Positions 1 to 41,184 of a stretch of 41,184 nucleotides of DNA are shown here, piece after piece. A program made the position numbers and the translations under genes. The DNA is taken from assembly GCA_040754315.1 (NCBI GenBank), contig JBFMCS010000018.1, positions 1 through 41,184 on the forward strand, given 5' to 3'. The notes below the pieces were generated by a model. The model saw only the letters and a program-made list of their open reading frames with translations. It was not told where the DNA came from and did no database searches. Source of the DNA: Bacillota bacterium. Lineage in GTDB: Bacteria; Bacillota; Sulfobacillia; DUSP01; JBFMCS01. Positions within the stretch are counted from its first letter, which is position 1. Each line of letters opens with the position of its first letter.

Positions 1-59
1 ATCCGTTCACCGTTGACCACCACGAAATCCTCACCAATCTCGTTTATAGTATACATCAT
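1..59 (-). CDS. 5' end of an unidentified gene (truncated by window edge)
   Basis: A reverse-strand reading frame opens with two consecutive ATG codons (59-57 and 56-54) and stays open to the window edge. It encodes about 19 residues beginning MMYTINEIGEDFVVVNGE. A GGGAAG ribosome-binding site lies a few bases upstream of the first ATG. The visible residues are acidic and give no recognisable domain. It follows the decayed sfsA gene in the same direction, so it could be the next operon member, but the fragment is too short to assign a family. Confidence 0.4.
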   Translation of the reverse strand, partial: MMYTINEIGEDFVVVNGER

Positions 60-109
60 TTTTACTTCCCTGTCAAATGCTTCGGGCAGGTTTCTAGAGG
101 AAAAGTCAG

Positions 110-822
110 TTATCCGGTAACTGTTTCTCCTCCTTGAATTCCCCTTCTAGTCCAGTCCCCCTTGCCGGTCCAGGCCACCAGGGAAACGCGGAAACACGCC
201 CTGGGGCCTACCTCGCACCCTGTTGCGAATACCTTAACGCCAGCTCCCGCCGCCTGGGACAGCGCCTCCACGAAGGCGAGGTCCCGGCGGGCACTCGCCC
301 GGAAACGGGCCGTGCCGGGCATTTGTATCACGAACACCGCCATGGCCCTGCGCCTGGCCCACCAGGTCCTGGGTCTCCGGGATGTGCCTGGCTCCCCTGG
401 TGGTAGCGGCACCGGAAAAGAGGCCCGTGCCCTCCTTTACCAGCTTCACGCACTTGGCTTCCACGTACAGGCGGCGGGGACCCGGTGTGAAGAGGAGGTC
501 CGCCTGCCCGGCCCTACCCGAGGCTCTCGCTTCCCCAGGCGATACCCCTCGAGGGGAGCAGGCCAGCCTGGACCGCCTCCTCCCAAGGCCGGGGGACGTT
601 CTTGGCGTCCACCGAGGTCCAAGGCTCCGGGCGGGCCAGCACTACCCGGCAGCTGGTACGGGGGCCCAGGGGGTAGGCATCGCACTCCAGGGGAGAGGAG
701 CTCCTCAAGGCGCCCTGAGTTGGGCAGGCGGGCGACAGCACCCTTGCCCTCGATGGCCGCGTCCACAGCGAACCGGCTCAGCCGCGAGCAGAAGACAGCC
801 TCCAGTGTTGGGGAAGCCTCAT
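110..822 (-). pseudogene. sfsA: sfsA (sugar fermentation stimulation protein homologue), multiply frameshifted
   Basis: Pieces in three frames line up end to end as one SfsA-family protein, a conserved DNA-binding or nuclease-like family of about 230 aa of uncertain role. In order they are: MRLPQH; then EAVFCSRLSRFAVDAA and LPNSGRLEELLSPG; then CRVVLARPEPWTSVDAKN; then QADLLFTPGPRRLYVEAKCV with RGARHIPE; then AMAVFVIQMP and FVEALSQAAGAGVKVFA. The full span equals 237 codons, the normal family length. About four frame changes are needed, near 805, 670, 520 and 350. The ATG at 822 overlaps the stop of the flavin reductase gene by four bases, so the ancestral genes were translationally coupled. 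All domains are present and only the frame is broken, so it is either a recent pseudogene or a stretch with indel errors. Confidence 0.8.
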
Positions 823-1381
823 GCCTTCTTGAATAGCGCGCCCATCTTGCCCAGATCCTGCCCCAGGCTCCAGTAGTGGCCACCGTAGTAACACACAGGG
901 GAGGAGAGGGTGGGGGAGATCCCGCCGCCCTCAGCCAGCACCCCTTCGTCAGCCCACACCTTCACGACCTCGCACACGAAAACCTGGTGGCTGGGAAGGT
1001 TGAGCTCCTGGCGTACAAGGCACTCTATGTTCACGGGACACTCCGCCACAAGGGGGGCCTTGACCACCTCACCGGGCAGGGGCGTGAGGCCCAGTCTCTC
1101 GAACTTGTCGACCCTCTTTCCCGAGGCGTGACCGCAGTAGTCAAGTATGTGGGCCTGGTCGTGGCGGGCAAGGTTCCCACCAGCTCCTGGCTTTCCTTTA
1201 TGAGCTGGTATGACTGGCGGGACTTCCTGACACCCAGGGCCACCATGGGGGGTTCGGAATTCACTGTGCCCGCCCAGGCCAGGGTTATGATGCTCCTTGG
1301 GCCCTCTACCTTGCCCGAGCTCACCAGGACAGCTGGCACGGGGCCTAGTACCGTGCCAGGGTTCATAGGCTTCTTAGCCAC
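819..1381 (-). pseudogene. flavin reductase family protein, single frameshift
   Basis: This FMN-binding split-barrel protein of the flavin reductase (DIM6/NTAB) family would bind FMN and use NAD(P)H or pass electrons to a partner. The N-terminal part (from GTG 1381) has the family motif of PMVALGVRKSRQSYQLIKES. The C-terminal part, in another frame, has YCGHASGKRVDKFERLGL, ECPVNIEC and a terminal YYGGHYWSLGQ segment. The frames join at about 1174-1182, where one missing base in a GTGGGAAC context breaks the gene; with it restored the protein is 187 aa, a normal length. The start has a GGAGGAGATAAGG ribosome site and overlaps the upstream aldolase gene by eight bases. The 3' end overlaps sfsA by four bases. 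It could be an assembly indel rather than a true mutation. Confidence 0.85.
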
Positions 1382-2651
1382 CCCTTATCTCCTCCTCCAG
1401 CCGGGATGCCATCCCGTAGGTCCCTGTCTCTTCAAGCTGATCAATGGCCTTTTGCTGCACAGCCTCGACGGCCTTGAGGTACATGCCTGTCCCCGCCGCC
1501 GACTTCTTCCCCTTCCTGATGCCCTCCCTGTTAGCCTCCACATGCTCGGCCAGGCTTGACGCCATGGCCACCAGGAAGGCCGTGTTAACGTTGTGCTTTC
1601 CCACAAGCCCCCTGGCGATGAAGGCGGCTCCTGTGCCTCCATGCTGGGCAAAAGGCACGTACCGCCCGGTTTTCTGGATTACCGTCCTGTGGACCGTCTC
1701 AAGGCGCTCCACGTCTGGCGGGTGGGTTTCGCCAGACGGGGCCGCGTGCTGCATCCCTATGGGGTAGGCGATGCCGTCCGCCCCGGTGTAGGTCAGGAAG
1801 GCGCTGATCTGGCTGGCGAACACCTCCAGCTCCTGCCCCCTGAGGGCCCTGTAGCCTTCGCCGGCGCCGCTCTGGCCCGTGGCACCGAACTCGGCCTCTA
1901 TGAGGATGTCGTCGTTTCCCAGCTCCTGGCGGATGGCGTCAGTTATGTCACGGGTTACGGCGAAAACCAGGGCTGGCGGGAGGTGCTCGGTGTCGATCAT
2001 GCCCCACGCCGGCCTGGCAGCCCCCACGGCGGCCAGGAACTCCCGGCGGAAGTCGCTGTAAGGAGGGCTTGTCATGTAGTCCACATATCCTTCGAGGGCC
2101 TTGGGGGATGGGCGCGCATCCTCGCCGAAGACCGGCGCCATCGCGTCCAGGGCATCCTCCAGCCGGGCCTGGGCCAGCCGGCGCCCGAGGGGGTCCGCTC
2201 CCGGGGGCGCCCCCGCCAGGGGCGGGACCTTGAAGTGGTCCAGCGACATGGCCACCAGGCGGGCCCCGTAGTCATCGACATAGCGCTCTATCATGTGCCG
2301 GGCCAGGGCGATGCCCCTGGGTCCGGCCATGCCGGCCCTCTGGTGCCGCACGGCGCCAAGCGTGGGGAAGTCCTCTGGGTGGCCTCCCGCGATCCGCATG
2401 GCCGTGTGACTCACCTGGATTATCATAGGGGAGCCTTGCCCGTCCGCAGCCGCCATGGCGAAGGCCCTGGCCTGTACTTCCAGGGGGATGTTGGCGTTGG
2501 CCGCCAGGAGCGTGGAGCGAAGGGGCTCCTCCCTCAGCCGGCCCCCGGCATCGAAGGGGCAGAGCGCCTGGAACACCCGCTTCAGTGTCTTGCCATCTAT
2601 CAGAGGCGTCTCGGTTACCTCCTTCCTTTCAGCCCCCCGCGACGGGGGCAA
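1374..2651 (-). CDS. class II fructose-bisphosphate aldolase-like protein
   Basis: The protein of up to 425 aa has the metal-dependent class II aldolase layout: a first-strand histidine in MSLDHFKVPP (about 137), an acidic strand ILIEAEFGATGQSGAGEGY (about 248-266), a second histidine in GIGMQHAA-like YPIGMQHAA, and a third in QHGGTGAAFIARGL near residue 340 followed by KHNVNTAF. These resemble the zinc ligands and phosphate loop of FbaA/GatY enzymes, but the protein is longer than usual (about 300-360 aa), so the substrate is uncertain. It overlaps moaD-like upstream and the flavin reductase downstream. The start is unclear. The TTG at 2651 lies inside the upstream gene without a good ribosome site. 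A strong AAGGAGG (2624-2618) lies eight bases before an in-frame ACG (2609), which suggests a mutated or non-canonical start. Confidence 0.8.
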   Translation of the reverse strand: MPPSRGAERKEVTETPLIDGKTLKRVFQALCPFDAGGRLREEPLRSTLLAANANIPLEVQARAFAMAAADGQGSPMIIQVSHTAMRIAGGHPEDFPTLGAVRHQRAGMAGPRGIALARHMIERYVDDYGARLVAMSLDHFKVPPLAGAPPGADPLGRRLAQARLEDALDAMAPVFGEDARPSPKALEGYVDYMTSPPYSDFRREFLAAVGAARPAWGMIDTEHLPPALVFAVTRDITDAIRQELGNDDILIEAEFGATGQSGAGEGYRALRGQELEVFASQISAFLTYTGADGIAYPIGMQHAAPSGETHPPDVERLETVHRTVIQKTGRYVPFAQHGGTGAAFIARGLVGKHNVNTAFLVAMASSLAEHVEANREGIRKGKKSAAGTGMYLKAVEAVQQKAIDQLEETGTYGMASRLEEEIRGG

Positions 2652-2862
2652 ACACCAGTACCTGGTCTCCCTCCTTCAGGAGGGCGTCGCCCTTCACCAG
2701 TTCCTTGTTGACGCTAATCATCCAGATCTCCATCCGTGGTATGCCCAACCGCTCCATGAGGGCATTCGCGGTAGTCCCTTCCTCCACCACCACATCCATT
2801 TCCTCAAGCTGGTCAGGCATGTACTGGTTTAGCCCACCGTAGGCCTTGACAAAAACCTTCAC
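2629..2862 (-). CDS. MoaD/ThiS-type sulfur carrier protein
   Basis: This is a 77-aa beta-grasp protein ending VLVFAPVAGG. The C-terminal Gly-Gly is the site that E1-like enzymes adenylate and convert to thiocarboxylate in MoaD, ThiS and related carriers. The hydrophobic strands (MKVFVKAY, MDVVVEEG, GDQVLVFAPV) fit the ubiquitin fold and the length is typical. The GTG start (2862) has a GGAGG site and overlaps the HAD stop by four bases (GTGA). The downstream aldolase-like gene begins at or overlapping its stop. No E1 activator or MoaE partner is seen in the window, so the acceptor pathway is unknown. The tight coupling to an aldolase-like enzyme rather than to cofactor genes is unusual. Similar stand-alone carriers occur near tungsten aldehyde oxidoreductases in anaerobes, but none is visible here. 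Confidence 0.88.
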   Translation of the reverse strand: MKVFVKAYGGLNQYMPDQLEEMDVVVEEGTTANALMERLGIPRMEIWMISVNKELVKGDALLKEGDQVLVFAPVAGG

Positions 2863-3575
2863 CGGCCTTTCCTCCCATCAGTCAGCTTAGCCAGGAACTC
2901 GTCCAGGCTGCCCTGGGGCCCGTTCCATTGAACCCCGTCCCCCCTGGGGATTACCTGGTCAGTCACAAGGAAGGCATCCATGCCAACCTCCTGGGCATTC
3001 ATGTCCTCGGACACATCGTTCCCCACCATCACGCACCGGGGGGCCTCATACCCCGTGATATCCAGGATCTCCCTGTAGTATCCCAGGGAGGGCTTGCAGA
3101 AGTGCATTATCTCGTAGGTGGTCACAAGGTCGAAGGGGATGTCCTCCAGGCGGGCCCAGCGGAGTCTCTCCATCACGGCGGCTCGGGGAAAGACCGGGTT
3201 GGTGGCCACCACGATGCCCATTCCCTGGGATACCACATACTCCAGGACCCTCCGGGCGCCAGCCTTGGGCCTTCCGTATCGCTCCAGCCTGGGGAACTCC
3301 CGGCTGTAGAAGCGCTCGAGCACCGGCTCGCACTCACCCGGGTCAAGGCCCAGGCTTGGGTAGAAACTAGCGGCAAAGACCTCACGGTTGGTCTTGCTGC
3401 CGTTGTTGGCCAGCATCTCCCGGGTAGAGATAACTAGCTGGTTCACGAACCTGTCCGGCCTCACCTGGGGGAATGATACGGCAATCATGCCAAGGTAGGC
3501 GTGATAGAACCCTGTGGCATCGATCTCTAGCAGGGTGCCATCGAGGTCGAACAGGAGCGCCTGGTACTGTCCCAT
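2859..3575 (-). CDS. HAD-superfamily hydrolase
   Basis: The 238-aa protein opens with motif I, LLFDLDGTLLEID (aspartates at about 10 and 12), the nucleophile and acid/base of haloacid-dehalogenase phosphatases. Motif II is VVATNPVFPR, the motif III lysine is in HFCKPSLGYYR, and motif IV is MVGNDVSEDMNAQ. A helical cap lies between motifs I and II (about residues 20-90), as in C1 phosphoglycolate-phosphatase-like enzymes. The most likely activity is a soluble small-molecule phosphatase. ATG 3575 has a GGAGGAG ribosome site. It is the first gene of the operon leading into moaD-like, aldolase-like, flavin reductase and sfsA, and its stop overlaps the next start. The substrate cannot be read from the sequence; coupling to an aldolase-like gene hints at a phosphorylated intermediate or damage-control role. 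Confidence 0.88.
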   Translation of the reverse strand: MGQYQALLFDLDGTLLEIDATGFYHAYLGMIAVSFPQVRPDRFVNQLVISTREMLANNGSKTNREVFAASFYPSLGLDPGECEPVLERFYSREFPRLERYGRPKAGARRVLEYVVSQGMGIVVATNPVFPRAAVMERLRWARLEDIPFDLVTTYEIMHFCKPSLGYYREILDITGYEAPRCVMVGNDVSEDMNAQEVGMDAFLVTDQVIPRGDGVQWNGPQGSLDEFLAKLTDGRKGR

Positions 3576-3743
3576 GGTACTCCTCCTTCAGGGCGCAGGG
3601 TCTCTCCACCTCCGGGCCCCCGTGATACCTCCCGGCGTGCCCTGGCCACTGGTGCTGGACTTCGCCGGGCCCCTGGGAATTCCCTCCCGGGAGGATTCGG
3701 GGCACCTTGACTGAACATCTTGTTGGCAGGAGGTCTTGCTGTC

Positions 3744-4868
3744 ATGAGCATTGTGTCCATCGTCAGAACGCCCCCCTCCCCGGGGCCCGGAGAGATAGAG
3801 GCTGCGGTGAGGCGGTCCGCCAGCCTGGCTGGAGGGCTTCCCTGCGGGCCTGGAGACCTGGTGCTGGTCAAGCCTAACCTGGTGGCGATGCCCCCCTGCC
3901 GTGATTCCGGGGCCATCACCAGGGTGGAGGTCACCCGGGCCGTGGCGGGCTTGGTGGCGGAGGCAGGGGCCAGGGTACTGGTGGCGGAATCCGCCAGCGT
4001 CGGTTCGGATACCGCCAGTGTCATGGCCTTCGCTGGCTACGACGACCTGGCCCGCCAGGGTTATCAAGTGATAGACCTCAAGGGCACCCCCACGGTTCGA
4101 CTCAAGATCCGGGGCGTTCCAGGGCTGCAGGCGGTACGCGTGTTCCGCCTGGCCCTCCAGGCTAACCTCATAGTGAGCGTTCCCGTTATGAAGACCCATG
4201 ACCAGGGCGAGGTCACCCTCTCCCTGAAGAACCTCAAGGGGCTCATCACCGACAGGAGCAAGATGGCCATGCATCACCATGGTGTCTTCGACGCCGTGGT
4301 GGCACTGGCCGAGGCCCTCCCCCCAGTGTTCGGTGTGATGGACGCCATCACCGGGCAGGAAGGCATGGGACCTGTCCACGGAGACGCGGTCCACATGAAC
4401 CTGATCCTCTCCAGCCCTGACCCCGTGGCACTGGACTCCGTGGCAGGCCGCATAATGGGATACGAACCCCAGGATGTGCCCATCACCGCCAGGGCCTCGG
4501 CTCGGGGCCTCGGCACCACCACACCTGTTGTGGTAGGAGAGCCCGTGGCCTCGGTGGCGAGACGCTTCAAGCGGGCATCGGAGGCCGCCGTGGAGGGTGT
4601 GCCCCCCGGCAGGGTGGTGATGGGGGATGGCGCCTGTTCAGGCTGCCGGAACACGGTACTCTCGGTGGTCTGGGAACTGACAAGGGGTGGAAAACTGGCC
4701 CTCCTGGATAACCTAACGCTTGTGACGGGGCAGGTGCAAGGGGATATCCCCCAGGCTGTGTGGGTGGGGCGCTGTGCCTGCGAAGGGCGGAACTCGGGGA
4801 TCCTGGTGCCGGGCTGCCCACCGGAGAACCAGGAGGTCATGAATGCCATGAAGGGCAGGGGACCTTGA
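3744..4868 (+). CDS. DUF362 family protein
   Basis: The protein (374 aa from ATG 3744) has the DUF362 pattern: an early VLVKPNLV strand (about 45), a VEVTRAVAGLVAEAGARVLV Rossmann-like segment, ANLIVSVPVMKTH, the conserved SLKNLKGLI segment, and the MNLILSSPDPVALDSVAGR motif. The family has no agreed biochemical role and is often fused to 4Fe-4S ferredoxin domains in anaerobes. Here no complete ferredoxin is present. Late cysteines occur as CSGC (about 304), CAC and GCPP, which might hold a metal. An AGGAGG (3728-3733) ten bases before ATG 3744 supports this start over the upstream TTG at 3720. It is divergent from the HAD operon and convergent with the MFS gene ten bases downstream. Confidence 0.85.
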   Translation: MSIVSIVRTPPSPGPGEIEAAVRRSASLAGGLPCGPGDLVLVKPNLVAMPPCRDSGAITRVEVTRAVAGLVAEAGARVLVAESASVGSDTASVMAFAGYDDLARQGYQVIDLKGTPTVRLKIRGVPGLQAVRVFRLALQANLIVSVPVMKTHDQGEVTLSLKNLKGLITDRSKMAMHHHGVFDAVVALAEALPPVFGVMDAITGQEGMGPVHGDAVHMNLILSSPDPVALDSVAGRIMGYEPQDVPITARASARGLGTTTPVVVGEPVASVARRFKRASEAAVEGVPPGRVVMGDGACSGCRNTVLSVVWELTRGGKLALLDNLTLVTGQVQGDIPQAVWVGRCACEGRNSGILVPGCPPENQEVMNAMKGRGP

Positions 4869-4878
4869 GCCCGGCGTA

Positions 4879-6102
4879 CTAGTTTGCCGGGAGACCAGGC
4901 TCGACAGGGCTGGTCTTCTTCTCTCTCACGCAGGCAAGGGCCAGCGTTACCCCAGCCATGAGGATAGCGGACCACAGGAAGACAGAGCGGAAGCCCTGCT
5001 CAGGGGGGAGACCCTCGTGGATCTGGAGCACCCTTCCCACCACCTGGCCCGAAAATGCTGTCCCTAGAAAACCCGAGGAGTTCAGGATGCCCATGGCCAG
5101 CCCTGAGTGTTCCCTGCCCACGTGCTCCTGGACCCAGGCGAAGGCCACCACGAAACCGGCGCTTGCAAGGCCTAAGAAGCCATAGAGAAGGGCGTGGAAA
5201 AGGTGAGGCAGCATGCCGTGGAAGGCAGGCGCCAGCCACCAGGCACTGCACGCAAGGCTCACACCAAGAAGGACCTTCCGGCGGGAGCCAAGACGGTCTG
5301 AAAGCCCCCCCGCTATGGGGCCACCCACCGCGCCTCCAAGGGTCATGGCAAGGAGCACGGTTCCCGCGGATACCATATCCAAGCCTTGCACCTCCGTGAG
5401 GTAGCCTCCAGCCCAGAGGCTCTGCCAGCCCAGTTTCGTGGCACACAAGACGAGCATCCATGCTGAGAGCACCCAGACTGCCCTGTCCCGTACAAGGACC
5501 GGGAGCCCTCCTGGATGCCGTGCCAAGCCCGGCGCCCCCTCCCCTCGGATCTCGGCCAGGGCGCACAGGAAGAGGCCGGCACAGGTAAGGCCCATAACGT
5601 TTAGGGAGGTCCTCCAGCCGAAGGCGCCCATTGCTATGGCTAGAGGTGCCGTGGAGACCACGGCGCCCAGGTTGCCAGCCGTGGTGAGGAGACCCAGGAT
5701 GACCCCGAGGTTACTAGCCCTGTAACACCGGGAGAGTATCTTGATGGCGGGGAGGTAGAGCAAGCCTGAGCCAAAACCCAGCAGTGCCCTGGCCATCACA
5801 AGGTGGCTGTAGTTACGGGAGGCCGCCGTGGCCCAGGAGCCCAAAGCCATCAGGAGGCACGATGCCTTCACCAGGAGACTTGGGTCCAGGACATCGGAGA
5901 GGAGCCCTGAGGGTACCTGGATTAGGCCGTAGGGGTACATGAAGGCAGCCCCCAGCGAGCCTAGCATCACGGGGGTGAGGCCCAGGTCCCCGGCCACATC
6001 GAGGGCGAGGATACCCATGGACACCCGGTGGAAGTTAAGGAGAAGGTATGCCCCTGCCAGTATGATAAAGGTCAGGTTACGCCTCAAGTCATCCCGCCTC
6101 AC
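4879..6102 (-). CDS. major facilitator superfamily transporter
   Basis: A 407-aa protein with twelve predicted hydrophobic segments in two six-helix halves separated by a loop at about residues 185-215. Between helices 2 and 3 is a GLLSDVLDP segment and in the second half GGLSDRLGSRRKVLLG, the MFS loop 2-3 motif and its repeat. The fold resembles anion:cation symporter or oxalate/nitrate-type members, but the substrate cannot be assigned. The GTG start (6102) is the first in-frame start, with only a weak GGTGAT upstream, so it may begin slightly differently. It is convergent with the DUF362 gene and may be monocistronic. A 160-bp AT-richer gap separates it from the relB-like gene. Confidence 0.88.
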   Translation of the reverse strand: MRRDDLRRNLTFIILAGAYLLLNFHRVSMGILALDVAGDLGLTPVMLGSLGAAFMYPYGLIQVPSGLLSDVLDPSLLVKASCLLMALGSWATAASRNYSHLVMARALLGFGSGLLYLPAIKILSRCYRASNLGVILGLLTTAGNLGAVVSTAPLAIAMGAFGWRTSLNVMGLTCAGLFLCALAEIRGEGAPGLARHPGGLPVLVRDRAVWVLSAWMLVLCATKLGWQSLWAGGYLTEVQGLDMVSAGTVLLAMTLGGAVGGPIAGGLSDRLGSRRKVLLGVSLACSAWWLAPAFHGMLPHLFHALLYGFLGLASAGFVVAFAWVQEHVGREHSGLAMGILNSSGFLGTAFSGQVVGRVLQIHEGLPPEQGFRSVFLWSAILMAGVTLALACVREKKTSPVEPGLPAN

Positions 6103-6265
6103 TGGTACGGATCACCAGTTCTCTATGAAGGGCTGGGATTCCTTGAATGCCCCAAGGTCTGAAAATCTAATCTCCGTGTTTTATCGATGATGTTCGTGCA
6201 ATATATTTACGGTGCACAGGCCTTGTGTTACAGTAGGTATACTAAAGCATAAGGAGTTGATTGCT

Positions 6266-6502
6266 GTGCCCGGTACAACGAATATAAGCATCCGCATGGA
6301 TGTTGAGCTTAAAAAACAGGCTGAACGGCTTTTTAATGAGCTCGGTATGAATATGACGACGGCCTTTAATATTTTCCTGCGTCAGGCCGTGCGTCAGCAG
6401 AGAATTCCGTTTGATGTTGCGCTTGATACTCCGAATGCGGAAACACTGGCGGCGTTAGAGGAAGTTGAGCGGATGAAGGGTGGGATGAAAGGCGGCATAT
6501 AA
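6266..6502 (+). CDS. RelB/DinJ-family antitoxin (orphan)
   Basis: This is a 78-aa ribbon-helix-helix antitoxin. The N-terminal strand TTNISIRMDVELKKQAERLF, then the helix LGMNMTTAFNIFLRQAV and IPFDV, match the RelB/DinJ DNA-binding domain. The C-terminus is short and charged, where the toxin-binding segment lies in complete systems. The GTG at 6266 is chosen because AAGGAG (6251-6256) lies nine bases upstream. The base composition is clearly lower in GC than the flanks, and a TATACT -10-like element sits just upstream, so this looks like imported DNA. No RelE/YafQ toxin follows; instead the next 40 bp lead into a transposase fragment. It may be a solitary antitoxin left after loss of the toxin. 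Confidence 0.82.
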   Translation: MPGTTNISIRMDVELKKQAERLFNELGMNMTTAFNIFLRQAVRQQRIPFDVALDTPNAETLAALEEVERMKGGMKGGI

Positions 6503-6543
6503 CCCTATCAGATATCTAATAATAAAAACCATGAACGGAACCG

Positions 6544-6672
6544 ATGGAGACGATCAGCAACAACCGTGTACAACACCGGCTATCACTCATCTGGTGCCCC
6601 AAGTACCGCCGAAAAGTACTCGCAGGAGAAGTTGCGGAACGGCTCCGGGAACTGTTATTACGCTTGAGGTGA
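6544..6672 (+). pseudogene. tnpA: IS200/IS605-family transposase TnpA, N-terminal stub
   Basis: A 42-codon frame from ATG 6544 contains LIWCPKYRRKVLAGEVAERL, the strongly conserved first segment of IS200/IS605 Y1 transposases. It stops at TGA 6670-6672, well before the HUH and catalytic tyrosine motifs, so only about a quarter of the protein remains. The coding sequence past the stop gives no more TnpA. This is a deletion remnant directly behind the orphan relB-like gene and may mark the event that removed the toxin. No imperfect-palindrome IS end was identified with confidence. Confidence 0.75.
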
Positions 6673-6736
6673 GAATGACACTGCCTGTCTCCTCCTCTAG
6701 GCTCAGACGACGGGGTCACACCCAGTCGACCCTACC

Positions 6737-7735
6737 CTACGGCATCGCTCTTCTCAAGCCAATGGTGTAGTGGGTTATCAACCCGCCCACTATTGCCCCC
6801 ACCACGTAAGCCGTGGCTATCTCAAGGGCATTGTGGCCAAAGCCACCGAAAAAGAGGGTGAAGCAGAGAGGGACACCTATCCTGAACAGGGGCTTCACGG
6901 CTTCAATGACCAGGACCTCGCCGTTTTTCTCCATGGGGTTAGCCTCGAATACCCTCAGGGTAAGCAGGAGCATCAAGACGCTGGCAGCCACCAGCCATGG
7001 CCATGCCTCCAAGGCCATGTTCATGTCGCTCGAATACTGGAACAGCGAGATGACCAGGCTGAACTCCCTGACCGGAGCCAAGACTGAATAGGCCTCATAA
7101 CCGATCCTGTGGCTGAGATTGATGGCCACCATTTCCACGAACCCTGCCGGGAACACGAGAAAGATCGCCGTCAGCACAGCACTGGCCGCTGTTGTCCCAG
7201 TAAGTGAAGCAAACACGAAGGTGAAAGACAGGATGGCCACCATGACCACCACCTGCAGGAGCATCCACCTGAAGATGGCCTGGAAGCTCACAATCCCGCC
7301 GAGCTCAGCGCTGGATGCCACTATGGCTGCCAGGAACAACCCATTGATTAGGTAGACCCCGAAAATGGAGGCTACACCCAAGACGTACTTGCTCAGCATC
7401 ACCTGCCTCCTGCTGAAGGGCATGGCCAGGAGAAGGCTATAGGTGTTTCGCCTTCTTTCCTCACCTACCAGGATCGACCCGAGCAAGACAACGGCCATGA
7501 CCATTGTGACATTGAAGTAGAAGTCACCCATGAACTGGAGGCGGTCAATCAAGTGCGATATATAGATGTGGATGCCCGCATCCGGGTTCCTGTTCGCCCT
7601 GTTCAATGCCTGGAGCAAGGCCACGGGGTGGGTGACAGTGATAAAACCCAGGTACGTGAAGATCATGGCCATGGAGTTCCTCCAATCCTTCCAGAGCAAC
7701 GCCCCGTTCAAGGGCAATATGGTATGCAGGTTCAT
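6737..7735 (-). CDS. ABC-2 type transporter permease
   Basis: A 332-aa integral membrane protein with about six hydrophobic segments: near residues 20-40, 75-95, 118-140, 155-178, 182-205 and 245-262, with more at the C-terminus. EERRRNTYSLLLAMPFSR (about 92-110) is the cytoplasmic coupling region typical of ABC-2 permeases. It starts with ATG 7735, overlapping the ATPase stop by four bases, so it is the membrane partner of that ATPase. The order of GntR regulator, ATPase and permease matches the YtrA-YtrB-YtrC type of cell-envelope-stress exporter in Bacilli and Clostridia. The substrate is unknown. Confidence 0.88.
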   Translation of the reverse strand: MNLHTILPLNGALLWKDWRNSMAMIFTYLGFITVTHPVALLQALNRANRNPDAGIHIYISHLIDRLQFMGDFYFNVTMVMAVVLLGSILVGEERRRNTYSLLLAMPFSRRQVMLSKYVLGVASIFGVYLINGLFLAAIVASSAELGGIVSFQAIFRWMLLQVVVMVAILSFTFVFASLTGTTAASAVLTAIFLVFPAGFVEMVAINLSHRIGYEAYSVLAPVREFSLVISLFQYSSDMNMALEAWPWLVAASVLMLLLTLRVFEANPMEKNGEVLVIEAVKPLFRIGVPLCFTLFFGGFGHNALEIATAYVVGAIVGGLITHYTIGLRRAMP

Positions 7736-8604
7736 GCGCTTTGCCCTCCTACCTCATGGATGAAGACCTCTTCCAGGCTTATGTCCAGGTCATCCAGGAC
7801 CACTGGGTTACACTGTCTCAGCTTGGCCACCAGCCCGCCACTCCTGGTAACCAGGGTATAAACCCTTCCCAGTTGCTCCAGGCTCAAGAGGTCGGGGTGA
7901 CTCCTCAGCTCCTCCGGGAAGCCATTGGCGAAGATCACCTGCAGTTTCTTTACACGCTGCTTCAACTCGTGAACCTGTTCGCAAAAGAGGATCCTCCCGC
8001 CTTCGATAATGGCAACGTGATCGCACACCCTTTCTATCTGGGCAAGGTTGTGCGTGGCCATTAGCACCTTGGTGTCATAGGCCGCCACGTGGTCGACGAT
8101 GGCGTTCAGCACCCTCTTTTTCACAATGGGATCCAGGCCCGAGGTGGGCTCGTCAAGGAGAAGGAGCCTCGGCATGATAGACATGTTGAGGAGGAGGGCT
8201 AGTTGAGTCTTCATGCCCCTGGAAAGCGCCTTGATCCTTTGCCCCTCGGGCAGGATGAACTGGGCGCTCAATTCCTCGTAACGCTCTTGGCTCCAGCTGC
8301 TGTAGGTCATCCTGTAGAAGTTCACCATATCTATGACCCGGTAGCTCGGGTAGTAGTCCGGGTATTCCCCCACATAACCCAGGCGCTGCTTGAGGCTGGG
8401 TTTCCGGTAAAGGTCCTCCCCGTCCAGGCATACCTTTCCCTCATCCGGTAAGATGATGCCAACCACGGTCTTCAGCAGCGTGGTCTTGCCAGCGCCGTTA
8501 GGACCGATGAGGCCCAGCATGGAACCGTTCTCCATGCTCAGGTTGACGCTGTCCAGCGCCAGGTTCCACCCATACCGCTTGCTGAGGTTCTCGATGCTCA
8601 ACAA
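7732..8604 (-). CDS. ABC transporter ATP-binding protein (YtrB-like)
   Basis: The 290-aa protein has a complete ABC ATPase core: Walker A GPNGAGKTT (about 34-42), Q-loop region RLGYVGEYPDYYP, signature ALSRGMKTQ (about 141, an ABC-2 variant of LSGGQ), Walker B LLLLDEPTSGLDP (about 156-168), and H-loop MATHNLAQ. A C-terminal region of about 80 residues after the core fits the EcsA/YtrB/BcrA group. The start overlaps the GntR gene stop by seven bases and its stop overlaps the permease start by four, so the three genes form one translationally coupled unit. The likely role is peptide or lipid-intermediate export or self-protection, inferred from family context. Confidence 0.92.
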   Translation of the reverse strand: MLSIENLSKRYGWNLALDSVNLSMENGSMLGLIGPNGAGKTTLLKTVVGIILPDEGKVCLDGEDLYRKPSLKQRLGYVGEYPDYYPSYRVIDMVNFYRMTYSSWSQERYEELSAQFILPEGQRIKALSRGMKTQLALLLNMSIMPRLLLLDEPTSGLDPIVKKRVLNAIVDHVAAYDTKVLMATHNLAQIERVCDHVAIIEGGRILFCEQVHELKQRVKKLQVIFANGFPEELRSHPDLLSLEQLGRVYTLVTRSGGLVAKLRQCNPVVLDDLDISLEEVFIHEVGGQSA

Positions 8605-8996
8605 TTCCCTTCCCTCCCCGATGCCTTCAAGTCCGACAGCAGTTCACTAACGATATGTAGGATCTCTGGAGGGGACAGCCCCAAGTAGTGGGCTTGCACA
8701 AGCCCCTTCTTCAAGTGCTCCTTCAGGGCTTGCACCTTCCCTTCATCCTGGCTTCCCTGGTAGCCCTGGACGACGAATGTGCCTCTCCCCCGCACTGTCT
8801 CAATGATCCCCTGGCGCTCCAACTCTTGATAGGCCTTCTGGATCGTGTTGGGGTTGATGGTAACAGTGGCAGCCAGCTCCCTCACTGAGGGGAGCCTGTC
8901 GCCGGGGGGCAGCGTCCCTTTCAGGACACCCTCCTTGACTTGGTCGACAATCTGCTGGTATATGGGGGTATTGCTGGTGGGTTGGATAGAGAGCAC
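8598..8996 (-). CDS. GntR-family regulator, YtrA subfamily
   Basis: A 132-aa repressor-like protein. The N-terminal winged helix is IYQQIVDQVKEGVLKGTLPP followed by GDRLPSVRELAATVTINPNT and RGRGTFVV, the GntR signature. The effector domain is short and helical (about 50 residues), the mark of the YtrA subfamily, which regulates adjacent ABC exporters. The GTG at 8996 is preferred over that at 9005 because GGGGAG lies eight bases upstream of it, whereas it almost touches the earlier one. It heads the regulator-ATPase-permease operon. A perfect inverted repeat lies between it and its -35 box, so it probably represses itself and the transporter. Confidence 0.92.
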   Translation of the reverse strand: MLSIQPTSNTPIYQQIVDQVKEGVLKGTLPPGDRLPSVRELAATVTINPNTIQKAYQELERQGIIETVRGRGTFVVQGYQGSQDEGKVQALKEHLKKGLVQAHYLGLSPPEILHIVSELLSDLKASGREGNC

Positions 8997-9020
8997 TTGA
9001 CACACTCCCCAATGTACTAT

Positions 9021-9043
9021 GTGTACTATTTCATATAGTACAC
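9021..9043. promoter_or_regulatory. Perfect 9-bp inverted repeat, likely operator of the YtrA-type regulator
   Basis: GTGTACTAT (9021-9029) and ATAGTACAC (9035-9043) are exact reverse complements separated by five bases. An extra direct copy of TGTACTAT lies at 9013-9020, giving three half-sites. The repeat covers the -10 box of the promoter reading into the GntR gene. GntR proteins bind such palindromes as dimers, so negative autoregulation is the simplest reading. Confidence 0.8.
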
Positions 9044-9063
9044 TTGGGGAAACGTCCTGTCAA
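9035..9063 (-). promoter_or_regulatory. Sigma-A-type promoter of the ytrA-like operon
   Basis: On the minus strand TTGACA (9063-9058) is followed after exactly 17 bases by TACTAT (9040-9035). The -10 hexamer is part of the inverted repeat at 9021-9043, so a bound regulator would block the promoter. The predicted start point falls about 30 bases upstream of the GTG start. Confidence 0.8.
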
Positions 9064-9655
9064 GCCTTTCCCATTGATTTCTGGCCTGCCATGCGAGACC
9101 CTGTAGCCCTCTCCGGGTGAACCCACGGGGTACTGCCATCCCCATGCCCCGGGGGGTGTCTCTACTCAGCCCCTGTGCCCCCTCTGGAAGGCGGCGGGGG
9201 CGGTGCCAGCTCCGGGTGCCAGTCACCACTCCCCGCCCTCCAAGACAGCGAGCTCGGTACCGGGCCTGTGCACCAGCACCAGATTCAATCGCCCGGCATC
9301 GTTCCTGACCCCCAGCGCTGCCCCCACGCCTTGGCCTTCATGGAAGGGTCTTCAGAGGAGGGCCGGTCTCGTGACTCCAGATGGCTCGACCCGTACTGGC
9401 GCCCTGCGAGCATCGTTGGACAATCCCATACCCCCTTGAGTACCTGGAAGCGGTAGGTCCGTGGGGCCACAGGCCCTGGGGCAGATTTGCACAAGGGAGC
9501 TCCCAGCTCACCGGAACGCAGGGCATGTGCGAGCCACTCCAGGGCTGCCACATTCCCTGGCGCCTCGCCGGCACCTGGGTTACCCAGGTGTGTCCTGCGG
9601 GAGGGCCTGGAACCCGCCAGTTCTATCCCCTCTCTATGCTAGCATCCTTGGATTC
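9064..9655. other. 592-bp stretch without a recognisable gene
   Basis: This lies between the ytrA-like promoter and the 3' end of the 4Fe-4S protein gene. On the minus strand, frames around 9551-9285 and then about 9345-9227 read as plausible protein joined by one frame change; the second piece includes LNLVLVHRPGTELAVLEGG before a TGA. I cannot assign them to a family. It may be a decayed gene once downstream of the 4Fe-4S gene. No RNA gene or repeat was seen. Confidence 0.35.
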
Positions 9656-10651
9656 TCAAGGTCTTTCTGTCAAGCTGATGGCCTCCAGGGGACAGGAGTT
9701 CACGCACACCCCGCAACCGTAGCACTCGTCCTCTTTACAGATTAGTTCACCGTCCACCAATCTCCTGGCACCAAAGGCACATACCTCCGCGCACACCCCG
9801 CATCCATCACAGTCGTGTGATGGCGAAACGGCAACGTAGGGAGAGGGGATTATCCAGTCCCCGCGCCCGTGCAGCCGGAATGCCTGGAGGTCATGGCAGC
9901 AACAAGCGCAGCACGAGCATACACCGTAGGGGCCCCCGGGCGCGTATAGCACCAGGTGGACCAGGGAGGCCTCGTGGGCAACGGACAACACACCCTCAGC
10001 CTCGTCCATACTGATGCTGCGCCCCAGTCCCCTGGACAGCGCCTCCTCAGCCCCAGGCCCCAGGAGGATACAGGTGAGAAGCGGGCCAGAGCACCTGGCG
10101 AAGGTGAGACGACAGCTGCAGGGCGCAAGCACCCGCAACTTGGCGTCTTGCAGAATGCTCAGGGCCTTGTCTGGAATGGAAACCACAGAGGCCCCCTGGT
10201 GAGGGTGGCGGTGAAACCTGGCCAGCGACTCCTTGAGGGCCACTACCTCGGACGAACCGGCGATGAGCCCTTCGCGGATGTGGCCATCCCAGGTCTCCAT
10301 CCGGAGGCGGAGGTAATAGTCCTTGGCCATGGCCTTCTCACCTGGCTGCAGGTCATCCAATCTCCCCTCGCTCAGCAGCGTACCCAGGAGGTCATAGGGG
10401 TCCCTTGCCCGGACCTCCCCGCCCCTCATGTGAAGGAAGCCCTCATCAAAGAACCTGCCCGCCAGGGCCTTCGCTTCGGTGCCGCCCATGGCCAGCCTGC
10501 AGGCCAGCCCCTCCAGGTCGACCCAGGAACGGGACGCTGCCACCAGCAAGGGAAGGGCCTCGTAGGGTACTATTCTTCGCAGGACCGGCCGGAATTCCAT
10601 GGGACAACCGGTTAGTTCCGCGAACGCATCGAACAGGTCAATCAAGTTCAT
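9656..10651 (-). CDS. dicluster 4Fe-4S protein with N-terminal winged-helix-like region
   Basis: The 331-aa protein ends in two classic 4Fe-4S motifs, CDGCGVCAEVCAFGAR and CYGCGVCVNSCPLEAI, enough for two [4Fe-4S] clusters. Before them lies a second cysteine-rich block, APCSCR with a later CSCCACCCHD (about 178-260), which may bind another cluster or metal. The first 80 residues (PLLVAASRSWVDLEGLACRL and on) look like a small helical winged-helix-type fold. No membrane segment is visible, so it is probably cytoplasmic. Similar proteins occur in anaerobes as electron-transfer or redox-sensing partners, but the partner is not evident here. The start at 10651 (MNLIDLFDAF) is chosen as the first methionine. 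It stands 72 bases downstream of the cupin gene in the same direction. Confidence 0.85.
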   Translation of the reverse strand: MNLIDLFDAFAELTGCPMEFRPVLRRIVPYEALPLLVAASRSWVDLEGLACRLAMGGTEAKALAGRFFDEGFLHMRGGEVRARDPYDLLGTLLSEGRLDDLQPGEKAMAKDYYLRLRMETWDGHIREGLIAGSSEVVALKESLARFHRHPHQGASVVSIPDKALSILQDAKLRVLAPCSCRLTFARCSGPLLTCILLGPGAEEALSRGLGRSISMDEAEGVLSVAHEASLVHLVLYAPGGPYGVCSCCACCCHDLQAFRLHGRGDWIIPSPYVAVSPSHDCDGCGVCAEVCAFGARRLVDGELICKEDECYGCGVCVNSCPLEAISLTERP

Positions 10652-10723
10652 CCCCTCCCGGTGAAAAAGGGTGAGAACGCAGGCGGGGTCTCAAGGCCCG
10701 CCCGCCGCTTTGCCCTGAGGCCT

Positions 10724-11104
10724 TCACCCGGACACCTGGTCGCTGGATCCTTGGCAAGATGTAGCTGCGTGGCCCTGGGAGGTATTCCTGTAGTCTTCTC
10801 GAGGTGGGCTGAAGACGTCCACCGCGATGCAGTCAGTGATAGCCTCAGCGGCGTGAGGGACGCCGGCAGGAATGAAGTAGGAGTCACCAGCCTCAATCAC
10901 ATGTGACTCCTTGTCGATCGTGAGCCTCAACCTTCCAGACACTGCGTAACCGACCTGTTCATGAGGGTGCTGGTGCAGGGGAACCCTGGAACCGGACTTC
11001 AAAGAGAACCTCGCCATGAGCATTCTGTCACACTCGCCCAGCGTCTCCCGGACGACTCCCGCAGCCATTTCCACCGCGGGCAAACCCTTTCCCCTGGTAA
11101 TCAC
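10724..11104 (-). CDS. small cupin-domain protein
   Basis: A 126-aa single-domain cupin. Motif 1 is PLHQHPHEQVGYAVSGRLRL, giving the His-x-His-Glu metal ligands, and motif 2 is AGDSYFIPAGVPHA with the fourth ligand histidine. Such proteins bind a divalent metal and act as isomerases, dioxygenases or small-molecule sensors; the substrate is unknown. The GTG at 11104 is preferred because GGGAGG lies seven bases upstream, although the frame is open to an ATG at 11209 that lacks a ribosome site. The C-terminal 20 residues after VDVFSPPRED are low-complexity and polar. It follows the sigma/anti-sigma pair and precedes the 4Fe-4S gene, but spacing of about 180 bp gives no proof of one operon. Confidence 0.85.
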   Translation of the reverse strand: MITRGKGLPAVEMAAGVVRETLGECDRMLMARFSLKSGSRVPLHQHPHEQVGYAVSGRLRLTIDKESHVIEAGDSYFIPAGVPHAAEAITDCIAVDVFSPPREDYRNTSQGHAATSCQGSSDQVSG

Positions 11105-11283
11105 GTTCTTCCCTCCCCTGGTAGTTTTCCACTCATGTGTCTCACTCTTATTGACCAGGAATCTACGGGAAGGTTTCGCGAAGGTACCGTGCCTGAGCCC
11201 TTCGTGCATGGCTCATACGGCAGAGTGTGAGGCCTGGTGGTAGGCCAGCCCAGGGCTAAGCCAAAGGAGTGCACTGTAGCGGG

Positions 11284-11478
11284 TCACTCATCGCGGTCAG
11301 GCTCGCTGCACACCCTCCCATAAAGGCAAGGCAGGGATACCGTCTTGGACAGTCCTCGCATCCTCGCCGAGCACCGGGAGCACATGGCGAGGTGAGCCGC
11401 GAGTTTCTCCCGGGTGTTCCCTTCGGGTTAGCCGTCAACGCCCAGAGACATGGGTGAAATGGCCTCTTGGCAGTTCAC
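11284..11478 (-). pseudogene. zinc-finger anti-sigma factor (zf-HC2 type) with internal stop
   Basis: A GTG at 11478 overlaps the sigma factor stop by four bases (GTGA) and opens VNCQEAISPMSLGVDG. It then meets TAA (11430-11428) at codon 17. The same frame continues after the stop with TREKLAAHLAMCSRCSARMR, which completes the His-x3-Cys-x2-Cys zinc site of anti-sigma factors (Cys in the first segment, then HLAMCSRC). In intact members the region of the stop reads as an Asp-Gly-Glu-Leu loop. The frame ends at 11284, short of any membrane helix. The gene is therefore nonsense-mutated and probably also truncated, unless read-through or reinitiation occurs. Loss would leave the sigma factor without its partner. 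Confidence 0.72.
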
Positions 11479-12068
11479 AGTTCCTTCACCCCGTCACAGG
11501 TACAGGCATAGTCTCGAACCAAGGCTTCGCAGCCCGAGCGCTGCAGGTGGTCTCGAACGGCCAGTCGTGCCCGGTGTAGCCTGGACTTCACTGCCCCCAC
11601 CGAGGTCCCCAGGGCTCCGGCGATCTCCTGGTAGGTCAAACCCTGGAGGTCCCGGAGCACCAGGACGACTCGCTGTGCCTCGCTGACATGGTGTTCTAGG
11701 ACATGCGAGATGCACCAGCGAAACTCCCGCCTTAAGACCACCCGGACCGGATCCGAAGACGAATCCGGCACCTGGAGTGTCTCCAGTACCTGGGTGGCGT
11801 GGGGACGTCTCTGCTGGCGGTGTCTTTCTGTGCTGTATACGTTCAGGGCAATCCGGGCCAGCCATGTCTTCAGGCTGGCCTCACCGCGAAAGGTGCTGTA
11901 GCTTCGCCAAGCCCTGAGCAAGACCTCCTGGGTCAGGTCGGCCGCCAGTTCCCTGTCGGAGGTCAGGTGGTACAACATGTTGAAGAGGTACTGCCTTTGC
12001 TCCTCCAGGTCGCCATCCAAATGGCTTTGGCCCTCTTGATGACCTGCACCGTGCTCTGGCTGGACCAC
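11475..12068 (-). CDS. ECF-type RNA polymerase sigma factor (sigma-70 family)
   Basis: A 197-aa sigma factor. Region 2 is YLFNMLYHLTSDRELAADLT followed by QEVLLRAWRSYSTFRGEASL and the TWLARIALN segment. Region 4 is RVVLVLRDLQGLTYQEIAGA followed by LGTSVGAVKSRLHRAR, a clear helix-turn-helix for -35 recognition. Regions 1 and 3 are absent, as in ECF factors. GTG 12068 is selected because AAGGGG lies eight bases upstream; the open frame upstream to 12458 is low-complexity and not family-like. The region just after the start (HGAGHQEGQSHLDGD) is less typical than the rest. The downstream overlapping gene is the usual anti-sigma partner, here broken. C-terminal CEALVRDYACTC adds three cysteines of unknown role. 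Confidence 0.88.
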   Translation of the reverse strand: MVQPEHGAGHQEGQSHLDGDLEEQRQYLFNMLYHLTSDRELAADLTQEVLLRAWRSYSTFRGEASLKTWLARIALNVYSTERHRQQRRPHATQVLETLQVPDSSSDPVRVVLRREFRWCISHVLEHHVSEAQRVVLVLRDLQGLTYQEIAGALGTSVGAVKSRLHRARLAVRDHLQRSGCEALVRDYACTCDGVKEL

Positions 12069-12466
12069 TGCCGTCACCCCTTCATGCCTGGTACCGGGAC
12101 CTTGAGCCCTGGTTTCGGGGAGGGCGCCGGGAACCTTTTCGCCAATCCCGGGGGGCTCCAGGGCACAGGGCCTAAGGGAGACTCTCTCCGGGACTGCCGC
12201 GATCAAGGGGCCCTTGACCGTATTTCCCTGTGATCCCTCAAGACTCCTCCCCTTGACGCTGGCAGGACGCGCGGGATCCGGTGTCGCAGGAGGGACATGA
12301 GAAAGGTACCTGCATGGAAAGGAAGAATGCCCCGGGTGAAGACCTTGGCGGGCGCGAATGGATTGAAGCCGAGCGACTGGGGACAGGGTGGCCCCCCTGA
12401 AAGGATTGCCAGGAGGGTTCTGAGCTGGGAAGCCATGAGTACCCCGCAGGGCGAACACCCAGGGAG
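12069..12466. other. 398-bp gap between sigma factor and amidotransferase genes
   Basis: I see no supportable gene here. An in-frame extension of the sigma ORF runs through it but is proline/arginine-rich and matches no sigma region. No clear promoter hexamer pair could be assigned; a sigma-specific autoregulated promoter could lie here but its consensus is unknown. Confidence 0.5.
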
Positions 12467-13087
12467 CTACCCCTTCACCATCTCGAGGAAGTTGGCCAGG
12501 AGGACCCGCCCATCGGGATATGCAGGGTTATGCCACTCCGGGTGGAACTGCACCCCGTAGACTGGCCTGGTCCTGTGCCTTATCACCTGAACCCTGCAGG
12601 CCTCGCCGCTAGCCAGGACCTCCAGGTCAGGGGGCACCGACTTTACCTCGTCACTGTGGAACTCAAGGGCGGTGATCTCTCCCCCGAGGCCCTGGAAGAG
12701 AGGGTCACCCTTTACCACCCTGCACGGAAGGTAGCCCTTTACCTGGGATCGTTGCCCGTTGATAACCTTCACGGGGCCAATCTCGCCGCCATAGGCCAGG
12801 GCAATGAGCTGGTGCCCAGCACATATCCCCAAAAGAGGCCTGCGGGTACCCCGGATCAGTTCGAGTTCAGCCTGGTAGGTCTTCATCTCCTCCATGTCCC
12901 AATCATGGCTCACCCTGCCGGCGAGGATTATCCCATCCGAGCCCTGGTCTATCCCGGCAAGGGAGACATCACTCCAGAAAACCACTTTGGTCATGACGGG
13001 GGCTATTTCAACGAGCGCTTCTCTAACCCGCCGGAGCCAGCTGTAATCGTCCCGGTTCCTCTCGTTGTTAACCACCGTTATCCTCAT
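12467..13087 (-). CDS. class I (triad) glutamine amidotransferase
   Basis: A 206-aa stand-alone amidotransferase domain. The nucleophile is Cys89 in LLGICAGHQLIALAYGGE, and the His/Glu pair lies in YGVQFHPEWHNP. An SDGIILAGR oxyanion-loop segment sits at about residue 50. It would hydrolyse glutamine and hand ammonia to a partner, or act on gamma-glutamyl substrates as some GuaA-like single-domain proteins do. ATG 13087 follows a GGGAAGGGG ribosome site; the longer frame from 13165 adds low-complexity sequence. It is 108 bases downstream of the thrB-lysC gene in the same direction and may be co-transcribed with the threonine operon, although no amidotransfer step exists in that pathway. Its partner is not in the window. 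Confidence 0.88.
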   Translation of the reverse strand: MRITVVNNERNRDDYSWLRRVREALVEIAPVMTKVVFWSDVSLAGIDQGSDGIILAGRVSHDWDMEEMKTYQAELELIRGTRRPLLGICAGHQLIALAYGGEIGPVKVINGQRSQVKGYLPCRVVKGDPLFQGLGGEITALEFHSDEVKSVPPDLEVLASGEACRVQVIRHRTRPVYGVQFHPEWHNPAYPDGRVLLANFLEMVKG

Positions 13088-13195
13088 CCCGCCGCCCCTT
13101 CCCTTGTCATTCAGGTCCGGCCCTCCCCAGGGGCAAGGGCAGCGCTGATGCCACCCATGCCGCACAGGGGGCGTACAACCCGGCCCCCCTGCGGG

Positions 13196-15334
13196 TTACT
13201 CCTCGTCCAGGCGGAACCTGGCATGAAGCGCCCTCACCGCATCGTGCACCCGGTTCCTCGGGATGATGCAGGATATCCTTATGCCGGAAGTGCTAATCAT
13301 GTCAATGTTGATGCCCTCTTTGGCCAGGGCGTCGAACATGTCCGCGGCTACCTGGACGTCCCTGGATATGCCGGCGCCCACCACAGACACCTTGGCGATG
13401 TTGTCCTCAGAATGGGCCCCCCAGGCTCCCAGCTCCAGGGCAACCCCCTCCGCGGCGGCCAAGGCCGTACCGGAATCCTCCCTGGCCACTGTGAAGGCGA
13501 TATCGTTTCTCCCGTCCCGCCTCATGCTCTGCAGGATCATGTCCACCCTCACAGACTTGTCGGCCAGGGCGGAGAAGAGTTTGGCGGCAACGCCAGGCCT
13601 GTCAGGAACCCCCTCCACCACTACCTTCACCTCGTCCGTACTGTGAGTGACCGCCCTGATCAGCACCTTCTCCATCATCTGCTCCATCCCCCTCACCATG
13701 GTCCCCTGGTCCTCCACAAAGCTGGACCTTACATGCAGGGTCATCCCGTACTTCCGGGCGAACTCCACGGCCCTGGGCTGCAACACCCTGGCTCCCAGGG
13801 TGGCCATCTCTGACATCTCGTCATAGGAGAGTTCCTCTATCTTCCGGGCGCTGGGGACCAGGTTCGGGTCGGCGGTGTAGACTCCGTCAACGTCCGTGTA
13901 GATCTCGCAGAGGGAGGCTCCCAGCGCCCCTGCCAGGGCTACCGCGGTAGTGTCCGACCCCCCACGCCCCAGCGTAGTTATGTCGCCGGACTCGGATACC
14001 CCCTGGAACCCAGCCACCACTACGACCTTTCCCTCGTCCAGGTGTGCCATGACGTGCTGCCGGTCAACACCAAGGATCTTTGCCCTCGTGTACCTTGGGT
14101 CTGTGTAGATCCCCACCTGCGCCCCAGTGAGAGACACGGCGGCGTGGCCCAGGTCCTGTATTGCCATGGATAGCAGAGCGATGGAAACCTGCTCTCCCGT
14201 GGACAGCAGCATGTCCATCTCCCTCTCGGTCCGCCCCGATGACACCTGGGCCGCCAGGTCCAGAAGGCGGTCAGTGCTGTCACCCATGGCGGACACCACT
14301 ACCACCACATCATTGCCCTGGTCCCTCTCCCGGGCGACCCTCCTGGCCACAGCCCGGATCCTGCCGGCGTCAGCCACGGAGGTGCCGCCGTACTTATGGA
14401 CCACCAGCCTGTACGGCCATAAAGCCTCCCGGGTGGAGCCCCGGGCGCCAAAGAGGTCGGGAGCCACGTGGAACACCCTGGCATTCACATCATTGTCCCG
14501 GAAGGCAGCCTCCATTGCCCGTACTACCCCATGGGCCTCATCCCCTTCCTGCACAAAGGCCAAGAGGGACGGCCCGGCCCCGCTCAAGGCTACCCCTAGA
14601 GCCCCGGCCCTGAGGGCACCCTCCATGGCATCTGCCATTCCTGGGACCAGCGCCCGCCTGTAGGGCTGGTGGAGGCGGTCCTGCATTGCCACCCCGAGCA
14701 TGGAACGGTTGCGGGTGAGGATGGCCCCCACCAGGCACGCCGCCCGCCCCACGTTGAACACAGCGTCGGCCATGCTGACCTGGGCAGGAAGCACCCCGCG
14801 GGCCTCCCGGGTGGGAAGGGTCATGTCGGGTACTGCCACCAGAACCCTTACGGCGGCGGGCACTGGGATCCTCACGTACCGCAGACTCTTGGAATCCGGG
14901 AGACACACCACGAGCCCCCCGAAGAGGGCGGGGGTAACGTTATCCGGGTGACCCTCAATGGACACGGCCATGTCCAAGAGATCTCCCTTGTCCAGTGGCT
15001 CCCCCAAGAGCAGGTTGGCTCCTACCAGCCCTGCAACAACAGCAGCGGCACTGCTTCCGAGGCCCCTGGCCAGGGGGATGTGATTCTTTAACCATATCCT
15101 CATGCCGCGGGGCCTCTTGCCTACTCTCTCAAACACAGTATCCATTGCGCGGACCACAAGGTTAGAGGAATCCCGGGGGAGCGTGCCAGCCCCCTCTCCC
15201 TCAATGGCAATCTCCAGTCCCGCAGGCGCCTTCTCTACCTCCAGGTAGTTATAGAGTTCCAGGGCCATGCCCAGGACATCGAAACCCGGCCCCAGGTTGG
15301 CTGTTGTGGCAGGCACCTTCACCCTTACCCTCAT
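13196..15334 (-). CDS. thrB-lysC: bifunctional homoserine kinase-aspartokinase fusion
   Basis: One 712-aa frame joins two enzymes. Residues 1 to about 298 are a GHMP homoserine kinase: PATTANLGPGFDVLGMAL at the start, the ATP loop IPLARGLGSSAAAVVAGL (about 86-103), SIEGHPDNV, and ALGVALSGAGPSLLAF. After a linker of about 12 residues (GSTREALWPYR), an aspartokinase begins at about 310 with VVHKYGGTSV, then LGRGGSDTTAVALAGALGAS (about 455-474), TDVDGVYTADPN, and two ACT domains (about 560-712). No stop, start codon or frame change occurs at the join near 14400-14440. The fused protein would phosphorylate both aspartate and homoserine, the first and fourth steps to threonine. Its start overlaps the thrC stop by four bases. 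The familiar fusion is aspartokinase with homoserine dehydrogenase; this one is different. Confidence 0.95.
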   Translation of the reverse strand: MRVRVKVPATTANLGPGFDVLGMALELYNYLEVEKAPAGLEIAIEGEGAGTLPRDSSNLVVRAMDTVFERVGKRPRGMRIWLKNHIPLARGLGSSAAAVVAGLVGANLLLGEPLDKGDLLDMAVSIEGHPDNVTPALFGGLVVCLPDSKSLRYVRIPVPAAVRVLVAVPDMTLPTREARGVLPAQVSMADAVFNVGRAACLVGAILTRNRSMLGVAMQDRLHQPYRRALVPGMADAMEGALRAGALGVALSGAGPSLLAFVQEGDEAHGVVRAMEAAFRDNDVNARVFHVAPDLFGARGSTREALWPYRLVVHKYGGTSVADAGRIRAVARRVARERDQGNDVVVVVSAMGDSTDRLLDLAAQVSSGRTEREMDMLLSTGEQVSIALLSMAIQDLGHAAVSLTGAQVGIYTDPRYTRAKILGVDRQHVMAHLDEGKVVVVAGFQGVSESGDITTLGRGGSDTTAVALAGALGASLCEIYTDVDGVYTADPNLVPSARKIEELSYDEMSEMATLGARVLQPRAVEFARKYGMTLHVRSSFVEDQGTMVRGMEQMMEKVLIRAVTHSTDEVKVVVEGVPDRPGVAAKLFSALADKSVRVDMILQSMRRDGRNDIAFTVAREDSGTALAAAEGVALELGAWGAHSEDNIAKVSVVGAGISRDVQVAADMFDALAKEGINIDMISTSGIRISCIIPRNRVHDAVRALHARFRLDEE

Positions 15335-16407
15335 GAGGCTCCCCCCCGATCAAGTCCTAACGCCTTCGCGACAGCTCCCAGGGCAGCAGGGACCTCTTCG
15401 GGCCGGACGGCCATCTCCATGGCGATACCCGGATCCTTCAGGCCGTGCCCAGTCAGAACGCACACTACCCTGGAGTAATGGGCCAGGCGGCCAGTCCTGT
15501 TCAGTTTCACAAGTCCCGCCACGGAGGCTGCCGAGGCCGGCTCGGCAAATATGCCCTCCAAGGAGGCCAGGAGCCTGTAGGCTTCCAGGATCTCCTGGTC
15601 GGTCACGGCCTCTACCAGGCCGCCGGATTCATCCCTGGCCCTTATGGCGCCCTCCCAGCTGGCAGGGTTGCCTATGCGTATGGCCGTGGCTATGGTCTCG
15701 GGGTTGGGCACCGGCCGTCCCAGTACCAGGGGGGAGGCCCCGGCGGCCTGGAAACCCAGCATTTGCGGGAGGGATTGGGCCTTGCCGGCGCCCCGGTACT
15801 CGCAAAAGCCCCTCCAGTAGGCGGTTATGTTCCCGGCATTCCCCACCGGCAGGAGGAGGGCGTCCGGGGCGTCTCCCAGGGCATCACATATCTCAAAAGC
15901 CGCAGTCTTCTGTCCCTCTATGCGGTAGGGGTTCACGGAGTTCACCAGGGTAACAGGGTAGTTGGCGCACAGGTCCCGCACAATGGCGAGCGCATCGTCG
16001 AAACTCCCCTGGATGGAGAGGACCTTGGCGCCGTAGGACAGGGCCTGGGCCAGTTTCCCCAGGGCAATGTGGCCTCCGGGCACCAGCACGGCGCACTTGA
16101 TGCCCGCCCTGGCGGCATAGGCCGCCGCTGAGGCTGACGTGTTCCCTGTGGAGGCGCACATGATCATGCGTGAACCCTCCTCCAGCGCCTTGGCCACGGC
16201 TACTACCATCCCCCTGTCCTTGAAGGACCCGGTGGGGTTCATGCCCTCCAGTTTGAGGTAGACCCTGGGGGCTTGCCCCAGGTACTCCCTAAGCCTCGGC
16301 GCCTCTAGGAGAGGCGTGCCCCCTTCCGCCATTCCAAGTAACGGGGTCTTACCCGTCACGGGCAAGCCCTCCCGGTGCTCGGCTATGACCCCTCTCCACA
16401 CTCCCAT
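15331..16407 (-). CDS. thrC: threonine synthase
   Basis: A 358-aa PLP enzyme that converts O-phosphohomoserine to threonine. The PLP lysine is Lys63 in NPTGSFKDRGM, preceded by VYLKLEG. CASTGNTSASAAAYAARAG is the phosphate or substrate loop, LLLPVGNAGNITAYWRG is the PLP-phosphate glycine loop, and GIFAEPASAASVAGL and LTGHGLKD complete the fold. The length fits the short bacterial class (about 350 aa). ATG 16407 follows GGGGGGAGAACC. Its stop overlaps the kinase fusion, so product supply and use are coupled. Expression is controlled by the T-box leader directly upstream. Confidence 0.97.
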   Translation of the reverse strand: MGVWRGVIAEHREGLPVTGKTPLLGMAEGGTPLLEAPRLREYLGQAPRVYLKLEGMNPTGSFKDRGMVVAVAKALEEGSRMIMCASTGNTSASAAAYAARAGIKCAVLVPGGHIALGKLAQALSYGAKVLSIQGSFDDALAIVRDLCANYPVTLVNSVNPYRIEGQKTAAFEICDALGDAPDALLLPVGNAGNITAYWRGFCEYRGAGKAQSLPQMLGFQAAGASPLVLGRPVPNPETIATAIRIGNPASWEGAIRARDESGGLVEAVTDQEILEAYRLLASLEGIFAEPASAASVAGLVKLNRTGRLAHYSRVVCVLTGHGLKDPGIAMEMAVRPEEVPAALGAVAKALGLDRGGAS

Positions 16408-16425
16408 GGTTCTCCCCCCTATCTA

Positions 16426-16457
16426 TAAACAAAGAGCCCCGTTAGGGACGAGGCTCT
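16426..16457 (-). terminator. T-box regulated intrinsic terminator
   Basis: AGAGCC (16457-16452) pairs with GGCTCT (16438-16433), with inner CCC/GGG pairing, followed by TTTGTTTA. It lies directly after the T-box motif and shares its 5' arm with the antiterminator, as expected for transcription attenuation. Confidence 0.85.
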
Positions 16458-16665
16458 CTCGCGGTTCCACCCTGGTTGGCCCTGCAAAGGGCCCTGCTTA
16501 CCGGCGTTACGCACGCCCTCTCCTTAACGGGGAGCACCGGCAGAGCCTACAAGGCAAGTGCCCTTCGGTCTGCGGCTCCGGGGTGGTTTTCGCCTCGCCG
16601 CCCGGCTTCCAGCCTGGTCCGGGCTCTCTGCGCTTTGAGGCTACTCGTCCCCCTCACGGCTTTTT
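16426..16665 (-). promoter_or_regulatory. T-box riboswitch leader of the threonine operon
   Basis: On the minus strand the T-box sequence AGGGTGGAACCGCG (16473-16460) matches the consensus exactly and precedes a terminator. Upstream are a GACGAGTAG loop-E-like element, AGAGAGCC, GACCGAAGGG after stem I, and CCGTTA. In the stem I 3' side, GAAAACCACC places an ACC threonine codon (16587-16585) where the specifier normally sits. Uncharged tRNA-Thr would therefore stabilise the antiterminator and turn on thrC and thrB-lysC. The specifier assignment is by pattern; a covariance fold would settle it. Confidence 0.93.
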
Positions 16666-16679
16666 CCTGGATTGCCCCT

Positions 16680-16708
16680 ATTCTAACACCGGCCTTGGCT
16701 GGCGTCAA
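16680..16708 (-). promoter_or_regulatory. Sigma-A-type promoter of the thrC operon
   Basis: TTGACG (16708-16703) and TAGAAT (16685-16680) are separated by exactly 17 bases on the minus strand. Transcription would start about 10 bases upstream of the first T-box element. The promoter lies within the last codons of the rsgA remnant; the -10 box includes its TAG stop. Confidence 0.82.
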
Positions 16709-17346
16709 TCGCCGGCACTGGCCGTGGACCTAGACTGATCTCCGGCTCACCAAAGAGCGACTCACGCTGGAGCTTCCAGTAGTTCTCGAGGCGCCCTGGA
16801 GGCAATGTGCCTTGTCTCACGGCCTCCTTGACAGCGCACTTGGGTTCGGACTCATGCCGGCAATCCCGGAAGTGACACTCCTCGCCAGCTCCTCAATGTC
16901 CTGGAAGGACATAGACAGGTCGGCGCCGGCCACCTGGATCTCCCTCGTGCCGGGGGTATCGATGACCATCGCGCCTCCGGGCAGCACCAGCATCTGCCTG
17001 TGAGTTGTAGTGTGCCTGCCCTTCCCTCCAGCCCTCATCTCCCCTGTTGCCAGCACTTCCCTATTCATGAGCTTGTTTATCAGGGTAGACTTGCCCACAC
17101 CTGAGGACCCGGTGAACCCCACGGTTTGCCCCCTTTTCAGGTACCGGCACACGGGGCCAAGCCCTCGTCACTGAGGCTTGAGGCAACGATCACATCTACC
17201 CCTGGAGCCACCGACTCCACCTCTGTGACCCTGGTATCGATGTCGGGGCACCGGTCGGCCTTGGTCAGCGCAAGGACAGGTGTAGCCATGCTGTCCCAGG
17301 TGATGGCAAGGATCTCTCCGCCACTCCTCGAAGACTTGACTATTGT
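16683..17346 (-). pseudogene. rsgA: rsgA (ribosome biogenesis GTPase), 5'-truncated and frameshifted
   Basis: Three frames together give the last two-thirds of RsgA, a circularly permuted GTPase that matures the 30S subunit. The first piece ends ATPVLALTKADRCPD and VESVAPGVDVIV (G4-like NKAD region). The second has G1 GSSGVGKSTLINKLM, GRHTTTHRQM and G3 VIDTPGTREIQ. The third carries the zinc knuckle ECHFRDCRHESEPKCAV and the tail LENYWKLQRESLFGEPEISL, ending at TAG 16683. Frame breaks are near 17150 and 16888. The N-terminal OB-fold domain (about 100 residues) is absent; homology stops near 17340, exactly where the lower-GC cassette begins. It is a decayed copy, so a functional rsgA should exist elsewhere unless it is dispensable. 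Confidence 0.88.
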
Positions 17347-17367
17347 AGATGGGGTGAAAAGATACAA

Positions 17368-18309
17368 CTAACACTCACGTCGTTGTTTCTCCAAAAAGAT
17401 TGCACCCAAGAAATCCAATATTATTCTGGACGCAACTTGCGGAGTAACCTCAGTCGGATCATACTGAGGAGCTACTTCCACGAAGTCAAAACCTACAACA
17501 TCACCCATTCGCGCAATACCGCGAAGTATGTCGACCACTTCATAGTAATCAAAACCGCCAGGTGAGGGTGTTCCTGTTCCTGGAGCCAGTGAAGGATCAA
17601 GTGCATCACAGTCCATAGTCACATAGTACCTTTCAGACTTGGGTATTTGGGCAAGAACATTTTCCAGTCCCTGTTCACGGAACTGCCGAACACCAAACAG
17701 TATACAACCGTGATCTCGAGCTGAATCGAAGTCTTCATGTCGACTGGAACCTGGCCCCCTAATCCCCAACTGTGCGATCCCACTTATATGCTTCATTTCG
17801 CTGGCACGACGGATCGGGCTGCCATGACCCTCAGTTACTCCGTGCCTAATATCAACAAAATCGAGATGGGCGTCTAACTGGACCAATACAAAAGGGTCCT
17901 GCCCTTCATATGCTCTAAGGACGGGTATCGTAATGGCATGGTCACCGCCGATCACCACGGGCATAGCTCCCTTGGCCAAAATCTTCCTGATCATAGTCTC
18001 CGCATTGTCAAGACACTGTCTGGGATCACCATGAATAATATCGCTATCTCCACAGTCAACCATTCTGACGCCTTTCAAGAGATACTCGTCCAGTTCGTGA
18101 TCATAGTAACCTACATCCACAAGGGAGTACAAAGTTGAGGCATTTCGCACTGCACGTGGTCCCATGCGTGCACCTGAACGATACTGGCAACCCAGGTCAT
18201 AGGGAATACCCACTATTGCCACATCAACGTCGAGTTCTTCAAAATCCGTCACCACCGGCAAACGACAGAATGATGGAATTCCCGTAAACGGCAGATTTAG
18301 TCTCTGCAA
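17368..18309 (-). CDS. agmatinase/arginase-family ureohydrolase
   Basis: A 313-aa manganese (or nickel) ureohydrolase. Ligand motifs are PVVIGGDHAITIP, LVQLDAHLDFVD and VTMDCDALDPSLAPGTGTPS, and DFVEVAPQYD near the C-terminus; these give the His/Asp residues of the binuclear metal centre. The family hydrolyses guanidino compounds to urea: agmatine, guanidinobutyrate, guanidinopropionate or guanidine. The DAHLDFVD variant (rather than DAHTD) makes the substrate open. TTG 18309 is chosen because AAAGGAAGG (18326-18318) lies eight bases upstream; the ATG at 18342 has no ribosome site and sits just behind the symporter stop. Last gene of the Lrp-peptide-symporter cassette, in lower-GC DNA. Confidence 0.88.
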   Translation of the reverse strand: MQRLNLPFTGIPSFCRLPVVTDFEELDVDVAIVGIPYDLGCQYRSGARMGPRAVRNASTLYSLVDVGYYDHELDEYLLKGVRMVDCGDSDIIHGDPRQCLDNAETMIRKILAKGAMPVVIGGDHAITIPVLRAYEGQDPFVLVQLDAHLDFVDIRHGVTEGHGSPIRRASEMKHISGIAQLGIRGPGSSRHEDFDSARDHGCILFGVRQFREQGLENVLAQIPKSERYYVTMDCDALDPSLAPGTGTPSPGGFDYYEVVDILRGIARMGDVVGFDFVEVAPQYDPTEVTPQVASRIILDFLGAIFLEKQRREC

Positions 18310-18346
18310 AAAGCGCACCTTCCTTTCTCTCATTATGGTCATTTGA

Positions 18347-19798
18347 TTATGACTTCAGCTTATCCAAGATCTCATCTGAAGGAGGTGCAGTTACGGCGCT
18401 GACTGCTATCATAACCACCAATCCTGTTACAGCACCAATACCAACGGTAACCCAAAAGTTCGTTGGCGTAAACAAGATCAAGTATGAGTATAAACAAACG
18501 CCTACAACAATTGAAGCCAGTGCCCCTGCTTTGCTTGCCTTATCCCAAAACAATCCCACGAGAAGTGGAGAAGCTACTGCAATACCCACACCCGAAAGAC
18601 CGATATTCATTATGATGAAAAGAAACTCTGGAGGTTTAGCAATAGATAGACCGAAAACTACGAGGGTGACGGCGATAATTGTTAGTCTTGTTATTAACAA
18701 TACCAGCTTATCGGGCGCAGCTTTATTGATTGTTCTACGATATATATCTTCTGACACCGCAGTACCCACTACAAGCAAAATAGAGTCGATAGTTGACATC
18801 ATCGCCGATACTATGCCAATCATCATGAAGGCAGCTATAAAGGCTGGCAGGAAATTGATGGCCATTTGGATAGTGGCATAATCAGCATCCGCCAATCCAG
18901 GCAATGCGACTCTTCCCACAAGACCGATGAAATAGTTGGAATTTATCAATGTGGCCATGAGCAGTGTGGCTATAAGAAAAGTACCCATACTCCTCTTGCC
19001 GGTATCTCTTATTGCCATAAACCTAATGCTCAGATAAGGGTTGGAAATGAATACGATGAACCAAAATATATAGCTACCAATTACTCCAGCCGGAGTGAAC
19101 ACTTCCGCGTCGAAAACACCCATTAAAGTGGGGTCAATCTGTTGAAGCTGAGCGTTGAGGCCAGATAGCCCTCCCACCCAAACGTAACAAACCCCAATCA
19201 AAACTGCGGAAAAAATTAACATAGGTATTGCTTGGATGGCATCAGTCCAAACCACCGCTCGGAACCCCCCGACTGCTACATAAAACCCTACGATAAGCGT
19301 AAAGAGCACCAAACCCACCGTTGAAGGAATTCCAAGTATTGACTCAAATAAAATCGAGGCTCCTTTGTATTGAGCCATCAAAGGAAACGTGTAAAAGATA
19401 ACAATCACGAGAGCCAAGATAACTCTTACAGCATCACTTCCATATCGCTCTCCTAGATAACTCGGGATGGTCATCGTATCCAAACGAAGGCTATACTTCC
19501 TAAGTCTACTAGTGAGAAGAAGCGCAGGGATTACCATTCCTGGTATGATCGCTATTGTAACCCAGAAAGCCGGCCACCCAATGTGATATGCCATGGCAGG
19601 TTCACCCATGTAGATTGACGCGCTGGTTGAAGATGCAATATAAGAAAACGCAATCAAGAGCGGGTGCATCGAACGACCACCCAAACCATGCTCCAGCATG
19701 CCTTTACTAGCACTCTTAGACGCAAACCACCCGATCACGAGCATTCCAACGAGATACACAGCCAAAAAAGTGAACCCCCATACCATTAATGGTGACAA
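18347..19798 (-). CDS. sodium:solute symporter (SSS family)
   Basis: A 483-aa membrane protein with about thirteen hydrophobic helices of the LeuT-like SSS fold. Typical features are the early SYIASSTSASIYMGEPAMAY (helix 2 region, Na+ site), TMTIPSYLGERYG, VAVGGFRAVVWTDAIQAIPM (the conserved GG-x3-VxxTD-x2-Q segment) and GIVSAMMSTIDSILLVVGTA in helix 9 with the second Na+ site. The closest known groups are pantothenate, proline and monocarboxylate symporters, but the substrate cannot be told. TTG 19798 has AAAGGAG nine bases upstream. It is preceded by the 32-aa membrane peptide and followed after four bases by the ureohydrolase frame, so uptake of the ureohydrolase substrate is a fair inference. 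Confidence 0.92.
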   Translation of the reverse strand: MSPLMVWGFTFLAVYLVGMLVIGWFASKSASKGMLEHGLGGRSMHPLLIAFSYIASSTSASIYMGEPAMAYHIGWPAFWVTIAIIPGMVIPALLLTSRLRKYSLRLDTMTIPSYLGERYGSDAVRVILALVIVIFYTFPLMAQYKGASILFESILGIPSTVGLVLFTLIVGFYVAVGGFRAVVWTDAIQAIPMLIFSAVLIGVCYVWVGGLSGLNAQLQQIDPTLMGVFDAEVFTPAGVIGSYIFWFIVFISNPYLSIRFMAIRDTGKRSMGTFLIATLLMATLINSNYFIGLVGRVALPGLADADYATIQMAINFLPAFIAAFMMIGIVSAMMSTIDSILLVVGTAVSEDIYRRTINKAAPDKLVLLITRLTIIAVTLVVFGLSIAKPPEFLFIIMNIGLSGVGIAVASPLLVGLFWDKASKAGALASIVVGVCLYSYLILFTPTNFWVTVGIGAVTGLVVMIAVSAVTAPPSDEILDKLKS

Positions 19799-19818
19799 TA
19801 CAATGCACTCCTTTCATC

Positions 19819-19917
19819 TCAGGCATCCTCTAAAGTTCGCAGATACCAGATGATTGCTAGGACACTAATGACAAAATGAGCTGCCAGCAACCACAATAAC
19901 AGGACATAACCAGGCAT
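19819..19917 (-). CDS. 32-residue single-helix membrane peptide beside the symporter
   Basis: ATG 19917 follows a strong GGAGGGGAGGTGTTGGGA ribosome site and opens a 32-codon frame. It encodes MPGYVLLLWLLAAHFVISVL and then AIIWYLRTLEDA: one hydrophobic helix of about 22 residues followed by a short charged tail. It ends 20 bases before the symporter start and 34 bases after the Lrp gene. Very small membrane proteins next to SSS transporters are known as accessory or stabilising subunits. This one has the right size, topology and position, although I do not recognise the exact sequence. It is easily missed by gene callers. Confidence 0.78.
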   Translation of the reverse strand: MPGYVLLLWLLAAHFVISVLAIIWYLRTLEDA

Positions 19918-19951
19918 TCCCAACACCTCCCCTCCAAATAAAGACTTGGTC

Positions 19952-20419
19952 TTAACTCTCTGCGCCTACTCCTATTTGGCCAGTTTCTTTATAGATCTTC
20001 ATGATGACGAATGTATCGGTATCAAGTATTCCTTCAACCGTCATGATTCTCTCAAGCAGAAACTCGGAAAGTCTCGATATGTCCTCGATATTGACCCTGA
20101 TGTATATATGGTACTGACCAGTTGTTATTGCAACGAATTGAACCTCCGGGAACTTGGATAAATTTCGAGCCACTTCATCTACTCTTCGCCTATCTGCTTT
20201 TATTCCTATCATGGCTGGAGCACCAAAACCAAGTGCAAAAACGTCCCCTAAAGCTGTTACTAAAATAATATTATCGTTTATCAGCCTTCTCAGTTTCTTT
20301 CGTATCGTTGCTTCCGCCAAACCGATTTCTTTAACTAACTTGGAAAGGGGAATTCTACCATCAACTTGAAGAAGTTTTATAATTTTAGCTTCATACTCAT
20401 CTATCTGTTTAAAATACAT
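19952..20419 (-). CDS. Lrp/AsnC-family transcriptional regulator
   Basis: A 155-aa protein. The N-terminal helix-turn-helix is DEYEAKIIKLLQVDGRIPLS then LVKEIGLAEATIRKKLRRL, the AsnC signature. The C-terminal RAM domain (about 65-150) includes AMIGIKADRRRVDEVARNL, FVAITTGQYHIYIRV and TVEGILDTDTFVIM, which bind amino acids and form octamers. ATG 20419 follows GGGAGGGGCAAGT. It heads the low-GC cassette, so it likely senses an amino acid or polyamine precursor and controls the symporter and ureohydrolase genes. A TAAAAT -10-like element lies about 50 bases upstream but its -35 partner is poor. Confidence 0.9.
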   Translation of the reverse strand: MYFKQIDEYEAKIIKLLQVDGRIPLSKLVKEIGLAEATIRKKLRRLINDNIILVTALGDVFALGFGAPAMIGIKADRRRVDEVARNLSKFPEVQFVAITTGQYHIYIRVNIEDISRLSEFLLERIMTVEGILDTDTFVIMKIYKETGQIGVGAES

Positions 20420-21310
<891 letters not shown>

Positions 21311-21475
21311 ACGGGCCAAACCGTTCAGGTCTAGGGAGCCCATGGGCTGGTGGAAATGTGGTGTTGAGCAACGCATGATTACACATCCACGGGCCAACTG
21401 GCGAGGGCTAAGGTTGGATCAAAGGGTGAGTCGCCCTTGACAGCAGAAAACTACCTGCTCACCTCGGGTCGTTTC

Positions 21476-22189
21476 CTATCCCACCCGTTTGACATCGATT
21501 CCCCCCATTATGGCCCGGCCCTGAATGTGGACATGAGAGCGGGAAGGGGTCTCCGGCCTCTGTTCAACCCGCTTGCTTGCCAGGATGCCACCGGATTCCT
21601 CCCCGAGAAAGCCTAGGCCACCTAGGAAGACCCACCCCTCGCAGGTAAGGGACAGGTCGCGCGGCACCTTGATGTCCGCTCCCCCCATGAAGGCTGTGAA
21701 GTCAAGGTACAGGTCCCCGTCTGGTATGGTCGCCCTGGTCAGGTCCAGGTCAACTCCACCCATGACCGCCACGTAGCTGCCGTTCTTGGGTTCCCACGGC
21801 TGCTTTCCCAGCTGGATACCGCTCATGAAGGCCCACTGCGTGGCACTGCCGCGACTGGAGCCCTTCAGAAGGCTGAGGCCTAAGAGCACGATGACCAGGG
21901 GCCAGAAGACCCTCCACAGGAAGGCGAGGCTCGCGTCAAACCAGCCCAGGTTACGCCCGAGGATCAACACTCCGGCCACCAGGATCACCCCTCCCAGGAG
22001 TGCCTCCCCGTAGGGCAGGGCACTACTACGGAAGGCCCGTACTATGGCGGCCAGGCCCCAGTAGACCAGCAGGAGAGGCCAGTAGGTCCACACGAGCCGT
22101 CCCACCTCGAAGTCAGTGAAGCCCAGGTTGTTCATGAGAAGACTCACACCGGTAAGCGTCACGGCGATCCCCAGTATCCACCGGCCCAA
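21476..22189 (-). CDS. LiaF-like membrane protein
   Basis: A 237-aa protein with four hydrophobic helices in the first 115 residues (two LiaI/LiaF-type pairs, such as WILGIAVTLTGVSLLMNNLG and FLWRVFWPLVIVLLGLSLL). A C-terminal beta-repeat domain follows, with YVAVMGGVDLDLTRATIPDG, DFTAFMGGADIKVP and RAIMGGIDVKRVG. This matches the cell-wall-active antibiotic response family, whose members modulate envelope-stress signalling; repeated MGG-(V/A)-D(L/I) turns are its signature. No two-component system is adjacent, so the role is by homology only. Downstream on the same strand no gene is coupled; upstream lies a zinc-ribbon membrane protein 58 bp away. Confidence 0.82.
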   Translation of the reverse strand: MGRWILGIAVTLTGVSLLMNNLGFTDFEVGRLVWTYWPLLLVYWGLAAIVRAFRSSALPYGEALLGGVILVAGVLILGRNLGWFDASLAFLWRVFWPLVIVLLGLSLLKGSSRGSATQWAFMSGIQLGKQPWEPKNGSYVAVMGGVDLDLTRATIPDGDLYLDFTAFMGGADIKVPRDLSLTCEGWVFLGGLGFLGEESGGILASKRVEQRPETPSRSHVHIQGRAIMGGIDVKRVG

Positions 22190-22247
22190 TACTAAAACGC
22201 CTCCTTCATTGTCGATCTCAGTTTAGGCAGAACCCGGTAGCCAGGGG

Positions 22248-22757
22248 TCAGTTCAGGTAACCTAACAGTAGCAGGACCAAGGCCAGGAGCGGCAGGCCTA
22301 TACCCACCGCCAGGGTGAAGCCCCGGGCCACGAATACCGAGTCCCTCAAGGGGGTACCCATTGGGGTCCTTGAGGGCTTGCCAAGGTTAACCCATATGGG
22401 ATGCCGGTTGAGAAGCCTCCAGCACAGTATCCCGGTCATGGCCAGGGCCAGGGGTAACCCCACTGTGGTGTACAGTGATGTCCTGCCCATAAAGAGGAGA
22501 ATGGCGTAGAGGGTAGCCGCAGGCCCGAAAACCACTAGTGAAGCCCACAGCGCGTATGTGCCGGCGCTAGGAAAGCCATGCTCAATGGTCTCTCTCAGGT
22601 GCTCCCGGAGTTCTGCCTCGCAATGGGGACACACGACCCAGGTTTCTTCAGCAAGTGGCCCGGAGTGGTGGTATTTTCTCCACGGGTGGACAACCTTGCA
22701 CATCCCATTGCAGGGTTCACCGCACCATTCACAACGCTCCCTCTTGACGTGCTCCAT
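22248..22757 (-). CDS. zinc-ribbon membrane protein of unknown function
   Basis: The 169-aa protein begins with a metal-binding segment, CEWCGEPCNGMC and later VVCPHCEAELREHL, giving two CxxC pairs. Three hydrophobic helices follow: about 72-95 (LWASLVVFGPAATLYAILLF), 100-118 and 147-167. The N-terminal domain should be cytoplasmic. I do not recognise the family. The ATG at 22757 is preferred because GAGAGG lies about nine bases upstream; a GTG nine bases earlier is too close to it. It is in the same direction as the LiaF-like gene and may share its transcript. Confidence 0.72.
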   Translation of the reverse strand: MEHVKRERCEWCGEPCNGMCKVVHPWRKYHHSGPLAEETWVVCPHCEAELREHLRETIEHGFPSAGTYALWASLVVFGPAATLYAILLFMGRTSLYTTVGLPLALAMTGILCWRLLNRHPIWVNLGKPSRTPMGTPLRDSVFVARGFTLAVGIGLPLLALVLLLLGYLN

Positions 22758-22919
22758 GGCAGTCACCCTCTCTCCAGTGTCGCCCCGGATTACTTCAACT
22801 CCAAACCCCCAAAACCCTCTCAGGATAGGTATGCCCAGATGGGTGGGAAGGCTGTGGGGAAAGGATAATGCTTATCCGGGTAGAATCCCTCAAAGGTACC
22901 GGGAAAGGGGGCTGTCACC

Positions 22920-23435
22920 TTGCGGGAACTGCTGGAGAACGCACTTGAGTTCGAACGCGAGGGACACTGTCACTACAAGGCTCTTGCGGCCGGCACCAGG
23001 AATGCCCTGGGAAAGAGGCTTTTTGAGGTTCTCGCTGAAGAGGAGCTGGACCATGCCCGGAGGGTTGAGACCCTCTACAAGGCCATCCAGGGGGGCCGCG
23101 AGCCCAAAGCCCTTGAGGCCAGTGACAGGACCCCGCTGGAAGAACGCATGAGAGAGTGCTTCCTGGGCCTTTACCCCGCGGAAAGGGCTCTTGACATGGA
23201 TAACGTGGAGGGGCTGGAGACCGCCATGGAGCGGGAGCGCCAGGGTCTCAAGATGTACCAGCGATTGCTGGAGGCCACCGGGGGGGACCAAGCGGGCCGT
23301 GCCTTCCTGGAGTCCCTGGTGGAAGAGGAATGGGAGCACTTGGAGGCGCTTGTCAACACCTATCGCTATCTCACCCTGACCGCCCAGTGGTTCGATGAAG
23401 AAGAGAGCAAACGGTGGAACTGGATGAACACCTAA
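22920..23435 (+). CDS. ferritin-like (rubrerythrin-type) diiron protein
   Basis: A 171-aa all-helical protein with the four-helix-bundle iron motifs. The first half has ALEFEREGHCHYKAL and EEELDHARRVETLY. The second has TAMERERQGLKMYQRLL and EEEWEHLEALVNTYRYL. These give two E-x6-Y and two E-x2-H pairs for a diiron site. The rubredoxin domain of classical rubrerythrin is absent. The likely role is peroxide reduction or iron handling in an anaerobe. TTG 22920 follows GGGAAAGGGGG. It lies 19 bases before the homoserine dehydrogenase gene in the same direction, so the two are probably co-transcribed, without an obvious functional link. Confidence 0.85.
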   Translation: MRELLENALEFEREGHCHYKALAAGTRNALGKRLFEVLAEEELDHARRVETLYKAIQGGREPKALEASDRTPLEERMRECFLGLYPAERALDMDNVEGLETAMERERQGLKMYQRLLEATGGDQAGRAFLESLVEEEWEHLEALVNTYRYLTLTAQWFDEEESKRWNWMNT

Positions 23436-23454
23436 AGATGAAAGGGGCGCCTCG

Positions 23455-24741
23455 ATGCTGAAGGACAGAATTAACATCGGCATGATGGGGCTGGGTACAG
23501 TTGGCTCCGCCGTGGTCAGGGTAGTCACTGGGAACCGGGAGAGCATTGAAAGAAAGGCCGGAGCCCGGCTGGCCATATCAAAGGTCCTGGTAAGGGACCT
23601 GGCCAAGCCTCGCAGGGTGTCGCTCCCCCCGGGGACCTTGACTCAGGACCCGGACGATATCCTTGCCAACCCCGGCATAGACCTCGTCTTGGAACTCATG
23701 GGGGGGTTAAACCCAGCCAGGGAGTACATTGTCAGGGCACTTGAGAGCGGCAGGCCTGTGGTGACCGCAAACAAGGAAGTGATGGCAACCTCCGGTCATG
23801 ATGTGTTTGAGGCGGCAAGGGCGGGCGGCACGGGCGTTCACTTTGAGGCCAGCGTGGCAGGGGCCATCCCCATCATCGGCCCGCTGAAGCAGTCCCTGGC
23901 GGCGAACCGCATAACCGAGATCAGGGGCATCCTGAATGGGACCTGCAACTACATCCTTAGCCGCATGCGTGAGAAGAGTGACGAGATGGGGGCCGCGCTG
24001 AGAGCAGCCCAGGAAATGGGTTACGCCGAGGCCGATCCCTCCGATGACATCATGGGCCATGATACCGCCAGGAAGCTGGCCATACTAGCGTCCATAGCCT
24101 TCGGCAGCCGGGTGACGCCCTCTCATATCTACACCGAGGGGATCACCGGAGTCGCCCAGGAAGACATGTTGTACGGAGACGAGCTGGGCTGGACGCTGAG
24201 ACTCCTGGGGATCACCAGGTGCGAGGGCGGGAGCCTGGAGGCCCGGGTCCACCCGGCATTCCTTCCCAGGAATCACCCTCTCTCGGCGGTGCACGGCGCC
24301 TACAACGCCATATGTGTGGTGGGAGATGCCTCGGGCGAGGTGATGTTCCACGGGCAGGGGGCAGGAGGGCTCCCCACCGCCAGCTCCGTGGTAGCTGACG
24401 TAATTGAAGCTGTTCAGAACCTGAGAAGGGGCTCGACCGGGGTGGGCTGCACCTGCCACCGGAGCAGGCCCGTCAAGAACATGGAGGATGTCATCACCCG
24501 GTACTACGTGCGGGTTGAAGTGGAGGACAGGCCCGGTGTCCTGGCCCAGGTTGCCGGGGTGTTTGGCGGGGAATCCATAAGCCTGCAGTCGGTGATCCAG
24601 AAGAGGACCATTGACCACCTGGCGGAAATCGTCTTTGTCACACACCGGGCCAGGGAGGCGAACATCCGGCGGGCCAGCAGCCAGATTGAGAGACTGCCCT
24701 TCGTTAGTGCCCTGAGGTCGCTCATCCGGGTAGAGGCGTAA
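23455..24741 (+). CDS. hom: homoserine dehydrogenase with C-terminal ACT domain
   Basis: A 428-aa enzyme that reduces aspartate semialdehyde to homoserine with NAD(P)H. The dinucleotide loop is NIGMMGLGTVGSAVV (8-22), followed by VTANKEVMA (about 100) and RGILNGTCNYILSRM (about 160, catalytic region), with AEADPSDDIMGHDTARKLAI in the substrate domain. Residues about 345-428 form an ACT domain (YYVRVEVEDRPGVLAQVAGV), the usual site of threonine feedback. ATG 23455 follows AAAGGGG. It supplies homoserine to the kinase fusion 8 kb away but lacks a T-box here. The 110-bp gap after it is convergent with the ASKHA gene and holds no evident gene. Confidence 0.97.
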   Translation: MLKDRINIGMMGLGTVGSAVVRVVTGNRESIERKAGARLAISKVLVRDLAKPRRVSLPPGTLTQDPDDILANPGIDLVLELMGGLNPAREYIVRALESGRPVVTANKEVMATSGHDVFEAARAGGTGVHFEASVAGAIPIIGPLKQSLAANRITEIRGILNGTCNYILSRMREKSDEMGAALRAAQEMGYAEADPSDDIMGHDTARKLAILASIAFGSRVTPSHIYTEGITGVAQEDMLYGDELGWTLRLLGITRCEGGSLEARVHPAFLPRNHPLSAVHGAYNAICVVGDASGEVMFHGQGAGGLPTASSVVADVIEAVQNLRRGSTGVGCTCHRSRPVKNMEDVITRYYVRVEVEDRPGVLAQVAGVFGGESISLQSVIQKRTIDHLAEIVFVTHRAREANIRRASSQIERLPFVSALRSLIRVEA

Positions 24742-24852
24742 CCATCGCATACCACCCATGAGCAAGGCCGGGAGAGAAAGCCCAGGCCCTGCTCATCCAC
24801 ATCTACCTGCCTCAACATGACGGGCCGCTGGGCTATCCCCACTCGGTGCCCC

Positions 24853-26691
24853 TTAGGACACAGGGAAGCCCAGCTCGTTTACGAACATGTCATTGAATCC
24901 AGGAAATGCCATCAGCTCCATATACCTTATTGAGCGGGCTATCTCCCTGGCAGTCTCCCGCTCGCTCAAGGAGGCCAGGCACATCCTGGCTCCTGTCCCC
25001 GCGGCGTTTCCCACCTGCCTGAAACGCTCCCGGGGAATATCCGGGAACATGCCGATGGCAACTGCGCTATCCACGGCTATGTGGGTGCCGAAGGCACCGG
25101 CTATGATGATCTCGTCTATGTCGCTGTACCCCACCCCTTCCGCCTCAAGGAGCGCCTTCATCCCGGAGGCAATGGCACTCTTGGCCAGCTGTATCTCCCT
25201 GACGTCCTTCTGAGTCACCACGATGGGCCTGCCCCCGGCTGTCTGGTCCTCTGGAACCAGCACGTACTCGGCCCCGCTGCCCGTCACTGTCACCAGGGGA
25301 TGATCCCTCACCATTGTGCCCTTCCAGTCCAGAACCCCCGCCGCATAGAGCTGGGCCACCGCATCGAGGATCCCCGACCCGCAGATGCCCATGGCGGGAG
25401 CGCCTTCAATGGTGGTGTAGGTGCACACGCCATTAGCGTCCACTTTAACACTGTCAATGGCGCCAGACAGCGCCCGTGTGCCATGGAGGATGTGAGCGCC
25501 CTCGAATGCGGGACCTGAGGCGCAGGAGTTCGAGGTCATCCGGCCATCCCGGCTCAGCACTATCTCAGTGTTGGTCCCAATATCGAAACCTAGGATAACC
25601 CCTTGGCGCTGGTGGATCCGGGGTGCCAGCACCATGGCCACATGATCCCCGCCCACGAAGCCAGCTACCACCGGCAGCACGTGAACGTAGGACCCAGGCG
25701 CAGAGGGAAGCCCCAGTTCCCTGGACTTCACGTCAATTGCCTCCGAGGCAGCCGGTACGTAGGGGCTCAGAGCCATCTGCCTTACGGGAAGGTCCAGGAA
25801 CAGGTGGTGCATGGCGGGATTCCCCACCACCACCGTCTCCTCGATGTTCCCCGGTTCCAGGCCAACCTGGGCACTGAGATCCCTCCCGAGCTGGCCTATG
25901 GCGTCCACGGCGGCCCTGTGGATCCTGGCGGCCTTCTCCCGGCCCTCCAAGGCATATGTCAGCCGGGACATTACGTCCTCGCCGTAGGGAATCTGCGGGT
26001 TCATGAGTCCAGCGCTTGCCAGGAGGTCACCCGTTCCGAGGTCCACCAGGTAGCCCGCCACCTTGGTGGTCCCAAGGTCCACGGCAAGGCCAAGGCACCT
26101 GGGAGTTTCCGTCCCCGGCCAGAAGCCTATCATCTCCCCGCCCCGGACGCTTACCTCCCCTTCCCACTTCCCATTGCGAAGGTCCCCTGGCAGCCGGCGC
26201 AGGGCCTCCAGGTCACCGGTTACCGAGACCTGGTAGCCTCCCATGGCGCGGGCTACTCGCTGGCCATCAGAGAGGGGATCCTCCAGGCTTGCGCTGGGGA
26301 CCTTCACCCGGTACCGGTGGATGGGCGGCTCCAGGACTATCTCCACCTCCAGGCCCTCCACCTGAAGGCTCTGCTTGCCCTCCAGGGACTCCGGGGGCAC
26401 CTCCACCTCCAGGTTGCCCTTAACCCGGGCCATGCAGGCCAGTCGCCACCCGTCGCTGATCTGTCCGGGCGAGAGCGCCTTCCTCTCGGCCTCCGTCACA
26501 GGGCCCGCGATGCCTTCGACCACCCGCACCCTGCAGCGGCCGCAAAGGCCCCTTCCCCCGCAGGGGGACGTGATACCAGGCAAGAGGAAGCCTATCCCGC
26601 CCTCCATAGCGACGTCGCGGATGGTCATTCCTGCCTTCGCCCTGCACTTTCTCCCCGCGGGCTGGAACTGAACCTCGTAGTCGCCAGTCAC
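24853..26691 (-). CDS. ASKHA-domain ferredoxin (RACE/RamA-like corrinoid activator)
   Basis: A 612-aa protein. Residues about 1-95 form a 2Fe-2S plant-type ferredoxin: SPCGGRGLCGRCRVRV with a last cysteine in WRLACMARV. A linker follows, then an actin-like ATPase fold: GLAVDLGTTKVAGYLVDL, PVVAGFVGGDHVAM, ILGFDIGTNTEIVL and GICGSGILDAVAQL. This is the layout of reductive activators of corrinoid enzymes, which use ATP to re-reduce inactive Co(II) cobalamin in methyltransferases. The GTG at 26691 follows GGGGGTGG. No methyltransferase or corrinoid protein is adjacent, so it acts in trans or has another partner. It is divergent from the SLH-GH18 gene across 175 bp. Confidence 0.9.
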   Translation of the reverse strand: MTGDYEVQFQPAGRKCRAKAGMTIRDVAMEGGIGFLLPGITSPCGGRGLCGRCRVRVVEGIAGPVTEAERKALSPGQISDGWRLACMARVKGNLEVEVPPESLEGKQSLQVEGLEVEIVLEPPIHRYRVKVPSASLEDPLSDGQRVARAMGGYQVSVTGDLEALRRLPGDLRNGKWEGEVSVRGGEMIGFWPGTETPRCLGLAVDLGTTKVAGYLVDLGTGDLLASAGLMNPQIPYGEDVMSRLTYALEGREKAARIHRAAVDAIGQLGRDLSAQVGLEPGNIEETVVVGNPAMHHLFLDLPVRQMALSPYVPAASEAIDVKSRELGLPSAPGSYVHVLPVVAGFVGGDHVAMVLAPRIHQRQGVILGFDIGTNTEIVLSRDGRMTSNSCASGPAFEGAHILHGTRALSGAIDSVKVDANGVCTYTTIEGAPAMGICGSGILDAVAQLYAAGVLDWKGTMVRDHPLVTVTGSGAEYVLVPEDQTAGGRPIVVTQKDVREIQLAKSAIASGMKALLEAEGVGYSDIDEIIIAGAFGTHIAVDSAVAIGMFPDIPRERFRQVGNAAGTGARMCLASLSERETAREIARSIRYMELMAFPGFNDMFVNELGFPVS

Positions 26692-26872
26692 GTAACCACC
26701 CCCGTCCTGTGCAGCAAACCAAACTCTACCCTTCTCCAGACAGGGCTGGAGTCCTCCATGGCCTCTACCAAGTTCGTTACATATCGGTCATCAAGGGCAG
26801 CGTCTATTGTGCTGGAATCCAGGCTCGTGGTAAACTGGTATAGCATTATGGAAACTTAAGGAGGGATTGCCG

Positions 26873-28468
26873 TTGAGGAGAACCTGGTGGGCCCTAGCCC
26901 TGATCCTAGTGTTGTGCATTGGTCCCGCCGCTGGCGCCTCGGATGTGCTTTTGGGAGACACCCGCGGTCACTGGGCTGAGTACACCATCCTGAGCATGTA
27001 CAGGAGCGGGATCATCACGCTCCCTCCTGACGGCCAGTTCCGGCCCAACAAACCCATCACGCGATTGGACTTCACCGTCTACGTAGCGAGGGTACTGGAA
27101 CTGACAGGGGGATCCCCGGGGGATCTTCCCTTTACCGACAAGGACAAGATACCTGAGGAATTCCGGGACAAGATCGCGGCGGCGCACGCTGGCGGTATCA
27201 TTGGGGGCTACCCCGACGGTACCTTCCGCCCCGACGCGCCCATAACCCGGGCGGAACTAGGGGTCATCTTCGGCCGGGGCCTAATCAAGCTGGGGGTCAA
27301 GGCCGAGACCCGCTACTTCGCTATCTTCGAGGATGCCGCGGCCGTTCCTGACTGGGCCTACGAGGCCTCCTCCGCGGTGAAGGGCGGGGTAATCCTGGGC
27401 AGGCCAGGAAGGTTCATGGTTCGCTTTGCGCCTGGGGACACCACCACCCGGGCCGAGGCGGTCACAATGATACAGCGCTTCGCCCAGAAACGCGACGAGC
27501 TGGTACCCTCGATCCCCAGGGAGGTCAAGCAACCGCTTAAGGGTGCCATTGTCGCAGGATACTTCGTGAATACCGATGAGGCATACGAGTCGCTGCTGCA
27601 GCACGGTCAAGACATAGACCTCCTGATATACTGCTCTTACATGATAGGGCTGGACGGGAAGCTCTACGGCAATGACAGCCCCCGCACCCTGGCGTGGGCA
27701 GCGGAGAACCGGAAGCCTCTCCTGGTCATGTTCGCCAACCACGACCTTGACGGCAACCACAAGATCATGTCTAACCCAGAGATCCAGGAGAAAGCCATTG
27801 AGGCCATCAAGGTTCTCATGACCCATGGTTATGACGGGATAAATGTGGACTTCGAGTACGTCCCTGGGTCAGACCGCCAGGCCTTCTCCAACTTCATCAG
27901 GCGGTTGTCCATGGAACTGAGGCCCATGGGCTACCTGGTGACCGTATCCGCCCCGGCTAAAACCCGGGAGAACCTGGAGTCCAACTGGGTGGGGGCCTTT
28001 GACTATGAGTACCTGGGCCGGTTCGTGGACTACTTGGCCTTGATGACCTATGACCAGCACTGGCGAGGGGGCCCTGCTGGCCCCATAGGCTCCGTGCCGT
28101 GGATTAACTCGGTGATGGACTACGCCACAGGATTGGTGCCTGCAGGGAAGATCCTCATGGGGATACCCGGTTATGGCTACTCATGGCCCGTGGCAGGGGG
28201 GTCGGCCACCGCCATTACGGCAAAGCGAGCCCTGGAACTGGCGGCCAAGAAGGGTGTCCAGATCAACTGGGACCCTGTGGAGATGGAGAACCACTTCCGC
28301 TACATAGACGACGAGGGCAGGGAACGCCTTGTGTGGTTCAGCACCGCCCGGAGCCTGGATGCCAAGCTCAACCTCGCCGTTGACCGGGGCCTCGGGGGAA
28401 TGGCCATGTGGCGGATCGGGTATGAACCCCCGGAGTACTGGGATGTAATCCGCAGGGTTCTGAAGTAG
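26873..28468 (+). CDS. exported SLH-domain GH18 glycoside hydrolase
   Basis: A 531-aa exported protein. The signal peptide is MRRTWWALALILVLCIGPAA then GAS. Three SLH repeats span about residues 26-200 (DTRGHWAEYTILSMYRSGII; GGYPDGTFRPDAPITRAELG; GDTTTRAEAVTMIQRFA) and would anchor it to the cell wall. The C-terminal half is a GH18 TIM barrel with the DxxDxE motif in GYDGINVDFEYVPG, and LMTYDQHWRGGPAGP and GIPGYGYSWP strands. Related proteins are spore-cortex or peptidoglycan hydrolases (YdhD/CotE type). TTG 26873 is chosen as AAGGAGGG lies seven bases upstream. A perfect terminator follows. A TTGTGC/TAAACT pair upstream is a weak promoter candidate. Confidence 0.93.
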   Translation: MRRTWWALALILVLCIGPAAGASDVLLGDTRGHWAEYTILSMYRSGIITLPPDGQFRPNKPITRLDFTVYVARVLELTGGSPGDLPFTDKDKIPEEFRDKIAAAHAGGIIGGYPDGTFRPDAPITRAELGVIFGRGLIKLGVKAETRYFAIFEDAAAVPDWAYEASSAVKGGVILGRPGRFMVRFAPGDTTTRAEAVTMIQRFAQKRDELVPSIPREVKQPLKGAIVAGYFVNTDEAYESLLQHGQDIDLLIYCSYMIGLDGKLYGNDSPRTLAWAAENRKPLLVMFANHDLDGNHKIMSNPEIQEKAIEAIKVLMTHGYDGINVDFEYVPGSDRQAFSNFIRRLSMELRPMGYLVTVSAPAKTRENLESNWVGAFDYEYLGRFVDYLALMTYDQHWRGGPAGPIGSVPWINSVMDYATGLVPAGKILMGIPGYGYSWPVAGGSATAITAKRALELAAKKGVQINWDPVEMENHFRYIDDEGRERLVWFSTARSLDAKLNLAVDRGLGGMAMWRIGYEPPEYWDVIRRVLK

Positions 28469-28476
28469 ATAATCCA

Positions 28477-28507
28477 GCGGGGGGCTTTCGCCAAGAAAGC
28501 CCCCCGC
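28477..28507 (+). terminator. Intrinsic terminator of the SLH-GH18 gene
   Basis: GCGGGGGGCTTTC (28477-28489) and GAAAGCCCCCCGC (28495-28507) form a perfect 13-bp stem with a five-base loop, nine bases after the stop codon. The following TCTTTC is a short T-rich tail. Confidence 0.88.
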
Positions 28508-28565
28508 TCTTTCGCAGGGGATAGTTGCCCGCAGGCCAGGAATAATAGTCTGGGGGTGTGTGGGT

Positions 28566-30263
28566 ATGAGCGAGTTCCGTTTCTCTCCCAGAGCCAACAG
28601 GGCCCACGAGATAGGCTGGCGCCCCTGGGATAATGCTGCTTTCAAGGAAGCCAAGGACCAGGGCAAGCCAGTGCTCCTGGCCATCAGCGGCGTGTGGTGC
28701 CACTGGTGTCACGTCATGGATGAAACCTCCTACTCCGACCCAGGGATCATTGCCACGGTGAACAGCCGCTTCGTCCCCGTGAGGGTTGACACGGACATGC
28801 GACCCGACGTAAACGAACGCTACAACCTAGGGGGGTGGCCTACCACTGCGGTACTGGACGGGGAGGGAAATCTAATAGCGGGGGGCACCTATGTGCCACC
28901 CAAGACAATGCTGCCATGGCTTAGGAAGGTAGCCTCCTCGTACAAGGGCCCTGGCCAGCGGATTTCAACGGGCGATGGAGACCTGGCGGTGGATGACGTG
29001 CCCGGACCTTCCCAGGTGTCTCAGGTCTATGACAGGGTAATCAGCGTTACCCGCGCCTCCTATGACCGCGAGCACCACGGCTTCGGCCGCGAACCCAAGT
29101 TCCCCATGGTCTTCGCACTGGAGCTCTGCTTGGACGACTGGCTCGCACACGGAAGCGAGGAATCCAGGGAGATCCTGGTGAACACCCTCAGGGCAATGGC
29201 GTCGGGTGGGATGTATGACCATGTGGAGGGTGGCTTCTTCCGTTACTCGACCACCCGTGACTGGAGCATCCCCCACTTCGAAAAGATGCTGGACGACAAC
29301 TCGGCGCTTCTAGGCCTCCTGGCCCGGACCTGCAGGGCACTGGGGGGCGCGGACATGGAGAAGTGGGCCCGGGACGTCCTCCGTTACCTTGAGGCCAATT
29401 TCTACACACCCGGGACGGGTTGGGCTGGAACCCAAGACGCCGATGAGGAGTACTACTCAAGAGGCCTGCAAGAGCGTACCTCCATGAACGCACCCTACAT
29501 TGATCGCATCATCTACGTGAACTGGAACGCCCAGATGGCCAAGGCCCTTCTCGAGGCCTCCTGGGCCCTGGATGACCAGCATATGGGGTCCCTAGCCCTG
29601 GACACCCTGGATGTCCTGTTGAAGGACGCCTACTTGGCCACGGGTGGGATGGCGCACTACCTTGATGGGTCCCCCGAGCTCTGGGGCAGGCTTCAAGACG
29701 CTGCCTGGATGGGATGGGCCCTCTGCAAGGCCTACCAGGCCACAGGCAGGGAGGCCTACCTCGATGCCAGTAAGAATCTGGCAACATTCGTCCTGGAGAG
29801 GCTCAGGGCCCCTGGTGGCGGCTTCTACGATACCGCGCCAGACCCGGAGGCCCCGGGCGCCCTGGCGATACCCCACTGGTCCTTGGATGACAATGCCATC
29901 GCTGGCCGGTGGCTCAAAGAGATTGGGCAGGTAACGGAGGAGACACACTATAGTGAGGCCGCGTTCTCCGTGGTAGGGCCGGGGATAAAGCTCTACGAAC
30001 GCCTGGGACCGCACGCGGCGGCCTTCGCCCTTCTCTGCACAGACTTGGTCCGACCGTGGACCGTGATCGACCTTACCCCCGGCGCCTCCAGGGAACTGCT
30101 TAACGCGGCCCTCTCTGCCCCGGGAGAACAGCGGGTCACCCGGCCCGACCGCCCGGGCCTCGGAACTGGCGGGAAAGCCATGGCCTACGTCTGCCTGGGC
30201 CAGCGCTGCCTTGAGCCGACCGCCGACCCCCAGACCCTCTCACGGCAACTGCTGTCTGAGTAA
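28566..30263 (+). CDS. thioredoxin-domain protein, DUF255 (YyaL/SPATA20 family)
   Basis: A 565-aa protein. The N-terminal thioredoxin-like DUF255 domain (about 1-160) has the conserved WCHWCHVMDETSYSDPGI motif with two cysteines and VDTDMRPDVNERYN and GGWPTTAVL. The rest is an alpha/alpha six-hairpin toroid (about 165-565) resembling N-acylglucosamine epimerase and glycosidases; GGMYDHVEGGFFRYSTT, WSIPHFEKMLDDNSAL and GTQDADEEYYSRG are its landmarks. The usual length is 650-690 aa, so this is a compact version. Function is unproven; it is proposed to be a redox-linked sugar-modifying enzyme. ATG 28566 (MSEFRFS) follows a G-rich site. Confidence 0.9.
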   Translation: MSEFRFSPRANRAHEIGWRPWDNAAFKEAKDQGKPVLLAISGVWCHWCHVMDETSYSDPGIIATVNSRFVPVRVDTDMRPDVNERYNLGGWPTTAVLDGEGNLIAGGTYVPPKTMLPWLRKVASSYKGPGQRISTGDGDLAVDDVPGPSQVSQVYDRVISVTRASYDREHHGFGREPKFPMVFALELCLDDWLAHGSEESREILVNTLRAMASGGMYDHVEGGFFRYSTTRDWSIPHFEKMLDDNSALLGLLARTCRALGGADMEKWARDVLRYLEANFYTPGTGWAGTQDADEEYYSRGLQERTSMNAPYIDRIIYVNWNAQMAKALLEASWALDDQHMGSLALDTLDVLLKDAYLATGGMAHYLDGSPELWGRLQDAAWMGWALCKAYQATGREAYLDASKNLATFVLERLRAPGGGFYDTAPDPEAPGALAIPHWSLDDNAIAGRWLKEIGQVTEETHYSEAAFSVVGPGIKLYERLGPHAAAFALLCTDLVRPWTVIDLTPGASRELLNAALSAPGEQRVTRPDRPGLGTGGKAMAYVCLGQRCLEPTADPQTLSRQLLSE

Positions 30264-31578
30264 TCTAGGTACCGGGGACCGGCCAGCCAACCCCAGGAGA
30301 ATCCCCCAATCAAAGCAACTATCATCTCCTCGTAACGAAGCAAAGGAGCACTGACCTCGGCCTCTTGGCCTCCAGTCCCCAATGGACTTCCCCGTCGCCA
30401 GTTGGCCAGTTCTCCACACCCATTGGGCCGAGGCCTCTCACAGTGTTGCACCAAGCGCATGTGCCAGATAGTGGGACGGGTGTACAGTACATGCAGGTTC
30501 AGTGGTTCCATAGGAAGAGTTGTGTGCTCAAAGACTCACGGAAACCGGTATGAGAGGGACATTTGGGAGGCACGGTGCACCGTCGCCCTATATCACAAGC
30601 ATCTGTTCAGCGACATGGCGTACAAGACCAGAACCTGGGGCATCTTGCCGGCCAGGGCAATGCTGGACCGGACTGGTCGTAGTCCTGAGAAGGTAATTGC
30701 CGCCATTATGGCGAAAATGGCTATTGCCAGTTTTCAACGAAAGGAGTGAGGCTTGGACAAGAACCCTTTCTCCGAACGATGAGTGTCTCGGCTGCACCTG
30801 CGGCGCCTGGCCTAAAACGGCCAGAATGAAGGGGTATTCGACCCGCACCTGACCCGCCTGGAAGTAGCCCATCGCTATGCGCGGCAGGGGCTGAAGATCA
30901 CCAAAGAGACATGCAACCTTGACCTAGCCTGTGTTGAAGCTTGCCCTGCGGCGCAATCACCGAGAAAAAACGGCCACCTCTGCTGCGACGCGGAGGCCTG
31001 TACCGATTGCGCCCACTGTGTCAGGATTATCTTTGGGGAAGTGAGAACTGGTGTCCTACACTGGGAGAGTTTTACGCGTAATCTCTACCACTGCAGGGCG
31101 TAAGGCAAGCCGCTCAATGAAGCGTGGGTCAGGGATTGCCCCATGCGAAAAGGCCTTGCGATAAAATGCCTGCATAAGGACGAGATTTTGATCTCGGTGC
31201 TGGGGCGGCAGTTCAACGCCGGTGAGCTGAAAGAGCCTTCAAGGCCATCCTACCGGGATAGTCTCACCATCACCCCCGCTTACGGAGGGAGCACGTTGGG
31301 TGAGGGGGGGGGGGGAGGACCCGGAGCCCTAAAAGGGGAAAAGTGCGGGAGAATCTGCAGGAACCGCTGGAGAATACGGGAAGTCACCGGGGATAATTGA
31401 ATGGCAATCTGCGGCCAAAAGCCCGTCCGGCTGGGTGTCATGCACCCCTTATCATTTATCTCCGTTGACGCGGCAAGCACTTGCTTGATCACGTCGTGAG
31501 AGGAGGCAAGAATACCACATATCCCCAGGTTGCCGGGGGGTAAGGTTTGGTGGAGCTAAATCACGAGGAGGTTCTACT
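30264..31578. other. 1.3-kb region without an intact gene; decayed coding remnants
   Basis: Plus-strand frames around 30520-30750 read like coding sequence (TGRSPEKVIAAIMAKMAIAS, ending at TGA 30747). Around 30880-31060 frames carry cysteine patterns such as CVEACP and CTDCAHCVR that hint at a lost iron-sulfur protein. No frame is long enough or similar enough for a call. A run of 12 G (31304-31315) lies in it. A short inverted repeat GGGTG/CACCC sits at about 31433-31447. The ribosome site of the next gene closes the region. Confidence 0.45.
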
Positions 31579-33186
31579 ATGGAAGACAGCATCCTTAAAG
31601 TGTTTTCCACGGCTGATTGGATCCTCGGCTTTCTAGTGGCTTACATGCTAGTTATCATTTTTCTTGGCATTTTTTATAGCCGCAAGGTACATGATTCCGA
31701 AGACCTGACCGTAGCCGGCAGGCAGTTGAGCTTTGTCTTCATGGTGCCGTCGATTGTCGCCACCTGGATCTGTGCCGGGGCCATGATGGGGGCGGCCGGT
31801 TACGCCTTCCTTTTCGGCATGCAGGGTGTTATCTTCGATCCCTGGGCGCCGGCCCTGTGCATGGTTATTAACGGCATCTTCTTCGCCTACCGCATGCGCA
31901 AGGCAAAGTACACCACCTTGACCGACTTTTTCAACCATCGCTACAGCAAGTTTACCGGCTTTCTGTACACGATTATCCAGATTCTTTCCGCCATGGCCTG
32001 GTTAGGCGGGCAGCTGGTGGCCCTCGGGATTGTCGTCTATCTGACTACAGGCTTCAGCATGGAGGTCGCGGTAATAATCGCCACTGTGGCTATTATCATC
32101 GTCACCACCTTTGGAGGCCTCTGGGCTCTCTCCCGAGTCGATATGATCGGTTTTATCCTAATAGTGGCCGGCTTAGCGATTATGTTCCCCGCAGTTATGG
32201 GTGAAGTGGGCGGCCTGGGAGAGCTGCTTAGAACCGGCGGGAACTGGGCTGAATTGCCTACCTGGGCCATGGTCCCGGTAGCCGGAGAGGAAGGGTACCT
32301 GTGGTACACCGGCCTGTTGGGGATCCTGCTTTATATCTCCGCCTGGACGGCACTCTCCCTGGGGGATGTCCCCAGCCAGGTGCTGATGCAACGGGCGCTG
32401 GCAGCCAAGAATGAGAAGACCGCCGTGGCGGGTTTTATCACCAGCGGGGTGATTTACCTTGTAGTCGGGATTATGCCGGTGATGATCGGCATAGCCATCT
32501 ATACCACGGGCATGTTGGACGGGATTCCCGTCACCGAAGCGGAGAATGTGCTGCCTTGGGCGGCCTACACATTCCTGCCGCCCTGGGCAGGTGTGCTCTT
32601 CGTCGTCTCCCTGGCGGCCGCCATAGTCAGCACCGCCGGTGATAACGCTCTCATTATCTCCACGCTGATCGGCCATAACATTTACCGCCACATCAAGCCG
32701 CAGGCAACCAATACCGAAGTGCTGAAAATTGTCCGCATCTGCATCCCTATCGTCACATTACTGGCCATGGGCATCGCCCTCTACGCGGAGACGGTTTACA
32801 AGCTGATAGTGCTTTCCGGGGGGATCCAGCTGGCCACGATTTTTGCCGCCTACGCCCTGGGCTACTTCTGGAAGAAGGCCAACGTAGCCGGCGCGATCAG
32901 CTCCTTCTTCACCGGGCTGATCTCCTGGATCATCGTCTACCGGTCCGTGCTGCCCCATACCATGGAGAACAACATGGACGTCCTGGTAGAAGGGCAAGTC
33001 TATATGCAGTGGGCTATGGACGACGCCATCTTTATCTCCCTGGTCCCGGCGGCGGCAATCAGCATCCTCACCCTGATCGTGGTTTCACTGGCCACCCAGA
33101 AAACCAACGTCCCCAGGCCGATGCGCAGCTACGATGGAGAGGATATGAGCAAAATGCCCAAGTTTTTCTGGTCAAAACAGGCATAG
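31579..33186 (+). CDS. sodium:solute symporter (SSS family), second copy
   Basis: A 535-aa membrane protein with about thirteen helices. SSS landmarks are SRKVHDSEDLTVAGRQLSF at the start, ATWICAGAMMGAAGYAFLFG (Na+ site, helix 2), LWALSRVDMIGFILIVAGLA and VVSLAAAIVSTAGDNALIIS (Na+ site, helix 9). It is not a close copy of the symporter at 18.3-19.8 kb. ATG 31579 follows AGGAGG by seven bases. The base composition is lower in GC and richer in ATT/GCG usage than the flanking chromosomal genes. It is followed by two hairpins and then the saccharopine-dehydrogenase-like gene. Amino-acid or organic-acid uptake is likely, but the substrate is not readable. Confidence 0.92.
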   Translation: MEDSILKVFSTADWILGFLVAYMLVIIFLGIFYSRKVHDSEDLTVAGRQLSFVFMVPSIVATWICAGAMMGAAGYAFLFGMQGVIFDPWAPALCMVINGIFFAYRMRKAKYTTLTDFFNHRYSKFTGFLYTIIQILSAMAWLGGQLVALGIVVYLTTGFSMEVAVIIATVAIIIVTTFGGLWALSRVDMIGFILIVAGLAIMFPAVMGEVGGLGELLRTGGNWAELPTWAMVPVAGEEGYLWYTGLLGILLYISAWTALSLGDVPSQVLMQRALAAKNEKTAVAGFITSGVIYLVVGIMPVMIGIAIYTTGMLDGIPVTEAENVLPWAAYTFLPPWAGVLFVVSLAAAIVSTAGDNALIISTLIGHNIYRHIKPQATNTEVLKIVRICIPIVTLLAMGIALYAETVYKLIVLSGGIQLATIFAAYALGYFWKKANVAGAISSFFTGLISWIIVYRSVLPHTMENNMDVLVEGQVYMQWAMDDAIFISLVPAAAISILTLIVVSLATQKTNVPRPMRSYDGEDMSKMPKFFWSKQA

Positions 33187-33198
33187 AGTTTAAATACC

Positions 33199-33232
33199 AA
33201 GGGGCGGGGGAGACACACACACCCCGCCCTTT
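33199..33232 (+). terminator. Hairpin after the symporter gene
   Basis: GGGCGGGG (33202-33209) pairs with CCCCGCCC (33222-33229), extended by G-U and A-T pairs at the base and enclosing an ACACAC loop. It lies 13 bases after the stop and ends in TTTC, so it probably terminates or stabilises the symporter message. Confidence 0.75.
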
Positions 33233-33245
33233 CAAAAAGCTCGAG

Positions 33246-33281
33246 GCTGGGAGCGTGGAACCGCTCTCCCCCGCTCCCAGC
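33246..33281. repeat. Second hairpin-forming inverted repeat
   Basis: GCTGGGAGCG (33246-33255) and CGCTCCCAGC (33272-33281) are perfect 10-bp complements with a 16-base loop. There is no T-tract after it. It sits between the symporter terminator and the next gene and may act as an attenuator or a 5' mRNA structure. Confidence 0.6.
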
Positions 33282-33388
33282 TTGTGACGACTGGGCAGAA
33301 AAGGATGTTGGGAGGGATACCTCTTCATCTAGGACTCAGCGCTTATAATCTTTGACAGAGTTAAATGTTGCGGAAAGGAGTGGCCTTT

Positions 33389-34570
33389 GTGAAAGCTCTG
33401 CTGTTGGGACTGGGCGGCGTGGGCACGGTGATCGCCAGGACCCTGGCCAAGACAAAAAGGTTTGAACAGATCGTCCTGGCCGATCTTAACGAAAAGCATA
33501 TCAACGCTTTGGCAGCGGAATTGGGCGCTGGCTTTAGCGCCCGCCGGACTGACGCGAGCAGTATGGCCGACCTGACCGAGGCGACGCGAGGCGTCGACCT
33601 GGTGATCAATGCCACCATCCCCCAGTTCAATTACAACGTGATGGACGCGGCGGTGGCCAATAAGCTTCACTACCTGGACCTGGCTTCGCACGGCCCGATC
33701 CGGCTGCCGGGACGGATTACCATCCTGGAGCAGATCGAGAAGTATGACGCCAAGTTTAAGGCGAACGACCGGGCCGCTTTCCTCTGCAGCGGCATCGACC
33801 CGGGCAGTTCGAATATCTTCGCCCGCTACCTGGCCGACCAGATGGATGAGGTGGAAGAGGTGCTGGTCCGCGACGCGGACCTGAGCGAAATAGAGGGTTA
33901 CGATTTCGCTATGGGTAGCTTTTCTCCCGATGTGGTGATCGAAGAGTGCCTGCAGCCTTACCTCAATTACGAGAACGGGGAGTTCGTCCAGGGGGTGGCC
34001 CTTTCCGATGAAGACGAATTTGACTTCCCCGCCCCGATCGGCCGGCAAAAGGTTTACTCAGTCTCGCACGAAGAGGTCGGCACTATCCCCCGTTACCTGA
34101 ACAAGCCGATCAAAACCTGCAACTTCAAGTACGCGCTCAACAGTGAGCTGGTCAACGTGCTGAAGGTGTTGAGGCTGCTCGGGCTTGATGGCACCGAGCC
34201 GGTCGAAGTAAGGGGAGTGAAGGTAGCGCCACGTGACGTGGTCACCGCCCTGCTCCCCAAACCGCTTGAGCTAAGCGGCAAATTGAAGGGCTGGCTCTGC
34301 GTCGGCACGCTGGTCCGCGGGGTCAAGGACGGCAGGAAGGTGGCCAGGTTCATGTACTCGCTCGAGTCACACGAGGAAGCGTACAGGGTGGCTAAGGCCC
34401 AGGGCACCTCGTTCCAGACCGGGGTCCCTGCCGCGCTGACGGCCGATCTATTCGCCGACGGGTTGATTGCCCTGCGTGGGGCCTTCCCGGCGGAGGCGAT
34501 CGATCCCGGGTCTTTCGTCGAGCGCCTGCCCGAGTACGGCTTGCACATCTATATCGAGGACCGGAGCTGA
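33389..34570 (+). CDS. saccharopine dehydrogenase family protein
   Basis: A 393-aa oxidoreductase. The N-terminal Rossmann fold has MKALLLGLGGVGTVIARTLA (1-20) and a strand ending IVLADLNEKH, then TRGVDLVINATIPQFN and HYLDLASHG. The middle segment FLCSGIDPGSSNIFARYLAD is the family's dimer/substrate region. Members include saccharopine dehydrogenases, lysine 6-dehydrogenase and carboxynorspermidine dehydrogenase; the choice cannot be made from motifs. The GTG at 33389 is chosen because AAAGGAG lies eight bases upstream. It shares direction and composition with the symporter before it, so it probably metabolises the imported amino acid or amine. A strong stem follows its stop. Confidence 0.88.
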   Translation: MKALLLGLGGVGTVIARTLAKTKRFEQIVLADLNEKHINALAAELGAGFSARRTDASSMADLTEATRGVDLVINATIPQFNYNVMDAAVANKLHYLDLASHGPIRLPGRITILEQIEKYDAKFKANDRAAFLCSGIDPGSSNIFARYLADQMDEVEEVLVRDADLSEIEGYDFAMGSFSPDVVIEECLQPYLNYENGEFVQGVALSDEDEFDFPAPIGRQKVYSVSHEEVGTIPRYLNKPIKTCNFKYALNSELVNVLKVLRLLGLDGTEPVEVRGVKVAPRDVVTALLPKPLELSGKLKGWLCVGTLVRGVKDGRKVARFMYSLESHEEAYRVAKAQGTSFQTGVPAALTADLFADGLIALRGAFPAEAIDPGSFVERLPEYGLHIYIEDRS

Positions 34571-34594
34571 CAGGACAAGCGAACCAGGCATAAA

Positions 34595-34619
34595 GAAGCC
34601 GGGGCTGAGCCCCGGCTTC
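34595..34619 (+). terminator. Terminator-like hairpin after the dehydrogenase gene
   Basis: GAAGCCGGGGC (34595-34605) and GCCCCGGCTTC (34609-34619) form a perfect 11-bp stem with a three-base loop, 24 bases after the stop. There is no T-tract, so termination may be weak or bidirectional; the vapC gene converges on it from the other side. Confidence 0.72.
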
Positions 34620-34629
34620 CTCTGATCCG

Positions 34630-35031
34630 TTAAGGTTCGAATCGTAGAATCTCTTTGACAGAGTCAAAGTGCCTGTCAAAACTCACGATGCCTTCAAGCT
34701 CATAGTTTATCACTACAGCGACATGAAGAGCATCCCGTGCATTCAATCTAGGATGCGCTTCTAGGACCTCACCTGTTGTTAGAATTTCTTTGGTCGTAAT
34801 GGGGAACACCTGTGGAAATATCTTCAAAACCGTTTCCACCAACTTGATTCCCTTCTTCATGCTGTTCTTATTGGAATAAACATGGAGGATTTCCTGGAGT
34901 ATTTCTGAGCTAATATTAAAACCCATCGGATTCAACATAACTTGCTTCAAGACATGCTGGGATTTTTCTCGAAAGGGATGAGGTTTTCCGGAAGCGTAAA
35001 TGAAGATGTTCGTATCAATCAACTTCATCAT
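34630..35031 (-). CDS. vapC: PIN-domain toxin (VapC-like ribonuclease)
   Basis: A 133-aa PIN-domain protein. Acidic residues of the metal site lie in MKLIDTNIFIYASG (Asp near residue 6), ISSEILQEIL (Glu), NARDALHVAVVI (Asp) and VSFDRHFDSV (Asp). The length is typical for VapC-type endoribonucleases, which cleave tRNA or rRNA. ATG 35031 or the adjacent 35028 overlaps the antitoxin's end by 14-17 bases, so the pair is translationally coupled. It is lower in GC than the neighbouring clpB. It converges with the saccharopine-dehydrogenase-like gene. Confidence 0.87.
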   Translation of the reverse strand: MMKLIDTNIFIYASGKPHPFREKSQHVLKQVMLNPMGFNISSEILQEILHVYSNKNSMKKGIKLVETVLKIFPQVFPITTKEILTTGEVLEAHPRLNARDALHVAVVINYELEGIVSFDRHFDSVKEILRFEP

Positions 35032-35272
35032 TGAGCACCTTTTCGATTGATCTTTCCACGTCTTGCCATTCAATCACTTCCGCAAGGGCAAACTCTCCGG
35101 AGGCTATTCTCCTAAGAGCCTCCTTGACTTCCTCCTCACGGTTGACGAAGTATTTTTCTCTCAATGATTCCCTGACCAGCTCCCCAATCGAGCAGTTTGC
35201 TTCCCGGGCCTTATCCCTTAAAAGCAGAAACTCATCATTGCTTATTAAGATCTCCAGCCTTTTGTTTAACAC
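35015..35272 (-). CDS. vapB: VapB-like antitoxin (ribbon-helix-helix)
   Basis: An 85-aa protein. The N-terminal strand MLNKRLEILISNDEFLLLRD and helix REANCSIGELVRESLREKY fit a ribbon-helix-helix DNA-binding fold. The acidic C-terminus (QDVERSIEKVLNDEVD) is suited to bind the PIN toxin. GTG 35272 is chosen because GGAGG lies eight bases upstream; the in-frame TTG at 35278 is only two bases from it. It is the first gene of the toxin-antitoxin operon under the promoter at 35306-35333. Confidence 0.85.
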   Translation of the reverse strand: MLNKRLEILISNDEFLLLRDKAREANCSIGELVRESLREKYFVNREEEVKEALRRIASGEFALAEVIEWQDVERSIEKVLNDEVD

Positions 35273-35305
35273 GGTCAAGACCTCCGGATATATACGGTTA
35301 GCTTT

Positions 35306-35333
35306 ATTGTAGCCGGTTTTCCGGTAAAGTCAA
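35306..35333 (-). promoter_or_regulatory. Sigma-A-type promoter of the vapBC operon
   Basis: On the minus strand TTGACT (35333-35328) and TACAAT (35311-35306) are 16 bases apart. A CCGG-A4-CCGG-like repeat sits in the spacer (CCGGAAAACCGG), an 8-bp palindrome-like motif that could be the site of the ribbon-helix-helix antitoxin. Confidence 0.78.
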
Positions 35334-35693
35334 GCAGGGGGCTTGCGCCCACAGCGTCTAGAACCGGCACAGGCCCCCTCTAGCAGATCCGTAGAGGGAG
35401 GCGAACTAAGTCCCGCTCCCATATCCGCATATTCATCATATCTTGGTAATCCCTCATTGATCAGGTGAGGTCACTAGACGTTCACAGGTCCGGGGTTACT
35501 TGGGGACCCTGGGCCCTGCTGATCTCAAGCGCATCCCAGAAAGGCCGGGGCTCCTTTGCACCCAGGTTTCGACAGTGCATGGGAGGGGAAGGCAAGCCCA
35601 CTAGTTTTGTAGTATCCTGGTGGCCTGGCCGCTATCCTCACGGGGACTTGTCCCAAATGATTATGCGGATTCCCCCGCCGATAGCCTCAATGG
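35334..35693. other. 360-bp region between vapBC and clpB with nothing recognised
   Basis: It contains only short overlapping frames with no family signal. No T-tract terminator for clpB was seen; the clpB stop lies at its right edge. No RNA motif was recognised. Confidence 0.5.
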
Positions 35694-38309
35694 CTAGCCG
35701 GGGACGGGAGATATCCTAAAGCTCAAGTCTTCTCCATCGAAATCCACAGTAACACGGGAGTTCTCCTCCAGCTCCCCGGCCACCAGTTTTCGCGCCAGGG
35801 CAGTCTCGATCTCCCTCTGTATCAAGCGCTTCAGCGGCCTGGCCCCATATACAGGGTCGAACCCTGACCGGGCCAGGTAGTCCCGGGCATCGCCGGTGAT
35901 TTCCAGGGTTACCCTCCGGTCCTTCAACCGCTGCCGCACCAGGTCTACCTGGATGTCCACGATCCTGCCTATTTCCTCCAGGGTTAGGGGCTTGAAGAGC
36001 ACCACCTCATCCAGGCGGTTTAGGAACTCCGGCCTGAAGTGGGTCCTGAGTTCCCTCATGACCGCTTCCGAGGCGGACGCGGGAACCCCTCCAGTGAGGC
36101 TGAGGCTCTCTGTCAAGTGCTGGCTGCCGATGTTTGATGTCTGTATCAGGATGGTATTGCGGAAGTCCACGGTGCGCCCGTGGCCATCGGTGAGCCTGCC
36201 GTCATCGAACACCTGGAGGAGCACGTTGAAGACCTCAGGGTGAGCCTTTTCAACCTCGTCCAGGAGTATGACTGAATAGGGCCTGCGCCTGACCGCCTCC
36301 GTAAGCTGCCCGCCCTCATCGTAGCCCACATATCCCGGGGGGGCACCTATGAGCCTGGCCACGGCATGCTTCTCCATGTACTCGCTCATGTCCACCCGTA
36401 TCATGTTATCCTCAGTGTCAAAAAGGGCCTCCGCCAGTGCCCGGGCCAGCTCAGTCTTGCCCACGCCCGTGGGGCCCAGGAAAAGGAAGACCCCTGCAGG
36501 GCGCCTGGGATCCTTCAGCCCTGACCTCGCCCTCAGGACCGCGTCCACCACCTTCTTGACCGCTTCGTCCTGCCCTACCACCCGGCGTTGAAGGGTCTCC
36601 CCAAGCCTCAAGAGCTTCTCCCTCTCCCCCTCCACAAGCCTAGTAACGGGCACCCCGGTCCAGCGGGAGACCACCTCGGCGATCTCGTCGGGGGTCACCT
36701 CTTCCCTGAGAAGGCGACCCTGCCCGTTGCCAGCCAGGCGAGCCTCGGTCTCCCTGAGCCTGGACTCCAGCTCAGGCATGGCGCCATACTGGATCTCTGC
36801 TGACCTTTCATAGTCGTACCTCTTCTGTGCCTGCTCCATCTCATGCCTCAGGGAGTCCATCCGTTCCTTCAAAGAGGATATCTCTTTGAGGTCTCCTTTC
36901 TCCGACTCCCAGCTTGCCTTCAGCAAGTCCCTCTCTGACCTGAGGCCTGCCAGCTCCCTCTCCAGATCTGCCAGGCGTTCCGAGGAGGCCTTGTCCCTCT
37001 CCCTCCTTAATGCCGCAGCCTCCACCTCCAACTGCACTATCCGGCGCTCCAGGGTTTCCAGCTCCTCAGGCATGCTCTCCATCTCGGTCTTGAGCTTGGC
37101 GGCTGCCTCGTCCACCAGGTCTATAGCCTTGTCAGGCAGGAAACGGTCGGATATGTAGCGGTGGCTGAGGACGGCCGCCTGTACCAGGGCAGCATCCTGG
37201 ATCTTGACCCCATGGTGGAGCTCGTACCTCTCCCTCAAACCCCTGAGAATCGAAATGGTATCCTCAACGCTTGGTTCCCCCACCATGACCGGCTGGAAGC
37301 GGCGCTCCAAGGCCGCATCCTTCTCTATATGCTTGCGATACTCGTTCAGGGTTGTGGCGCCGATGCAGTGGAGTTCTCCCCGGGCCAGCATGGGCTTGAG
37401 CATGTTGGCAGCGTCCATGGAGCCTTCTGCCTTCCCGGCGCCCACTACCGTGTGGATCTCGTCAAGGAACAGGATGATCTGGCCCTGGGCGGCGGTGACC
37501 TCCTTGAGAACCGCCTTCAGCCTTTCCTCGAACTCCCCCCTGTACTTGGCCCCGGCTACCAGAGACCCCATGTCCAGGGATATGATGCGCTTGTTCTTCA
37601 GGCTGTCGGGCACGTCGCCCGCGGCTATGCGCCGGGCCAACCCCTCTACAATGGCCGTCTTGCCCACACCAGGCTCACCGATGAGAACCGGGTTGTTCTT
37701 GGTTCGCCGGGACAGGACCTGGATGGTCCTGCGGATCTCCTGGTCCCGGCCTATGACAGGGTCCAGCCTGTTCTGTTCCGCCAGCTTGGTCAGGTCTATG
37801 CCGTAGGTTTCCAGGGCCTCGTAGGTGGCCTCTGGGGACGGGCTGGTCACCCGCTGGTGGCCCCTCACCTCAGCCAGGCACTCCAGCACCCGGGATCGAT
37901 CCACATTATGGCTGGCCAGGAGCCTGCCCACCGGCGTGTCGCGGCGCTCGCCCAGCATTGCCAGGAGGAGATGCTCCACGCTAACGTACTGGTCCTTGAG
38001 GGCGCTGGCCTCGTCCTGAGCCCTAACCAGCAGGCTGCTGAGCCTCTGGGTTATGTATGTGCCTCCCTGGGCAGCCCCAGGCCCAGATACTCGGGGCATT
38101 GCCCCGAGTTCCTGCCGCAATGCGGCCTTGAATGCCCCAAGGGATACGCCGCAGCGCTCCAGGATCCGCGGCACTACACCCTTCTCCTGTTCTACAAGCG
38201 CCGCGAGGAGGTGTTCCACCTCAACGGCCTGGTGGCTGTAGCGAATGGCCAGGTCGCCCGCGTTGCTCAGGGCCTCCCTGGACTTCTCAGTGAGTTTTCC
38301 AGCATCCAT
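35694..38309 (-). CDS. clpB: ATP-dependent disaggregase ClpB
   Basis: An 871-aa Hsp100 chaperone that extracts proteins from aggregates with DnaK. The N-domain (about 1-145) has two Clp repeats ([30 protein letters not shown]). NBD1 has Walker [14 protein letters not shown] and Walker [17 protein letters not shown] long coiled-coil middle domain (about 405-525, rich in Glu/Arg/Leu) separates ClpB from ClpC/ClpA. NBD2 has [19 protein letters not shown] and [19 protein letters not shown] 38309 follows GGGGGGAG. No CIRCE or CtsR box was found upstream. TTTTCT/TAGAAT with 17 bp spacing at about 38400 is a weak promoter candidate. Length is normal (about 860 aa). Confidence 0.97.
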
Positions 38310-38555
38310 GCGTCTCCCCCCATTTCCAGGGCGATTCTATGTGGTACCCTCAGGTTCGTCGATGCCTGTAAGAATCTGGCAGGGCTTGGAGGGCCTCCCC
38401 CCAGGAACCATTCTACCAGTGGCTCGTCCATCAGAAAAGGGGGACTAGAGTGTGCCCAACCTGAGAAGTGTATCCTTAGACATTACACATAAGAGATGCT
38501 GGGGTCAGAAACCCTTGCCCGCTCCCCCAACCCATGAGAGTAAGGAGAGAGGGAA

Positions 38556-39878
38556 ATGAGATACTGGCGAAGATCAATCCTACTGGCCATCTTTAGCGTT
38601 TTCGTGGCGTTCCCGGCCAGCGCCGGGCTTGGTCCTTCGAACCACATGCTATGGTACAGTCTCATGACTCCCACGGACTTCTACCTCTTGCCCGTTCACG
38701 CCTGGCTGGAAAAGAATGACCCCCAAGCAGCGCTGCAGACTCTCATTAAGGGGATTCCCCAGGGCCCCTTGGGCTCTCCCGTACCCTCCAATGTCAGGGT
38801 CCTGGGGGTCACTGTCAAGGACCGCCTTGCCACCGTTGACCTTAGTAGTGAGATCCTGCAGGCTCCCGTAGGCGCCGCAACAGAGGCCATCATGATAGGC
38901 GCCATGGTGAACACCATTACAGCAACCCCCGATATCCAGCGGGTGCAGTTCACGGTGGAGGGTGAAGTCGTCGAGAGCCTGGGTGGCCACATATCTGCTG
39001 AAGGACCCTTTGAGCGCTCGATGAGCCAGATGTACCAGGGCTTCCCCGACGTGGCGAGCCACTGGGCTGAGGGCCAGGTGAACGCATTTGTGCTGCGGGG
39101 GATTATTGAGGGGTACCCCGATGGCACCTTCAAACCCCAGTGGCAGGTTACTCGCGAGGAATTCATCAAGCTGGTGGTGGCCTCCCTGGAACTGGAGGAC
39201 CTCCAGAGGAAAACCCCTTCCTTCACTGATGTGCCCGTAAGCCGCTGGTCATCCCCCCACGTGGAACGTGGTGTTCAACAGGGACTCATCAGACCCGCCG
39301 ACTACGGAGCCACACTGGAACCTGGCAATCCCATTCCCCGGAAGGAGATGGCAGTGATACTGGCCAGGGCAGCTGGACTGGATGAGCCGCCGGAAGGCAG
39401 TACCGGCTGGTACCCGGACCTTGGCGGGCTCACCGACCTTGAGACAGACTATGTGCTTGCCTGCACTGAGGCTGGGCTGCTGGAGGGCTATGAGGACGGT
39501 ACCTTCCGGCCCAACGGCTATCTTACCAGGGCTGAGGCCAGCACCGTCATGGTTCGCCTCACAGGGATGGGAGGGCCCGACATATTCGTGGCCTTCCCTA
39601 GAAGCGGGAACTCGTTCAATCCCTCAGAACCCCTTCTGGTGATGGGGACAGCCCGCACCTTCGAGGGGAACGTACTCATCCAGCTTCTGGATGGGGAAAC
39701 GCAGCTGGATACCACCTTTGTCACGGCCACAGAGGGCATGGGGTGGGGGGTTTTCGCCGCCCTGGCGCCTTGGCCGGAGGGCCAAGCCCCATCGAAACCC
39801 AAGGTTAGGGTGTTCTGGGAGAGCCCGCAGGATGGAAGGGATCTAAGCAGCGTGCTAATCCCCCTGACCGTTGATTGA
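38556..39878 (+). CDS. exported GerMN-SLH-Gmad2 protein
   Basis: A 440-aa exported protein. The signal peptide is MRYWRRSILLAIFSVFVAFP then ASA. Residues about 30-145 are a GerMN domain (YLLPVHAWLEKNDPQAALQT, LGVTVKDRLATVDLSSEIL, ATEAIMIGAMVNTITATPDI), known from spore-germination and sporulation proteins. Three SLH repeats follow (about 160-340: FPDVASHWAEGQVNAFVLRG; YPDGTFKPQWQVTREEF; LLEGYEDGTFRPNGYLTRAE). The last 95 residues are a Gmad2 Ig-like domain (FNPSEPLLVMGTARTFEGNV, GEGMGWGVFAAL-type strand). ATG 38556 follows AAGGAGAG. A GerMN domain anchored to the wall by SLH repeats suggests a role at the cell or spore surface. Confidence 0.9.
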   Translation: MRYWRRSILLAIFSVFVAFPASAGLGPSNHMLWYSLMTPTDFYLLPVHAWLEKNDPQAALQTLIKGIPQGPLGSPVPSNVRVLGVTVKDRLATVDLSSEILQAPVGAATEAIMIGAMVNTITATPDIQRVQFTVEGEVVESLGGHISAEGPFERSMSQMYQGFPDVASHWAEGQVNAFVLRGIIEGYPDGTFKPQWQVTREEFIKLVVASLELEDLQRKTPSFTDVPVSRWSSPHVERGVQQGLIRPADYGATLEPGNPIPRKEMAVILARAAGLDEPPEGSTGWYPDLGGLTDLETDYVLACTEAGLLEGYEDGTFRPNGYLTRAEASTVMVRLTGMGGPDIFVAFPRSGNSFNPSEPLLVMGTARTFEGNVLIQLLDGETQLDTTFVTATEGMGWGVFAALAPWPEGQAPSKPKVRVFWESPQDGRDLSSVLIPLTVD

Positions 39879-39890
39879 TATATCGCTGAC

Positions 39891-39938
39891 AGAAGCCCCC
39901 GGTCGACCGGCCCCCCGCCCGCCTGGCCGGGGGCTTCT
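39891..39938 (+). terminator. Intrinsic terminator after the GerMN-SLH gene
   Basis: AGAAGCCCCCGG (39891-39902) pairs perfectly with CCGGGGGCTTCT (39927-39938), a 12-bp stem over a 24-base G+C-rich loop. It starts 13 bases after the stop. The tail TCTCGT is only partly T-rich. Confidence 0.8.
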
Positions 39939-40024
39939 CGTAATCAGGGAGGCACCACCTGAAGGATGCTGGGCAGGGGGGCGCGAAGTGGAGAGTGTGG
40001 GAAAAACGACGGGAGGTGTTCCTG

Positions 40025-40900
40025 GTGAGGCTTGAAGGAATCTACGCACCCATCCCCACCCCCTTCAAGGAGGAGAAAATACACTACCCAGCGCTCGAGG
40101 AGAACCTTGCGGCGTGGGGAGACAGCAGGCTAGCTGGTCTCGTGGTCTTGGGTTCAAACGGAGAGTTCGTCCTCTTGGAGGAGGACGAGAAGGTGGAGCT
40201 GGTGGGCTTCGTACGCAGGCACTACCCGAGACCGGTGGCGGCGGGAACTGGGTGCGAGTCAACCCAAGCCACCATCCGGCTCACCCGTCGCTGCGCCGAC
40301 GTTGGAGCCGACGCAGCCCTGGTAGTCAACCCGTGCTACTACAAGGGGAGCATGACAGACTCGGCACTGAGAGCATTCTACACGGATGTGGCCGAGGCCT
40401 CGCCGGTACCCGTCATACTCTACAACATGCCCAGGAACACCGGCATAAACCTTTCTGCCTCGCTGGTCAAGGAGCTCTCCAGCCACCCCAACATCATAGG
40501 AATAAAGGACTCATCCGGGAATATCTCGCAGATTGCGGAGCTCATATCAGGGTCCGCCCCGGGTTTCTCTGTGTTCGCTGGCTCGGGCAGCTTCCTGTAC
40601 GCATCGCTTTGCCTGGGGGCCACCGGAGGCACGCTGGCCGTAGCCAACGTGCTTCCTACCCAGTGTGATGACATACTGGCACTCTGTGCCCAGGGCCAGC
40701 ATGAGGAGGCCCGCAAGGCGCAGATGCGCATCCTTGAGGCCAACGCTGCGGTCACGACCAGGTGGGGCGTGGCAGGGCTCAAGGCCGCCATGGATCTGTT
40801 GGGACTCTACGGCGGTAACCCCAGGAAGCCCCTCTTGCCCTTGGCCCAGGAAGCCAGGTTGGAGCTCAGGGCAATACTGCAAAGGGCAGGAGTGCTTTAG
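40025..40900 (+). CDS. DapA/N-acetylneuraminate lyase family aldolase
   Basis: A 291-aa TIM-barrel class I aldolase. It begins RLEGIYAPIPTPF. The phosphate-like loop is VVLGSNGEFVLL, the catalytic tyrosine is in VPVILYNMPRNTG, and the Schiff-base lysine is in NIIGIKDSSGN (about 162). SNGE instead of the TTGE of true dihydrodipicolinate synthases points to 4-hydroxy-2-oxoglutarate or 2-keto-3-deoxy-sugar-acid aldolases rather than lysine synthesis. GTG 40025 is chosen as GGAGG lies eight bases upstream; the earlier in-frame start at 39995 is poorer. It is isolated from other pathway genes in the window, so the substrate is open. Confidence 0.9.
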   Translation: MRLEGIYAPIPTPFKEEKIHYPALEENLAAWGDSRLAGLVVLGSNGEFVLLEEDEKVELVGFVRRHYPRPVAAGTGCESTQATIRLTRRCADVGADAALVVNPCYYKGSMTDSALRAFYTDVAEASPVPVILYNMPRNTGINLSASLVKELSSHPNIIGIKDSSGNISQIAELISGSAPGFSVFAGSGSFLYASLCLGATGGTLAVANVLPTQCDDILALCAQGQHEEARKAQMRILEANAAVTTRWGVAGLKAAMDLLGLYGGNPRKPLLPLAQEARLELRAILQRAGVL

Positions 40901-41094
40901 AGATACCGTTTTCCACGCTCGCCGACGCTGATAGTTACCCACTTCCACTGCCAGTAGGCGTGGACGGGAGACGTAGCCCAGGGCGCCCTCTCGCTGCCCT
41001 GGGTTAACGTGTTCCCGGTCATGTCCTTAACTTGGCGTTCGAACCTCCAACCCACGTTGTCAATGGCCATTAGAAATTCCCCATTTTCGGCCAA
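40897..41094 (-). CDS. small tryptophan-rich hypothetical protein
   Basis: A 65-aa frame from TTG 41094 reads like real protein: MAIDNVGWRFERQVKDMTGN, then PVHAYWQWKWVTISVGERG. GGTGGGG lies seven bases before the TTG; an in-frame ATG lies eight codons later. The frame extends upstream past the TTG for about 14 codons to a TAA. No family is recognised. It overlaps the end of the aldolase gene by four bases on the opposite strand. It may be the surviving 3' end of a larger gene. Confidence 0.4.
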   Translation of the reverse strand: MAENGEFLMAIDNVGWRFERQVKDMTGNTLTQGSERAPWATSPVHAYWQWKWVTISVGERGKRYL

Positions 41095-41184
41095 GAAGAA
41101 TCCCCACCTTCTTGTTCCGGTTCCGAGAGATTAAGAGAGTGTGTTAGGCCAAAGGCGCCACCCCTTCCTGGGCCTTGATCTGCT

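Follow-up and report, generated by a model that had tools for sequence, protein, structure and literature searches.

A putative one-helix auxiliary peptide encoded directly upstream of an SSS-family sodium:solute symporter

A frame of 32 codons plus a TGA stop, located on the minus strand at positions 19819–19917 of the window (the whole 41,184-nt stretch of DNA that was analysed), is a real gene that translates to MPGYVLLLWLLAAHFVISVLAIIWYLRTLEDA. With a probability of about 0.75, this gene is translated into a dedicated auxiliary subunit of the adjacent SSS-family sodium:solute symporter, with an Lrp/AsnC-family regulator and a ureohydrolase encoded in the same operon for the uptake and hydrolysis of a guanidino compound. 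Translation in this organism and the topology, binding, stabilisation and substrate proposed below are what we infer from the analyses that follow.

On the minus strand, the Lrp/AsnC-family regulator gene (19952–20419; PF01037 at 3.9e-16 and PF13404 at 2e-08) is followed after 34 nt by the peptide gene, after another 20 nt by the symporter gene (18347–19798; 483 aa with a TTG start; PF00474 at 8.9e-58 and TIGR00813 over its cut-off), and after a further 4 nt by an agmatinase-like ureohydrolase gene (17368–18342; TIGR01230 at 209 bits against a cut-off of 174.3; PDB 1wog, 3nip, 1gq6 and 3nio). The 20-nt gap between peptide and symporter bears out the earlier note, which had placed the peptide in a tight operon just before an SSS transporter. 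The symporter, our proposed partner of the peptide, has its own Shine-Dalgarno sequence AAAGGAG (19808–19814, minus strand) 9 nt 5′ of its TTG, while the Lrp/AsnC gene likely encodes the operon's own regulator. The four genes together form a GC island (17368–20419) of 38–48% GC versus about 59–65% on either side, and the GC3 of the peptide gene is the same as that of the symporter and ureohydrolase genes. The four-gene operon was probably acquired horizontally as one unit, and such a gain would explain why none of the close relatives carries it. The closest solved structures to the symporter are those of SGLT1, vSGLT and SiaT; an AlphaFold model of the symporter itself (pLDDT 40) was too poor for use and was discarded. 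The window also contains a second SSS gene, followed by a saccharopine/carboxynorspermidine dehydrogenase-like gene (31579–34570, plus strand); no membrane peptide was seen directly upstream of this SSS gene.

The frame of the peptide comprises 99 bases, or 33 codons counting the stop, which exactly fits 19819–19917, positions for which the earlier note gave no strand. Although an in-frame TTG and GTG are also present upstream, the ATG was taken as the start because it lines up with the peptides of relatives (see below). The strong ribosome site that had been claimed for it was found as a near-perfect Shine-Dalgarno sequence, GGAGGGGAGG (19926–19935, minus strand), ending 8 nt 5′ of this ATG. 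The single hydrophobic helix proposed earlier was likewise recovered, with a Kyte-Doolittle maximum of 2.6 (17-residue window) and an AlphaFold2 model, computed with the family alignment, that folds the peptide into one helix from residue 3 to 31 at a mean pLDDT of 94. The charged tail attributed to the peptide is present in the form of R27, E30 and D31, but the charge is only modest. The peptide is single-copy in its own genome and found no match at E<=10 in a Pfam and NCBIfam scan, and paper searches on the SSS accessory-protein name and on small SSS subunits yielded nothing directly about such a peptide.

Counterparts of the peptide were found beside related symporters. In 60 genomes of the same class only remote homologues of the symporter were present (best 32% identity, E 1e-59), and wider searches yielded 42–45% identical homologues in one family (f69). 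A single-sequence scan of a genome-contig collection with the symporter returned no relative, and an alignment-based scan of this collection returned 15 named loci. The source organisms were Tissierella creatinophila, a Tissierella sp., Tissierellia, Clostridium neonatale, Veillonellaceae/Selenomonadaceae, Blautia, Eubacterium, Emergencia timonensis and one Planctomycete. The nearest symporters are 33–45% identical to that of the window, and in 19/19 of their loci (some genomes being counted twice) a one-helix peptide gene lies upstream of the SSS gene, so that the frame passed the test of conservation that had been set for it. These "TW" peptides share the consensus MxTWxIMLGxQAxTxxISLxxIxxxM, followed by a variable tail, and their helices align nearly gap-free; no Pfam or NCBIfam model recognised the five that were scanned. 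Synonymous-biased substitution, the other check asked of the frame, was seen among these relatives' peptides rather than in the window frame, whose operon has no close relative: dN/dS was 0.08–0.20 (about 0.1) in the six computable pairs, the remaining four pairs being near-identical or saturated at synonymous sites. These values indicate that the relatives' peptides are encoded by protein genes. The gap that separates peptide and symporter is anywhere between -1 and 159 nt in relatives, and between -1 and 1 nt in Tissierella-type loci. The expectation that Lrp and ureohydrolase genes would form a conserved context failed, as only the peptide–SSS pair is kept and the neighbours in relatives are instead PucR or sigma-54 regulators and creatininase, creatinase-like and sarcosine reductase genes. 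A tblastn search of plasmids with the window peptide and the C. neonatale counterpart found nothing. In a Selenomonadaceae genome the accessory peptide is duplicated: a single SSS gene is preceded by a tandem pair of related one-helix peptides, MATWEMMLGFEA... and MADWELLLGYEA... (L058 2937–3244 and L067 3177–3484).

An alignment of the window peptide itself with 16 of the peptides that precede related SSS genes needs no gaps. In an ungapped comparison anchored at Met1 it scored 20.4 against these peptides, ranking first of the 16,436 start codons in 339 kb (the next reached 9.8), whereas other SSS accessory peptides scored at most -3.6. Permutations that keep its hydrophobic pattern reached 20.4 in 0.2% of cases (P = 0.002). 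Ungapped identity was 34% to the T. creatinophila peptide and 38% to another Tissierellia peptide. The homology of the window peptide rests on this anchored comparison, since a profile of the 16 relatives built without the window peptide missed it in a genome-wide search of its own genome. A profile that included it gave E < 1e-9 in only 2 of 398 genomes, both at this type of SSS gene, with three more marginal matches (E 0.002–0.004). Both the window peptide and the TW peptides are encoded in front of an SSS gene of the TW-type clade; they are of similar length, have a single helix that is similar without gaps, and are paired with symporters that form sister clades. They differ in that the window peptide has G3-Y4, L7 and W9 where the TW peptides, which have not been named, have T3-W4, M7 and G9. 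Because T3-W4 and G9 are missing and the genome-wide profile of the other members passes it over, the window peptide is placed as a divergent sister to the TW peptides and not as a strict member.

One of the closest known accessory proteins is NCBIfam NF045580 (symporter small accessory protein, symport_access, 33 positions), whose peptides are likewise about 33–36 aa with one helix and are encoded immediately before an SSS gene in 6/6 loci, as the window peptide is at 20 nt. However, NF045580 peptides have their own consensus (MLGIPDPQIWLAYLLSVFSAVLCVVYGIVKWNSDN type) and pair with another SSS clade, and in a search of the whole genome with this model the window peptide received no score, the only match being one of 12.9 bits elsewhere (curated cut-off 35 bits). 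TIGR03647 (SSS small subunit, Na_symport_sm) also describes a small membrane protein encoded beside SSS genes, and such subunits adjoin SSS genes in genomes of the same class, but the model is longer (77 positions) and is absent from this genome. TIGR03647 proteins have two helices and are partnered with TIGR03648-type symporters. The window peptide gave no match at E<=10 to the Pfam SSS partners DUF3311, DUF485 and DUF997. Compared by sequence, it is a new variety of the known one-helix type of SSS accessory peptide. The earlier suggestion of a new subfamily is supported by the 19/19 loci, the purifying selection in relatives, the matching to transporter clade described below, and the lack of a match in Pfam and NCBIfam, NF045580 included.

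A further analogue is the human protein MAP17 (PDZK1IP1), a single-TM auxiliary subunit of SGLT2/SGLT1 that is needed for the stability and surface level of SGLT2, whose activity it greatly enhances and against whose TM13 its helix packs (PMC10803289). The window peptide would, like MAP17, be a single-TM partner of an SSS/SLC5-family transporter, but MAP17 is larger, belongs to animals and is not operon-encoded; the analogy is one of mechanism only, and no sequence relation is claimed.

In a tree of 60 SSS proteins the symporter of the window was sister to 16 others with a support of 99. The type of upstream peptide, labelled by the analyst from the sequences, tracked the transporter clade in this tree with 15 changes versus a shuffled mean of 37.5, and 0/200 shuffles were as low. 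Other SSS clades carry at least three different types of two-helix small ORF upstream (L011, L030, L043 and L047; L003, L006, L039 and L040; L033 and L044), and neither of the two examples scanned matched a Pfam or NCBIfam model above its cut-off. A tentative generalisation, which we rate at slightly under even odds, would be that one-helix subunits are general and clade-matched across prokaryotic SSS transporters, each clade having its own peptide family, with SGLT–MAP17 as one case of a widespread design and the present family as the one that serves a clade of creatine/guanidino-compound transporters. Another SSS gene of the same genome (C56:17156–18607, minus strand; L031, region G000:C56:16000–20500) contains three in-frame TAG codons and no TAA or TGA, with one TAG at the conserved Trp of AVAWTD. 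The peptide encoded upstream of it, also of one helix, stops at a TAG that is in frame with the SSS gene, so that reading through the amber codon would yield a peptide–transporter fusion. PylS (C43:59336–60058) and a tRNA-Pyl(CUA) are encoded in the genome. TAG terminates about 40% of the long frames here, so that this SSS gene may instead be a pseudogene.

We weighed three other explanations of the short frame. The least probable is that it is a spurious ORF, as might be suspected from a length of just 32 codons in an operon that has no close relative. When upstream ORFs were sought by similar criteria (22–60 codons, a Shine-Dalgarno sequence, a hydrophobic core and an end near the next start), 5 of the 9 SSS genes of the genome had such a peptide ORF. 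The background rate was 2 of 185 for the remaining genes of >=220 aa within 339 kb of the same genome (Fisher P 1e-6), and both of these cases seem to be the C-terminal portions of larger genes. This enrichment, together with the first rank of the window peptide in likeness to its counterparts, strongly disfavours a chance origin, which is excluded for practical purposes. By the criteria used, several SSS genes in the sample were without an upstream membrane peptide, indicating that such a subunit is not universal.

It is also unlikely that the frame acts as a regulatory leader, of which the translation rather than the product would set symporter expression via translational coupling or attenuation. 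Its shortness, its strong ribosome site and its proximity to the symporter (20 nt here, down to -1 to 1 nt in Tissierella-type loci) would suit such a role, but the amino-acid sequence is under selection in relatives, whose peptides keep a fixed N-terminal motif, and the range of spacing up to 159 nt makes translational coupling hardly plausible; moreover, an Rfam scan of the window gave no match and no terminator-like site was found between peptide and symporter. A similarly low probability is given to a free-standing membrane peptide that merely rides in the operon, be it type I toxin-like or a modulator of some other membrane protein, for example a sensor. Many small membrane peptides are of this size and hydrophobicity, but the counterparts are bound to one SSS clade, across Bacillota and a Planctomycete, while their other neighbours vary, and every strong match in the 398 genomes lay beside an SSS gene of this type. 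The peptide is most likely a stabilising auxiliary subunit of the symporter, by analogy with NF045580 peptides or MAP17.

The neighbouring genes offer hints to the cargo of the transporter. The T. creatinophila symporter adjoins sarcosine reductase-type genes (GrdG/GrdF-like, below exact-subtype cut-offs), a creatinase-like M24 enzyme is encoded beside the symporter in three Tissierellia loci (one of the three was scanned), and the C. neonatale symporter has a creatininase and a cytosine-deaminase-like enzyme as neighbours. Creatinine and creatine both support growth of T. creatinophila (PMC5364220). The probable substrates of the symporter clade are creatine, creatinine or related compounds, while the glycyl-radical-enzyme and proline-racemase families beside the deeper, Emergencia-type branch indicate other small amino-acid-like substrates. 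The ureohydrolase of the window is closest to agmatinase, guanidinopropionase, proclavaminate amidinohydrolase and guanidinobutyrase. Given this enzyme and the creatininase, creatinase-like and sarcosine reductase neighbours in relatives, the cargo of the window symporter is probably a guanidino compound or an N-methyl amino acid, with a guanidino compound as our best guess from the neighbour genes.

As an auxiliary subunit, the peptide would insert into the membrane as a single helix, probably with its N-terminus outside and its C-terminal end inside, an orientation suggested by the positive charges near the C-terminal end in most TW members. Its helix would pack on the outer surface of the symporter and might stabilise it or aid its folding, like MAP17 on TM13 of SGLT2. 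A test for a helical stripe of conserved positions gave no significant result (P 0.10). Regulator, peptide, symporter and ureohydrolase would together form an operon by which a guanidino compound is taken up and hydrolysed.

SSS symporters have mostly been studied and expressed as lone proteins. Should this clade depend on a partner of 30 residues, a size that annotation easily skips, heterologous assays run without the peptide may fail. Peptide–transporter pairs are now named for Tissierella creatinophila, Clostridium neonatale and Emergencia timonensis, and the finding offers a route to small-protein families that are missing from Pfam and NCBIfam.
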